From: Lentinus brumalis
Taxonomy: Eukaryota > Basidiomycota > Agaricomycetes > Polyporales > Polyporaceae
Length of the DNA: 64,000 nucleotides
NCBI GenBank assembly: GCA_001792895.1
Contig: MARA01000052.1
Coordinates: forward strand, 1 to 64,000
Direction of reading: 5' to 3'
Position 1 is the stretch's first letter, and the number at the start of each line of letters is the position of its first letter. The notes beneath the pieces were generated by a model that had not been told where the DNA came from, made no database searches, and saw only the letters and a list, made by a program, of their open reading frames with translations. The position numbers and the translations under genes are program-made. Below are positions 1 to 64,000 of this stretch, in pieces.

Positions 1-117
1 CCCTAACCCTAACCCTAACCCTAACCCTAACCCTAACCCTAACCCTAACCCTAACCCTAACCCAACCCTAACCCCTAACCCTAACCCTAACCCTAACCTA
101 AACCCTAACCCTAACCC
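1..117. repeat. Telomere, CCCTAA array
   Basis: The sequence begins with near-perfect CCCTAA repeats, with a few variants (CCCAA, CCCCTAA, CCTAAA) towards the inner edge. The C-rich strand reads 5' to 3' from the first base, so this is a left chromosome end with TTAGGG at the 3' overhang. TTAGGG telomeres are standard in Basidiomycota. Confidence 0.97.
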
Positions 118-1255
118 CTGTCCCATGCGGATGAGCGGGTCAACGTCGGCAATAGGGCTCAGAAATGGGGGTTTCCAAGGTATGACTGGGCAGGATAAGG
201 AAGGAGGAGAAACCGTCAGCCTAACAGTGGTCAGGTGTGGGAAATGGGCAGTGCACATGAGCGACATGTCATGAATGTTGCCCGCGTGCCGCATGACAAA
301 GTCAGGGATGTAGAACTCGGCCACTTGCGGACATTGCACATGGCCAAGCGCGCGAATGACCGCCTGTGCACTGGTGGAGCCATGGAAATCGACACTCAGG
401 AGGTCTGCCAGGGTGACGACCGCAGCCTCCAGGTCTGCCACTCCCAGAATATCAGAGGATCCCAGTGTGAGACCGAGTCGCCTCAGCCGCGGGAGTGGAG
501 ACAGCTCGGGGAGTCCCCAAGCATGCGACTGAGGCCAGAGAGTTATAGCCTCAAGCATCGTGCATTGGGCCACACTCTCGGCCATGGCCGCACAGTTCCA
601 TCCAGCCCAGGTGAGCTGCAACGTCCGCACTGAGGGAAGGTGGCAGAGAAGGTCCGCTATTTCCTGTGGAAAGTCAGACAAATCACGGCATGCAACCCCG
701 TCGATGTTGACAGAGTGCAGGCGAGCCGTGTGCCAGAACAGCTGCAGGCTCCCACTTCTCGTGTATGGCACCTTCCACAGTAATGTGCGGAGGTTGGGAA
801 AAAGGGCCTCGCCAGCGCGACGGAGGCCCAGAAGCTGCTGCACTCCGGTGGCCGGCATCGGAGGCTGGGGGTGTGTCTGCACATCGATGAACCGAATGAA
901 TTGGTAGACGGTGGGGGGTGAGTATGCCCCGCGGTCAGATGAGGCCTCGCCGCTGCTTCCAGACTTGTATGTGAACACCACATTAGCTGGAGAGTAAGTG
1001 CAGCACCGGTGAGCAACTCACCTCTGCAGCTGCACGACCCTGGCTGTTATGAGCTGCTGTGCCGGCAGCGACCAGTAACAGTCGGAGGCTGTAGATATTC
1101 TCCCATTGAATGCTGGTACCCAGCAAAGCCAACCCCTTGCATGCGCAACGGACAGATCAGAGCGGGAGCATTTGTGGTGCTTCATCGAGCTCAGATAGGG
1201 CGAGGATACGCAATATCAACGTGGACATCTCAACCGGGACAGACAGGATGGACAT
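1..1255 (-). pseudogene. F-box/LRR-like protein gene, truncated by the telomere
   Basis: On the minus strand an F-box-like start (MSILSVPVEMSTLILRILAL, ATG at 1253-1255) is followed, after an in-frame TGA at 1157-1159, by a long leucine-rich open frame from about 980 down to 118. Its repeats read like those of basidiomycete F-box proteins (LFPNLRTLLWKVPYTR, LPRLRRLGLTLGSS, FPHLTTVRLTV). A probable intron lies near 980-1018 (donor GTGAGT). The frame has no stop before it enters the telomere repeat, where it would encode Gly-Leu repeats, so the true C-terminus is missing. The family normally links substrates to SCF ubiquitin ligases through the F-box. With the nonsense codon and the lost end this is most likely a pseudogene; the TGA could instead lie in an unrecognised intron. 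Confidence 0.7.
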
Positions 1256-1432
1256 GACTACTTGGGATGGTCTTCTGAGGTCTAAAATGGCATGTTGGCA
1301 CAGTGCATAATCCCGCCAATGCAGTCTACTGACCTGTGATGGCAGATGGTGGTCAGTGGGAGAAGAGAAGGAGGCATGGGGTGAACCTTGTCGGACTTAT
1401 AGCCTGCCCTAAATGAGCATGTCAGCCAATGA

Positions 1433-2010
1433 GTGTGGAGACTTCATACTTTGTGCCCATGTGTATCTATGCATTTCGAAGAGGAGACGACTGTTTCTGG
1501 CGGTCTATTGCTCGCCGGAAGGTGCAGGACCCATATGGCCCTCCTGACGGGTAGTCCGAATCGCAATATCGCCACTGTCCGCCATTGTGGAGACTTCATA
1601 CTTTGTGCCCATGTGTATCTATGCATTTCAAAGAGGATACAACTTTTTTTGGCGGTCAATCGCTCGCCGGAAGGGGTAGGACCCATATGGCCCTCCTGGC
1701 AGGTAGTCAGAATCGCAATATCGCCACTGTCCGCCATTGTGGAGACTTCATACTTTGTGCCCATGTGTATCTATGCATTTCAAAGAGGATACAACTTTTT
1801 TTGGCGGTCAATCGCTCGCCGGAAGGTGTAGGACCCATATGGCGCTCCTGGCGGGTAGTCAGAATCGCAATATCGCCACTGTCTGTGGTCGTAGGCGTTG
1901 CATACTTGGCACCCATGTGTATCTGCACACCCGGCACAGGATGCAGGTGTTTCTGGGGGCCTATAGGCCCATGTGAGACGCAGGACCCATCTGGGCCTCC
2001 TATCTGCGCG
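1433..2010. repeat. 152-bp tandem repeat (minisatellite)
   Basis: Units starting at about 1433, 1585 and 1737 share the phrase GTGGAGACTTCATACTTTGT and run with a period of exactly 152 bp. A fourth, diverged unit follows from about 1890 to 2010. The same peptide recurs in each unit, but no initiation context, splice pattern or known family supports coding. Confidence 0.9.
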
Positions 2011-2609
2011 TTTGACCCGGGCATAACTCTGGTTCAAGTGCTTCCTCGGTGCCCAAATCTTGACACCTCGCTCTCCCAATGAATGTCTACCACTGCATGT
2101 GTAGGTGAGGGTCTCTGGGGCAGTAGGTCATCAGCTTGCATGCCAGCTGCAGGCTGCCTACTGCTATTTGGCAAATGGCTAGATAACCACTCTTCCGTTT
2201 GGCTGGCAATTGGTGTTCCCACACATACATAACCCAGTAGCATACAATACAACCTCACGGGGGCCGTGGCGCGCACTGAAAACAAAATTGACCCATGTGG
2301 TCCTGCCACTTTTATGCCTAAACGCCCTCCCCAGGTCGAAAGTGCATCAAATGACCCTAAATGGGTACTCATAGCACTCCTACACCATATGAGCTGTGCC
2401 CGAAGTCACATACACCCTCTTAAGGGCCTAGGAGGCGGCTATGTAGCACCGACGGGCGCTACCGCGCCCCATCGGCCATACCTCAAAAACGGGTCCGCCA
2501 ATATGGCTAATTCTATTTGTGAACACTCTCCTATGTATGTCCTATATGAATGCCAAATGTCAGGCCGATCGTCCAACTATCACCGGGGAGATGTCTGGGC
2601 ACAATGAGT
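2011..2609. other. Intergenic stretch without a supported gene
   Basis: Short overlapping frames occur on both strands with no family match. I see no RNA gene or clear repeat here. Confidence 0.5.
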
Positions 2610-2756
2610 CTAGATGGTCCGGAGTCCGGGTCAAGTAAGAAGACGATAAGGGGTGAAGTGATCGAGGATAGTAACACATGTAAGAACGAACCGGAGTTGC
2701 GGAGTCCGAGGTAGGTCCGGACCGGAGTTGGTGCCTTGTGGGCATGGAATGTAACA
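2610..2756 (+). mobile_element. LTR 3' fragment (family of the 54948-55730 LTR)
   Basis: This stretch matches the last about 145 bp of the solo LTR at 54948-55730 almost base for base (phrases GGAGTCCGGGTCAAGTAAGA and GCATGGAATGTAACA) and ends at the same TGTAACA terminus. The 5' part of the LTR is absent. Confidence 0.8.
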
Positions 2757-2825
2757 CAGCCCAATAATGCTCACCCTTACCTCCCCCTAACCCTAAGGGG
2801 GTTACAGAAATACCTATCAATAGAA
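2757..2825. repeat. Dispersed subtelomeric repeat, partial copy
   Basis: CAGCCCAATAATGCTCACCC followed by TTACCTCCCCCTAACCCTAA and a GGTTACAGAAATA tail is also present at 10065-10132 and 11190-11255. It carries a two-unit interstitial telomere motif. The LTR fragment upstream abuts it directly, which suggests that the LTR inserted into a longer copy. Confidence 0.75.
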
Positions 2826-2930
2826 TCATTACCTTGAGGTCACACAAAGCTGAGCATCAGATACTACAACCCCTAGTATACAAATACATTCCTACAACTG
2901 CCGTAAGCGGTGGTGTTACATTCAATGACT

Positions 2931-5900
2931 TCAGGTCTCCGAACCACTGCTAGAGCTCTCAGTATCAGGCACCATGTCCCACTTGAAACCATTGTCCAGA
3001 GGAAGCACGTCCAACTCCTTATCATCTGTAATCATGTGGTCCAAGCTTGCCTCTCCAACAGCTTCTGCACTGTTAATCATCTCCTGGGTCCAGTGCTTCC
3101 AAGCTTCCCCCCTGTTGCCGTGGGTCTGAGCCATAGCAGTCGCTGACTTCAAGGTTGCATAGAAGACTTGCTGGAGATAGGGATGGGTATTCAGGGGGAA
3201 CGTGTTCATCACCATCGCCATAACAGTATCTCTGTCACCACTGGAGAGGTCAAAGCAGCCAGGATCGGTAGGCAGGCATGCATGCGAAGCAATTGTGGCT
3301 TCATTCATCTTCATGGCCCAGTTGGTCTGACTTGCTGGCTCATCCAGTGCCATCCCCTAAGTTATCTAAGTAAGTAAACTTATCAGTAAAGGTTTTTGAA
3401 TACTAACCAGTGATTTCAAGAACTTGTGGAAGTCGTTCCAAGCATTCGAGTTCTTGATCTGATATGAATGTGTGAGGCACTGATGATACTGCATTTATAT
3501 GGACAACTCACCATTGCAGAGTCTTCTGGCTCTTCTCCATCCTGGTTGAGCAGTGCTGATGAAAGCCAGTCGGTGGGTATCTTCTGTTCAGAATCTGCTC
3601 CCATAGCAATGTCCTCCTGCTGTAACTCGTCTGGTTCGTCTTGCACTATCCCACTCCTAGGACGCTTGTTTGGCCTCTGGATACCGTCCTCATCTGCCTC
3701 TTCGTCAGAGCCAACAGATGGCTGCCTTTTGGCCTGAGGCAAAGCTGCAATTGTAGGCTGTTGAAGTGGAGAAGTAGAACCTGGTGGAGGAACAGAAGCA
3801 GCAGGAGTTGATGACAGGGAAACAGGGGAAGGTGGTGGGATATCAGGTGGTTGAGTAGAAGGCAGAGGTGGGTTGGAAGGAACAGGGGAAGAAGCTGGTG
3901 ATTGTGAGACAGTTGCGGGGGCAGGGGGAGGAGTGAGGATGGCTGGCTCGTGCAGATTTCCCGTAGTGTCAACCTTCAAGATGTCAACAAGGGCAGTCTG
4001 CCAAAGTGGATGTTGGGCCACATTGCGAACAGCCAGAGCATAGCAAGAGACATGTTGTTCATGATGGGCCTCAGGGGGAGTGGTCAGATACACGGAGAGA
4101 GGTGATAACTCCCCAGCGACGATGTTTGAAGACTTGTTAGGATAACCTGGAGCTTCAATGAAGCAATGGATAGCAGGTGTTTTCTTAGCCCAAAAGAACC
4201 AGGAATCACCCGGTGTGTTCTCCTGAGCTGAAGCCGACTCCCCTGTTTTCCTGTGCTTTATATCCTGGCACAGTACCTGCAGCATCGTTGAACCACCGTC
4301 CATAAGAAGCAGGGCAAGCTGGGGCCATACATGAACAAGGCTGTATAAAAGCAAAACAATTGTAGTCTCACCTGATGCAATTTAGTCAAGTCTTCTGCAG
4401 ATGCATTATGATAGAGCTGGCCGATGTGCAGTTTGGAGTCAGGAAGTGCTGCTGAGGAGGTCTTGGAAGCCCTGGCAGTTTGCAGATAAGCCAGAACAAC
4501 ACCGTCCAGGGCATGAGCCCAGAGGAAGTAGCCCCAGTAATGTCCAGGCCCCTTGGTACCTCCAGCGACTCGTGCAAAGATGTGGCAGTAGTTAGGGCCT
4601 AGCAAAATCCAAACAAGCTGTATATTATAAGTTCACATATCAAAAACACCAGGGAAAGTATCTCACAATGTAGGAGATGATGTTGAGGTGCTTGAAAAAC
4701 TGCCGAATGGCTGCAGGGTTGACTTTGCAGAAGGTTATCCATGCAAGTTGCTGTTATACATATTGTCAACAACAGTAATGCATTATTGAATGTAAAGCTC
4801 ACCGTGGGCTCAAGGCAGCCAAACTGATAACTTCCATTGGCCCTCTGACTGGGATTGTACGACCGCAGCTTGGATGGATCACCCTTGGCCAGCAAAGCCT
4901 CCAGGAATTGCTCGGTTCTCTTGCAGTTACCATGGTAGTCACCTTCCACACACAGCCTCCGTAGGAACCAGCCATTCTTCTGCTCCTTCTCAATGTCCTC
5001 GATGCTGAAGGCCTTGAGTGGTCGCTTCTGTATCGGTGTGAACTGATCAGCACCTAGTTGCAGGTAGGTAGCCAGGGGCTGATGCTTTGATCAGACATGT
5101 TGATTTTCAAAACAAGTAAGTGATCACTTACCCAGTAGTGGGCCTCCTTGATAGATTTCACGAGACTCTTGGTAAACCCAAACCGGCCAGCTGGATGCAT
5201 GAGTCCAGCAGCTAGAGCCTCGAGCACCTTGGGATGAGACAATGCCTGCTCTCCATACACCCTAGCCAGATTGCCCAGGAGGTGGTGTTGCTTGATTGAA
5301 GCATTGATGTCCACTAACATCTGCTTTGTGAAGGGATTCGGGTGGAAAGTCTCAGGATCAGGATGAAAGAGACGGTTGTAGGCCTGGTGAAGGTAGAGGA
5401 TCCAGCTGGCTGCACTTTGTTCCTTATTTAAACCACGCTGGAGATCATCGGTAGCATTCAAAACAAGGATATAACTCAGCCAGAATGGATCAGGAAGGAG
5501 GTCGTTGAGGACTAAATAATTATAAGTAGAAACTCAGATACATTGTAAGCTCCATACACTTACATGAGGGGAGGAAGTAAACGACCCAGTCCATGTGCTC
5601 ACCATAGATCTGTGTGATCGACCGCTTCCATTGGGCGCGCTCTGGCCGTGAACTTTCCAATGCACGCTTGAGAGCATGGAGACGATGGCCATGTGAGAAG
5701 ATAAGAGGGAATCCGGCAGCACATCCAGCAGTCTCCAAGGGCTCAGGAGTGGTCGAAGAAGGGGATGGATGAGCCTCCCAAAAGGGAGTATCTACCATGA
5801 CGAGCATTGGATGCTTGGTTCTCTGATCAGCACCAGCTAGGGACGCCATGAGTTTGTCGATTGGCTTTTCATCGATCGGTCGTTGATGGGGATGAGGATG

Positions 5901-6328
5901 GAAACCTGCCGTGGAGCAGAGAAAGGGGCCTTGACCAAGAGCCTGGAAGATATTCCTAACGTCGCCTAGATCTGGGGCAACACATAGCTTCAACCCGTCC
6001 TGCACAATCTGTTTAGCTTGCTCAGTGGTAAAGGTGGGATTCTTGTAGGTTGCTGCATCCTGGGCCACAACCAGAACGTTGGAGGGATTCATATCAATAT
6101 CTAACAATGTATAGTTAGTCAGAGAGCAGTGATTGTTATAGAGTAACTATCAAACACTTACCAGCCTTTTCTGTAGTTGTCAAAGCACAGTAATTGTTGA
6201 TCTTCAAACACTGTAACAAACTTAGCAATGATCAGATGGTGAGCAAGCAGTAGTATAGATTTGGCATGGATAATACATACTTTGAGGGGGTGGTGTTCGA
6301 ATGAGATCAGAAAAATAATGTGAAGCAT
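2931..6328 (-). CDS. Unknown multi-exon protein, about 800 residues
   Basis: I do not recognise a family. Coding exons can be chained on the minus strand with good GT-AG junctions. The start is MLHIIFLISFEHHPLK (ATG at 6326-6328), then an exon at about 6161-6213, a long exon at 5570-6105 (DIDMNPSNVLVV...), 5131-5510 (NATDDLQRGLNKEQ...), about 4800-5080, 4670-4755, 4380-4605, 3500-4300 and a last exon to 2931. The frames are open across every exon, which argues for a live gene. The 3' part carries a Pro/Ser-rich, probably disordered linker (about 3750-3950) and a basic NLS-like patch (RPNKRPR). A TATA-like TATTTATA lies at 6333-6340, very close to the chosen ATG, so the start is uncertain. The divergent neighbour at 6806 shares the intergenic hairpin array. 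Confidence 0.6.
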
Positions 6329-6332
6329 CCAG

Positions 6333-6340
6333 TATTTATA
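6333..6340 (-). promoter_or_regulatory. TATA-like box of the 2931-6328 gene
   Basis: TATAAATA on the minus strand, just upstream of the first ATG. It is so close to the ATG that either transcription starts downstream of that ATG or this box is not used. Confidence 0.35.
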
Positions 6341-6383
6341 GCTTTCTATATGTGTATCTGTTGGTACATCAAAGCTAAATTCC

Positions 6384-6690
6384 GCTTACATAAAGCTGTT
6401 GCCTGGTTAGCTTTGCCATCACTAGCGTGGGACATCACATCACTTATATAACCTCCCTGCTTACATAAAGCTGACAGGCCGTCAGCTTTGCCATTATTTA
6501 ATTGAATGAGATATTCCATTGCTTACATAAAGCTGTTGGCTGGTCGGCTTTGCCATCACCAGCGTGGGACATCACATCGCTTATATAACCTCCCTGCTTA
6601 CATAAAGCTGACAGGCCGTCAGCTTTATTATTATTTAATTGAATAAGATATTCCATTGCTTACATAAAGCTGTTGGCTGGTCAGCTTTGA
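6384..6690. repeat. 137-bp repeat with alternating hairpins in a divergent promoter
   Basis: The unit begins GCTTACATAAAGCTGTT and recurs at 6384, 6521 and 6658 (period 137). Each full unit holds two hairpins bounded by AAAGCT and AGCTTT. Type B (6392-6414, 6529-6551, 6666-6688) is imperfect; type A (6467-6489, 6604-6626) is a perfect 9-bp stem, AAAGCTGAC and GTCAGCTTT, with a 5-base centre. Centres are spaced 75, 62, 75 and 62 bp. The array fills the gap between two divergently transcribed genes. Confidence 0.85.
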
Positions 6691-6746
6691 AATGCAACCT
6701 TATATTTGCTGTATGTTCTCATTTACCTTTGAACTCTAGCCATGCA

Positions 6747-6754
6747 GTATAAAA
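6747..6754 (+). promoter_or_regulatory. TATA box of the 6806 gene
   Basis: TATAAAAG lies 52 bp upstream of the ATG at 6806, in a CT-rich leader (CACCCCTTTCTCCAATTTTC) typical of fungal promoters. Confidence 0.7.
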
Positions 6755-6805
6755 GGCCACCACCTTGCCACCCCTTTCTCCAATTTTCATTCAAGTCTTG
6801 TAACG

Positions 6806-7690
6806 ATGATCACTCCTCAGCTTCCTCTTGCTGTGCCACTTCGATCTCTCATGCACTGGGCACACTATTGCCCGCAGCAACCCTCCTGGATGTTTGATGA
6901 AACATTCATACTTCAGCCTTTTGTCTTTGATGGTCAGATTGTTGCTGAGTGGCAGGTGTTAGAGGCAATTTGGGAGGAGGACGACTATGTTAGGTTCTAT
7001 CTTTTCCCTGCTCGCTTTGCCACTGCACTATCGTTCGCCATTGCTACAATCAAAGCCTGGGGCCAGAGCCAAATTGCAATGCATGGATTTCAAGATCACA
7101 CCTGGTTCCTCACCCAGGCAACCTGTGCAGCCTGCACTGTGTATCAATTCAGGCAGAATCTAACATCTGCCGGACTTTACACAACAAACTACTCTGGTGT
7201 GCTCAAATAAATCCTAACCCTTGTTGCTAGTGGCTAATCCTAGACTGCAGACTTGAACGACATCTTCGTCAATCTGCATGTTGATGCCCATCTTGATCTG
7301 CGGTGTGCATCACTGGAGATTTGGATGTATGAGATCTTCTACTACGGTCGTAGCTCTCAGGCACATATGGAGTGGTACGATCCATGGAATGATATGAACA
7401 TCGCATTGATACCACTGGCACAGTGTAAGCATGAGCAACAAGCTATATCTTCAAAACTGATGGAACTTTATTATAGTGGAAGATAACGACATTGAACCTG
7501 GTATCCCAGAGGCTCAATGTTTATGGGATATATGGAGGCGAAGCAGTTACAATGATCGTAGAAACCCTGGTCACTTCAGGAGGTTGTGGTCTTTTTGGCT
7601 GATGGATTTCTATCGTAAGTCAATTTTTTTAGTTCAGACTGGGCATGACTGATCACATTGAAGTGAGTGAAACCAGCACCATATATGATT
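6806..7690 (+). CDS. Unknown four-exon protein, about 245 residues
   Basis: No family recognised. Four exons join in frame: 6806-7196, 7251-about 7422, about 7474-7613 and about 7665-7690, with introns of about 50 bp (donors GTGTGC, GTAAGC, GTAAGT; acceptors GCAG, ATAG, GAAG) and a terminal TAG at 7688-7690. The protein is rich in Trp, Phe and Tyr (WMFDETFILQPFVFDGQ, EIFYYGRSSQAHMEWYDPW, LWDIWRRSSYND), without a signal peptide or obvious membrane span. A TATA box and pyrimidine-rich leader precede it, and it is divergent from the unknown gene at 2931-6328. The last, short exon is the least certain part. Confidence 0.55.
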
Positions 7691-7879
7691 AGCCAACACA
7701 ACATCCAAGCATCGGGATTGCATTGCAACCCTTGTATAGTACATCCATGGGTCCTCATAGCTACAGTGGCCTGAACCGATTGTATGGTGATAAGCAGTGA
7801 AAGGTGGCAACATATATCTCTGTACATAACTCTATGTTGGACATCAAGAAGGCACTGTCATTGCAGTAAGCCTGACTTT

Positions 7880-8345
7880 CCCTTGTGGCCAAGGTTTGAC
7901 GCCCTTAGCTCCATGAGTTCTTGCCCGATTGCCATGGCAAATATGGCTTTACGTAGGCAGAAAGCATCGCTACACAATGGTTACCATGGCCACGGTACCA
8001 CACTTAATATTTCATGCTGTGGAAGGCTTTGCGCGTGGCCTGTACCTGCAGCCAGATCTGTGGCCAAAGTTTGCGGGCGGTAGCTCCATGAGATCTTTTC
8101 CAATTGCTATGGCAGCTATATTATTACGTAGACCAGAAGCATCACTACACAATCCTCAGCCTGGCCACATTGCCATGGTCAATATTACAGGCAGTAGGAG
8201 GGTTTGTGCAATGAAGGTGCCCTCAGCCCGGTCGTGGCCAAAGTTTGTGGGCGATAGCTCCATGGGTTCTTGCCCAATTGCCATGACAACTATATCAGCA
8301 CGTAGGCAATAAGCAGCACTACAAAGTGTCCAGCCTGGCCACGAC
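7880..8345. repeat. About 175-bp tandem repeat, three diverged copies
   Basis: The phrase GTGGCCAA(A/G)GTTTG opens units near 7884, 8062 and 8235. Each continues with a TAGCTCCATG-like stretch, a (C/A)CGTAGG segment and (T/C)ACACAAT or a related end. The period is about 174-178 bp. Frames across the repeat are accidental. Confidence 0.75.
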
Positions 8346-8444
8346 AATCCAGCTAGCGGTTAAGCCACTACAGCCCTGGCCACGTGCTGGCCACGTTTGG
8401 CCACTTACTGTTTGCCCACACAGTTGGGCATTATATAGATAGGA

Positions 8445-9960
8445 ACTTCAAAGCTCATTCATGGGCTGAGCACCTCATATAGCCATACAAAATAATGTAA
8501 AACACTCTCATATACCCTTTCGGAGCGGTTGACCGCTCTGAATAGCATTCGGGCTGCTATGGTGCCCGTAATAACTGGAGCAATGCCGCAGAGCGGTCAA
8601 CTGCTCAAAATGGACCTCCAGAGCTTGCTCGTGTCCTGAGCACCTTATATGGCCATGAAAAATAATACAGAGCACTTTTATACACCCTCTGTTACGCTTT
8701 CGAGCGTGACCTTAAACCAAAAGGTCGTTCTGTCCAACTAACGTGTTGAACTCCTACTAGTCCCGGTTCGCTTTATCGAAAGCGAACACTAGTAAGATCG
8801 GTTGAAAGCGAGAGATCAAGCTGAGAGCTTGGTGTATTCAGAAATGAGACTGAAAACTGGGGGTCGCTCTGAGACGTCACCCCTTATATACAAGTTGTGA
8901 AACTGCGGAAGAATGTTCTAGTACTTGTACAGAAGCTTCTGGTAAGTACTACTCATGTCTGTACTCTTCTGAAATAACAACAACGAGAATGAACTAGAAG
9001 ATATGAGAAAGTTCTGGAGACTTGCCTAACTAGTAATACAATAAGACGAATGTGAGAGTAAAAGTACAAGTCCGTTACCGATAACTTGGATATAGTCGTA
9101 ACACCCTCTCTGAGCGGTTGACCACTCTGAATAGCATTTGGGCTGATATGGTACCCGTAATGACTGAAGCAATGCTGCAGAGTGGTTGACCGCTCAGAAC
9201 AGACTGCCGGAGCTCGTTCATGGGTGGAGCACCTCCTGTAGTCAAAGATATTTATGTAGGTCACTGCCATACACTCTCTATAAGCGGTTGACCGCTCAGA
9301 ACAATCCTTTGGCTGCTACGGTGCCGTAATCACTGGTACAATGGTGCAGAGCAAATATGCACTTGCGGCAGACGTCAAGAGCTGGTTCAAAGCCTGAGCA
9401 CATTCTTCAACCACAGAAAATAACGTAGAACAGTCTAATACACCTTTCTGAGTGGTCGACCGCTCTGAGCAGCACTTCAGCCGCTATGGTGCCCGCAATC
9501 ACCAGTGCAATGCTGCAGAGCAAGAGACCGCTTGAAATGGACCTCCAGAGCTTGTTCACTGCCTAAGCATAATCTGTGACCAACAATATCAATGTAGAGG
9601 ACTATAGTGCACCTGTTCCAAGCGGTCGACCGCTCTGAACAGGACTTGGACTGCTACAGTGCCCATAATCACTGGAGGGATGCCGCAGAGCGGTCCACCA
9701 CTCAGAATGATGCTTCCAAGCTCATTTATTGGCTGAGCACTTTCTATGGCCAAGGATATTACTGTAGATTAGTCCCATATGTACTATGTGAGTGGCCGAC
9801 TGCTCTGAATGCACTGTTGACCCTTATGGTGGTTCGCTGGCCGATCATGGTGAGCAGTCGACCGCTCATATGCTCATATCTTATTGAAGTTATCGTGAGC
9901 AGCTGGTGACTTACTATAGTCAACTGCTCACCTTCTACACGGTTCCGAGCGGTTGCCCGC
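8445..9960. repeat. About 172-bp satellite with GAGCGGTCGACCGCTC palindromes
   Basis: Units with a period of about 168-176 bp start near 8520, 9110, 9280, 9450, 9624 and 9790 once the inserted LTR (8690-9103) is removed. Each opens with a palindrome of the type GAGCGGTTGACCGCTCTGAA. It is followed by a GGCTGCTATGGTGCCCGTAA segment, often a second palindrome, and a TGAGCACCT...TATGGCCA block. Individual copies differ by many substitutions, so the array is old. Confidence 0.85.
8690..9103. mobile_element. Solo LTR, 414 bp, with 5-bp target duplication
   Basis: Begins TGTTACG and ends CGTAACA (7-bp perfect inverted ends) and is flanked on both sides by CCCTC (8685-8689 and 9104-9108). Removing it restores the phase of the 172-bp satellite. 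No internal retroelement sequence is present, so this is the product of LTR-LTR recombination. Confidence 0.92.
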
Positions 9961-10132
9961 TCGTTCGCTACTCATACTGATCACACCAACCTCCCTGCCG
10001 CCAACCGCTCCTCTGCCGCAATTTATGCTCTCCAGCAACTCGACTGCTCGCAATATACATTCAGCCCAATAATGCTCACCCTTACCTCCCCCTAACCCTA
10101 AGGTGGTTACAGAAATACCTATCAATAGCATT
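9926..10132. repeat. Dispersed 205-bp subtelomeric repeat, copy 1
   Basis: About 205 bp, from CTGCTCACCTTCTACACGGT to GGTTACAGAAATACCTATCA, recurs at 11050-11255 with scattered differences. It contains a CTCCCCCTAACCCTAAGGT core, that is, two telomere units. Its last third is also present at 2757-2825. Confidence 0.85.
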
Positions 10133-10506
10133 GAATGCATAAGTATCAAATTTGCACTCAACACATGTCCGACGGCGTGTCTATCCAATAAGCGTTGAAC
10201 ACATTAGGGCGGTATCAGGGCGTGCTTAGCATATGCTCGGCAATGCGTCGCAAGTGACAGGAGATACGGCACCGATACATATTCAAGAGTGGTCGACCGC
10301 TTGGATCGTAGTCTTGAAGTTGAAGGTGCAGTATCAGCCTGCACCCTAGCGCACATCCGAGGTGCTATGTTCAGCAGCCATGGTGAGCGATTGAACGCTC
10401 GCGGCCTACGTTCAGCAGATGTCCCCTCGTCATCCATTATCAGCAGTTGGACGCTCGTGCCCCACGTTCAGTGGATGTCCACTTGTCTACAATTCCAAGT
10501 GCACAA

Positions 10507-10871
10507 TGTTACGACTGATCGTCGAGGGGGATCAGGGAAGACTCACAAGACAAGCAGGGGCGTCAACGAGCACTTGTGCAGCGAGAGCAGAGCAAGGCTT
10601 GACGATCAGGGCTGGGGACAAGGTGTATTGAGAGAGGTATCTACAGAGCGAAGTACAGCTTGGCTTACCTGGGGAAAAGAGGTCGAAACTGAGGGTCCCC
10701 AGGTAGCGCTGGTGGTCTTCTATACATGAGGGAACAACAGCATCAGAAGACAATAGTGTGAGAAACATCATGGATGAAGACAATAACATGAGAGAGACCA
10801 TGGGCATGGTGATCGAACAATGGGGTGACTGGGAAAGGAAATGAACAGTACCGGGGAGCCTGTTCGTAACA
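10507..10871. mobile_element. Solo LTR, 365 bp, with 5-bp target duplication
   Basis: Begins TGTTACG and ends CGTAACA like the LTR at 8690 and is flanked by CACAA on both sides (10502-10506 and 10872-10876). The interior differs from that copy in most places but shares a GGTGTATT motif and a related internal segment, so it is the same or a sister LTR family. Confidence 0.9.
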
Positions 10872-10919
10872 CACAACAGCAGGCAGTTCCCACCTGGAAC
10901 ATTGCAGCGAGCAGCCCAC

Positions 10920-11003
10920 CGCTCACAGCAGGGTGCAAGCAGCCGACCATTCACAGCAGGGTGCAAGCGGCCAACCGCTCACAGCAAGGTACAAGCAGCC
11001 AGG
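10920..11003. repeat. 28-bp tandem repeat, three copies
   Basis: CACAGCAGGGTGCAAGC recurs with a 28-bp period, each time followed by an (A/G)GCC(G/A)ACC(G/A)(T/C)TC segment that resembles a half of the satellite palindrome. Confidence 0.75.
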
Positions 11004-11049
11004 ACGTAGCCCGCGAGTGGACGACTGCTCATATTGTACCATACACTCT

Positions 11050-11255
11050 GCAACTGCTCACCTTCTACACAGTTCTGAGTGGTTGCCTGCTCGTTTGCTA
11101 CTCATACTGATCACACCAACCTCCCTGCCACCAACCGCTCCTCCACCGCAATTTATGCTCCCCAGCAACTTGGCCGCTCCCAATGTATATCCAGCCCAAT
11201 AATGCTCACCCTTACCTCTCCCTAACCCTTGCAGGGTTACAGAAATATGTATTAA
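11050..11255. repeat. Dispersed 205-bp subtelomeric repeat, copy 2
   Basis: Second full copy of the repeat at 9926-10132. The telomere-like core has decayed here to CTCTCCCTAACCCTTGCAGG. Confidence 0.85.
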
Positions 11256-11649
11256 TCATGATTGTGCAAGTAGTCCAGCATTCAATCTAATTGTGGGTGC
11301 TCTGAGCCGGTGTACCTCCATTACAGATGTCCATGTGGTTAGCATAACAAGCCAGAGCCACTATAGTATGGGCGCAAAGCAGAGAACTCTGTGTGGTTGA
11401 TCAAAGACTGATATCTGATATGAGTAAAGTGTGAAATCATAAGACAGTCAGTGCGAAGTAAAACAGGCGGAGATAGATATAAGTGGAGTTGGATATCAGT
11501 AGAGGCGGCTAATATCAGAGTTCAGAGTAAAGTGAACTAAGTATGGAAGCAACAATATAGGAAACACATGTGGTTCGTGAATGATGGACAAATCATCTGA
11601 GGGGAGTCTAAGTCAATTTGAGCTCTCAGAGGCACAGAGCAACATAATA
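11256..11649. other. AT-rich stretch without a supported gene
   Basis: Purine-rich sequence with many AGATATAAGTGGAG-like phrases. It resembles, loosely, the interior of the LTR family seen near 45.3 kb and 55.4 kb, but I cannot align it convincingly. Confidence 0.4.
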
Positions 11650-12881
11650 TCAGTAAATATACAATCGAGATCTGGGGCACAACATAACCATAATAGCTAC
11701 ACTGATGTCAAGGATATAATCAGTGTTTGATGCCAGTTTTGGATGAACATCAATATAGATATTGCCTTGGCTCGTATAATAGACAGACACAGCAAGGATT
11801 GAGTTGGCAGCACTGAGTTGCTGTGCATCTTTCAAAATGAGCTGTAGTAGTTTGAATTGGCCATCAACTGACTTGAAATAAATTGACCCCATCACTGACC
11901 TGCAAAAAGCCTGGGGAATCACCACCTCGCCATGCTAGAGCTCTGTTACCCAGCTTCATTTGTCTGTTTGTGAAGCAATTATTATCCCAAAAGTGGATCC
12001 TATAACATCGAAACAATGATCATCACCTATAGTAGACATTTTTTGATGTTTTTCTTTGATACTCTGTATGCAACCATTCACCCAATGACAACCACTCTTG
12101 TCCCTTGCAGTCATCAGGGCATCCTTTATGCCAGTGGACTCTTCCAGCAATGCCTTTTCCCTGTACTTTTTTGTCTGGCCTTGAGGATGGCCAGTACCAG
12201 ACTATTTTTGCTACTACTTCTTGATTGTATTCAGTTTTGACGGATGTCATCACTTTAGTGATACCATTTTTTGTAGCTATCTCCTTGGCACTTGCAGTTA
12301 GGGTTATCATCTCTTCTTTGTCCTGGTGTGGCTGAGTTCTAATCTTGGAAATAGAGAAGGCTGCTCCAAGTTCCTTGTCATTATAAGACATGTGATATCT
12401 GCTCCAAGGCTTTTTGATTTCCCTTCTTTCTCCATGTAGTTGTGATTGAACAACTAGTGCTGGACAAGGGCCACTATGAAGAGAGGGCAAGGGTTCTAGA
12501 AGGTCATAGTGAGATATTGCCAGTGTTTCATCATGAATCAGTCTCAAAAGGGATCCCACCATTCCAGTATTGTGGCTGCATCACAATGTTGCTGACCAGC
12601 ACCTTCACTTCTTGTGCGGAGGGGCTTGACTGTACCGTCTCAGGCCATTTCAGATCAGGACTTGAATAGTGCGGTGCTGAATCATCAGGCAGGCTGCCCT
12701 GTGGGATAGTTGGGTGGGAGCTGAGTGGTATATGGCTGCCTTGTGCATCGCCTGCGGATGGTTCCTCAGGCACTTGTTGTAATTTCCACCAAGCATCAAA
12801 CTCATTGTCCTGGGTCAGCTCATAGAAGTCCTTAGAGAAGTCCAGATGGTCTGGGAAGTTGTTCATATCTGAGAGGTCCAT
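11650..12881 (-). CDS. Unknown three-exon protein
   Basis: No family recognised. The start is MDLSDMNNFPDHLDFSKDF (ATG at 12879-12881), an acidic N-terminal region that continues to about 12545. A 63-bp intron (donor GTGGGA, acceptor TTCTAG) joins WN to EPLPSLHSGP in frame, followed by a Lys-rich central exon (about 12023-12482; SRYHMSYNDKELGAAFSIS). A further intron leads to a C-terminal exon at 11650-11890 (FKLLQLILKDAQQLSAANSI) ending LYIY. The central part looks globular, and the N-terminus is Ser/Pro/Asp-rich and probably disordered. It is isolated among repeats and could be a subtelomeric family gene. Confidence 0.5.
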
Positions 12882-13139
12882 GTCTGAGACTGAGAGTCTG
12901 ACTGAGTGTATGTGGAGGGAGAGTAAGACAGAAATGGTCGAGATAGGGCTGGGGGAGGATGCGCGGCTTGATCTGTCCAACACCTGTCGACCGAGACTTC
13001 TTATACTCATACGCTGTGGCGATCCGGCCCCAGCGGCGTATACATGTGGCGAGCGAAGTCCGCGCCCCAACACTCCGGTCGCGCGTGGCCAACGCGGCGA
13101 TGGGCGAAGGACAAGCCATCGGGCATGGGGCATCTAAAT

Positions 13140-16100
13140 GCTCTCCTACCTCGCGCTTTTGAATAGAATACGAACGACGACGGTCGTCATGCATGTGCGG
13201 CACTCAAGGTCAGACAAAAGTGTCGCTATTGAGACTGGGATACAACAAGACAAAAGGGATCGCACGCGCCCCCGTGCTTGTCTCCTTGCGACCGCTGACA
13301 ATACCAGCTTGATAATTGTCGAGCGTTAGCTACAATACGTTGCCGATATAACAGCCCGTGGGCCATGACGTACGGCGTAGGTCCGTCGCACTCGCACTTC
13401 TTCTCCGGGTACCGCGATTGTAGCAAGTCGTACATCCGGAACAGACATGCGAGCAAGCTGCCAAGGGGCGTCGCGACTGCGCCCTCAGGGGGAAACAAGA
13501 CGAGCGAGGAAGGACACTGTGGCGTGCCGTGTTCCCGAGGTCCAGCTGGAATGCATCAGCACAGCGAGATCAATGTCTCGAGCAAAACCGGCCTTCTCCT
13601 TCGTGTACAGGGGCGAAAGAAGGTGACATGAATGACGTCCGGAAGGAGGGAGCACTCACACGATGTCTGAGCACAATGGGTCCGAGTCCCGACGAGCGGC
13701 GCAAAGCGCGGCGTATCCATGCGACAGAATACAAGCTGGCTTCATAAAAGGCGAACATCAGCAGTAGTGCATGGACAATGCAGTAGTTTGTGACGCACAG
13801 CGGAGACTCGTGGGCGCAGCACACAGCAGGTTGCGCTGGACGAGATGCGGACATCCTCCTCGACAAGTGTTCCACGCACACGTTGCCGAGGCGAGGTGAA
13901 TACGGTTAGTGATCGCCGATCGGGTCAGTCGTGCTCGTGGTGACACTGTCGTTCCAGACAGGACAGCACGAACCATGCATGTGTCTGTGCCTGCGCGACA
14001 CAAGTGGGGGTAGCGGCGGGCGAACGGGGCGCTGGCTTGAGGACCGTGTTGATCCCTCGGCCGGGGAGGCGTCCAGCGCGAGCTCTACTGACGCAGACAA
14101 TAATGACGGACGGGCACCATGCACTTACTTGGACCGTTCGTTGTTCCCCTCGGCAGCCCACAAATCCTACGTGCTTGACCGCACGGTGAGAAGCCCACGG
14201 GTGTGGCGACGAAGACGGTTGCAACACCGATGCTCACGCGTTGGTAGCATGTCATGGCTAGTCGAGAGTTTGGAAGTAATAGATGCGTTTCGCCATGGAG
14301 GCAAGGAGGCAAAGTGCAAGTCCGAACGGCGCGGAGACCGTGGTCAAGAACCCTAACCCAAGCATGGCAGGGTGCTCGACGCTGTCCTTCTCTTCTTCCT
14401 CGCCGTCTCGCTCGCTCTCTTCCTAGATCTACCTTGTCCTGTCATGATCTTGCCTTACTCTTCCACCTCGCCTTCGGACCCTAGATCACCATACTATCTC
14501 AGCCCGAGCACGATGGTATTGGACGCAAGCAAGCAGGGTAGATACACGAAATCCGCGGCGAGCTGAGGGGTGTCGGGAGTTTCACAGCACTATATGACTG
14601 TATTGCGGATAGCCGAAGGGTTTCTTGTATATGAAGGTAAGCTCTCTCTCCGGGTACGAGTACTATTACTTCTACTAAAAAATCATGTTGCTCAGCGGGT
14701 CTGCGCCCGCCACACCTGAACCGTCCACTTTCAGGTCTTAGCACGTACTGGCTCGCTGGTAGCTTTCTGAGTGCACATAGGACATACACTTCTATCCTCC
14801 TGCGTCTGTGCTGTCTCTCGCGTATGTCACCAATCTCCCCGTTCCTGATCTGATTCACGACACCATAAAGATCCACTCGCGCGATGCCGCGGCTCAATGG
14901 ATCCAAACCAGGTGGGGCGGGATGAAGCTTCAAGGTGGCAGAGTAGCAGGAGTCTGGAGGACCCCACTACGTCTTGGTAAGTCCGGATTCATCTCCTTCA
15001 CCTCTTCGTACACGGCCTATCCTGCAGTACTGGCATTTGCCTTATTTATCATGCTAGAAGAAGAACACCGTCAATGTTTGTCACGGTGTAAGTTGCCCCG
15101 CTCGGTGAATCGAGAAACTTCGCTTGATCTGGCGTTCGCTCAGATATGATCGCTCGACCGCGAGGCCAGGCGAGGCCGCGTCTCATGGAGCAGCACCGTC
15201 GGAGACCTTGGTGGCGGGGTCCTCGCCTCGATGCAGCTCCATAGCGAGTCTCGTCGAAGTCTATGTCGCAAGCCGCGGGCCCGTGTTTCTCTTGCCTCGG
15301 AACGTCTCAGCATGCACTGTTGGTTGGCACGTCACTCCAACACATACTCTCCGGTTGCTATCAGCATCTGGCGACGTAAAAGAGCTTGGTTAGCAGGCGA
15401 GACAACTCACTGGCTTGCTGGACTGTCCCGAGGCCCGGACGACACGGCGCAGTGAGGAGCGAGGAGCTGCTGCGGGAGACAACGCGGGAGCTCAATGTCA
15501 GTCCAGAAGATGCGCTCTCGAGCGCTGCCATCAAGTAATGCAGCCGCAGGCGCAAACCGCCTCCCACCGTCGACATGGCCATGTTGCGGGTGTCTCTCGG
15601 ATTTTTTCGCCCTCGCACACCTTCTGGCCAATTGGACGTCACCGCTCGATACTCATGAGGGCCAGGCGGCACGAATTCTTCCGATGCGGCGTAGTACATC
15701 GCAAGCAGCCCCTTGGCCCTGGCTCTGAGCGACCATCTCTGTGCCGCATCTCAAGATTTCTCAACGTCGTCATAGCTGCAAGCCCCCTTTAGGGCCGTGA
15801 AGGACTCACCAGATGCTGTATCTCCGTCAATTATTTCTCCACTACCTTACCCATCCCCTACTCCTGCTTCTCCCGTCTCTGTGATGCCATCCTGACGAGT
15901 TTCCAGCTGTCGCAGGCAGATCTGGACCTACCAATCCGAACATGGTGTGGTTGCGCCACAAGCACTTCCGGGCGACATCCTTCTGGCCGACATCGTACTC
16001 GCAGGCTTGTCCGCTCGTCCAGGCCCGATGCTCTGGGATTCAAGCACGCTGCACGGCGCAGGGACCATCAGTTGTCGACCAGTCTCGGCTCTATAGAACG

Positions 16101-16590
16101 ATCCCGGAGTTCCAGGTGAGCGAAGGAGTCAAGTAACATGACTCAAGTTTGCCTGACGTGCTCCCCAGCGCAGAGCATGCAGTCAAGCAGTAGATGAAGA
16201 GCCGCTCGGCCATCAGAGGGCAACAGTGGACAATAGCTGCCTACTACTGGTGCTCACGGTCGTCGCCGGCGTTGAGGACAAGGAGAGCTATGTGGAGCGC
16301 AGAAAGAACGTCGATGGCGCCGACTGGCGACACCAAACGCGAATCCGTTCATGACCTCGAGCAACCGGTCCCCGTGCGCCGTCGTCGCCGCGTCACCACA
16401 CTCCATTTTCCTCTCCTCTATGACCGCCCTCGATAATCTAAGAAACATTAAAGACTTGTGGCGGGAACTTGCCGAGTGGAAGCCAAACGGCCGTCCATCG
16501 CGTCTGCTGTCCAGCATGGTGAGTAGACTTCTGGTCGCCTGAAGTCGACACAGAGATCGCATGTGCGTCTCCCCATGTTGTCGCTGAAAC
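13140..16590. other. GC-rich 3.4-kb stretch with no supportable gene
   Basis: Frames are short and lie on both strands. A few splice-like sites (for example GTAAGT on the minus strand near 14140 and on the plus strand near 14977) do not chain into a protein I recognise. Base composition already matches the genic block that follows, unlike the AT-richer subtelomere. It could hold a decayed gene or a non-coding transcript. Confidence 0.4.
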
Positions 16591-16740
16591 GTCATGCTCG
16601 AGTTTCGCAGCTACTCGAGGGCAACTCTCGATTTCAATGTTAAACTTCGAGAGCGAATTAGATTTGTATTAGTCTACTACTACTACCACCACCACCACCA
16701 TCTCCTCCTACCTCCGCGTCGCTATCCACTCGACAAACGC

Positions 16741-18825
16741 TCAATCACGCACCTCGAGCAGGACCGGGACCTCCGGCCTCGGCGCCGCGAAGTAATCCCG
16801 ATACTCCCTGTCAAACTTCTCCCTGTCGAACCGCTCCCCCGCGCGAATGCGGAACCGCTGCAGCAGCGCGCAAACGACCATGCGCATCTCCTGCATCGCA
16901 AGCGTCTTGCCCACGCAGTTCATCGGCCCGTGCGAGAACGGGAGGAAGCCGGCCTCGTTGTGCACGAGCGTCGCCTTGTCGAAGCCGCGCGCGGCGGGGT
17001 CCGTGGGCGGGAGCGAGGGGTCGCCGGCCGCGAGGAGCCAGCGCTCGGGCCAGAAGGAGGACGGGTCGGTGAAGTTGCGCGGGTCGTGCTGCGTCGAGTA
17101 GATGTGGCACCAGAACATCGTTCCCGGCGGGAGGTAGAGGTTGCCTGCGAGGACGCCCTGGCCGTTCGGAGGGACCTGGCGTTGGCTGCCTCCGGGTACG
17201 GGCGGGTACACGCGCAGGACTTCGTTGCTGCTCGTCGGTCAGTACTCAATCGCGCGTGAACGAACGGCAGGAGAGAGAGCTCACAGTACGGCATTCAGGT
17301 AGGACATCTGACGGTGGTGCTTCGTACTCATCGGGTCCTCACCGGGCGAGTAGAACTTGTCGATCTCAGCCTGCAGCCTCTCGTACACCTCGGGGTACGT
17401 GAGCAAACAGTAGACGAGAGTCGTCATCGCGCTTGATGTCGTGTCTGCGCCGGCGATGATGGCGAGAACGCCGTCGTCGACGAGCTGCTGCGTCGGAGGA
17501 GGCTGCGCATCCGGTATGTCTTCTTGGTTCTGCGCGACTCGTTAGCGGTAACGGGATTCGAGAACGGGCGGGTACGCACGAGGTAGTGGAACAGGTCCTT
17601 CTTCTCTGAACCCTTCTTCACGCGCGCGAGGGTGCACTCGACGCACCGGTTCAGGAGGATGATCAGATTCCCGGTCGCCGCTGGGATCTTTCCGATGTAG
17701 ACACCGAGCCAGGGCACGTGTCCGAAGAACGTCGAGATGCTGTTGATCGTCAGTCTCTGCATGGTTCGGGCGTGCGGGAGTAGGACACGCACAACATGCC
17801 CTCGTCGAGCAGTGCCCAGACATTCCCCTCGTCGTGGCCCGCTTCGAGCAACTCGGAGCCTCCGCCGAACGCCATGTCCGACATGAAGTCATACCTGCAG
17901 CTCGACCATCAGCATCGCACTCGACGGAAGGAACACCATACGAACGTGAGGTAGTTGATCCAGGTGCCAATATTGAGCTCGCCCTTCTGCTCCTCCAGAC
18001 GGGACAAGAGTTGCCGGGCGCGGCGCGCGATAAAGTGCTCGTACTCCTTGATCGCGGCGGGGCCCATCCCGCGCTGCCAGTTCTTGCGCCGACGCAGGTG
18101 CACGTCCGTGTCCTGGATACCGACCAACGGAAGACCTGTGGCGCTGAGCATACGGCCGATGAAGTCTGGGAAGACACCCGGTCAGCATGAGACAGGACGG
18201 TCGCGCGAAATCGCAAACGTACGTGGACCCTTCGGAACGCCGGAGGGACCCATGAGTGGGTTGATGAGCGAGGCGTCGCGGATGGAGAGCTCGTTCGGAC
18301 CTACGATATGGTCTCAGCCGGGGACGCAAGGTGCAAGAGCTGAATGGATGCAGGAACGTACCGATGCGGACGACGTCGCCGTACCGCTCATGGAGCGATT
18401 TGATGTATTTGTGCTGGAATCCCGGAACACAGACCGCAGCCATGTATAGTTTGGATATCCTGCAGCCAAGCGGACCTGGGTACCGGGCAAGGGGATGCAG
18501 GGGAGAGAGACGGTAAAGAACGACAGAGGTAGCGAGCGTGGCGAGGTATGTCGAGTAGAGGACGAGAGCAGCGTACGGCAGCGACCATTCTGACGGCAGC
18601 GCGAATGCGGTGACGAGCGTAGGGGGCCGAGGAGGAGCGCGGCGTGCACGGCGACGTTGTAGGTCTCGTACCTGCGGAAGATCTGGTGCGCGACCTGGAG
18701 GAGCGGGCGCAGTCAGTAAGATAGTAGGAAATCGACGGGGCCAAGATGACACGAACCAGTCCGAGGGATACAGCGATCGCTACCGCCCGCGAAGGCGAGA
18801 CACCTTCAGCGGATGCTGCTGGCAT
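16741..18825 (-). CDS. Cytochrome P450 monooxygenase
   Basis: Heme-thiolate monooxygenase, probably anchored in the ER. The start is MPAASAEGVSPSRAVAIAVS at 18825, then hydrophobic segments near 18500-18650 (N-terminal anchor) and a proline hinge (RYPGPLG). The I-helix oxygen-binding motif AGADTTS is at about 17440-17460, the K-helix ExxR (NEVLRVYPP) at about 17205-17225, the PERW motif at about 17035, and the heme loop FSHGPMNCVGK with the cysteine ligand at about 16905-16935. At least six introns interrupt it. One oddity: between HAALLLGP and TLVTAF the frame slips by one base at a run of five C (18622-18626 as G on the plus strand). A sixth C would restore it. Substrate and CYP family cannot be assigned. 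A secondary-metabolite cluster is not apparent around it. Confidence 0.92.
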
Positions 18826-18899
18826 GGAGGAGGTAAGGTGGTGAAGAGGGAGGGGATTCGCCAGGCCATGTATGGCTGGGTCCTTATACCCCGGCTACG

Positions 18900-19450
18900 T
18901 CTTTTCCATCAGGGCAGCCGGAGGAAAAGACACTAAGAGAACGCGTCCAATGGGAGATAAGCTTTTGCGTGGCAGATCAAGCGGTGGATACATGAAGTCT
19001 GTTCCGGAACGCTTGCGGCATTGAAACGTGAAAGTAGCGAGAAGTAGCGGCGCGGCGGGATGCGCGAGTTTCCTTCAAGCCTCGACCTGTAGTTCGTGGA
19101 CGAGTCCGAGCCGTGGCCTCATCGCGACCGGGGCTTAGCGGAGGGTAATTGCGACTTACATACATAGCAGCAGCAATATACGAATGTGCGGACCTCGCTG
19201 CGGGTCATCGTTCTTCCGCCTCCGATATTGCAGCACGTCGAGCGAGGGTCTTGCGGTGGTGGAGGCCAGGCAGCTGCAGGAGCCGTCCCTCGCGCGTTCG
19301 GTCGTCTCAAGCCAAGCCGATGAAAGCAAAGGTTAACATGAGTGCAAAAGGTATCCGCGTCACCAAGCGCGAACGAAGCCGAGTTGCGTCGGACTTCCCC
19401 GCCACCTGTCCTCCTCTCGTCTAACCACCACCACCCGCTGCTGTCCACGA
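18900..19450. other. Intergenic region between P450 and macro-domain gene
   Basis: About 550 bp between two divergent genes. It is expected to hold both promoters, but I see no clear TATA box or repeat. Confidence 0.4.
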
Positions 19451-19451
19451 C

Positions 19452-20270
19452 ATGGTCCTACCGCTCGAGACGCACCGTCCTCCCCGCGAGCCACCAGTAG
19501 CTGACCCCTCTGTCCTACCGTCCTTCGTCCTCATCGCCCCGCCCCGGAGCACGAACCTGCCATCCCTCTGCGATGCGTGGAAGACCGCGCTCGCCGACCT
19601 CCCTCCTGCGATAGCGGCCAAGTTCTCCGTCAAGGAAACCCGCCTCGACCCACCCGCGCTAGCACAAGAGTTCGGGACATTCGACTGCGTCGTATCCCCG
19701 CGAACGCCTTCGGGATCATGGACGGCGGGTGAGTCCTCCTCGCACCCCCAGACTCTCGGGGTCACACCCACCCCGGGCTCGCAGGTACGACCTCGCGCTC
19801 TCCCGCGCCTTCCCCGTCGACGGCGACATCTGGGCCCTCACGAACACCGTGCAGGACGTCCTCCGCGCGCAGCACCGCGGCTACCTCCCGCCCGCCTCCT
19901 GCGCGCTCGTCCCGCTCTCTCGCGCGCTCACGGCGTCCAACGCGCTCGCGTGCACCGTCCTCGCCGTCGTCCCCACCATGCGCACCCCCGAGGACGTCTC
20001 CTGGCACCGCGACCTCGTCTACGACGCCATGTGGAACCTCCTCAGCGCGCTCTGGCGGTGGAACAGCGGCGAGCGGCCGCCGGGCGCGGGCACGGTCGAG
20101 AGGGTGCTCATGACCGGGCTGGGGACGGGCGCTGGGGGAATAGGGTACGACAAGTGCGCGAGGCAGATGTGTCTTGCTGCGCTCAACTTTGCGAGGGGTG
20201 GGGAGAGCGCCCTCGCTGGGACGATGTCATCCCGCGAGCGAAGGAAATGGACGGCACCAGGGCTCTGTGA
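19452..20270 (+). CDS. Macro-domain-like (ADP-ribose-binding) protein, frameshifted in this sequence
   Basis: Resembles fungal macro-domain-like proteins: N-terminal segment to FDCVVS, then the loop (P)ANAFGIMDGG, YDLALSRAF, and a C-terminal half with RVLMTGLGTGAGGIGYDKCA and RWDDVIPRAKEM. Macro domains bind or hydrolyse ADP-ribose derivatives. One intron (19729-19784; GTGAGT to GCAG) interrupts GGY. Two single-base gaps break the frame: the C run at 19696-19699 needs one more C for SPANAF, and the G run at 20200-20203 needs one more G for GGGERPRWDD. With both corrected the protein is continuous to the TGA at 20268-20270. Both are homopolymers, so assembly error is more likely than decay. 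Confidence 0.72.
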   Translation: MVLPLETHRPPREPPVADPSVLPSFVLIAPPRSTNLPSLCDAWKTALADLPPAIAAKFSVKETRLDPPALAQEFGTFDCVVSPRTPSGSWTAGESSSHPQTLGVTPTPGSQVRPRALPRLPRRRRHLGPHEHRAGRPPRAAPRLPPARLLRARPALSRAHGVQRARVHRPRRRPHHAHPRGRLLAPRPRLRRHVEPPQRALAVEQRRAAAGRGHGREGAHDRAGDGRWGNRVRQVREADVSCCAQLCEGWGERPRWDDVIPRAKEMDGTRAL

Positions 20271-20482
20271 GATCTACGCGACAACCCGTGACACCGAAAT
20301 GTAAGTCAAGCACACTTCAGACAACGAGGCGCAAACGTGTGGAGTAGACAAGCCGGCAGGAATAGATTCAGATTGCTGATTAACATGATACAAAGCGCTA
20401 TATAACACAAGAACATGCAGGAACGAGTTGCGACCGAGACAAAGACAACAGACGAGCGAGGGAATACGTGCGCGCGGTGCGC

Positions 20483-21958
20483 CTAGTCGTCGCCGATTTT
20501 GGGTGCGAGGTAGTACCGGATGTGGCCCTGGTTGAACTCGTACGAGACCTGCGAGCCCCCGCGGTGTCAGCGACGCGCCATAGAACAGCCAACACGGCAC
20601 TCACGAGTAGAGGGACGTCGTTGCTCATCATGAGCTGGACCTTCTTCGAGAGCGTGGAGCTCTTTGAGAAGTTGACAAGGTACTTCAAGCTGAAGGTGAG
20701 CGTCACGGCCTGGTTCATCTCGATACGGACGCCCTCAAAGTCGTCGTCCTCGTCATCGTCCTTCTGCTTCTTCGCCTTCTTTGCCGGCTTGCGGGACTGT
20801 ACGCGACCTCAGGCGGGGGGCGCGGAAGAGGAATACGTCGGACGTACCTTGGCAGGTGCCCGCTTGCGCTTCTTGCTGGAGCCCTCGTCATCCTCGTCCT
20901 CGTCCTCACCGTCCTCCTCCTTGGCTGGCTTGAACTCGCCCTCGCCCTCGTCCTCATCGTCGCCGTTCATCTCGACGTCCTCGCCGTTCTCATCCTTCTC
21001 CTCCTTCTTGACCTTCTCCTTCTTGATCTTCTCCTTCTTGATCTTGCCGCCCTCGCCGTCGCTCTCGGCGTCGTCCTCTTCTTCGGGCTCGTCCTCCTCC
21101 TCGTCATCGTCGTCCTTGCGCTTGGACGACGAGCCCTTCTTCGGAGCGGCCTCGGCGGACTGCCTGAGGAGGATGTTGCCGTTGGCGGCCTCGCCGTCGG
21201 AGACGAAGCGGATGCCCTCCTTGGAGACTTCGATGCGGACGGACTCGCCAAGGAGGGAGAGATCGCGGACGATGCGCGAGAACTCGGCAGAAGGGAGGGT
21301 GACGCTGGCGTCGTACTCGGTGTCGGGGATGCCGAGGGTGTCGGCGTCGATGTCCATCAACTTCATCTCGTACTCTGCAATCCTGTCCGTGTCTGTGGTT
21401 GAGGCGCTGAGGTTAGCAGGAGGTACTTAGGGTGGTTCGACGCGACCACTGCGCGAGCCAGCACGCCAGAAGGAGCCTCGGAGCCCAGACGACGCGTCTG
21501 AGGGGAGATTCAGCGGGGAGACACGTACTCTTTGCTTCGTAGGTGAGGGAGAGAATGTCGGCATCGTCTGTTGCCTTGAGGGTGAGAATGTCGTCGTCCT
21601 TGGCGCACTTGAGGACCTTTGTGAGGGAACCGAGGTTGACACCGAGAGGGATTGCACGGTCGCAGCGGTAACGCTTGAAGCCGGAAGCCTCGAGCTTGAC
21701 CGCGACGAGGGCGACGTGGGAGTTGTCCATTGCTTGGAGTGTCTGGCCACAGCAGACGCGTCAACGACCGAGCGACAGAACATGTGCAGAGAACGTACGA
21801 TTGCCTCCTCATTGCACTCGAAGTTGGCGTCGGAGACGAGCTCCTTGACGGCTGGCGCGTCGCGTCGCGTCAGCAGTGGCCACCGGACAATGGGGTGGAC
21901 ACTCACCGTCGAGGAGACGCTTGAGGATGGCGGCCTCGGAGAGCTTCGCTTCAAGCAT
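20483..21958 (-). CDS. PCNA: PCNA (DNA sliding clamp) with a large charged insertion
   Basis: Proliferating cell nuclear antigen, the trimeric clamp for replicative polymerases and repair factors in the nucleus. It starts [16 protein letters not shown] (21958); exons continue [69 protein letters not shown] and end [13 protein letters not shown] (stop 20483-20485), so both domains and the C-terminal signature are present, with five introns. Canonical PCNA is about 260 residues; this one is about 370. Between [10 protein letters not shown] and [12 protein letters not shown], where other PCNAs have a loop of about 10 residues, it carries about 115-125 residues of Asp/Glu runs alternating with Lys repeats ([19 protein letters not shown]) and NLS-like KKRKRAPAK and KKAKKQK. 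The insertion is interrupted by an intron at about 20797-20847. Confidence 0.95.
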
Positions 21959-22183
21959 CGTGGGTAGCAGCAGACGAGGAGGGCGGGGGTGGATGACGCG
22001 AGGGGCGAGGGGGACGAGGGGAAGACGACGAGCACAGACCTCGACGCGTCCCGCCTTTTGCCCGGCGGAGTTCCAATCGCGTGCGTCACACGTGTCACTT
22101 ACGCGTCGTCACGCAGACGCGCTCACGCGTTGGACTCGGGCTTGCCTTCGACGACGACGACGCCGCCGACGCCGTTCTCTGCG

Positions 22184-24225
22184 ATGCCCGCCGTGTCCGC
22201 GACGCCCGCCGCGCCCGTGATGCTCCTCCTCGTTGCTCTCCCACCTGTCATGGCGGCTCCTGTGTACGACGCCCCGGAGACGGTGCACCCTCTGGTCCTC
22301 GCGCTGAGTCTGCTGCCGTTCGCGATCCTCGGCGTGCTCAAGTACGGCTACCTGCGCTTTCGGCGAGGACAAACTATCCACTCGCCCGCTCAGCCCGCGT
22401 CGCCCAAGAGCAGCCCCGTCTCTGCTCCTCCGTCGCCTGCGCTCTCTCTCAGCTCTCGTCCGTCGCCTCTGTCTGCTCTGCATCCCTATCTCGTCGGCAT
22501 CTTTGGCTCTCCGGACTGGGAGACGATCATCTCCTGCAGGATACACAAGACTCTCCGTCGCTCCAAGCCGCCCTCGCTTCCTCTCTCGCCTGTACTCGCC
22601 GATTCCACCAGGACGACAAGGACGAACAGATCCGCCGCGACCCACAGCACTGGATATCCGACCATATCCACAAAGTCTCGCGGCACCTCGCGCTCTTCCG
22701 CTTCAAAGTACCTCACCGTCTCCCTCGTCGACAAGTCTCGCCGCAACAGGCTGCCCAACGACTTTGCCGTCCTTCAACCTGTCGCTTCGCCTCTCGTCCA
22801 GCTCCCGCCGCCCGCCCACTTGCCGCATGCCTCCGTCCGCTTCTCTGTTCAGCAGTCGTCGCCTACTCTCATGCAGATCATGGAGCCTGTCTTGTCTTCC
22901 TGGTACGACGACTCTCCCCGCCTCAGGCCCCCCGTCGTCCTCCTCAACGACAAGTCCATCTCGCCCTCCAACTCTTCTCAATCCCAGGACAGGTCGACTT
23001 CCACCGGCGACATCTGTAAGTTATACTACAATCCTCATGTTAGCTCACCCACCCACGCCCCACCAGCTCTGTCGTTCCATACGCCTCTCACTTCTCCTGG
23101 CGTCTCCTGGTCGCGGTCCACTCCCCTCATGCCCTTCGCACAGCTCCGTCAACAACACACTCTGTCGACATCCTCCTCGGTCCTCACCATCGGCGCTGCC
23201 ACCATCCCTTCCCCGGCCTCCGCCTCCATCGCCGTCTTCCACTCCCCGCCGTCTACAGCATCCCCGTTCCCCAGCCCATCCTAACTCCGGCTCTCCGCCC
23301 TGAGAGCTGCGTCGTGCTCCCGCGCGACTGGCAACAAGAGAAGGAGAACGGCAATGCGCATGCCTTGCTCCACAGCCCAACTCACCGCAGCCCTGCCTCG
23401 GGCGTCCCGACGATGTACGACTGCTTGTCCAAGACGACTCTTAGTCCAACCCCGCTCGGCACGCGCTCCCTCAACGTCCTCAAGCGTGGAACGAACACCG
23501 CAAAGTCCCACATGACTAGCCCGGTCGTCTCCTCGGTGCGCGACTCGACTGCAAGCGCAGGGGCATCCCTGCAGGCCGCCTCGCCCACCTCCGACCGGTC
23601 CAAGTCGTGGGACCTCACCGCCCTTGAGGGTGGCGACGGGAAGCTCGACGTCGACGCCGTCACGCGCGCACTCGGGCTCGGGGCGGGGCTCGGACTCCAG
23701 CTCGGGTTCACCCCGCCCGCGTCGCGGAGCAGCGTCGCCTCCGCCTCGGTCGTGTCCGTGACGGAGTCCGAGTCCGCGGTGAGTGCGCTCTTGAGCCCTG
23801 TCCTCGAGGACGAGAACGGCGACGGGGAGGAGGAGGGCACCCCGAGCTTCAGCGGGATGTCTGGCTGGCCTGGGGAGCAGGATTTGGGCTACGATGACGG
23901 CGACCTGAGCATGCATGTGCCTGGGCTGCCGCTGGGGGTCATTATGGAGGAGACCCGCAGCGAGGTCGCGTCGGTGTGCACGGGACGGGGAAGGGAGGAG
24001 AGCGGGGTGGTGTCCATGGAGTTGGACAGCGGGATGGGGTGTGAGATGGTGAGGGATGTTGCGCTCGTGATGAAGATGGAGTTGGGGTCGGCGAGCCGGG
24101 CGAGCGGGGTCTGGGATCAGAGCTGGAAGGAGGGCGAGTCTACGACGTGAGTGAGCCTTTAGTTCGACAAGGATGCTGGCTGACATGGTGTTGTCTATAG
24201 GCTTAGTGTTGGTGTCGCGTGGTAG
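22184..24225 (+). CDS. Single-span membrane protein of unknown function, frames broken
   Basis: The start MPAVSATPAAPVMLLLVALP (ATG 22184) has a signal-like hydrophobic stretch and a second one (VLALSLLPFAILGVLKYGYL) followed by Arg, so it is a membrane or secreted-anchored protein. Downstream the most protein-like sequence changes frame twice: first near 22540 (to LQDTQDSPSLQAALASSLAC and HWISDHIHKVSRHLALFRFK), then near 22708 (to YLTVSLVDKSRRNRLPNDFA). An intron at 23017-23066 (GTAAGT...CCAG) leads to PHALRTAPSTTHSVDILL and on to a Ser/Thr-rich, acidic C-terminal half (23314-24150). The frame ends at TGA 24148-24150, or, if a 55-bp intron at 24146-24200 is removed, at TAG 24223-24225. It shares a 226-bp divergent promoter region with PCNA. 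Confidence 0.5.
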
Positions 24226-24551
24226 ACGTCGACGCCGCTCGTGTGTGTCCGTTCATGTCTCGCTTTCTGTCGACATCCTATGTTCCTGTATTGTTCTCTC
24301 TGTGTAGCGATAGCTTGTCCTCCTCTTGTTGTGTCCTCTGTGTAATCTACTGGCGAATATGTGTTCAATGCGATACCCGACCTCCAGGCTCATCGCGAAT
24401 TGTCACAGGCACGTGCGTGTTCGGTGCGGCTGGCAGTGACTGGCAGTGGCACGCCAGCTGTGGTGTCTGTGCTGAGAGCCGCGATGTTTGCCCCGAGCGA
24501 CTTTCTTCCCGCCGTCTTCCGCCTCCGCTGTGCTCGCTGTGCCCGCCTGCG

Positions 24552-25871
24552 ATGTCGACCTCCTCGATGACGCCCGCCGAGTCTGCCCTGGCCGCGCCGC
24601 CGCCCATCGGGCACATGCCCCGTCCGCCCAACCCGAGCGACGGCCCGACGCAACTGTCCACGAAGCACGCGAACGTCGTCAACTACGCGATCTCGGCCGG
24701 CGGCGTCGTGCTCGGGGTTGCGCTCATCACGACCTTCGCGCTCATGTGTCGCTGGCGCAGGCAGCGCAGGCAGCGGGCTCTCGACGACCGCATCGACGAC
24801 CGCATCCGCGAGAAGACCCTCTCCCGCCTCGAAGCCAACCGGACGCACTCGCTCGCCAAGCTCCCTGCGGCCGCCCTCGCCAGCGAACAGTCTGTCCTCC
24901 GTCCGCTCCCCAGGCTTACCGGCGCACACTCGGCCTACTCGAGCGAGGAGAGCCTGCCCCGCCCCCGCCAGACCTGCATCCGCTCCGCGGACCAACGACT
25001 TCCCTGCGGCTGCCCTGACTGTGTCGTCTTTGCTCGTTCGTCTACGCTTGCGCCCTCGCTTTCTGGATCTGCTATCGCCTCTGCGGCTGCGGCGAGCAGC
25101 ACGCATGGTACGTCGTCTCACCGCCAGCCTCGCGGCCGGCACTCCATGCTTCCTCCTGGCCTGCGCGTCCTCTCTCTCGACTCCTCTGCGTCCCGCGCCC
25201 AACGACGCACGGACGAGAACGTGCACCGCGCGGCGTCAATACGCACCCCGTCGCCGCGCGTCGTGTCCCCGTTCGAATACTACTCGGCTGGGTTCGACCG
25301 GTCAGCCCCTCCTGGCTCCGCCTATTCGCCCGGCACCACGGTCGGGATGGGCATCATGGTCGCCACCCACACCAGTGCGCTCGGATGTCCCTCGCCTGCG
25401 CTGACGACGCCCTCGCTCGGCTTCTCGACCCCGCTCTGCGGCTCTCCTGCGCCCTCGCTCTCGGACGACGCCGGCGCGACCTCGCTCAACCCGATCGTCG
25501 AACAGGAGCACTCTGCGGCTGCGGCGAACTTGAACTCCCCTGTCGACGTTGCTGCCTCGCGCGGCCACCTCGGGTCCTCGCTCGCGCACATGCACGTCTC
25601 GCCGCTCGTCCAGGACGCCGCCGCGGGAGCTGGTATCCCTGTCTCTACCTCCGCTGTCAGTGTCTACGAGTCTCCGCTCTCCTCACCGGCTACTATCACG
25701 CAGGCTCGCTTCTCTGGGATCACGCCGGGAACGGACAAGGGGAGCGAGCTTCCGTTCTCGCCGCGCGCGGAGGGGGAGCAGCAGCAGCAGCAGCAGCAGG
25801 TGTGGTTCACGGATGTGGTTTGGTACCATGGGGATGATGGTCCATCGGCGTGTGACGAGGGGCGTGTGTGA
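24552..25871 (+). CDS. Single-pass membrane protein with Ser/Pro-rich tail and polyGln
   Basis: The open frame from ATG 24552 gives about 440 residues: a short Pro-rich N-terminus (MSTSSMTPAESALAAPPPIG), one transmembrane helix at about residues 45-65 (VNYAISAGGVVLGVALITTF), a basic stop-transfer cluster (CRWRRQRRQR), then a long Ser/Pro/Ala-rich tail of low complexity. A CAG run at about 25779-25799 encodes seven Gln near the C-terminus. The frame extends upstream of this ATG, but that part has no protein-like character. The layout resembles fungal cell-wall sensor or SKG6-like membrane proteins, without a decisive motif. Confidence 0.6.
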   Translation: MSTSSMTPAESALAAPPPIGHMPRPPNPSDGPTQLSTKHANVVNYAISAGGVVLGVALITTFALMCRWRRQRRQRALDDRIDDRIREKTLSRLEANRTHSLAKLPAAALASEQSVLRPLPRLTGAHSAYSSEESLPRPRQTCIRSADQRLPCGCPDCVVFARSSTLAPSLSGSAIASAAAASSTHGTSSHRQPRGRHSMLPPGLRVLSLDSSASRAQRRTDENVHRAASIRTPSPRVVSPFEYYSAGFDRSAPPGSAYSPGTTVGMGIMVATHTSALGCPSPALTTPSLGFSTPLCGSPAPSLSDDAGATSLNPIVEQEHSAAAANLNSPVDVAASRGHLGSSLAHMHVSPLVQDAAAGAGIPVSTSAVSVYESPLSSPATITQARFSGITPGTDKGSELPFSPRAEGEQQQQQQQVWFTDVVWYHGDDGPSACDEGRV

Positions 25872-26229
25872 GTTCAATAGCCTCTTCAGTTCGTTTCGCG
25901 TAGGAAGACAGTACTGGAGTCCCGGGTCTGGCGCGCTCTCTGTCGTGTTTTGTTTTCATCATTGGTGTCGATATTTTCTCAAGCATATCAAGTTCTTCAG
26001 CATGGACGTGAATCGCGCGACTCTCGAGAGAACAGAGAACAAATGGATAAGAACCAACTATGAGAGACACATTCGTAGGAGCGCTTATGCGCCCAATGCA
26101 TCTTCACCGCGAACCACAACGACAAGACTTTGGCCAACCGATTTATAGCGTGTAGAATACCCTGAAGGTCAGGCGGAGCGTTCCATTTGCAGTCCATTGG
26201 GTTTCGCGCTCGAAGGGGGAGCATGCGAG

Positions 26230-28122
26230 ATGCATCCGCGGAATCCCTATCGAACTCCGCCGGACTTTCTCGCCCTCGCGGAGGCGTATCCGGCACTCAA
26301 ACCGCAGTACGTCCAGCTCTCGCTATGTCGTGGATGTGTTCTCACCTGCGTACACAGTCTCATCAGCGCGTCGCATAATAGGACGGTCGACTTCAAGGAT
26401 GAGACAGCGCAGAGGTCTGTCCGCTTCTCCTCAATGTCCGGGAGTCGTTCTTCACGAAGAGATGCTCACTTCGAAGTAGGCGGCTGACGGAGGCCATTCT
26501 GCATCGCGACTTCGGTCTGAAGATGGACTTGCCTCCAGGGAGACTGTGTCCGCCGGTATGCCCAACTCCCGTGTGTGTGCGCACAGTACGGAAACTGATC
26601 GAACGTAGGTCCCCAACAGGTGACGACGTAGAGCCTTTCGCTGTCATTCTGTCAAATGACCTCGACCACAGGCTGAACTACATTCTCTGGCTCGAGGACG
26701 TCGTCGAAGCGATGGGTCTCGCGGAGCACCCTGTTGAACGCGCGGGACGCGTCGTGCGTGGTCTGGACGTGTATGTCGTCCCTTAGGCGTAGGCGTGGTG
26801 TGGGCTGACCATACGCGTAGAGGAACAGGCGCGTCTGCGATATACCCTCTGCTTGGATGCAGTACACATTCGAACTGGACGTTCACGGCCACAGGTGGGG
26901 GATGCTCGCGCGCCGCACACTCTCGCGCAGATACTGACGCTGGAAAGGCAGAGATCGACTCCCTTTCCATTGAGTATGCTCGTCGGAACGTGCTGCAGAA
27001 CGGCCTCCAGGAGAGGATATCCGTCGTACAAGCAGACCGTGACGGGCCGATTCTCGCACCGCTGGCTCAGAGGTACGTGCGATGTACACCGAGACCTGTG
27101 ACGTGAGTTTATGCTGTTATATATGTGTGTCTAGCAACGTCCCGTATGACTTCACCATGTGCAATCCGCCGTTTTACGGGAGCAGGGAGGAGGTCATACA
27201 GTCTGCGGAGTCGAAGGAGTTTGAGCCCAACGCGGTATGCACCACAATGTGCACTCGGAGGGGTGTGACGGCTGATGTGTCGGGCAGGTCTGTACCGGTG
27301 CAGACGTAGAGATGATCACGGCAGGTGGAGAGGCCGCCTTCGTCGGGAAGATGGTGCAAGAGAGCCTTCATTTGAGAGAGAAGTGCAGGTACGTGCTTTC
27401 CACGATGTTTCCGAATATCTCAGGCTGCTCAGACTGAATCGTATTGGCCATTGACGTCCCGTACCAGGTGGTTCACGTCAATGCTAGGCAAGATGTCGAG
27501 CCTGACGCATATCGTGCACCTCCTTCGCGAGCACGCTGTGAGCAACTACGCGATCACGAAGCTCGTGCAGGGACAGACGAGGAGATGGGTCGTCGCATGG
27601 TCGTACGGAGACGTCCGCTTGCCTGATGTGAGTGTTCGTTCTAGCTTGCTTTGCCTCTCTCTGGTGATATTCACGCTGCCATCTCAGTCACTAGGGCGAC
27701 TGTCTCACCACGCATTGCAGAGCATCTTGCCTCCACGGAATACGCTCGTACAACCGCTTGCGCAGGCGACATCTCCGGCGCAAGTCACATCGGTACTCGC
27801 CACGGTCCTAGCTTCGGTCGATGGCTTGACAGTCAGACCGCTCTTTGCGGAAAGTGGACCCGCGGATGTTCTTGTTATGGCCACGGAGAACACTTGGTCC
27901 CGCGCGGCGAGAAGGAAGAAGCGGGACGCGATGCCAGTGGAGACCGACTCAGAACCCCGAACCGAAGTACAGCTGATTTGCCGAGTGAGGCTTGCGGGAA
28001 GCGTAGAAGAGGATAACCGCGTTACGCTGGCATTTGACTGGGTGGCTGGGAAGGATCGTGGACTATTTGAAAGTTTCGCGAGCCATGTCGAGAGGAAGGT
28101 TGTAGGGGCATTCAAGACGTAG
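26230..28122 (+). CDS. METTL16: METTL16/METT10D-type RNA N6-adenosine methyltransferase
   Basis: Homologue of METTL16 (METT10D), which methylates adenosine in U6 snRNA and other structured RNAs using S-adenosylmethionine. The N-terminus MHPRNPYRTPPDFLALAEAY is characteristic. Later exons give RTVDFKDETAQ, LTEAILHRDFGLKMDLPPGR, the SAM-binding loop RGLDV-GTGASAIYPLLG (about 26750-26850), and the catalytic motif CNPPFYGS (about 27160-27185). GGEAAFVGKMVQES, WFTSMLGKMSSL and NYAITKLVQGQTRRWVVAWS follow, as in the family. The C-terminal part (27690-28122) is less conserved and ends VVGAFKT. Seven or more short introns are needed. The frame is open in every exon and I find no broken site. Confidence 0.88.
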
Positions 28123-29013
28123 CATCGCGTCCACCGCGCACACGCTACGGACTGCGAGTCGCGTTTTCAAGGGAACATCGACCTCGCAGGGCATCGTTAC
28201 TTCAAGTATATATTGCGGACACATACACATAGACCTAGGGGAAACGGTTCGTTGAATGACAATATAGGCTCCACAAACCGTCAGTAAGGTACTTTCTCCG
28301 AGATACGAAGGTCGCAGCGTCGATTTCAGTATGACGACGATGTAAGAATTGTCGCGACTCCGCTTCCGTCTTAACTCCAGTGGGTGTCCATACGCTCGCA
28401 CCTTCTGCATTTGCACGTCGACCGGAAGTCATGAACGCTGTCAGAGACCTTCCGTGAGCTTTGCGGGCCTTGGAACAAGGCGACCGACTGTGCAGCCTGG
28501 CACCGGAATGATGATCACCTCCTCGTCGATCAGTATAGCATGCTCCCGACCGTATTGCGACGGTGATACGACCTCACGCCGCACGACCCGACATGGAAAT
28601 CTCCCTTCAATTGGTAGTGTCTTCTGACGCTGATCAGACTGTCGGCGATCCCATGATGGCCCGGGGGCTGGAAGCGTCTGTAGCTCTGAGCTGTCCACCA
28701 GCCCAACCCCCGGTTCCAAGGACCCCCTCAGCGAGCGGCACGGGCGGCCCCGCAGTATCCATGAGTGCGCCTTCGATCAGGATCAGGTTCGTGACGAACG
28801 GAACGTGGATTGCGAGGAGACAGCGTGACCCGTAGAGCCCAACAGAGAAGGCGTATGAGCTCACGTTCTCCATTGACACTGAGGATAAGTAGTCGGACCA
28901 ACATCCATCTGGTAAGTATGGCCGTACATAGCTGTAAAAGTATCATGATCAGCCCAGGGCAGATCGGAACCCCATCTGGACTCAGCACTACGACATGACA
29001 TTCGTCAATGTCT
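28123..29013. other. Intergenic region with a weak minus-strand coding signal
   Basis: On the minus strand 28441-28879 two adjoining frames (SSYAFSVGLYGSRCLLAIHV and REHAILIDEEVIIIPVPGCT) look somewhat protein-like, but a stop separates them and I find no start, splice chain or family. It is possibly a small or decaying gene. Confidence 0.3.
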
Positions 29014-30057
29014 CTACCTCGTCGAATCGATACGCGTACTCACCCGCGCCTTGAGCTCCGCGATCTGGCTTAGTAGCTCACGTTCCCTCGAGTCCGCAGC
29101 CTGCTTTGTCTGCCTCTCCCGCTTCTCCGCGGCTTTCCTCATCTCCCTCTCCTTGCGCGCAATCTGGATGGCGATGCCGGCTGCTTTCTTAGCCGAGACG
29201 GCAGTATTCGCCGCTGCCTCCACCGCCCTCACGGTCCCGCGGGCGGCAGAGACATCTGCAGCGAGAGCCTCTATCCTGTGAGCTCGCGCTCTCTCCATCA
29301 GCTTCCTGGTGTTCGTGACCTCGGCGGCGTACTGAAGGCAGAGACCTTCAACTTGTTTGTCTAGATGAGGGGACTCGAAGAGCGCGATGAGGTCTCTGAC
29401 ATCCGTGGCACGAACGCGAGTGACCGGCTTGGCATCACAGATGAGACGGAAGAGAATCGCGCCAGGCCAGTAGATGTCGTGGACATCTGCAGCGCTATCT
29501 GGGAGGTGCTCCGCCAAGGTCTGTCCAGCGGCAATACAGTAGAGAAGCGGGCAGGTGGATGCGTCGAGCTTAACATGAAGGAGGACGCGAAACTTGCTGC
29601 CGCCGACAAGGGTGCGAATCGTGCTGTAATGGTTGAAGATGAGAACGGAGTTGGTAGGAATGGGGTCGGCGGAAAGATCTCCCTTCTCCTTGCAAGACGG
29701 ACCACGATGGAATTCAGCAGGCGCGACCAGGAGGTACCCAATAGGCTTAGCCGCAGAAGGGTGGCGAATGTGAACGACGACGAAGTCACGAACAGCGGTA
29801 TCCCTCGCCCTACAGTACTCGACCCTGGAGGCAAAACAGTGGTCAAGAGTTGTTACGTAGGGATAGGACTTGACTTCCACGTAGAGCTGTCGCAGGTCGG
29901 CGAAAGAGCGGGGCTCGACGAAGGTAGGGGATGCCGAGTCCGCATGGAAAGCACCGTACAGGTTCATCGCGCTTCCACCAGAGGACCGCAAGAATGGGAC
30001 CCATCGAGCGTGAGACCGGACAGGAGGTTCCGTGAGCGGAAAAGCAGCTGTGCTCAT
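29014..30057 (-). CDS. Unknown protein with C-terminal coiled coil
   Basis: A single uninterrupted exon encodes about 347 residues from MSTAAFPLTEPPVRSHARWV (ATG 30055-30057). The N-terminal about 240 residues look globular (LYVEVKSYPYVTTLDHCFAS, VRDFVVVHIRHPSAAKPIGY) with no family I recognise. Residues about 255-345 form a strong coiled coil rich in Ala, Lys, Glu and Arg (ARKEREMRKAAEKRERQTKQ). The frame extends upstream of this ATG to 30258, but without clear coding character. Confidence 0.6.
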   Translation of the reverse strand: MSTAAFPLTEPPVRSHARWVPFLRSSGGSAMNLYGAFHADSASPTFVEPRSFADLRQLYVEVKSYPYVTTLDHCFASRVEYCRARDTAVRDFVVVHIRHPSAAKPIGYLLVAPAEFHRGPSCKEKGDLSADPIPTNSVLIFNHYSTIRTLVGGSKFRVLLHVKLDASTCPLLYCIAAGQTLAEHLPDSAADVHDIYWPGAILFRLICDAKPVTRVRATDVRDLIALFESPHLDKQVEGLCLQYAAEVTNTRKLMERARAHRIEALAADVSAARGTVRAVEAAANTAVSAKKAAGIAIQIARKEREMRKAAEKRERQTKQAADSRERELLSQIAELKARVSTRIDSTR

Positions 30058-30484
30058 GGTAGAAAGACAAGAAGAGTGTTGAGTGACCGCGCGCCCGTGC
30101 GAGACTTGATCGGACTCGGAACGCCCATGTGCCGCTTGGCCCACTTTCCACTCAGTCGTCCATGAACAAGTTGCTGGTTGCTTACGGTCTAGGCGGAATC
30201 GCAGTGGGGTCGGTGGTATCTCAGTAGTCCGCACGTAATTGGAAAGAACTACGTACATCTTGTGAGGTCGATGCGAATGTTGAACGTTGGTAGGAGATCC
30301 ATTGCGGTTTAGGGTTATCAGCTATCCCCGGGCCAGTGGGAAGATACGCACTCAGTGAGTTCTGCTATCGACGTGCTCGCTGCTGCAGACTCAGAGAACC
30401 ATAGCAATAGCTTTGGTTTAAAGCGTACAGGTAACGTTGAAGTTCGCCACACATGAAACAGATCGGACTCGAACCTCTCATGGG

Positions 30485-33053
30485 TTACTTCCTCCGCGCA
30501 CTCTTGCACTCGTTCTTGTGCCTGTCCTTCCAATGCGCCTGAATGATGACCACGTTAACGCAGGAAACTAGCAATTGCTGAGCACAAGGACGTACCTTCT
30601 GACAAGTCTTGCTGCAGTAGTACCGCTGCCCACACGCCGCGCACGCCTTTAAGTCCGAAGGACTCCCGCAATTCGCGCACGCCGTGTTGCCCGGATTATC
30701 TTTCCTCCCAACGCTCACCCCTTCCTCCAAGAATGTCGTGTCGGACACCGGGACCTGCGCGAGCGCCGTGCCCTTCTTCATGTCCCTCAATCTCATCCCG
30801 AGACGTAGCATGACCGACTCGTCGCTGAGCATGCTCTCGGGCATCTGCTCCCCGATCGGGCTGACGAACTTCTTGCTCGCGTAGGGCAGGCTCGCTTTGC
30901 TGTCGAGCGCGTCGCGGACGGCGCGACGCGTGCCCTCGAGGTCGAACGCGTCAAAGTCGTACGAGAAGGGATCTGCTGGGGGCTTTTTGCCGGCCTGGAT
31001 GTAGTTCGTCGCGCCGAAGAGGGCAGCGACGGCCTTGCGCTTGCCAACGGGAGAGCGGGCGGCTTTGCGGAGGTAGTCGGCCCAGTGGAAGGTGCCGGTT
31101 TGCTCGCCGTCGGGAGGAATGCCGCCTGCACCGTCGAGCACTGATACGGCACCGGTGCTCTCCTCCTTGGACGCGATCTCTTCGAGCTGTAGAGGTGCTG
31201 AGACACGGACTGGATACATACACTTGAGCGCGAACGTACCTTGATATCAACGAACCAGTTGTCGCCGAAATCGTAGTGGTAGCCCATGACGTCTCCAGGG
31301 GTACGCAAGATATGGGCGATGCAGTACCTGCGGGGAATGGACGTTAGTAATGAGACTACCTGGGTTGATCGTCGCATACTCTTCCTCAGTGATGTACTTG
31401 TATCCAGACTTGTCAAGGTGCATCATATCCATTGCGTTGCACCCCTGCGAAGGACGGATGAGTCCCGAGTTAAATTAGTGCACCGAGGGCTGGTCAATGC
31501 GAGTACCTTCGGTCCAAAGAGTGCACCATCCTTGAAGTCGTGGAAGATGTGTGCGTGCAGATTGCGGACCCTGTCGCGCACAGCTGCAGGTGAGCGAGCG
31601 CAGACGGGCGACAAGAAACCGGCAGACGCACCATCCCCACAGCGGAGTGATCACCTTGTCCGCGAATACGAACAAGGGAAGGCCGCCGGAGACCCTGATA
31701 CGGCGCCAGTACCGATCCGTCCTGCTGTCGTATGGATTATCAATGAAACTACAGCGCATCGTCAGCGATTATACGGAGAACGCAGAACTTGCAACACGCA
31801 CGGGAGAGATATATATAGTGTGAAGTCTCGCTGAGGAAGGTCTCCAAGATCAACCTGCTTGAGTTGTGATGCCTGCCGACGTGAGTCAGCATTGCAGCCT
31901 GAGCGCACGCGACGCAGAGGTGGTCCAACCTTCTTCGTAATGAGGGCATCGATGAATTGTATCTCAGGGAGAAACATGTTTTCCTTTTCGCGATAGATGT
32001 GCTGCGTGGTAGCCTGGCGCAGAAATTCAGCATGTATATGATCATTATGGGAAAATCCTGCACTGACCGTCCGCTCAGCGATGCGCATGCCATCTACCTC
32101 GCGAAAACCATCATTGTCGTGCTACAAGAAAGTGATCGTGTGAGAACGGTCGCAGACCGACGCAAGGTCGAAGCGAATAATCACAGGATAGATCCCCAAG
32201 AATCGATCCAACCGTTCCTACCCCGCCGCGGGGTGAAGTTATGCGGGTCTAGGGTAAGATCAGTGAGCCAGCATATTCTGCCGGAAAAAAGGTCGAATTC
32301 ACCTTCCCAGAATATCTCATCGCAGCCCTCGCCGCTGTCAAGCATATGGAAACGGACGAACTTGGGAGCTTTAAGCACGCCCTGTGGGGTCCTCCGACGA
32401 GGGTCGCCGAAGTCTATGCCGCTACGTTCGCGTTCTGCGATCCATGCCTCCACCTTGTCAATACCGCCTTGGAAGAAGGCCATGCCGTCGCGGAGTTCGT
32501 GCCCGTCGTGTTGGTCGTGGTCGAAGGCAACGTTGTAAACGAGTGGCGCCGCGTGTATCCAATTTCAGAGACACGTGATGGCATCCGACTAAGAGGGCGT
32601 AGCGACTTGGTCTACACCTTAAGAGGAGATTGACAAGACCGAGATACATACTTACTGAAGGAACTTCGAGTGGGCACGAGCGGTATCCGGTCCCAGAAGA
32701 AACGCGAGCTCGATGAGGAGGCTGTCTGAAGCGGGCGCTTGAGTTGCCTTTCCGAGCAGTAGGAACCGAATCCTAGTTAGTCAGTATGCTGGAGCTATTA
32801 GCATAAGTGTCGCAGCATGATGCATATGCGGAGTAGCGTGCAAGAAAGATGTTCTGCATTGAGAGGAAGGAAGAGCGCTCGGCGGCGTAAGAACGCCATC
32901 TTGCCGCATTATGCGTTCAAGCTGCGCGTCGACAAATGTTGAATTGAGACTATCGAGGTGGTACCCGCAACCAGGGGATGCGACTTCCCGGGTGTCCCTG
33001 GACGATAGACAGGTTGGTAACCCCGGTCAGACACGAGAATGAACGCGGTCCAT
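30485..33053 (-). CDS. MYND zinc-finger protein with pRiA4b Orf3-like domain
   Basis: The C-terminus has a MYND zinc finger split by an intron: CANCGSPSDLKACAACGQRY, CSKTCQK, then AHWKDRHKNECKSARRK (30485-30700). MYND fingers mediate protein contacts. Upstream, YHYDFGDNWFVDIK and VLDGAGGIPPDGEQTG match the core of the plasmid pRiA4b Orf3-like (MM3350) fold (31080-31320). Farther upstream exons include MDMMHLDKSGYKYITEEEYA, SFIDNPYDSRTDRYWRRIRV, DGMAFFQGGIDKVEAWIAER and LLIELAFLLGPDTARAHSKF. The 5' end is not resolved. I place it at an ATG at 33051-33053 because a TATA box lies about 50 bp upstream, but exons between 32700 and 33053 do not join cleanly. Confidence 0.7.
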
Positions 33054-33100
33054 AGTATGAACACGTCTGAAATACATATCATAATCAGTACATGTCCGTG

Positions 33101-33106
33101 TTTATA
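33101..33106 (-). promoter_or_regulatory. TATA box overlapping the thioesterase stop codon
   Basis: TATAAA on the minus strand. Its bases include the TAA stop (33102-33104) of the upstream thioesterase gene, and it lies about 50 bp before the proposed ATG of the MYND gene. Confidence 0.45.
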
Positions 33107-33605
33107 GCTTGGACGAGGGTGCTTGAAGCTTCTCCAGTCCAGAGCGGGTGTCCGGGGTGATGATTGCGCTCTTCCGGGTATGACGGTCGACGAAGACATG
33201 GGTGTAACCGCCGACTACACTGGGGACGGCGACACCCTCCTCGAATACAGCAATCTCATATGAGACAGAGCTGGAGCCGAGTTTCGTGACTCTGAGGCCG
33301 AGGTCGAGGACGGCGGGGAAGGAGAGGGGGGAGAAGAAGTGGGAGTAGGAAGAGACGACGAGGCCGATCTGGTTTGAGGCCATGGGCGAGAAGCTGGCGT
33401 GTTGGATGAGATAAGTGTTGACGACGGAGTCGAAGAGGTGGTAGTAGACGGAGTTGTTGATGTGCGAGTACTGGTCGTTGTCGATCCTGCGGCCGTGTCA
33501 GCGTGCAGTCGGCGGGCGTGGACGGGCGAGGACGGACCAGCGAGTGCGGTACTCGAGGAAGAACGGGTAGTCTCCCCGCCGTCTCTCCTTGAGTTCCTGC
33601 GACAT
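33102..33605 (-). CDS. Hotdog-fold acyl-CoA thioesterase (4HBT-like)
   Basis: Predicted thioesterase of the 4-hydroxybenzoyl-CoA type. From ATG 33603-33605: MSQELKERRRGDYPFFLEYR, an intron at about 33488-33537, then the hotdog signature IDNDQYSHINNSVYYHLFDS, QIGLVVSSYSHFFSPLSFPA (strand and active-site region) and VGGYTHVFVDRHTRKS, ending SSKL. An upstream exon before 33605 is possible, because a GTAAGT donor lies at about 33713-33718, which would make the coding part overlap the divergent neighbour's start. SKL at the very C-terminus matches a type-1 peroxisomal targeting signal, so a peroxisomal enzyme is likely. Confidence 0.78.
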
Positions 33606-33804
33606 ATCTGCGCTGTGTCAGTCGTATGTCGCGGACAAGTGCGCGGAGACTTGCCTCTCCTGGTCGCCGTCGCGGTCCAAGCTGCCTCGGCTCTCTCCGG
33701 CCCGGCCCCGCACTTACCAGGGCGCTTCCCGCGCTTGCCCTTCTTTGCTCTCGACGACGACGACGACGACGACCCCGGACGCGACGAGCACGCTGTCGAC
33801 AACG

Positions 33805-35390
33805 ATGAGCGCAAGAGCTCCTTTTGTGCCCCGCCCCGCCTCTCGCGTCGATGCTGCCGCGGACCAGCCTCCAGCGTCGCGCTCGCCGCCGCCTGCTGGC
33901 TACGAGGCGTTCCGTCCGACTGGTCTCCTCAGCCCCGACGCGCATATACCCAACGGCGACAGCTCCCGCAACGTCCTCGACGGCTCTGACGGCTCTTCTG
34001 CTCACCCCTCCTCTGCCAGCTTCAAACCACTCAATCTCTCGGGCCTCGGCAAAGCCAAGAACGGCCCCCAAGGCGCGCACAACTCGCGCACCAGCAAGCC
34101 CCGCTCCTCTCACGACGGCTCAGTTCGTTCTCCCAAGCCCTTCTCGTCTGTCCAGCACAAACATCTTGCCGCTCCTCGCCCTTCGTCTCCTTTCTTCCCC
34201 AATGCCGGCCTTAACTCGATGAACGTCTTCCGCGCTCCTGCTCCTCCCCAGATGCTACACCCAAGCGGCAACGACGATATGAGCTCGAACAAGGCGCATA
34301 TAGTCAACTCCTCCGAAGATTCCGCCCGCAGAATGGCGGACATGCCTGGCAGACCTCCCTCCGCTCAGGCCTCGGACACTTTCCGCTTCATGGACCCGTC
34401 TCTCGTCTCTGCTCACCGCGCACCTCGCTCGTCTTCTCATCCTTCTCTGGCTAGCATACACGAAGTCGAAGAGGAACACGAGACCGACAGCCCTCACAAG
34501 GTCCAGCAGATGGGCCCTCCCATGGACCCGCACTCGCAAGGCAGCTACTCTGGCGACTACGTCGAAGACTTTGAAGATTCGGGGCACGCCGAGAGCCCGC
34601 ACTTCACCCAGGGCATGCGCAGGGTGTCCAAGCGCCCCGAGCGCGCGGCTGAGGAGGACGAGTACGAGTACGGGACGGGTGCGAAGAGGTACAAGATGGC
34701 ACCGCAGGTACGTCGACCATCGCCGTGCTCCGACCGTGCCTTCACCTACGTAGGACGAGTACGCCATGTCCTTTGGCGGACGCGCTACCCCAATGCGGTA
34801 TCCGGGCGGCGAGTTCGAGCGCACCGCGACCCCAGCGCAGAGCGCGCCGATGCTCCCACCTCCAGCGACGCGCAAGGTCGGAGGCGACGAGCACAAGCAA
34901 GCTCTCTATCGGCTGCTTGGTCAAGACCTGGACATATGCGTGGAGGCGCACGCCGACGCGTATGAGCAGGCGCGGAAGAAGTGGTCCGAGTGTTCGATTG
35001 AGGAGTGGACCCAGGGTGCCGACGGTGTGTTCATTGCTGTCTGGTCTACACATGCCCTTATCGTCTGATTGCAGAATTGGCGACGCGATTTGGCAAGATG
35101 CTCGACTTCGTATGTCCGTTCGTATTCCCCATGCAGATTAAAGCTCACGAGTGCGTCGCAGGTGAAGGACAACATGTCGTGAGTGCATCTGTCCCACATC
35201 GTCGTTCTTACCCAACACGCTTTACAGCACCAAGCTGTCCTTGTACGCTTCGCTGCACACCGCGATCGCCGGGCATCGCGCGGTGCTCACTGAGCGCGAT
35301 AAAACCCTCAGCGATGCGAGGGAGAGCCTGGCCAGGGAAGCGGCCGCGGTCGTGGGCGGGATGAAGACCATTGGGGCGGCAGAGACTTGA
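33805..35390 (+). CDS. Ecm11-like protein (extracellular mutant 11 C-terminal domain)
   Basis: Starts MSARAPFVPRPASRVDAAAD (ATG 33805). The first about 300 residues are Ser/Pro/His-rich and probably disordered. An intron at 34709-34755 joins to DEYAMSFGGRATPMRYPGGE, and the conserved part is LYRLLGQDLDICVEAHADAY, KKWSECSIEEWTQGAD, ELATRFGKMLDF and KLSLYASLHTAIAGHR, ending GAAET (TGA 35388-35390). Two further short introns fall in the last 350 bp. This C-terminal pattern resembles the Ecm11 family. In yeast Ecm11 acts with Gmc2 in the central element of the synaptonemal complex. The assignment rests on recall of family character, not on an alignment. Confidence 0.6.
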
Positions 35391-35570
35391 GGGCGGAATG
35401 ACATTGGTACGGACTTCTTGATGCTGTCTCCTGTTCTGCTCTCGATCCGATCCAAAGCATTGTACATTATGTGGTGCGCTGTGGTATACAACAATACACG
35501 AGATATCTGCGATCTCACCAGATGCGCTCCGCGATGCTATTCCATTCCATCCTGTTCCGAACCCGTTCAT

Positions 35571-36068
35571 CTACGCGTCCTTGGCCTGCAGCTCCTTGAC
35601 GATCTCTACGGCGCGCTTGAACTTGGCCTTCTGCTCGTCCGTCGGATGCACGAAGCTCGTGCCACCTCCACACCCCTGGGGGCCGCCGTTCTGCCACATG
35701 AAGTCATCGGACCCGAACGCGATACTCGTGTCGAGCCCGTAGATGTCCTCGCTCCCCGGCGGCTGCTCGGTCGGGAGGTCCTGGAGGATCGAGCGCAGCT
35801 CCGCGACGAGCGCGGCGGTGTGCTCGTTCTGCGCGGAGATGGACTTGGGCACCGCGTCCTGGAGGGACGGGGTGCCCTTGGGCCTGTGCGCGGCGGTGAT
35901 GTTGAGGAGGTTCTGGGTGGGGATGCCGGTGATGGTCACGATCTGGCTCGGGGTGGGGGGCGCGAAGCCTCCGGTGATGCCTGCGGTGGTTTAGCGTCGT
36001 TATCGGATGCAGTCGCTCGCGGGACGCGTACCTTCCTGGAGGCGGAGGGAGAACTCGGGGATAGACAT
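35571..36068 (-). CDS. Small protein of unknown function, about 135 residues
   Basis: Starts MSIPEFSLRLQEG (ATG 36066-36068), one intron at about 35977-36031, then ITGGFAPPTPSQIVTITGIP and a long second exon with VAELRSILQDLPTEQPPGSE and CGGGTSFVHPTDEQKAKFKR, ending KELQAKDA. Mostly hydrophilic, with a helical C-terminus; no membrane span. No function is known to me. It is a compact, intact, two-exon gene between the Ecm11-like gene and recyclin. Confidence 0.65.
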
Positions 36069-36231
36069 GGCTTGGGAAATGGGTGTAGGAGGGGTGGGTA
36101 GATGTGCGAGCGGCGTGTGGGCGATGGTGGAGAAGAAAGACGAGGAGAGGAGATCGCTTTAAGAGGCGAGCGACGGGCGCCTGGCGATGGTCGCTGCGCC
36201 GTGGGCGTGACGTCACATTGCCCATATATGG

Positions 36232-39200
36232 TCAGCAGACAATGCAGTCCTCCTTGAAAGAAAGGTTGTACATCGTCTTGTCCACCGTCTTCTCGATCTT
36301 CTTCCAGTCAGACCGCCGCTGAATAAACTCGTAGATATCCTGTAAAAAGTTGAGTGGGTTGTGCAGCAGGACAGAGCTGAATGCGCACCTCTGGCCGGTA
36401 CGCGCCTCCGTATCGCGTCACGTCCCGCACGATTTGCGCAAGATCCTTCGCATCCTCGACGACGTAGACGTGACCGAGCATCTTCAGGTACGAGAACTCG
36501 GAGATGATGCTGGCCACTCGCAGCGACGTGATGAACCCGTGGTACGCGTTCAGGTCCGCGATGACCTGGAAGCCGCCGTTCAGGGAGATGATCTGCCGCT
36601 TGATGTGCTTCTGCAGTATGCTGCGCGGAATGTGAGCTGCGGCGCAAGCCTGCGCAAACGGAGAGACGTACGCGATGAGCCGGATCCCAACTTCCTGGTA
36701 GAACACCTCCAGCACCTCCTTGCTCGTGCTGCCCTTGAGCAGCTGGCAGTGCATCTGGAGGCACTTGATAGCCTCTCGACAGCCCTCTGTCGGTCCGAGC
36801 TCGAGCGCGCTGTCGTCTGGGGGGTAGTATTCCCGGGGCTTCGTCAGCTTCTGGATTATATGCTCGACCTACGCACTAGTGTCAGTACGAGGAAGACTAG
36901 ACAAGCGAATGACTTGCCTGGTTCATGAGCGCGTCTGTGGCAGCGTTCAGCCCGGCAGCAACGCTGTCGTCCAGCACATCTTCAAAGTGCTTCTTCTCGC
37001 GCACCACGGGGTTGAGGAAGTCAGTCTTGTCTATGTGCGGGGCCTAACGAACAGGTCAGTAAGATATAGCTGACCGCACGCCAAGTAACTGACCAGCTCC
37101 TTCTCAAAGTAGACCTGTATCATCGACTGCATCGTATCTCCGATATGCACAAGTTCGAAGAATTGGAGGAGCGGCGCGACGCTCTTCGTCTCTTCATGTT
37201 CCGCCGGCTTGTACGACCGCATCTGTTCGATGGCACTGGCGCATGAGGTCAACTGAGAGTCCAGCAATATCTACAGTACAAGCCGACGCACGTCTGGAAA
37301 CCGGGCTTGATATGTCGCTCGCCAAGAGCTTGCAAGAGTAACACGAAAATCTCCTCGATCGTGTCGCGGACCCGATGGCCGTACGACCCGGGGTAGCCCG
37401 AGAACGTCTCGGCGCGCTTGAGCGAGTCGCGGTCGGCGTGGATGAGTTCGAGCGCGGTGTCCAGGGAGAGTAGGAGGTCGAGGTTGTCGAGCGGAGCCGC
37501 GTTCGGGTTCGGCGTAGACACTCGCGTGGACTGCAGAGACGTCGGCGCGGTACTGTGCGAGTCGTCGGTCGCAATCGACACAGTCAAGGAGGCTATGCAA
37601 GCTTGTCAGTCGGAGGGCACCTCGCGGAGGTACGGACGACCACTCACACCGCGGAGTCTTCTCGCTCGGCTTCTCGTTCACGATTTCGTCCTCGTCCTCG
37701 TCCGCGCCGATGTCGAACAACATCCCGTCCCCGCTGCCCTTCTCAAAGTCCCGCACGTACCCGTCCTTCCCGTTCCCGCTCCACGACGGCATGCGCAACG
37801 GGAATGCGCCGCCGCCTTGGCTCGTTCCACCGGTGGCACCCCAGCGCTGCGGATTGAGCATCTGAATACCCTGCACGGCAGCGCTGCTGCCGGTGGTGAT
37901 CGCCGCGCCGACGGCGCGCGGGACGATGGTGACGGGGAGGAGCAGGACGTCCGTGAAGGACGCGAGGACGGTGCGCTTGACTTGGGCTGGGTTGTGCGAG
38001 CCGAGGAAGCGGGCGTGTTCTGTGCTGCTGGTGGGGGTGCCTGCGGCTACGCGGTGCTCTGAGAGCTGGAGAATGGGTGGTGAGTTAGTGACGAGTAGGG
38101 AGGGAGAGGGGAGGACGCACCTGCTTCTCCCAGGAGCGGCAGGTCATCTCGAAGCTCTGCTTGACGTACTCGACTTCCTCGTCGAGATACTCGTCCATGT
38201 TCGGCTCGAACATACGGTAGCTGCGACGATGTCAGTATGGGCGGTGGGTCTCGGGCCTCAGAAACATACACGACGTCCTCGGCTTTCGTCTTCGGCATCT
38301 GGAGGTCCGCTCGCGTCGCGGCGACTTGGACGATGGTGTCGACCATACGCCATGCCTCCTTGAAGCTCGCCGCACAGGCTTTGAGGAAGATCTCGTTGGA
38401 GATTTCTCGCGCGCGCGTAAGCAAATTGGCGATGTATTCTCCTACCTAACGAGCTTGTCGGCATTTGCACGCACACTCAAGGAAACGGACGTACCACTTC
38501 GTTCGCTAAACGGTCAGAGAAGGAGATCAGGACGTTTGCATCTGGCGGGAACACGCGGACTGCGCGCGAGCCATGCTCTTGCAGCGCGGCGAGGATCTCC
38601 GCCATGAACCCGTCCATGGGCGTGAAGTCGAGCTTCGAGTCCGCCCTGCGCGTCCATGAGCCGTGAGCAGCGCCGCGCGATACGGAGAGACGTACGTGAA
38701 GTTGTCGAGGGGCTTCCACTTGCTCTGCTCGTAGAAGATCTCGCGCTTCTCTGCCCACATCTTCCCGAGCTCCCACTCGCCGCCGGAGCCGTCCCAGACC
38801 TCCCAGCTGGCCTCTGCGGCCTCGGCCATGCCCGGCTCGTCGCCCTTGCCGTCGGCGACGTCGAAGGCGGTGAGGAGACCGTCCTCGAAGCGGTCGACTG
38901 CGGCACGCAGCGCAGCACTCAGCGTCTCCCAGTCGCGCAGCGGCTTGACGAGTGGTGAGAGGAAGAGAGTTAGTAAGCGGAGGGTGTGCGCCTGGTGTCG
39001 GAGGGACGGCGCGGGCGAAGGGAAGAGATTGGAGAGGACGGCGTGCGGCGGGGAGGAGAGTGCGGGGACGAGCGGTTTGAGGAGTGTGTGCGCACGGATG
39101 TACTGGGCGCGGTAAGTCTTGGTAGAAGACGGACCTTGTGTGAACGCGGCGGAGGGCATGCGAGGCGTGCTGAAAGTCCCGACAAAGTCGCCCATTTCCT

Positions 39201-39657
39201 CCGCGGTGGGGGCGTTGATGGAGGCGAAGTCGCCAAAGTCATCGTCGAGGCTCTCTGGAGCGAGGGTCGGGGGCGCGTGGGTCTTGTCGAGCCCGTTCTG
39301 CACCTTTTGCTTGTCGTCGAGGGCGTCGAGGACGTCTGCGAGCTTGTGCTTTTCGACGCCGAATGCTCTCCAGCGGGCCTCCCAGACGCGTTCGTCCTTT
39401 GCGAGGTTTGCGAGGGCGCGGGAGCAGCGGGCGTAGGCGGAGATGTCTGGGACGGCGAGGTGTGTGAGGACGAGGATGTGGAGATCGACGGGGAGACGGC
39501 CGATGAGCTGGAAAGGGGCGTAGCTCTTGGATCGCGAGTGAGAGGACGGCGGAAGAGGAGTGGACTTGCTCAGAGAGAAACGGTTGGACGAAGAGGCGGC
39601 GGGAGCAGAGCCGTTGTTGTACAGCCGGACGGGCTCGAGAGTGGCAAACTTGTCCAT
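36232..39657 (-). CDS. RCY1: Recyclin-1-like F-box/exocyst protein
   Basis: Starts MDKFATLEPVRLYNNGSAP (ATG 39655-39657). An F-box is at residues about 48-95 (LIGRLPVDLHILVLTHLAVP, DISAYARCSRALANLAKDER), followed by an exocyst Sec10-like helical region spread over about ten exons (ISNEIFLKACAASFKEAWRM, DTALELIHADRDSLKRAETF, IQVYFEKELV, VLEVFYQEVGIRLIAYVSPF, LNGGFQVIADLNAYHGFITS). The C-terminus DCIVC (stop 36232-36234) is a CaaX-like box that could be prenylated, as in Rcy1. In yeasts Rcy1 acts in endosomal recycling and SCF. The length, about 850-900 residues, fits. The frames are intact across all exons seen. Confidence 0.82.
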
Positions 39658-40074
39658 TGCGCGAGAAACACGTCCAGTGAGAACGGAGAGGTCTAAGCTA
39701 CTTCTAGCTCAAGAGGAACATGGAAGACGAGACAGCGAGGCAAGGTGGTGGTGGTCGAGGAGAGAGACGGGAAGCGAAGCGCCGAACTCGGGATGGATGG
39801 CCGGACTGAGCGTCCGTGCGATTCAAAAGGTCCGAAGTTACATTGCGAACATTACGCTACAAGGAATAGATTTACAAGCTGTCCGTGTGTCGAGATTGTA
39901 CAATGTGCGAGATACTACGGGGCGCGTGTACAAGGAAGCACGGATATGACCGCGGGATGCGGAGGACTATGGGTAACAAACAACAGGTGTGCGGGACTAA
40001 CGTCTGCCTAGGGGAGACAAGTGCGGGACGTATGGGTGACTGGGGGATGCTAGTGAGAACCGACTGGGTGCAAC

Positions 40075-40353
40075 TTAGCAGCAGCAGGGGATGGGGATGA
40101 TGTAGCACACGCCGCCGCCCTACGATGAAGGTCAGAGAGAAGGCTACGCGGTGAAAGCAGCAGGACTCACGGGACACGGGATGCAGCCTCCTCGGATACG
40201 CTCTGCCTTGTGAGCCTGCTGGGCGTTGTCGCGCGAGGCGGGGTCGAGAGACATGGCTGCAACGGGAGCGGGCTGCGTGTGCGTGACCGTGGCAGGCTGG
40301 TCTGTGGAGAGGTGCGCGGCGGGCGGGTAAGTCACGGTTGTCGAGGAAGACAT
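40075..40353 (-). CDS. CYSTM-like small cysteine-rich protein
   Basis: Two exons encode about 75 residues: MSSSTTVTYPPAAHLSTDQP..., a hydrophilic middle, then RIRGGCIPCP, an intron of about 50 bp (GTGAGT to GTAG, about 40118-40168), and GGGVCYIIPIPCCC before TAA (40075-40077). A disordered N-terminus with a short hydrophobic Cys-rich tail ending in CCC is the layout of CYSTM proteins, tail-anchored or palmitoylated membrane proteins linked to stress tolerance. The second exon is too short to be called by length alone. Confidence 0.6.
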
Positions 40354-40514
40354 GGTTGTCGTGGACGTCGTGCAAGTCGTGTAGGTCGTCGTCGGGGTTG
40401 TCGTTCAGGATGAGGAGCGGAAAGTTGTGTACTTACAGTCTTGAGTCCGCTCAATGACGTCGTTCTCCCGCTGCTGTGAGACCACATGGAGCGTGCAGCG
40501 AGGCAAACATCATC

Positions 40515-40600
40515 GGCCCAATGGTCTAGAGGTAAGATACTTGCTTTGGGTGCTTCGGCGCGATTGCAAGGGATCCCGGGTTCGAATCCCGGTTGGGCCC
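40515..40600 (+). tRNA. tRNA-Pro (UGG) with a 14-nt intron
   Basis: Acceptor arm GGCCCAA (40515-40521) pairs with TTGGGCC (40593-40599). The D-arm region GGTCTAGAGGTAAGAT follows. The anticodon stem CTTGC/GCAAG encloses TTTGGG with anticodon TGG (40546-40548); a 14-nt intron sits at 40551-40564, directly after position 37. The T arm GATCCCGGGTTCGAATCCCG is intact. A pol III terminator (CTTTTT) follows at 40601. The mature length would be about 72 nt before CCA addition. Confidence 0.93.
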
Positions 40601-40606
40601 CTTTTT
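40601..40606 (+). terminator. Pol III terminator of tRNA-Pro
   Basis: A run of five T directly after the discriminator base of the tRNA gene. Confidence 0.75.
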
Positions 40607-40722
40607 GCGCTCCACGCCTGCAGTAGACGCCGCGGAGACGCCAGGTGCCGAGGCGCGTCGGGTTCGCGTCTGCGGAGTCTGACAGCGTCGACGTCCAAAA
40701 GCTCGTCCACGAGCACCCGGCC

Positions 40723-41937
40723 ATGGTCCCTCGGTCTATGCTTGCCCACCGACTCCGCTTGTCTCGTCTCGGCTCTGTCTCGCGTCCCGGCCATGTCCTC
40801 GCTCGCTCTCTGGCGACTCAGTCCGCGCCCGAAAACCGAGAGGGTCCCCCTCACCTCGAACAACAAAATCAGCCTCCGCCTCCGCCCCAGACATGGCTGG
40901 CACGCCAGATAAAGCAGAGCCCCGTTGCAAGGCAGGCCTTCTTCAGGCTCCTCAACCTTCTCGGCTACGGTAGCGCGAAACAGTACGCAGGACGCAGGGC
41001 CTTTGCAATGTACACAAACTTGTGCATTCCGCGGCCGGACGAGGAGAGCCAATTCTGGAAACAAGGTGAGCATGCGACTAACCATACTGTCGCGCCTCGG
41101 AACTGACCCTCCTTTCCAGAGTGCCATCTACCTCCGACGTTCCAGTCCTGGTTCACCGTCACGAATCTCCACGTATGGCTCCTCACTGTCCGACTGCGAG
41201 CCCTCCCCGCCCCGCACGGCACACACTACATCCAGGGTCTCATCGACCACTTCTTCCTCGATGTCGAGGACCGTGTCCGCGCCGTCCTCCAGCCTGCATC
41301 TCCCAACGTCCTCACCCCGCAACACAATCTCGTGCCTTACACGCGTCCCTCTGACTTTTACACCATCGCAAACGGGCACAACTCCCGACCGCGACCCCGC
41401 GGCAAGGCTCCCGAGCGTCTCGTCACCCGCCAGATGAAGATCTTCAAGGAGCAGTGGGCCGGTATGGGCATGTCCTTCGACCTCGGTCTCGTCCGCAGCG
41501 ACGCAGAGCTCGCCGGCGCAGTCTGGCGGAACCTCCTCGGCGCGCGCGGCGCAAAAGGGTTCGCGTATCCCTCCGACGACGCGGACGCGCAGAGATACTT
41601 CCGGCGCACGGTCAACTTGGCGGGAGGAGAGGTCGAGAAGCTGGAGTCCATCGAGAAGCGCGGCGGACTCGAGGCGGAGGAGGCGCGGGACGACGGCTCG
41701 GGCATGCACGACCACCCGCCGAGCGAGGTCGACAAGTACGTCGCGTACCCGGAGGTGATGGCGGAGGTCGTCGAGTACGTTCGGCGAGAACTCGTGCGGC
41801 TGGAGAGCATACCAGACGAGGCGATCATTGGGAAGGGGCAGTTTGGGACGGAGAGCGAGGGCCTGCAGCAGATGAAGTTCGGGCCTGTGCGCTCGCAGGA
41901 CGGGCTGCTCGCAGCGTTGAAGGCGTCGGACTCGTAG
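40723..41937 (+). CDS. CBP3: CBP3/UQCC1-type ubiquinol-cytochrome c reductase chaperone
   Basis: Mitochondrial assembly factor for complex III. In yeast Cbp3, with Cbp6, binds mitoribosomes and newly made cytochrome b. The N-terminus (MVPRSMLAHRLRLSRLGSVS, RSLATQS) is a typical Arg/Ser-rich presequence. After one intron at about 41065-41120 the conserved core follows: FFRLLNLLGYGSAKQYAGRR, QSWFTVTNLHVWLLTVRLRA, HYIQGLIDHFFLDVEDRVRA, RQMKIFKEQWAGMGMSFDLG and AVWRNLLGARGAKGFAYPSD. The C-terminus has an acidic helical extension (VEYVRRELVRLESIPDEAII). The frame is intact to TAG 41935-41937. A second ATG at 40738 is an equally good start. Confidence 0.88.
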
Positions 41938-42052
41938 TGCTTCGTTGACCGGTATTGTACCTGCACCTAATGCGCACTCCCTCGGTGTATATCTGCCGTA
42001 ATGCCTGATATGAGACGCGCGGAAGGCGATCACGGACAAGCTCCACGTCGGA

Positions 42053-43776
42053 GTGGCTGTGAGCGACGGCATGCCCCTTGGCCGTACTCCTCGACGTCGT
42101 CCCGTCCTTCGCGCTCCCCTCGCCGCCTCCTCCTCGGCGCGCGCGATGCCCTCCGACAGCAAGGACGCCCGCAGACACGGCGTGCAGCTGATCTCGCACG
42201 CACAGCTCGCCCTTCGCTTTCTCGGACGCGCTCTCCTTGCCGCCATCAAACTGCCCATGATACCCCCGCTCGTCTCCTTCGCCGCTCTCTTCTGGTATGT
42301 CTATGGTCGTGTCAACGCCTATCTGCCCATACAGGATGTCTGGTCGTACGCGTTCCCCCAAGCATGGAGGCTGTGGATCGCCTTCCTCATCGTCCTCCCC
42401 ATATTCGCCACCGTCCAGCTCCTCTGGCTTCTCGCAAGCGCGTCGGTAAGCAGGCGATTCGGTGGTCGCGGGAAGGCCAAGGGCAGGGAGCAGGAGGGAT
42501 ACATGATGCTCAACGGAGGAGAGAGGGCCACCGAGGACGGCGAGTGGAACGACGAACACGGCGCACGCTCTCATCCCACGCGGTCACGACTACCTGGCGT
42601 CGCCTCGCTCCTCTGGTACGCCCAATGCATCCTCTGTGCGTACGTCGCTCTCTATGGCTACTACCACTACAAGCATTACGAGTACGAGGGCGACACCCGC
42701 TACCGCTCGACTCTCCACAAGGCCCTCGCAGACCCCCACCGCCGTCCGTCTGGGTACGGCCGCGGTGAGAAGATCTTCATCGCCGCCGCCTTCCACCAAA
42801 ACGAGGCCGTCATTCCCTACTGGACACGCACTATGCTCGACACCATCGTCTACCTCGGCTCGGACAACGTCTTCGTGTCCATCATCGAAAACTACTCCTC
42901 CGACCGCTCCCCGGACCTGCTCCGCGAGTTCGCGAGCGAACTCGACCGTCGTGGCGTGCGCAACCGCGTACTCGTCCAGGATGAGACCGTCAAGAAGCCG
43001 GAGGACGTGCAGTGGAACCCGCGCATCGAGTTCCTCGCCGCCATCCGTAACCAGGCCCTCGAGCCGCTCCTCCAGACCGGCGGGTACGACAAGGTCCTCT
43101 TCTCCAACGACATCTACATCGAGCCCGAGTCCGTGATCGAGCTGCTCGAGACCCGCGCCGGCGACTTTGACTTTGCGTGCGGACTCGACTTTGGCCACTT
43201 TGGCGCGTACGACATGTGGGTGCTCCGCGACCGCGTCGGGCGGCTCACCGCGGGCATCTGGCCGTACTTTTTCGACACGGCGGACTACGAGGCGATGAAG
43301 GCCGAGGAGCCGGTGCCCGTGTTCACGTGCTGGAACGGGATTGTGGTGTTCCAGGCGGACCCGCTGCTCCCCGTGCATCTGCGCTCGAACCGCACGCTCT
43401 CGACGTCCCCGCTCGCGTCTCTCCCGCCCCCAAATCACCCCTGGGCGAAGAAGGTCGCGGAGTCCCCGGCGCTGACGCCGCCGCTCGCGTTCCGCGCGTC
43501 GGCGGAGGGCGAGTGCTACTCGTCCGAGAGCTTCTTGCTGCCGTACGACTTCCGCAGGATCATGGGCCTGGGAAGGTGTATGCGAACCCGCGCGTGATCA
43601 GCGGGTACGTGTGGGTGTACTATGTGTGGCACAAGTGGGTGCTGCGCCAGCGGCACGTCAAGTGGTTCGTCGAGCAGGTGTGGGACGGCGCGTGGATGCA
43701 GTATGCGCGCATGATTGTGGGGGACGCGAAGCAGGTCTGGACGTGGGACGGGGTGGACTGCCATCCGTGGTGGTGA
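42053..43776 (+). CDS. CAP59-family mannosyltransferase, frameshifted in this sequence
   Basis: Relative of cryptococcal Cmt1/Cap59 alpha-1,3-mannosyltransferases, type II or multi-span Golgi membrane enzymes that use GDP-mannose. Membrane segments: MIPPLVSFAALFWYVYGRV and WIAFLIVLPIFATVQLLWLL, plus VASLLWYAQCILCAYVALYG. The catalytic part has EKIFIAAAFHQNEAVIPYWT, NVFVSIIENYSSDRSPDLLR, PRIEFLAAIRNQALEPLL, DKVLFSNDIYIEPESVIEL and FACGLDFGHFGAYDMWVLRD. After IMGLG the frame is lost because the G run at 43570-43572 is one base short. With one more G it continues KVYANPRVISGYVWVYYVWH and ends DGVDCHPWW (TGA 43774-43776). Start uncertain: MAVSDG (42053) or MPSDSK (about 42146). Confidence 0.82.
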
Positions 43777-43779
43777 GCT

Positions 43780-44815
43780 CCGTGCTCCGAGCGAGGTTGC
43801 GGTTGTATGTATATACTCGACACGGACTGATGATACGTTCTGCTGCGTACCGATGTACTTCGGTTTGTCCATACTTACTCATACTGCATAGTGTATCGTT
43901 TGTGCTATACTTCAATATGTCGCTGTGATCAATTGCTTTGAATAACAATACCAGACATCTGCCCTATTTACTGGATATTTTTCCAACAGTGTTTTCTCAA
44001 GACACGATGAGCTCGGATATCAAATGATGCAGCTGGGTATGTAATTTTATAAAATCATGATGCGAGTTGTCAAAAAATATCGGTGATGTGCTTAACAGTC
44101 ACACTTGGGTGAGAGTCCCTGAAACAATCCAGAATAAGTACCTGAATAGTTATTACAGGGATACTCTACTGATACAAAAACATATTTGCCCCTTAGTCAC
44201 AGGCCACCAGGCCTGCTGCGGCATGTATGTGACAGCCTCAAGTGGCTTGTTTTGGGGCATTTAGATGCCCGTGATCGGAATTTTTTGCCGTAGTATAGTT
44301 GATTTTAATACTACTAAACACCAAGCACTTGTGCTGCTATGCCACAAAGCAAGTTGACTAAAAAGTTATATAGTAGATTGGCTCATGATGCATTGAGCCA
44401 ATGACAGTTCCAAGTAGGCACTTTATGCTGAGAACTCCATCTATCCATGCATAAGTGCTCACGATGCAAAGAAAAATGGGGTCTTGATTCAATGCTTTAT
44501 GAATAAGTTTACTGTACTCTTGGCCCAGCATGGGGTTATGATGCAGCCGAGTATGTAATTCTATAGGAACTGGGGGTTAACACCAGCAGCTGCCTGTGTG
44601 GTTGGATTCATGAAGGTTTGAGCACCTTTGAATGGTCCAGCCTGGGCTTGCGCAGCTCTGGGAGTTCCCGGCTTGGGTGCTTGGAAATGGAGAAAATGCG
44701 TAATCTGGGTCAACATAAGTCATGATAAGCTCATTAAATGGTCAAACAATTCACAAAACCTTCAAATAAATCGTGAAAAATAGCGGAAAATAGGGGGGAA
44801 AATACCTGATACAAT
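43780..44815. other. AT-rich intergenic boundary without a supported gene
   Basis: Composition drops sharply in GC after about 43920, which marks the switch from the housekeeping block to transposon sequence. A phrase GATGCAGC(T/C)G(G/A)GTATGTAATT occurs at about 44028 and again at about 44534. I see no gene. Confidence 0.5.
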
Positions 44816-44819
44816 AGCG

Positions 44820-45528
44820 GTCCAGGGTGGTCCTGAACATTGCCCGAGGTAGCCAGGACTGGTTCTGGGACTGGACCCTGCAACACTACCTTGAGGATAT
44901 GAGCATCTTTGATTTAAGATGGACAAGAGATCCAGAGTCTGTACCAGAGCAAGCAACAAGTAAGAGGATAAGCAAGAGATAATACCAATCAAAAAGGAAG
45001 CCAAGCCAGAGGTAAAAAGTCAAGCAGAAGTGGGAGACGGAGGTCAGAGGTCAGAAGTCAGAAGTCTGGTTGCAAAGATTGAACTATGAGAGAAGAGCGA
45101 ACAGAATAGAGCTCAGAGCCGTAATGGGGAGTGTAATGAGATATCCAAACTGAGGTCTAAGTGTGGCTACAAAGAGGCATATAAAACAAAGAGCAAAGGT
45201 CCAGAAAGGAGTAGCCAAGACATAATTAAAGGAGGTTAAGAATTGGAGTCAGATGGAACCTGATGATCAGCCAATATAAAGTATAGTAAGATTGAATTAA
45301 CAGACAGATACAATTGAGAACAGATATAAATGGAGTTGAAGTCAAGCAGAAACAGATAAGCAGAGTCAGATACAAATGGGAGCAGATAAGCCTCAAGTCC
45401 AGGTTAGGTAAGACAGCAGTAAGGGATGGAGGTGATTGGCAATAGCAACACATGTGAGTTGAACCGGAGTTGCAGAGTTCAGAGCAAGTCTGGACCAGAG
45501 TTCATGCCTTGAGGCACGGGATGTAATA
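44820..45528 (+). mobile_element. Diverged LTR copy (family of 54948-55730)
   Basis: Aligns along most of its length with the LTR at 54948-55730 (shared CCAGAGCAAGCAA(C/T)(A/G)AGTAAG, GATAAGCAAGAGAT(A/G)ATACCA, GTAATGGGGAGTGTAA-like and GGAATGTAA-like phrases) but has many substitutions and a weakened 3' end (GGGATGTAATA). No internal retroelement genes flank it, so it is an old solo LTR or fragment. Confidence 0.7.
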
Positions 45529-45553
45529 GTTTGGCACACTGCTAGTGGCAGGA

Positions 45554-45633
45554 CCTGTTGTGACCTGTGACCAACAGGCTCAACAGCAGCACATCAACCA
45601 GCCTGTAACATGTGATGTGCTGCTATGGTTGAG
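45554..45633. repeat. Two adjacent hairpins at the proposed Helitron 3' end
   Basis: The first, CCTGTTG (45554-45560) and CAACAGG (45572-45578), has an 11-base loop. Directly adjoining is a larger stem: CTCAACAGCAGCACATCA (45579-45596) pairs with the complement of TGATGTGCTGCTATGGTTGA (45613-45632) apart from a 3-base bulge. Confidence 0.75.
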
Positions 45634-45880
45634 TCTTCACAGAGCCCTGAGCCTAGCCTAGCACCAGAAACTATGACATTTATGGATACAAGAGTGTGAT
45701 GGAACCCCAGGATTGTATGCTAACATAATCAGCACTAGCAGCAACGCGCCTACGGCCCGGACGACATTTGCAATTGGAGTTGAATGTGTCTTGTTTGGCT
45801 TATACTTAGCGTATTTCTTACAGGTTTGCTTACTATAATAAAGCGGAGGGCATACATCATAGAAGTACTTAACAGTATGG

Positions 45881-47189
45881 TTACTCCAACCTGGTAGTAC
45901 TCTGCGAGAGGTCTGCCGAGAAGACATCTCCATCATCGTTGGCAGTCGAGTACCTCAGACGCTTACTGGGGTTAGATGGCATGTCTGAATCTGCGACATC
46001 CTCAAAATGGAGCCGTCGACCTCGACTTCCCCGTTGGCTAGGTGGTGTGGGAGTGCCTGCGTGGGACTGTAAGAATCATAGATGACAGTGGAAGCAATAG
46101 TAGGCAAACTCACTCGGGACAGGATGAGAAGAATGGGCACGGGGATAGAAGACAACACTTTCGAGCGTGAGGCGGAAGAATTCTGCTGCCATCGTACTCA
46201 GGCGGTGCACCCCATTGAGGAATCCAATGACAGTGGCGTTTGTGCCGTCTGTGGCTGGGAGAGGCTTCTTGTTCTTGAACCGTGGAACATCCGGGATGGT
46301 GATGCTGGCAGGAACTGTACCGGAAGTTCGAAGCTGTTGAACGTACTGGCTGGCAACCATCTCGAATGTTGCATTCTTCTTGTCGATATTGCCTGCCTGC
46401 CCGGTTAGCATCAAAAGCGGACGCTGCTGTGCATCGGCAGACTTGGCAGATGCGATCTATGATACGACCCGTCAGCGCGTGAGAGAGACCTTGTAAGTTG
46501 CACGTGAACGCACCCAGATAATGTCCCCAATAACGTCATAGTCCTCCCATGAATTATCAGAGAAAAACTCTGCCTTCTCATGTGACTTCGATACCTATAA
46601 GTTCGGACATGACATGTCAGTAAAATCGTGGATATAGTGGAAACAGAGCAGACATACCATAGCAAAAACAACAAACTTCTCCCGCATTGAGGAGTCGGAG
46701 AAGTCGAGGTTGAAGTCCGGTGAATTGTAAAGCCTGGAAATGTTCAGATGAATCATATGCAACCAAAAGTGGGCAACCACTCACCTGAAACATGCGCTCA
46801 GCGGTGCTTGCTCAGACCCATCCAGAATGTCGCATCAAGAATGATGGAGCGAGGCTTCTGAGGGTCGGCAAGGCGCGGGTTCTCCAAGATTGCAACACCA
46901 AGGAGGCCCGCCAAACCTTGCGGGAGACGATCGCTGGATAGGCTCTGCATGAAGATCGAAGATGAGCTCAAAGTCCGTATTGGGGTTGACGGAAGGGCAT
47001 CTGGCTGGGTCCCGGCGTAGTGCTGATGGCGGCTCAGTAGTAGAAGGCACAGACTCAGTAGCAGAAGGCTCAGGGCTGGGAGTGAGAGATGAGAGTGGCG
47101 GAGAGGTGTCGCGCATAGGAATGTCAGCGCTATCAGAGGAGGTAGACAGCAGAGCTTGAGCTTGTGAGTTACGGGTAGTGCGGCCCATG
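45881..47189 (-). CDS. Helitron-associated second gene, unknown function, partly frameshifted
   Basis: Starts MGRTTRNSQAQALLSTSSDS (ATG 47187-47189) with a TATAAAAG box about 40 bp upstream (about 47225-47232 on the minus strand). A Ser/Pro-rich N-terminus is followed by GLLGVAILENPRLADPQKPR, SIILDATFWMG, then LYNSPDFNLDFSDSSMREKF, DVIGDIIWI, LMLTGQAGNIDKKNATFEMV, VIGFLNGVHRLSTMAAEFFR and a C-terminus DGDVFSADLSQSTTRLE. Introns of about 50-60 bp separate the later exons. Two frame changes lie in exon 1, one near 46945 and one after WMG (about 46805-46830), the latter at a G run. The beta-rich middle would suit an OB-fold, and Helitrons often carry an RPA-like gene, but I cannot assign it. Confidence 0.45.
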
Positions 47190-47435
47190 TTGACCTCAAG
47201 AACGTGTCTCAGGTAACAGAAGCTTTTATAGTGCTGCATCGTTTCCAGATCGTGTTTTCGAGAGCCTTCTTTGCGTCATTGGTGGAATTGTCGAGAACAT
47301 TGATGCGCCTCACAGCAGCGGGTCGAACACCGGTAGTGAGGCCGGGTTTGCCATTTTGGGAATTGCTACTGAACGCCAGCTTTGCCGCCCGCTGAAAACA
47401 TGAACTATGCATTCAACAGTATACATAGGTACTAC

Positions 47436-50400
47436 TTAGTCTAATAAAACTTCTGGGTATACAATATTAGTTGTAACACCTTCGGCACCATCTGGAAGAA
47501 GAACATGAATGTGGTCAGGGGATGTGGAGCGTGAAAGTGCAACGTAAAGTTGTCCGTGAGTAAAGACTGGTACGTGTAAGTCTAAGCCAACATATTTTAC
47601 TGACTGCCCCTGGGCTTTGTTGATAGACATGGCAAATGCTAAGCGAATTGGAAACTGTCTGCGGGATAACTTGAAGGGAAACTCGCCATTGCTGTTGGTA
47701 GGGTTCAGCGTAACACGGGGAATGAAGACCAATTCACCGTCAAATTGGCCACCCATGATGTGCGCTTCAATGATACGCGATGTCGTCCTTGTTACGATGA
47801 GCCGTGTGCCATTGCAAAGCCCTCTTGATGGGGCAAGGTTCCGGAGAAGGAGGACCGGGCAACCAGCTTTCAGCCGTAGCTCGCCAAGCGGAAGACCGGA
47901 TGCCTTCAGCGAGCAAAGGTACTCAGGGGGAAAGGGATGTTGGCGGGCAGTGGCTGACTCAGATGCATCTTCGTCAGCACCAGCTTCCAGGATGACTGAG
48001 TCTGCACTGTGGAATGTGCGAACCTCGCCAGCCATGCGGTCAAGTAACAGATCGTTGATGTCATCCACGTCCTCGTTCCGGGCAGAGAGAATGGTGCGGT
48101 TCATGAAGAAGTCAGGAGGAGGGGGAGTGGTGGAGTCGATGCCGGCATAGACTGAGTCCAGGAGTGAATTGACATCTGCGCGCAGCATGTGCGGCGGGAT
48201 TGCAAGCTTGCTGTGGTCGCCGTTGACATGTGTCCGGCCATGGCCAACATCCAGGAGCCACTGCGCGAATTGCGCTCTTGCAGCAGAGGCAGGCGACCCC
48301 TCGAGACGCATGTTCTGGTGGAGATGGAGGACGGTGATGCTGTTCCACAATGAAGACCGACGCAGTGAGGCTCCACGATTTCCTCGCGTGATCCCCTCAC
48401 AACAACCGGAAGGATTTGTTGAAAGTCGCCTCCAAAGATGACTGTCATCCCCCCAAATGGCTGCGCGCAATTGCGTAAATCGCGGAGACTGCGGTCTGCT
48501 GCCTCAAATGCCCATCGGTGTTGGTTCCCGGCTTCATCCCATATAACCACACTTGCACGCTGAAGCATAGCAGCGTACTGTGTCTCCTTGTTGATGGCAC
48601 ATGTTGAGTCCGCGGTAAGATTCTCAACCGGGATCTTGAACCGGGAGTGCGCGGTGCGGCCACCAAGTAGAAGGAGGGACGCAATGCCCGAGGATGCTAC
48701 ACAAAGGACAATCAAGCCATCACTGCGTAACTGTCAGGCAGAGCATTAGAGCGAAGCAATGCAGTCGAATAGAAGTTATATGTACCTTGTGGCACAGTGC
48801 ATTGTATAAGAATGTCTTGCCAGTCCCTCCGGGGCCGTTCACGAAGAAGAGTCCACCACGGTGGGTTGAAACAGCTTCAAGGATGGTGTTGAAGGCGGCA
48901 CGCTGGTCAGCGTTGAGCTTGGGGATGAGGAGAGATGCCTGCTCGCGCTCATATTGAGTGTCGTAGTTGAGCTGCTCCGTGATGAAGGGATTGCCTGCTT
49001 CGTGTGCCCAATCCCGCTGAGGCTGTGGCATGGACTCGAAGCTGGCAAGGGATGACCCTAAGTTCCGGAGATTCTGGTCAAGGAGGTAAAGACCGTAATC
49101 ATAGATGTCGTCGTCAGATGGGCTTGAGTATCCGAGCATGGTGAGACGGTGACGCAAGTCATCACATATGCCGGTACGGAACTCGTCCCAGAGGGCATGT
49201 GGTGAGGCGGGGTTGCAGTGCAACAGAATTGTCGTGAACAGATGGCGGAGGCGAGAGCCTGGCAGCGTCATGGCATTAGTTGCTTTGTTATGGAACACAT
49301 GTTTCATTGTACTCACCTGTCTGCATCTCCGTAGCTTCACGAAGACATATCCTCCACTCCTCATCGTCTTCCAGAAGGCCGCGTGCGATACACGCTTCAC
49401 GGAAGGTCTCGTATGTCTGTCCACTGTACGTGCGTAAGTCTTCGAAGGATGTCGGACCCTTGGCAACCGTGAGAAGCAGCCGGAGGTAGTACCGTGGCCC
49501 TGCGTTCGGAGAGACAAAATACATCCGTCCGAGAGCAAAGCCACGCTGTCGGAGGGCCCACTTTTTCTGCTGTTCCTTCCAGACGAAATGCTGAGGAAAT
49601 TCTTGGTAGGTGTACTGGCATGCTATCATGGCAAGTCCGCTCTCCTCCCGGTTCGCCTCGAAGAAGGCTGTGAGCATGGTCCGTTCATGGGCAGCGCGAG
49701 CACAAACACGCTCAGGGTCCTCGTTTGGGTTATAAACCACCAAGTGTTGACCCGGCAAGTGCACTTGAAGGCGAACAACCGTTGGGAATTGCGCATGAAG
49801 TTCATAGTGGAACAACCGCCATATCCCCTCCGGTGCCGCGACATAGCGCGCGTCGAGAAAGTCCTTGATTTCGTCGCGGATCAGGACTTGTACGGTGCCC
49901 CGATCATGGCCTTTGTGAATGTACTTGCTTATATATTTGAGAGACGCAAAGGTGACCGAACACTCGACGTTGATGTGGCATCCATAGCGCGCAAGGAGGT
50001 AGGGGTTGTAGGGGACAATCCAGCGATTATCGAGGGAGTGACCGCGGACCATGTAGGCTCGCCCGTCGTTTGGTCGGCGGTAGAGTGGATACCCTTCACG
50101 CTCCAGGGATGTTACATCTTGGAAGGACTTGGGAAATCCCTTGGAGCAGCGTCCATTCTCCATGCACGATGCCTTCCGGTTGAGATTGCCGCAGGGTCCA
50201 TGAACCATGCAGCTCTTGACGACCTCAAACAGAGCTGGTTCGGTGATCGGATCCGGCCAAGTCGCACGGATTGCAGAGTCGACTGAAGCGACATCGAGGA
50301 GTTTGTTGCGACGGTCCAGGAAGATGAGCAGGTGCATGTGGGGAAGTCCGCGCTTTTGGAACTCGATGGTGTACACCTGGGCTACTGCACGACCGAAGAT

Positions 50401-53164
50401 GCCATCTCGGAAGATCTCCTCCAGGAGGGCCTTCTTCTTAAGCTGGAAGACACGGGCTACCAAGTCCGGCCGGTCCGCGGGGGATTGCCCAGGGAAGAGC
50501 TAGCGTGTCACCTCGGGCCAGTTGGGGTTTGCGGTCATGGTGAGAAAGAGGTCCACGCACTTGAAGTAGCGAGCAATTGCCATCGAGTCTTGAAACAATT
50601 GCTGCATGTAGCGAGGGCTGCCGACGTGAGAGGAGGGGAGGACGATGAGTTGTCCGAGGTTGGCAAGGTCGACGTCTTGTCCTCCGCGCATCGCGTCTTC
50701 AAGCCCGCTGTAGAGAGAAGCACGAAGCTGACTTTGGTTCTGACGGAGGAACCTTAGCCGTTCCTGCTCCAATGCAGCCCAGACGTCCACAATGAATTGC
50801 TGCAGTAACCGGCCACCATGGAGGATGGTGGAGAACTCGACCTCCTGCCGTCGGACCTGAAGCCGGTACGCGTAGTACCGTGTTTGAGACAGAGACTCGG
50901 AGAGAGCGACAGTGGGATTGTTCGGGTCGCGCAATCGTAGCTCGCTATGCCATCCAGACGTGCCGTAGGGGAAGAGGACGGGATAATGTAGCGGGGCGTA
51001 GCCTGGGTGACCTTCGTGTATCCGATGCAGAGGGCCTGCCCTGGTGCGCAGGAGAATGTCCCGGTAGTCACCATTGCTCTGCTGACCTGGGAGGATGACC
51101 ACAACATCGTCGGCAGTTGGGAGATTATAGCGTCGGCGGTCGCGGGAGGGGTCTACGGTGAGACAAATGGAGACATCGTCGGATGGTGCATTGGCGGGCG
51201 CGTGGTAACCTTGAAGCCATTCATGAGCGAACCGAAAGATCGGGGCGTACTGATGGTGCTGCATGAGAAGATCTTGCAGAAGCCTCAGAGTATCTCGACG
51301 TAAATTGTCGTTTCGGCGACTTCGTTCCTGCAGAGCCATACGGGGGTCGTAGACGTAGAGCTGCGCGTAGGATGGAGGTTCACCTTGACGGGGCACCAGG
51401 ACACCTGCACGGTGGTAGAGTTCACCGTGAATGCGGAAGACCCAAGGAGCAGGGTCACCACTGTTGTTTATAGCTTCGTCGATGTTGGTCTTCAACGACG
51501 TGAACGCAAATGCCGAGTTGTATTGTCGGATGTTCTCCCGGAAATCGACTGCCTGTCGGTGTGAGCCAGTGAAGAGGTCACGGAGAGCGAGCGGAGGGTC
51601 TGGAAGGTGAGGCAGCTGGACCTTGCCACTGTTGCAGCATAAACCAAACTCAGGTCTTGAGAGAGAGCTGTTCTTGAGACGCTCAGCAGCCCAGTGAAGG
51701 GCTCCGCAATGACGGCACGCGATATTCATGCGACCTAGGTCATGCCGTTCTATTGGCTCGACATATGGCCGGCGGGCTACAGGTAGGAGGCGAAGAGTCT
51801 CCGCTCTACGTACTACACGAACTTCAGTATCCACAATGCAGATAACGCGTGATATTTACGCACCTTCCATCCGACTTGTCTCTGCCTGGGTCTGTCGCCG
51901 ACGTGAGCGTGCATCCTGCGCCGCTCGACGTACCCGCTCCACCTCTTCTCGCGCTGCTCGGTATGCCTGCTCTTCCTGTACCGCTCGCTGTGCCCGTTCT
52001 GCTTCTTGCTGTGCCGCTCGACATCCCTGCTCTACCTCTTCCTGCGCCGTTCGCCGTGCCCGCTCGACCTCTTCGTGCGCCGCTCGCTGTGCCCGCTCCG
52101 CTTCTACCGCTCGACGTGCCCGTTCCACCTCTTCCTGCACCGCTCGACGTGTCCGCTCCGCCTCTTCCTGCGCTGCTCGCTGTGCCCGCTCTGCTTCTTC
52201 CTGCGCCGCTCGCTGTGCCCGCTCTACCTCTTCCTGCGCCGTTCGCCGTGCCCGCTCCGCCTCTACCGCTCGACGTGCCCGTTCCACCTCTTCCTGCACC
52301 GCTCGACGTGTCCGCTCCGCCTCTTCCTGCGCTGCTCGCTGTGCCCGCTCTGCTTCTTCCTGCACCGCTCGCTGTGCCCGCTCTACCTCTTCCTGCGCCG
52401 TTCGCCGTGCCCGCGCCGCCTCTGCCTGTCTTTGGTGAGCCCATGCTCAGCCTTCAAGAGCTGAATCCAGGTTAGATTGCAGTGTTCGAAAACTGTCAAA
52501 AGCAGACTGTACATACATGAAGCAGGAGCTTCCCCAGAAGCGACTTGACAGGGTTGAAAGCGGATAATGGGGCTGAATGCTAATGCAATGGACATCAATG
52601 AGTGAGCTTCAGCAGCTTGAAGACGTGTCATCGACGCACTTATTATCTGGGAGCTTCCAGAGGGCATGCGTCGCAACCCTTGCCTTTGCGGACGCTGACG
52701 CGCCACCGCGAAGTCGATAGGTGGTGGTGCGTTCTCTTCAGTTCCATTTGAACGGATTCTGTTCGACTGGAGATCATTGTCGTCATTGTGTGGCATAGCT
52801 AGTGCATCAAGTCAGTGTGTGTGTTCGGGCATACAGGTCAGTAGTCCACCAAAAACTCACGCATAGGCGGGCCACAGTGAATAAATTGCCTCTGTAAGGC
52901 GGCACGCAATGCTACTTGACCTGCTGTTGAGCAAGCTGGTGCGCTGACTGATGGGACTTGCGGAAGAGATGGATTCTCATGTTCCACCTGTGGAGGAGTC
53001 CGTCGTCGTCGAGAAGGACCGGGACTTTGTTCCTTGGCTTCTCTATCTTGCTGCCGATTGCGCGTCCGAGAGTCCTCAGCGTCATGAACCAAGTCGGCTT
53101 GAGTGCATCGACAATTCTGCTGTTTCACCCTTCTGCCAGAAGCTCTGCGAGTAGGGGCAGCCAT
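47436..53164 (-). pseudogene. Helitron Rep-helicase (RepHel), nonsense codon and frameshift
   Basis: Rolling-circle transposase/helicase. The N-terminal part starts MAAPTRRASGRRVKQQNCRC (53164), then a coiled-coil repeat region (51850-52440) and a Helitron N-like domain (50500-51834; RIHEGHPGYAPLHYPVLFPY, FLTMTANPNWPEVTR). The HUH Rep motif GLPHMHLLIFLD is at about 50320-50360 and the two-Tyr motif LKYISKYIHKGH at about 49910-49950. The Pif1-like helicase follows: Walker A NGPGGTGKTFLY (about 48815-48845), Walker B SVVIWDEAGNQHR, GGMTVIFGGDFQQILP, and the C-terminal motif SINKAQGQSVKYVGLD with YVALSRSTSPDHIHV, stop at 47436. Lesions: TAG at 50500-50502 directly after PEVTR, where the next domain continues LFPGQSPADRPDLV in the same frame, and a missing base near 48372 between REEIVE and ASLRRSSLWNS. 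Catalytic motifs are intact, so inactivation is recent or partly an assembly error. Confidence 0.85.
51870..52420 (-). repeat. 33-bp coding minisatellite (11-residue coiled-coil repeat)
   Basis: About 14-16 tandem units of 33 bp encode variants of EEVERARRAVQ/EEAERAQRAAQ inside the Helitron gene's N-terminal part. A higher-order duplication is visible: the block around RTRRAVQEEVERARRAVEAE occurs twice. Confidence 0.85.
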
Positions 53165-53445
53165 GAACGTGCATGCATGAAGGATCGACGCGGGAGAGAC
53201 GATGCAGCGCCGGGCGAAGACGTGCGTGGCAAAAATTGACCCAGTAAGTACTGCATCATCGCGACGCGTCCTTGCACGCGCTGGGCCTCGGAAGGGCGTG
53301 ACCGCGACACAGATTGCGCCGGCGGGCGTGGAACGTTGTAGAACCTACCGAATTTGTCAATTCCGACGGCACGTACTGCGATATTGACTGCCACGGAAAG
53401 TCGTAGAACCGCACGTAGGTGGAGCGCCGTCCGGCGGCAAACCCG

Positions 53446-53508
53446 CAGGGGTCAGACTGTGTCGATTGACGTCATGATACGGACAGCGTCGACACAATCT
53501 GACCCCTG
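53446..53508. repeat. 20-bp-arm inverted repeat with a CRE-like centre
   Basis: Arms at 53446-53465 and 53489-53508 match at 19 of 20 positions (CAGGGGTCAGA...TCTGACCCCTG outer part). The 23-base loop contains TGACGTCA (53467-53474), the palindromic ATF/CREB site. Confidence 0.85.
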
Positions 53509-53538
53509 ATTGGACGGTTCGTACCTCGGGGTACCTAC

Positions 53539-53606
53539 TCCGATAGCGCTCGTGCTGAACAGGCCGCGCACTTAAGCATGGCCTGCTCAGCTTGAGCGCT
53601 GTCGGA
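53539..53606. repeat. 27-bp-arm imperfect hairpin upstream of the Helitron gene
   Basis: Left arm 53539-53565 (TCCGATAGCGCTC...) and right arm 53580-53606 (...GAGCGCTGTCGGA) pair at about 23 of 27 positions around a 14-base loop. A smaller GTACC/GGTAC hairpin lies just before it at 53521-53534. Confidence 0.8.
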
Positions 53607-53954
53607 TCCTATCGGGCATATCCCGCTGCCCTCCTCCTCCACCTCCTGTTATGCGCTTGCAGGGGCTCTTGATAGCGCTCTCGTCGAGTCGTCGCGTAGC
53701 CTCACGTAGCCTCACGTAGATGAGACTTACCTCGTGGTTATTTCCTTCACACAGCAACGCGTTCCACTGAACCTGCCCAGATGGGCTTTACTGACACTTG
53801 CAACTGCTCGCGCGAGGACGGGCCCACATTGGGGTCGTGTTTCTTCGAATGATTGCGTTGATCGGATAGCATTGAAGACTTCACTTGAGGTCTGTGTCAC
53901 TGAAGACGGCGAGGGACATGACGGTCGGAAGGAAGAGCAAAACTGGCTGCCTTA

Positions 53955-54058
53955 GCAGGCAGGTGCTACCTTCTTGTTTCGGCAGGTACATCTTCTTGTT
54001 TTGGCAGGTGCACCTTCTTGTTTTGGCAGGTGCACCTTCCTGACTTAGCAGGTGTCAC
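53955..54058. repeat. 24-bp tandem repeat, about four to five copies
   Basis: GGCAGGTGCACCTTCTTGTT, with a (T/C)(T/G) join, is repeated with a period of about 24 bp; the outer copies diverge. Confidence 0.8.
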
Positions 54059-54947
54059 CTTCCTTTTTGGATTCAGCTCGTTTACTATAGAAGATAAGCA
54101 CCCAAAAGTGCAAAAGCTGTTATTGTAAGCTATTAGCATTGTTTTGGCCATAGCTCTATGGAATGATATGTAACTTGAATATGAGGACTGATAACAAAAG
54201 CTATACTTAGTCAGTTAATCACCATTCACATGCATTAGTATCATGTTTTGGCATCAATCATAGGATGTATTGCATTCATCAGTTTTGGAATAACATCTAT
54301 CATTCCAGCATCTATGCAAGCACCCAATGGCACACAACCTTGAAACTACAAGCTATGGGCAAGATATTGATAGGTAAAGTTGATAGAGCAACTTACAGTT
54401 ATAGGTGAGGCTGAAATCAGACATCCATTAGATATATTACATAAAATTTGTACTCTGCCATTCATTGTGGCTATATTGCCATGGACAAGCCCTGATTTCA
54501 CTAAGATTGGTTCAGACATATATCTGTATATCTTGGATCATCAGGACAGTTTTTTTGTTCCTCATTAATGGTCATAAGTATCCCTTGCTGGACAGAGAGT
54601 ACAGTAGACTTGCTCATAATTGGCATACAAGAGATTATTGACCGGAATACTGTAGTATTCAATTCCATGCAGCACAGATATGATCAGATCTGTCACTGCC
54701 CTGCATAATCATTGCCAGAGTGGAGAAAAGGTGCTCAGAGATTAGCCTTTTTGTTGATCTGAAAATAGCAAGGGCCCCCATGACCTGCAACCCATGGTAT
54801 AGAAGTTGGGGTCAACTATCACTATAACCTGTGATATGCTGCATAAATGAGACAACAGACTATCTACATACTAAGTACTTGACTTTTTTTTGCCTGGCTA
54901 AAACATTTCTGGACATGACTAGTGACCAGGTTTGTGAGGTAGTAAAG
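54059..54947. other. AT-rich stretch without a supported gene
   Basis: Low-GC sequence with stops in all frames. I see no gene, tRNA or clear repeat. Confidence 0.55.
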
Positions 54948-55730
54948 TGTTAAGACCGTGCGCGCCGGGACAGAGTCCGGTGGAAGTCCGGATGGAGTTA
55001 CGAAGTTACAAATCCGGAACGATGCCCGCGAGGAATGAAGACTTCGGCGAAGCTATTGATCAATGCCTTGAGGATCCACGAAGGTCTTCAATCTAGGACA
55101 GACAAGAAAACCGGAGTTTATACCAGAGCAAGCAATGAGTAAGAAGATAAGCAAGAGATGATACCAAGCAAGAGAGAAGTCAAGCCAGAGAGTAGAAGTC
55201 AAGCCAGAGATAAGAAGTCAAGCAGGAGTCGGAGTCGGAGGTTGGAGGTTGGAGGTTGGAAATCAGAAGTCCGGTCGGAAGGATCGGACATTGAGAGGGA
55301 GCGAACAGAATAGATTGAGCTCAAAGTCGTGACGGGGAGTGTAACGAGATATCAGAACTCAAGTCTAAGCGTGGCTACAAGGAGGCTTATATAGTAAAGT
55401 CCAAAAGTCCGGAGAGGAGTAGCCAAGACATAAGTAAAGGAGGTACGGAGCTGGAGTCAGGCGGAAGCAGATGATCAGCCAATACAATGTATAGTAAGAT
55501 TTAATAAAAGGCGGATACAATCGAAGGTGATCGAATAACAGAAGCAGGCAGAGTCTGATCACAGAGGTGGATGCAAGTGGAATCAGATGGGTCCGGAGTC
55601 CGGGTCAAGTAAGAAGGCGGTAAGGGGTGAAGTGATCGATGATAGTAACGCATGTAAGAACAAACCAGAGTTGCGGAGTCCGGAGTGGGTCCAGACCAGA
55701 GTTGGTGCCTTGTGAGCATGGAATGTAACA
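54948..55730 (+). mobile_element. Solo LTR, 783 bp
   Basis: Begins TGTTAAGA and ends AATGTAACA (TGTTA/TAACA inverted ends). The flanking pentamers, TAAAG and TGAAG, differ at one position, consistent with an aged 5-bp target duplication. Related copies are at 44820-45528 and 2610-2756. Confidence 0.78.
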
Positions 55731-55979
55731 TGAAGTCACATTTGTGGGTCAATCTGTTGTGGGCATTGTGATGGTATCTCTGATGGGATCTGATTAGTCA
55801 TTTACTGTATAGACACTGATTGACTCTTTTGCTGTTCTGCTTTGGTGTACTTACCAGCTGTCTTTGAAGTTTGTTGCCAACCAGCAGTTAGATATACCTG
55901 CATCTGGGTATCTAGGGAGAAGGCTTTGTAGTATATGAAGAGTCTCCTGTCCACTAGCTAGATCAGCTCACTTCCAGCA

Positions 55980-56410
55980 ACCAGTGAAGACAAGCAGGCT
56001 TTAGCCTTGAGTTGAACTCCACTGTAGTAAGGTCTAGTTGTATTGCTGCCTTAGTTGGAACACTGAAGAATCTCCAGTCAGACTGGCTAGTATCAGTCAC
56101 AGTCGCTTGCGGTGGCCAGCATGCATAGATGAGCAGGCTGGTTTTTGGTGACCGGGCTAGCCTGCTTAGCTGTATCAGTCCTAGACCACCCAGTTACGCT
56201 GCGGCAGAGTGAGGACGAGTGGGCTTCAGCCCCAAGTCAAGCTCCACTGTAACATGGTCTAGTTGTATGCTGATTTGTTTGGTTGGGCTGGCATTAGAGG
56301 GTCTGCAGTCCAGTTGGCTGAATGTCAGTCCCAGTTTGCTCACGTTGGTGAGTGAGCTCAGATATGCAGGCTTTAGCCCCGAGTTGAGCATGCTCATATC
56401 ACTTGGTCAT
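55980..56410. repeat. Degenerate tandem repeat upstream of the Ty3 element
   Basis: The block GCAGGCTTTAGCC(T/C)(T/C)GAGTTGA...CTCCACTGTA occurs near 55996, 56219 and 56370 with a period of about 150-220 bp and heavy divergence. Confidence 0.55.
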
Positions 56411-56646
56411 TTGCTTACTTAGGATCAGATGTATCAGCATCTGGTGGTGGGCAGATTTGCCTGGAGGGTCATACATACTGAAATCCCTGCAGTGTTACTA
56501 CTTGATGCAACAGTGTGTCCCCAAACTCATCAATTGTACATTTCCAAAAATGACCCACTCTCACCCAGATGTAACTTTGAAGCACATCACTCAATGAGCT
56601 GATACTTACTTTACTTTTCCTTTCATCAAGGACAACTCCTTACATC

Positions 56647-57228
56647 ATGATCCAGACCAATCAGAATCTGGAGGCTGCTATCACCATCCTGGCTCAGACC
56701 ACTCAATCTTTTCAGTGTGCTCCACCCCCACCTCTGCCTTCGGCTTATTTGAAGCCTACAGCATTCAAGTGCAATAATGTCCAAGACCCAGACCAGTTCG
56801 ATGGCATGGCACCAAACTCTGTTCCTTCAAGGCTTGGCCTAACACTTTTGATACCAATGAGAAGAAGGTCACTTATGCTATCTCCCATCTTAAGGAGACT
56901 GCTCTCACCTGCTTTGAACAGTTCCTCCCTGAAGCTCTGTCCAAAAACTTTCCAGTTTTCCTTTTGCGCTACAAAGTCTTTCAGGAGGAACCCCAGGGGA
57001 ATTTTCGGACCTTACAACAACATCAGAACCATGGAGTACAAACTAGAAAATCTTGTCATGTCTGAGCACCAGAGAGTTGCTTGGTACATTACCCAGTTCA
57101 ACCATTTTGCCATTCAAGTCAAGTGGGGAATTGAAGCTCTTCAGTACCAGTATTACAAAGATCTTGTGTCCTGTCTCAAAGACCACATTGCCAAGATCAG
57201 GAAGCCGAAGGACTTGAACAAACTCTGA
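56647..57228 (+). pseudogene. Ty3 Gag remnant
   Basis: Starts MIQTNQNLEAAITILAQTTQ with a Pro-rich segment. After a frameshift near 56800 the capsid-like part continues in another frame (KVTYAISHLKETALTCFEQF, then YKLENLVMSEHQRVAWYITQ, FNHFAIQVKWGIEALQYQYY). No CCHC knuckle is preserved in the frames I read. Confidence 0.75.
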
Positions 57229-57674
57229 GAACTTGATCAGTCTATCAATACCCATTGTTGGGAATGTAAGATCAAGCAGGTTTGCAAAACCCAGACTTCC
57301 ACCTCCAGATCAAAGTCCTCATCAGTTTCCGAGTCCTCAATGTCATCCTATCCTTCCCAGAACTTGGGTTTCTCAACTTCTCTGGGCAGTCCTGCCCAGA
57401 AGAGCTGCAACTCCAAAAACCCCAGCCAAGACCATGAAGCCTTACACAGACAAGCTGGGGGTGGCAAGCTTACACTCAAGAAACATCAGCTGCATTTTGC
57501 TGCAAACCTCTGCCTCTTCTGCACAGGTACCAGTTATAGTGAGGACATTTGTCTAAAGAAGACTGCAGCCGAGGTTCAGACTGCTGGTTCAGGCCTCTGA
57601 TGCTTCTGCTAATCCAGACAACACTCTGGATCCTGCAGAGCCAAAAAATTAAGCTGTGATCCTCTGCAATCCAC

Positions 57675-58860
57675 ATGCAGTGTATAGATCACATTGACTT
57701 GGCCCATGCAGAACCGCAACTCTATCTCAATGCTTTGGCTCTTTTCAACCCTACTGCACTTCTTATCTGTCTCTATTTCACAAATGTTGAAAACTTATTC
57801 CTGGCTCTAGTTGACTCCGGATCATCACATTGTTTTATTGACTTGGACTTCATCAATGAGCACAGACTTCAGACATCTGCCATTCCTCTGCTTCATCTAT
57901 CCTTATTTGAAGGATCATCCAACACTTCAATCACCTGGATATCCACCTTTCTATCCACCTTCCCTCCGGGGAAATTCTGAACCTCAACTTCTATGTCACT
58001 CCGCTCAACAAGTCCATCTTTGCTGTCTTGGGATATAGCTGGCTTTCCAACTACAATTTGTTGATTGACTGGAAGATGCACAGCATTAGATTTCAGACTA
58101 CACCCTTAGAACATCCTGTACCTCTGCTCAGTCCAGAACCTCCACTGGACTCCATACTGCCTGGGCCTCTGCCCAAGCCTCCATTTATCTCCCTGATTGG
58201 AGCAGCTGCGTTCACATATGCCTGTAAGCTCCAGGGCCATGAGGGCTCCACTCTCAACCTATCTGCCAAGTCTGCCACAGCCCAAAGTATCACTGTCTTG
58301 GATGCTCCTCCAGACCTTCCTCCTAGAGTTCTGGAAGAATACCACAGATTCACAGACATTTTCAACAAGGCTAAGGCTGACACACTCTGGAAGCACTGTC
58401 CTTACAACCTGAAAATTGAATCCACTCAGGGTTCATGGCTCTGTTGAACTCTTCCTACAAATCTCTTGTCCTCTCCAAAAAAGAAAGATGGCTCACTATA
58501 TTTCTTTGTCAACTATTGAGGACTTGACAAGATCACTCAGAAGGATCACTATTTGCTCCTGCTTATCTCGGACCTCCTTGGTGGTCCCCAGAAGGCTTAC
58601 ATCTATACCAAAATTGACCTCCAGCATACTTACAACCTAGTCCGCAATGCTTTTGAAGATGAAAAAAAGACTGCCTGCTATGGATTGTACAAATGGCGCA
58701 TTGTGCCATTTGGACTTTCCAATGCTCCAGCAGCCTTTCAACATTTTATCAATGACGTCTTCAGAGACATGCTTGATGTTTGCGTGGTTGTTTATCTTGA
58801 CAACATCCTCATCTACTCCAACAACCCCGCTGATTATCAGAAACATGTCTTTCAATCAAT
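57675..58860 (+). pseudogene. Ty3 protease and reverse transcriptase remnant
   Basis: The retropepsin active-site stretch LALVDSGSSHCFIDLDFI lies at about 57805-57860. Further on, reverse-transcriptase blocks AYIYTKIDLQHTYNLV, KWRIVPFGLSNAPAAFQHF and VVVYLDNILIYSNNPADYQ are found at 58595-58845. The catalytic YxDD is YLDN here, so one metal-binding Asp is lost. Stops and frame changes occur between blocks. The domain stops where the inserted segment begins. Confidence 0.85.
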
Positions 58861-59709
58861 TCAGCCAACATATGACTTATTTCTTTTGTGAAAAACCTCA
58901 GAAAGTCCGATAAATCAAAAGAAAATTGTTGGTGATTACGATTGATGAGGAACGAAAAAATCGTCCTTTATGTTCGAGATACACCAATAGACGCCGTCAC
59001 AGGAAACGATCCCCGTGGGAATAACATTTGGACTCAGCTTATGAGCACTAATGTTAGGGCTTATTATTACATCATCACATGTAACAACAAATGCTTACTG
59101 CTTAGACGCTGACATAGGGTTAGGGCTACCCAATTGAGCACTGTCTTAATGCCCCATAAGCTCCAGTTACTTATGCAAGGATTGCTCGCACTGTTACGCG
59201 AATTAAGCGCCCAAAATCCGATAAACCCAAAAGCTTGTGCAACTGAGCTGGCTGCACAGGAGGGTGCGACCAGGCCAGCAGCGCAGCCAGCTTATGTAAG
59301 CGCAAATAAGCGCTCGATATCTCCGAAAACTCCACAAATGACCACCACTTATACTTCTAGTAACATAGCTCTGTAGATTGATGACAAACTTAGCTACAAA
59401 TAAGATCAACCGTACTTACTGGCATTCTGTAGTTGGTAAAGCATCATTGTATGACATTTTAAACATAGTAACAGGATGGATTGCAGGTTAGACTTGTGGA
59501 TGACGCACACTATCTCACCTATGTGGCTGTGCTAACACTACTTACTGGCAACCTTTACTGGTAGAAGGAGTGTATATCACAAATTGAAAGCCAGCAGAAC
59601 ACTCTACTTATACAGAAATCCATCAATTGTCATTTGCCAGTAGTGGCCCACTCCCACCCAAGTGTTTCCCGAATCCAGATGTGACCGTGACAGGCCAAAT
59701 TGATTGAAA
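58850..59709. mobile_element. Insertion in the Ty3 element, 860 bp, bounded by 12-bp inverted repeats
   Basis: TTTCAATCAATT (58850-58861) and its complement AATTGATTGAAA (59698-59709) bound a non-coding segment that replaces roughly 95 codons of reverse transcriptase. Part of it (59481-59663) is present again, inverted, at 63818-64000. It contains a short GGGTTAGGG motif near 59116. No clear target duplication. Confidence 0.5.
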
Positions 59710-59936
59710 TTGTATGGAAGAATGTTCCATGGAACTTCTCTGACACCTGCTGCAATGCTTTCAATACTCCCAAGAAGGCTTTCACCATAGCTCTGGTACT
59801 TTATCACTGGGAATCGGATTGGCTGATTACCGTCGAAATCAACACTGTGGACTATGCCATCGCCAGAATTCTGTCCATCACCTTGGACTCCAGTGAACTT
59901 CACCCATTCCCCTTCCACTCCTGAATACTCTCCAGT

Positions 59937-60278
59937 GTGGAGTTGAATTGTGACGCCCACAACAAGGAACTACTTGCCATCTATGAAGTGTTCAAGACTT
60001 GGCAGCACTATCTCAAAGGCTCAGGAACTCCGGTAGATGTTGTCATGGACCACAAGAACCTCGAGTACTTCTCCACTACCAAACTCCTTACCTGCTGCCA
60101 AGCCTGCTGGTCCAAGTATCTATCCCAGTTCAACATGTTCATCTGCTTCCGCCCTAGGAAGCTCAGAGCAAAACCCGAGGCACTTACTCGCTATTGGGAC
60201 ATCTACCCAAAAGAGGGGGACAGACACTACTCTGTTGTCAACCCACCCAGGTTTCAACCAGTTTTCACTCAAGAGTAA
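59937..60278 (+). pseudogene. Ty3 RNase H remnant
   Basis: ELNCDAHNKELLAIYEVFKT, KGSGTPVDVVMDHKNLEYFS and SKYLSQFNMFICFRPRKL match the RNase H domain of Ty3/Gypsy polymerases. The tether region just before it (NFSDTCCNAFNTPKKAFT) is at about 59730-59790, separated by a stop. Confidence 0.85.
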
Positions 60279-60487
60279 CTCACTTCATCCCTTCAGGTGA
60301 TGATTCTGCATCCCCCCATCTTCCAAGCAGTGCTTGCACCCGACAACACGCAACTCTGGATGGACATTCTATCTGCTCAGAACTCCGGATCCACCTCTCT
60401 GGAGCTCGTTGTGGGTCTCAAATCCGCTTTTAAACCCAATCACCCCCATTGGATCTTCAATCCTGGACGTATTCTTGTGTCTCAATA

Positions 60488-61330
60488 ACTGCATCTATGT
60501 CCCAGACTTTGGCAACCTTTGTCTATGTGTCCTCTGGGCCCACCACAACCATCCAATGACTGGCCACTGGAAACAGAACAAGACCCAAGACCTCATTCTC
60601 TGGAACTACATCTGGCCCGGACTCCAGCTGTTTGTCCTGGACTATTGCAATTCCTGTACCACCTGCAACCAATTCAAAACCCCAAACCATCTTCCTTACC
60701 AAACACTGAAAGAACTCCCCATCTCTGAACATCCATGGAACTCCATCTTCATGGATCTCATCAAAGAGCTTCCGGACTCTGATGGTTACACCTCAATACT
60801 AGTCATCGTTGACCAGTTAACCAAACAATCTATCTTCATTCCTATGCATAACACCTTCAATGGTCAGGAACTTGCTGAGCTGTTCATCCTCCATGTCTTC
60901 TCCAAGCATGGAGTTCCATCCCACATCACTTTGGACCGGGGCTTGGAGTTTGTCTCACACTTCTTCCATTCCCTTGGTAAAACTCTCAACATGAAGCTTT
61001 CCTTCACCTCTGGATATCATTAGGAAGGCAATGGACAAACTGAATGTGTCAACCAGACCCTGAAGCAGTACCTCTGTATCTATTGCAACTACCAAAGGAC
61101 AACTGGTCCAAACTCCTGACACTTGCAAAGTTTGGGTACATGAACACTCCAAATGCCACCACTGGACTCTTCCCCATCTTTGTGAAAAGAGCTATTATCC
61201 CAGACTAGACATCCATAGGGAATGCAGCCTCACCTCTGCTTGGGCTCAGAAATTCACCATAGATCTCAATGAACTTCACTCTGCGCTCCGAGAACATATC
61301 ACTGAAGCTGAGGCCTGTTATTGAGTCCAA
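60488..61330 (+). pseudogene. Ty3 integrase remnant
   Basis: Zinc-binding region HHNHPMTGHWKQNKT...CNSCTTC (about 60540-60670) and catalytic core FMDLIKELPDSDGYTSILV, HITLDRGLEFVSHFF, then after a stop at 61021-61023 EGNGQTECVNQTLKQYL, which together give the DDE triad positions. The C-terminal part continues out of frame to about 61600 (EKFLGPYKIIAQ, HPAFHVSQVEPPTPNTIPGR). Confidence 0.85.
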
Positions 61331-61599
61331 GCCAACAAGCATCGTCTTTCAGCTCCAGATTTCCCGGTTGGAGAGTATGCCTATGTCCAAGCCATGTACA
61401 TCTGTTCTACTCGCCCCACCAAGAAGCTATCTGAGAAGTTCTTGGGCCCCTACAAAATCATCGCACAGCCCAGAACTCATTCATTCACCCTCCATCTCCC
61501 CAAATCCATGTGGGCTATCCACCCTGCATTTCATGTCTCTCAGGTTGAACCCCCAACTCCGAACACCATCCCCGGACGTGTAGAAACTCTGCCCCCTCC

Positions 61600-61790
61600 A
61601 GTCGAGATTGACAGATAATCCAGATACTAAATATCTGAGATCCTTGACTCCAAGATTGATCGTCAGTGCTGATCCTGTCAACTTCTGTACCTGGTCCATT
61701 GGGCTGAGTATGAAGGCACCAATGAAGAAACATCATGGGACGTCCATATTCTGGACTCCATTCCCTACTCCTCCATTCTATTCTTTGTCC
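61600..61790 (+). pseudogene. Chromodomain-like remnant at the Ty3 3' end
   Basis: Across two frames the sequence reads SEILDSKIDRQ, then YLVHWAEYEGTNEETSWDVH, which matches the chromodomain core WxxY/E...SW of chromovirus integrases. It would direct integration to marked chromatin in an intact element. Confidence 0.6.
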
Positions 61791-62439
61791 CTTCGCCCTC
61801 CTTATCCGGTTCCTTACGGGATCCCTGATCATCCTTCTTCTCCGGCTTCTTGCCAGATCCCTCACCCTCACCATCCCATCCTTCCCCAGACCCTTTGCCT
61901 TCTCTGTTCTTCTTCGGCCCATCTCTGGTTGATCTCTTCTCTGTTGTCTCTGCCTCTGGCTCATAGTCTGTATCCGCCACCACACCTGGAAGTGTCAGAA
62001 GTCCCTCATTGTCCCGAGGGAGACCCCTGATGAATAGGCTGAGGTAGGCCTTGAGTACAGCAGTCCGGTCCCAAACATCATCCAATACCCAGATTCCCTG
62101 CCGGACCATCATCATCTCCATTCAGAGATGCTGCATCTCATCGCCCTGACCTCTGCCATTTCTGTACAGAGCACATCCATTTCCTCCTGGAACCTCTGCA
62201 TCGCCATCCAACATCTCGACAACTTGTTGATATGCATCATACCTGTCTTTCTCCTGCCTCTATCCCTCTTCTCTCAACCTCTTGGCCACTCTGCCGAGCT
62301 GTTGTTGACCAGGAGCGAGTCATACCAAACTCCGTCGCACCCTAGTGAGTTGTACCAAACCTCAGCAAAGCCTAGCAAGTTGTACAGAGCAACCTTAACT
62401 GGTCACCATCTGTTGCACTTGTATTGTAAAATGAACTGG

Positions 62440-63817
62440 TAATTAACCTGTGGTCTTTTGCAAAATGAACCAGTAGTTCGACAATGTAGAGTATTGCAAA
62501 GCCCTCCAGGGCCTCTGGGAGGCTGCCAGATATGGCTGCTGACCTAATAGACAGCCCGGAGGGGCATTTTTTTTTGCTGTTGCGGACATTCCGACATTAG
62601 CAGCACAGCCCTATGCCTCCACAACACCTCCTTCCATCAATCCTCAGCTATTTCAACCCTCCCAATGCTTTCCCAGTAATTCAGATACCCAATATGGTCA
62701 GTGGGTCACCTGTGGCTGCCTCTGGGACCCTCATTTTGACCATAGTGCCATGAGTAGGTCCGTCGGATGCGCACTATTAATGCGCATCCGTCAATACCTT
62801 GAACATAGGAATATGGTAAGCAACCCCATCTGTATCGTCAAAACTGCTAATCTTGCACCCTTCCAGCATGGTATGCTATAATGCAGGCCCCAGCCACCAA
62901 ACAGACACGCTCATAGGACCACTGGATTGCGCCAGGCTGCGCGGATTTAATGGTACCCTGCGCAAGTCCGATCAAGGAGGTCGGCCAATGTCCTCCTCCT
63001 GCCTCTCTGAGCAGATGCAGGCCCTGGAGACCTCCCTGAACTACATGTAGGGCTTCCAGAAAGTGTACACAGGTACTCAGACTTATAGGGTACCCGTAGG
63101 TACTTTTGGACGGTATCACAGTCCTTATAGGTCGGAACTGCTATCTTCTACTTGGATAAGCATATACTGCTGTTTGATTAGATATCGAGACTCCCAGAGC
63201 AGGTATTGGCAAACAGACTTTTGCCCTGTGCACCAGAAGATGACTAGCACCTGCCTGGTAAATTGCATCCTTGTCGGACAATGTGAACATCCTACAATGC
63301 CTTATCTATGTTAGCAAAATTCGCTTCATTGTACCTTCTAGGACAGCAACAGACAGCTCAGCAGTTAACAGGTTGAACAGTTGACATACTCTCATGCTTC
63401 TCATACAATATCTAGGGGGACCAAATTGGAGAAGGAAGAGCCAGGCCAGCAGGTGGGCCCAGACAGTACTGTGGCCTAGGACCTATAGCAGACTCCGGCA
63501 CTATTGGGCTGCACAGCATGCAGATCTGAGTGTAAATCGGAAGACACATCTTACTTTTTAAGACATGTCTTAATGCTGAATGAACCCAAGCATATCTCCG
63601 TCATTTCTGGTCCGTTCTCCCTCGTTCTAAACACTATGGGCTCGTCTAAATAATGGCTTTCCAAGAACATACTAGTCAAATTTTACAGATGCTATGGGAG
63701 GGCAGTATATTGCTCAGTATATTGAAGCTGATTATGCATTCAAGCAACCCCTACAAGTCTGATAAGCAAACCAAGGGGCTTCCTATATTGTGCAGGTACA
63801 CTGGTAATTAAGGCAAA
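62440..63817. other. AT-rich stretch without a supported gene
   Basis: Short frames only. One perfect 10-bp palindrome stands out (see the entry at 62764). A GGACAGCAACAGACAGCTCA segment and similar stretches show no match I recognise. Confidence 0.5.
62764..62790. repeat. Perfect 10-bp-stem hairpin
   Basis: CGGATGCGCA (62764-62773), loop CTATTAA, TGCGCATCCG (62781-62790). It stands alone in AT-rich sequence and is not followed by a T run, so it is not a simple terminator. Confidence 0.75.
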
Positions 63818-64000
63818 ACTTGGGTGAGAGTGGGCCACTACTGGCAAATGACGATTGATGGGTTTCTGTATAAGTAGAGTGTTCTGCTGGCTTTCAATTT
63901 GTGATATACACTCCTTCTACCAGTAAAGGTTGCCAGTAAGTAGTGTTAGCACAGCCACATAGGTGAGATAGTGTGCGTCATCCACAAGTCTAACCTGCAA
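63818..64000. repeat. Inverted copy of 59481-59663, running off the window
   Basis: About 183 bp are the near-identical reverse complement of 59481-59663, differing at only a few positions. The match reaches the last base of the window, so the repeat continues beyond it. Confidence 0.9.

Follow-up and report, generated by a model that had tools for sequence, protein, structure and literature searches.

A long charged insertion in the back loop of PCNA from Lentinus brumalis and its occurrence in other Basidiomycota

The window, a stretch of 64,000 nucleotides from Lentinus brumalis, carries a PCNA gene on its minus strand. The gene runs from an ATG at 21958-21956 to a stop codon at 20485-20483 and consists of six exons and five GT-AG introns, whose donors read GTGAGT or GTACGT. 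The product has a subunit mass of 41.5 kDa and exceeds human PCNA (1axc, 261 aa chain) by 112 residues. The following features were assigned.

20483..21958, minus strand: PCNA gene, coding sequence with five introns, 373 aa (exon joins, GT-AG sites, Pfam PCNA_N and PCNA_C)
21907..21958, minus strand: exon 1 (exon joins)
21799..21851, minus strand: exon 2 (exon joins)
21529..21742, minus strand: exon 3, most of domain 1 (exon joins; PF00705 match)
20848..21392, minus strand: exon 4, connecting loop, beginning of domain 2, and the insert up to its residue 104
21220..21222, minus strand: codon of K164, the conserved ubiquitin/SUMO site of PCNA
20797..20847, minus strand: intron 4, 51 nt, GTACGT...GTACAG, within the insert, in-frame stop if retained
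20605..20796, minus strand: exon 5, final 22 insert residues, followed by the larger part of what remains of domain 2
20483..20548, minus strand: exon 6 with stop codon

PF00705 and PF02747 scored above their curated cut-offs on the window DNA and likewise on the ortholog P0001, and the PF02747 match in the window was split into two pieces around the insert. The protein has the two-domain clamp fold, and the flanks of the insert are intact PCNA clamp core. The original prediction had named a canonical second gene doing the normal work as evidence that would count against it. Searches of the fungus's own assembly (53.4 Mb, 136 contigs) with PCNA_N, PCNA_C and the whole protein, in which the best candidates were scored exon by exon, matched this locus only, and a second gene was rejected. 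As far as found, the gene encodes the ordinary and sole PCNA of this fungus. A pseudogene or an assembly error was rejected as well, given the open frame and the long loop in 117 of the best 120 proteins listed.

A neighbouring convergent gene (19452-20304, plus strand) has an apparent one-base frame shift near 19690-19710, at a CCCC run. FDCVVSP is read in one frame and PANAFGIMDGG in another, pieces that together resemble a macro domain. The shift seems to be either a sequencing error or a sign of a broken gene. The open reading frame piece at 19663-20301 had no Pfam match, and Pfam scans of three frames neighbouring PCNA were likewise without matches.

The insert lies between LLRQ (ending at 21160) and VRIEMN (starting at 20730), takes the place of a loop of about 10 residues and is encoded by two pieces, 21159-20848 and 20796-20731. 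The exon joins, the ortholog model and the site published for Cryptococcus neoformans agree on a large in-frame insertion between strands D2 and E2. In the predicted monomer model of P0001, strands 177-182 and 306-309 flank it. The original prediction had placed about 115 extra residues at 20730-21165, in frame in the short loop of the second domain; this position fits the segment between LLRQ and VRIEMN, and the size agrees with the excess over the human chain. Asp and Glu make up 42% of the insert, Lys and Arg 24%. It is predicted to be disordered, in line with the flexibility first proposed. Intron 4 has good GT-AG sites, and its read-through in the exon-4 frame leads to a stop codon. Since this intron lies inside the segment, with coding sequence on both sides, the segment is not one retained intron, as had been argued from the start. 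Within the insert, three conserved elements were located.

20731..21159, minus strand: insert, residues 185-310 (126 aa), D2-E2 back loop, span including intron 4
20995..21042, minus strand: SUMO-consensus block of three PsiKxE sites that start at residues 224, 229 and 234, a spacing of five, in 15-nt repeats
20962..20979, minus strand: DVEMNG block, residues 245-250 (DVEM-like block in 42 of 63 sequences)
20767..20874, minus strand: bipartite NLS-like segment KKRK...KKAKK, residues 280-298, interrupted by intron 4 (62 of 63 sequences have a KKRK-type motif)

Conservation of these motifs was evaluated in 63 sequences, namely the window and 62 database sequences from different genera (one named only to order); two of them were unparsed in a first count (n=61) and restored in the present one. 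PsiKxE was found in 55 sequences, KKRK-type and KK[AVTSP]K motifs in 62 each, and DVEM-like blocks in 42, counts that are inflated by shared ancestry among sequences that are not independent and that therefore describe conservation and not probabilities. In 40 dipeptide-preserving shuffles the corresponding means were 19.8, 25.9, 37.3 and 12.9, with maxima of 29, 32, 45 and 19. Plain shuffles of 61 sequences gave means of 17.0, 2.1, 12.0 and 5.1. The SUMO consensus is thus present above shuffled expectation, and the NLS-like patches noticed in the original prediction proved to be conserved across orthologs and likewise above shuffles. PsiKxE preceded the last KKRK in 55 of 55 sequences. The order PsiKxE, acidic, KKRK, KKxK, which is defined here and had no precedent in the literature searched, is present in the window insert. 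Its two basic clusters are separated by about 10 residues, as in a bipartite NLS, and a gap of 8-12 residues was found in 52 of the 62 KKRK-type sequences. Based on the motifs that the orthologs carry, chance is excluded as the source of the insert.

Among 105 [VIL]Kxx tetrapeptides in 49 agaricomycete sequences (48 and the window, first eight residues left out), 84 end in Glu. Three lysines, K275, K277 and K291 of P0001, are at least 90% conserved in an alignment of 67 sequences that includes four without the insert. The eight sequences lacking a strict PsiKxE are all tremellomycetes, and 59 of 63 match when Asp is allowed in the last place. VKKE and KKRK are common to the two rusts. A lone PsiKxE match is weak, because the clamp core has such matches too (25 of 62 orthologs; VKLE at residue 50 in the window). 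Naematelia (P0267) has no KKRK, perhaps a gene-model effect. The 15-nt repeats AAGAAGGAG at 21039, 21024 and 21009 (21042-21000, minus strand) encode IKKEK repeats, and slippage at them could alter the number of PsiKxE sites. Identity to Coprinopsis is 0.50 in the insert versus 0.82 in the core, so that the insert evolves faster.

The distribution of the insert was followed with a nearest-protein search, in which only candidates sharing most words were scored and the best 120 of 1,230 matches were listed. Of these 120 proteins, 117 are 328-434 aa long with loop segments of 111-151 residues; the other three are short (258-276 aa). Genera with the insert among the matches listed include Trametes, Ganoderma, Suillus, Boletus, Pleurotus, Armillaria, Coprinopsis and many other agaricomycete genera. 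An oddity of one polypore was rejected, as orthologs occur across many agaricomycetes and in further lineages. A profile search (best 120 of 4,343 matches) added, among the matches listed, Tremellomycetes (302-361 aa), Serendipita, Cantharellus, Exidia and Rhizoctonia, as well as the rusts Phakopsora (382 aa) and Austropuccinia (350 aa). No member of the Ustilaginomycotina was recognised among the matches listed. The loop segment measures 133 residues in the window, 63-121 in 12 tremellomycetes, 142 and 110 in the two rusts and 87-153 in 49 agaricomycete sequences, about 7 flanking residues included. Of a set of 309 sequences, 20 were unparsed and dropped before counting.

The solved ascomycete PCNAs of S. 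pombe (6qh1) and A. fumigatus (8gjf) have no insert. Absence outside Basidiomycota rests on solved structures and on the comparison in PMC9225081, and the short loops of ascomycete, mucoromycote and chytrid records are partly a product of the query length filter (266 aa or less). These data bear out the suggestion that the insertion is specific to a fungal lineage. Because rusts and mushrooms both have the insert, the sequences suggest that it is old in Basidiomycota and arose at or near the base of the phylum, given the basidiomycete branching order. Rusts and mushrooms may also have gained it independently.

Annotated PCNAs without the insert also occur. In the short-form search the query admitted proteins of up to 266 aa, and a match was kept when its identity reached 70% or more across 99% or more of the query. 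Among the matches listed, at least 13 agaricomycete PCNAs (P0047, P0056, P0121-P0129, P0132 and P0135) have annotations of 235-265 aa that leave out the insert. All 13 have an NCBI record, and lgn, jgi or ena is in no case the sole source. In core sequence the database PCNAs of Lentinus brumalis and Polyporus arcularius stand closest to the window; their annotations lack the insert, and both are among the three short proteins of the best 120 listed. For 15 proteins of the same list, the sole source is lgn or jgi, which are unannotated. Each of the 15 is 359-387 aa long, has the insert and runs from the start to a PKIG[DE][DE] end, and for 12 of them the contig does not exceed 1,580 bases. Since the gene described here has five introns, these contigs are most simply cDNA, given what we assume the source labels lgn and jgi to mean.

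In three cases a short record has the same core as long ones (P0121 with P0018-P0020, P0142 with P0248, P0154 with P0298), and the short loops retain pieces of the insert. The core of the Postia short model is identical to that of three long unannotated proteins, one of which is on 34 contigs. We then searched the window DNA, from which that of relatives may differ, for introns that would remove the segment. None of 77 in-frame candidates (11 GT, 66 GC; donors 20990-21200, acceptors 20690-20800) yields the short L. brumalis or P. arcularius protein. The GT candidates share one donor, which lies inside the insert and matches 3 of 6 consensus positions, versus 5-6 for the five real donors. Splicing-out of the segment, against which the original prediction had to be checked, thus appears to have no good sites in the window DNA. 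Because of the NCBI-only records, the identical long cores and the lack of fitting window introns, the short models are most likely prediction errors; some may be true losses or minor isoforms. Gene predictors seem to excise the insert as an intron, which would at least partly explain the 13 short PCNAs. A real loss is possible in Lentinula, Fistulina, Punctularia, Heterobasidion, Irpex rosettiformis, Cytidiella and others.

Several single records deserve mention. Phakopsora pachyrhizi PCNA is recorded twice, without the insert (P0154, 264 aa) and with it (P0298, 382 aa). In P0056 the donor of intron 3 appears to be shifted (KSTYTDR for KNTDR). P0142 is filed under the bird Spelaeornis/Elachura formosa, and P0248, with its identical core, belongs to Papiliotrema laurentii; P0142 apparently stems from a contaminating fungus, and its insert has been removed. 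For Psilocybe cyanescens there are three PCNA-like records (P0132, P0135, P0143), two of them partly degraded, possibly additional copies or pseudogenes. In the partial Rhodotorula record P0147 the loop is short, is without the usual VLLK and is Lys/Glu-rich at its end; this gene model may also have lost an insert.

Computed were the position, the predicted disorder, the intact core, the many orthologs, the cDNA-like contigs and the motif order, and from these we infer a regulatory role. The insert is probably a regulatory disordered arm on the back face of the clamp. On each subunit an old basidiomycete-type arm would loop out at the back, between D2 and E2, leaving the polymerase and loader contacts on the front face free. 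Import of the enlarged clamp would rely on KKRK...KKAKK as a bipartite signal, a function to which we give an even chance. The PsiKxE block would offer sites for SUMO or other lysine modification near K164; that it is a SUMO acceptor is a tentative proposal, more probably wrong than right. Against the regulatory reading stand the commonness of Lys/Glu-rich disorder in nuclear proteins and the working PCNAs of other fungi and of animals, which have no insert. In its furthest form the reading traces the arm to the last common ancestor of all Basidiomycota, whose only clamp would have acquired a disordered back-face extension that carries an import signal of its own and clustered SUMO-acceptor lysines. 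Clamp modification, and with it the control of recombination or translesion synthesis, would then run via a site absent in other eukaryotes. This we regard as rather doubtful.

Three other explanations were weighed. The back loop may simply be permissive and the insert a functionless low-complexity expansion that is tolerated and drifts. The faster evolution relative to the core, the 15-nt repeats, which suggest slippage, and the length range of 87-153 residues in the 49 agaricomycete segments (flanking residues included) fit such drift. Against it stand the KKRK-type and KK[AVTSP]K motifs, each present in 62 of the 63 sequences and more often than in dipeptide-preserving shuffles, the motif order, kept in 55 of 55, and the presence of VKKE and KKRK in both rusts, and we consider drift unlikely. 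The original prediction had thought of a flexible histone- or partner-binding tail; on this reading, Asp/Glu blocks would capture histones or chaperones during replication-coupled chromatin assembly. The acidic content of the insert, and of the 61 parsed segments (29-40% D+E), would suit this role, but the listed positions with at least 90% conservation are the three lysines and not an acidic motif. The most conserved motifs point more to import and modification than to histone binding, and an acidic tail appears distinctly unlikely.

The insert may also be optional, with some transcripts losing it by splicing or 'alternative truncation' and two clamp forms coexisting, perhaps in meiosis. The short annotations are in line with such a loss, and so is the occurrence of AAGAAGGAGAAG, reportedly one truncation site of Coprinus cinereus PCNA, twice in the window (21039 and 21024). 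The second truncation site reported for that protein was not found in the window. The weak shared donor of the GT candidates in the window DNA, the failure of all 77 to give the short proteins, the exclusively NCBI-recorded short forms and the long Postia counterparts also speak against two forms, which we hold to be very improbable. A regulatory arm on the back face remains our preferred reading. PCNA, the ring that keeps DNA polymerase on DNA, is a hub whose size, about 260 residues, is generally regarded as invariable. A clade-wide arm of about 60-150 residues per subunit, with conserved back-loop motifs not far from K164, would mean a mode of clamp regulation peculiar to a large fungal group. 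The insert is often lost from automated gene models, so that mushroom and rust PCNAs in databases should not be taken at face value.

Comparison with known clamps places the protein as follows. Canonical PCNA (S. pombe, A. fumigatus, human) shares the clamp fold and the core sequence but has a back loop of about 10 residues without an insert. C. cinereus PCNA reportedly occurs in an alpha form, whose D2E2 loop carries 107 inserted residues, and in a truncated beta form, of which no counterpart was seen in the window DNA. The title of the article on this protein mentions 'alternative truncation' (Hamada et al. 2002, Eur J Biochem 269:164). The Coprinopsis cinerea ortholog P0107 resembles the window PCNA in length (368 aa) and in its PsiKxE, DVDM and KKRK blocks. 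In the literature searched, 'CoPCNA', and 'D2E2 loop' together with PCNA, had no match. PMC9225081 describes for Cryptococcus neoformans PCNA an insertion of more than 80 residues in the back loop, without a counterpart in the 14 other, mostly non-basidiomycete fungi compared. A loop insertion was thus already published, and the novelty implied by the original prediction does not hold. The C. neoformans protein (P0266) has a charged segment in the same loop, with VKDE matching PsiKxE and with another basic cluster after KKRK; it differs in segment length (104 versus 133 residues) and in having a single PsiKxE. The SUMO sites of S. cerevisiae PCNA are K164 and K127 according to PMC9225081 and PMC4030836, and among the 15 species compared in the former K127 is reported only for S. 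cerevisiae and C. glabrata. The window PCNA retains K164. At the place matching K127 its connecting loop has no lysine, and candidate PsiKxE sites are found in the insert instead; as a speculation, the insert could supply an alternative to the K127 site. No earlier description of the basidiomycete-wide distribution and the conserved motif order was found in the literature searched, outside which most subscription journals lie. In summary, this kind of PCNA is already known and the window protein is another member of it, and what is new is the breadth of its occurrence and the conserved order of its motifs.
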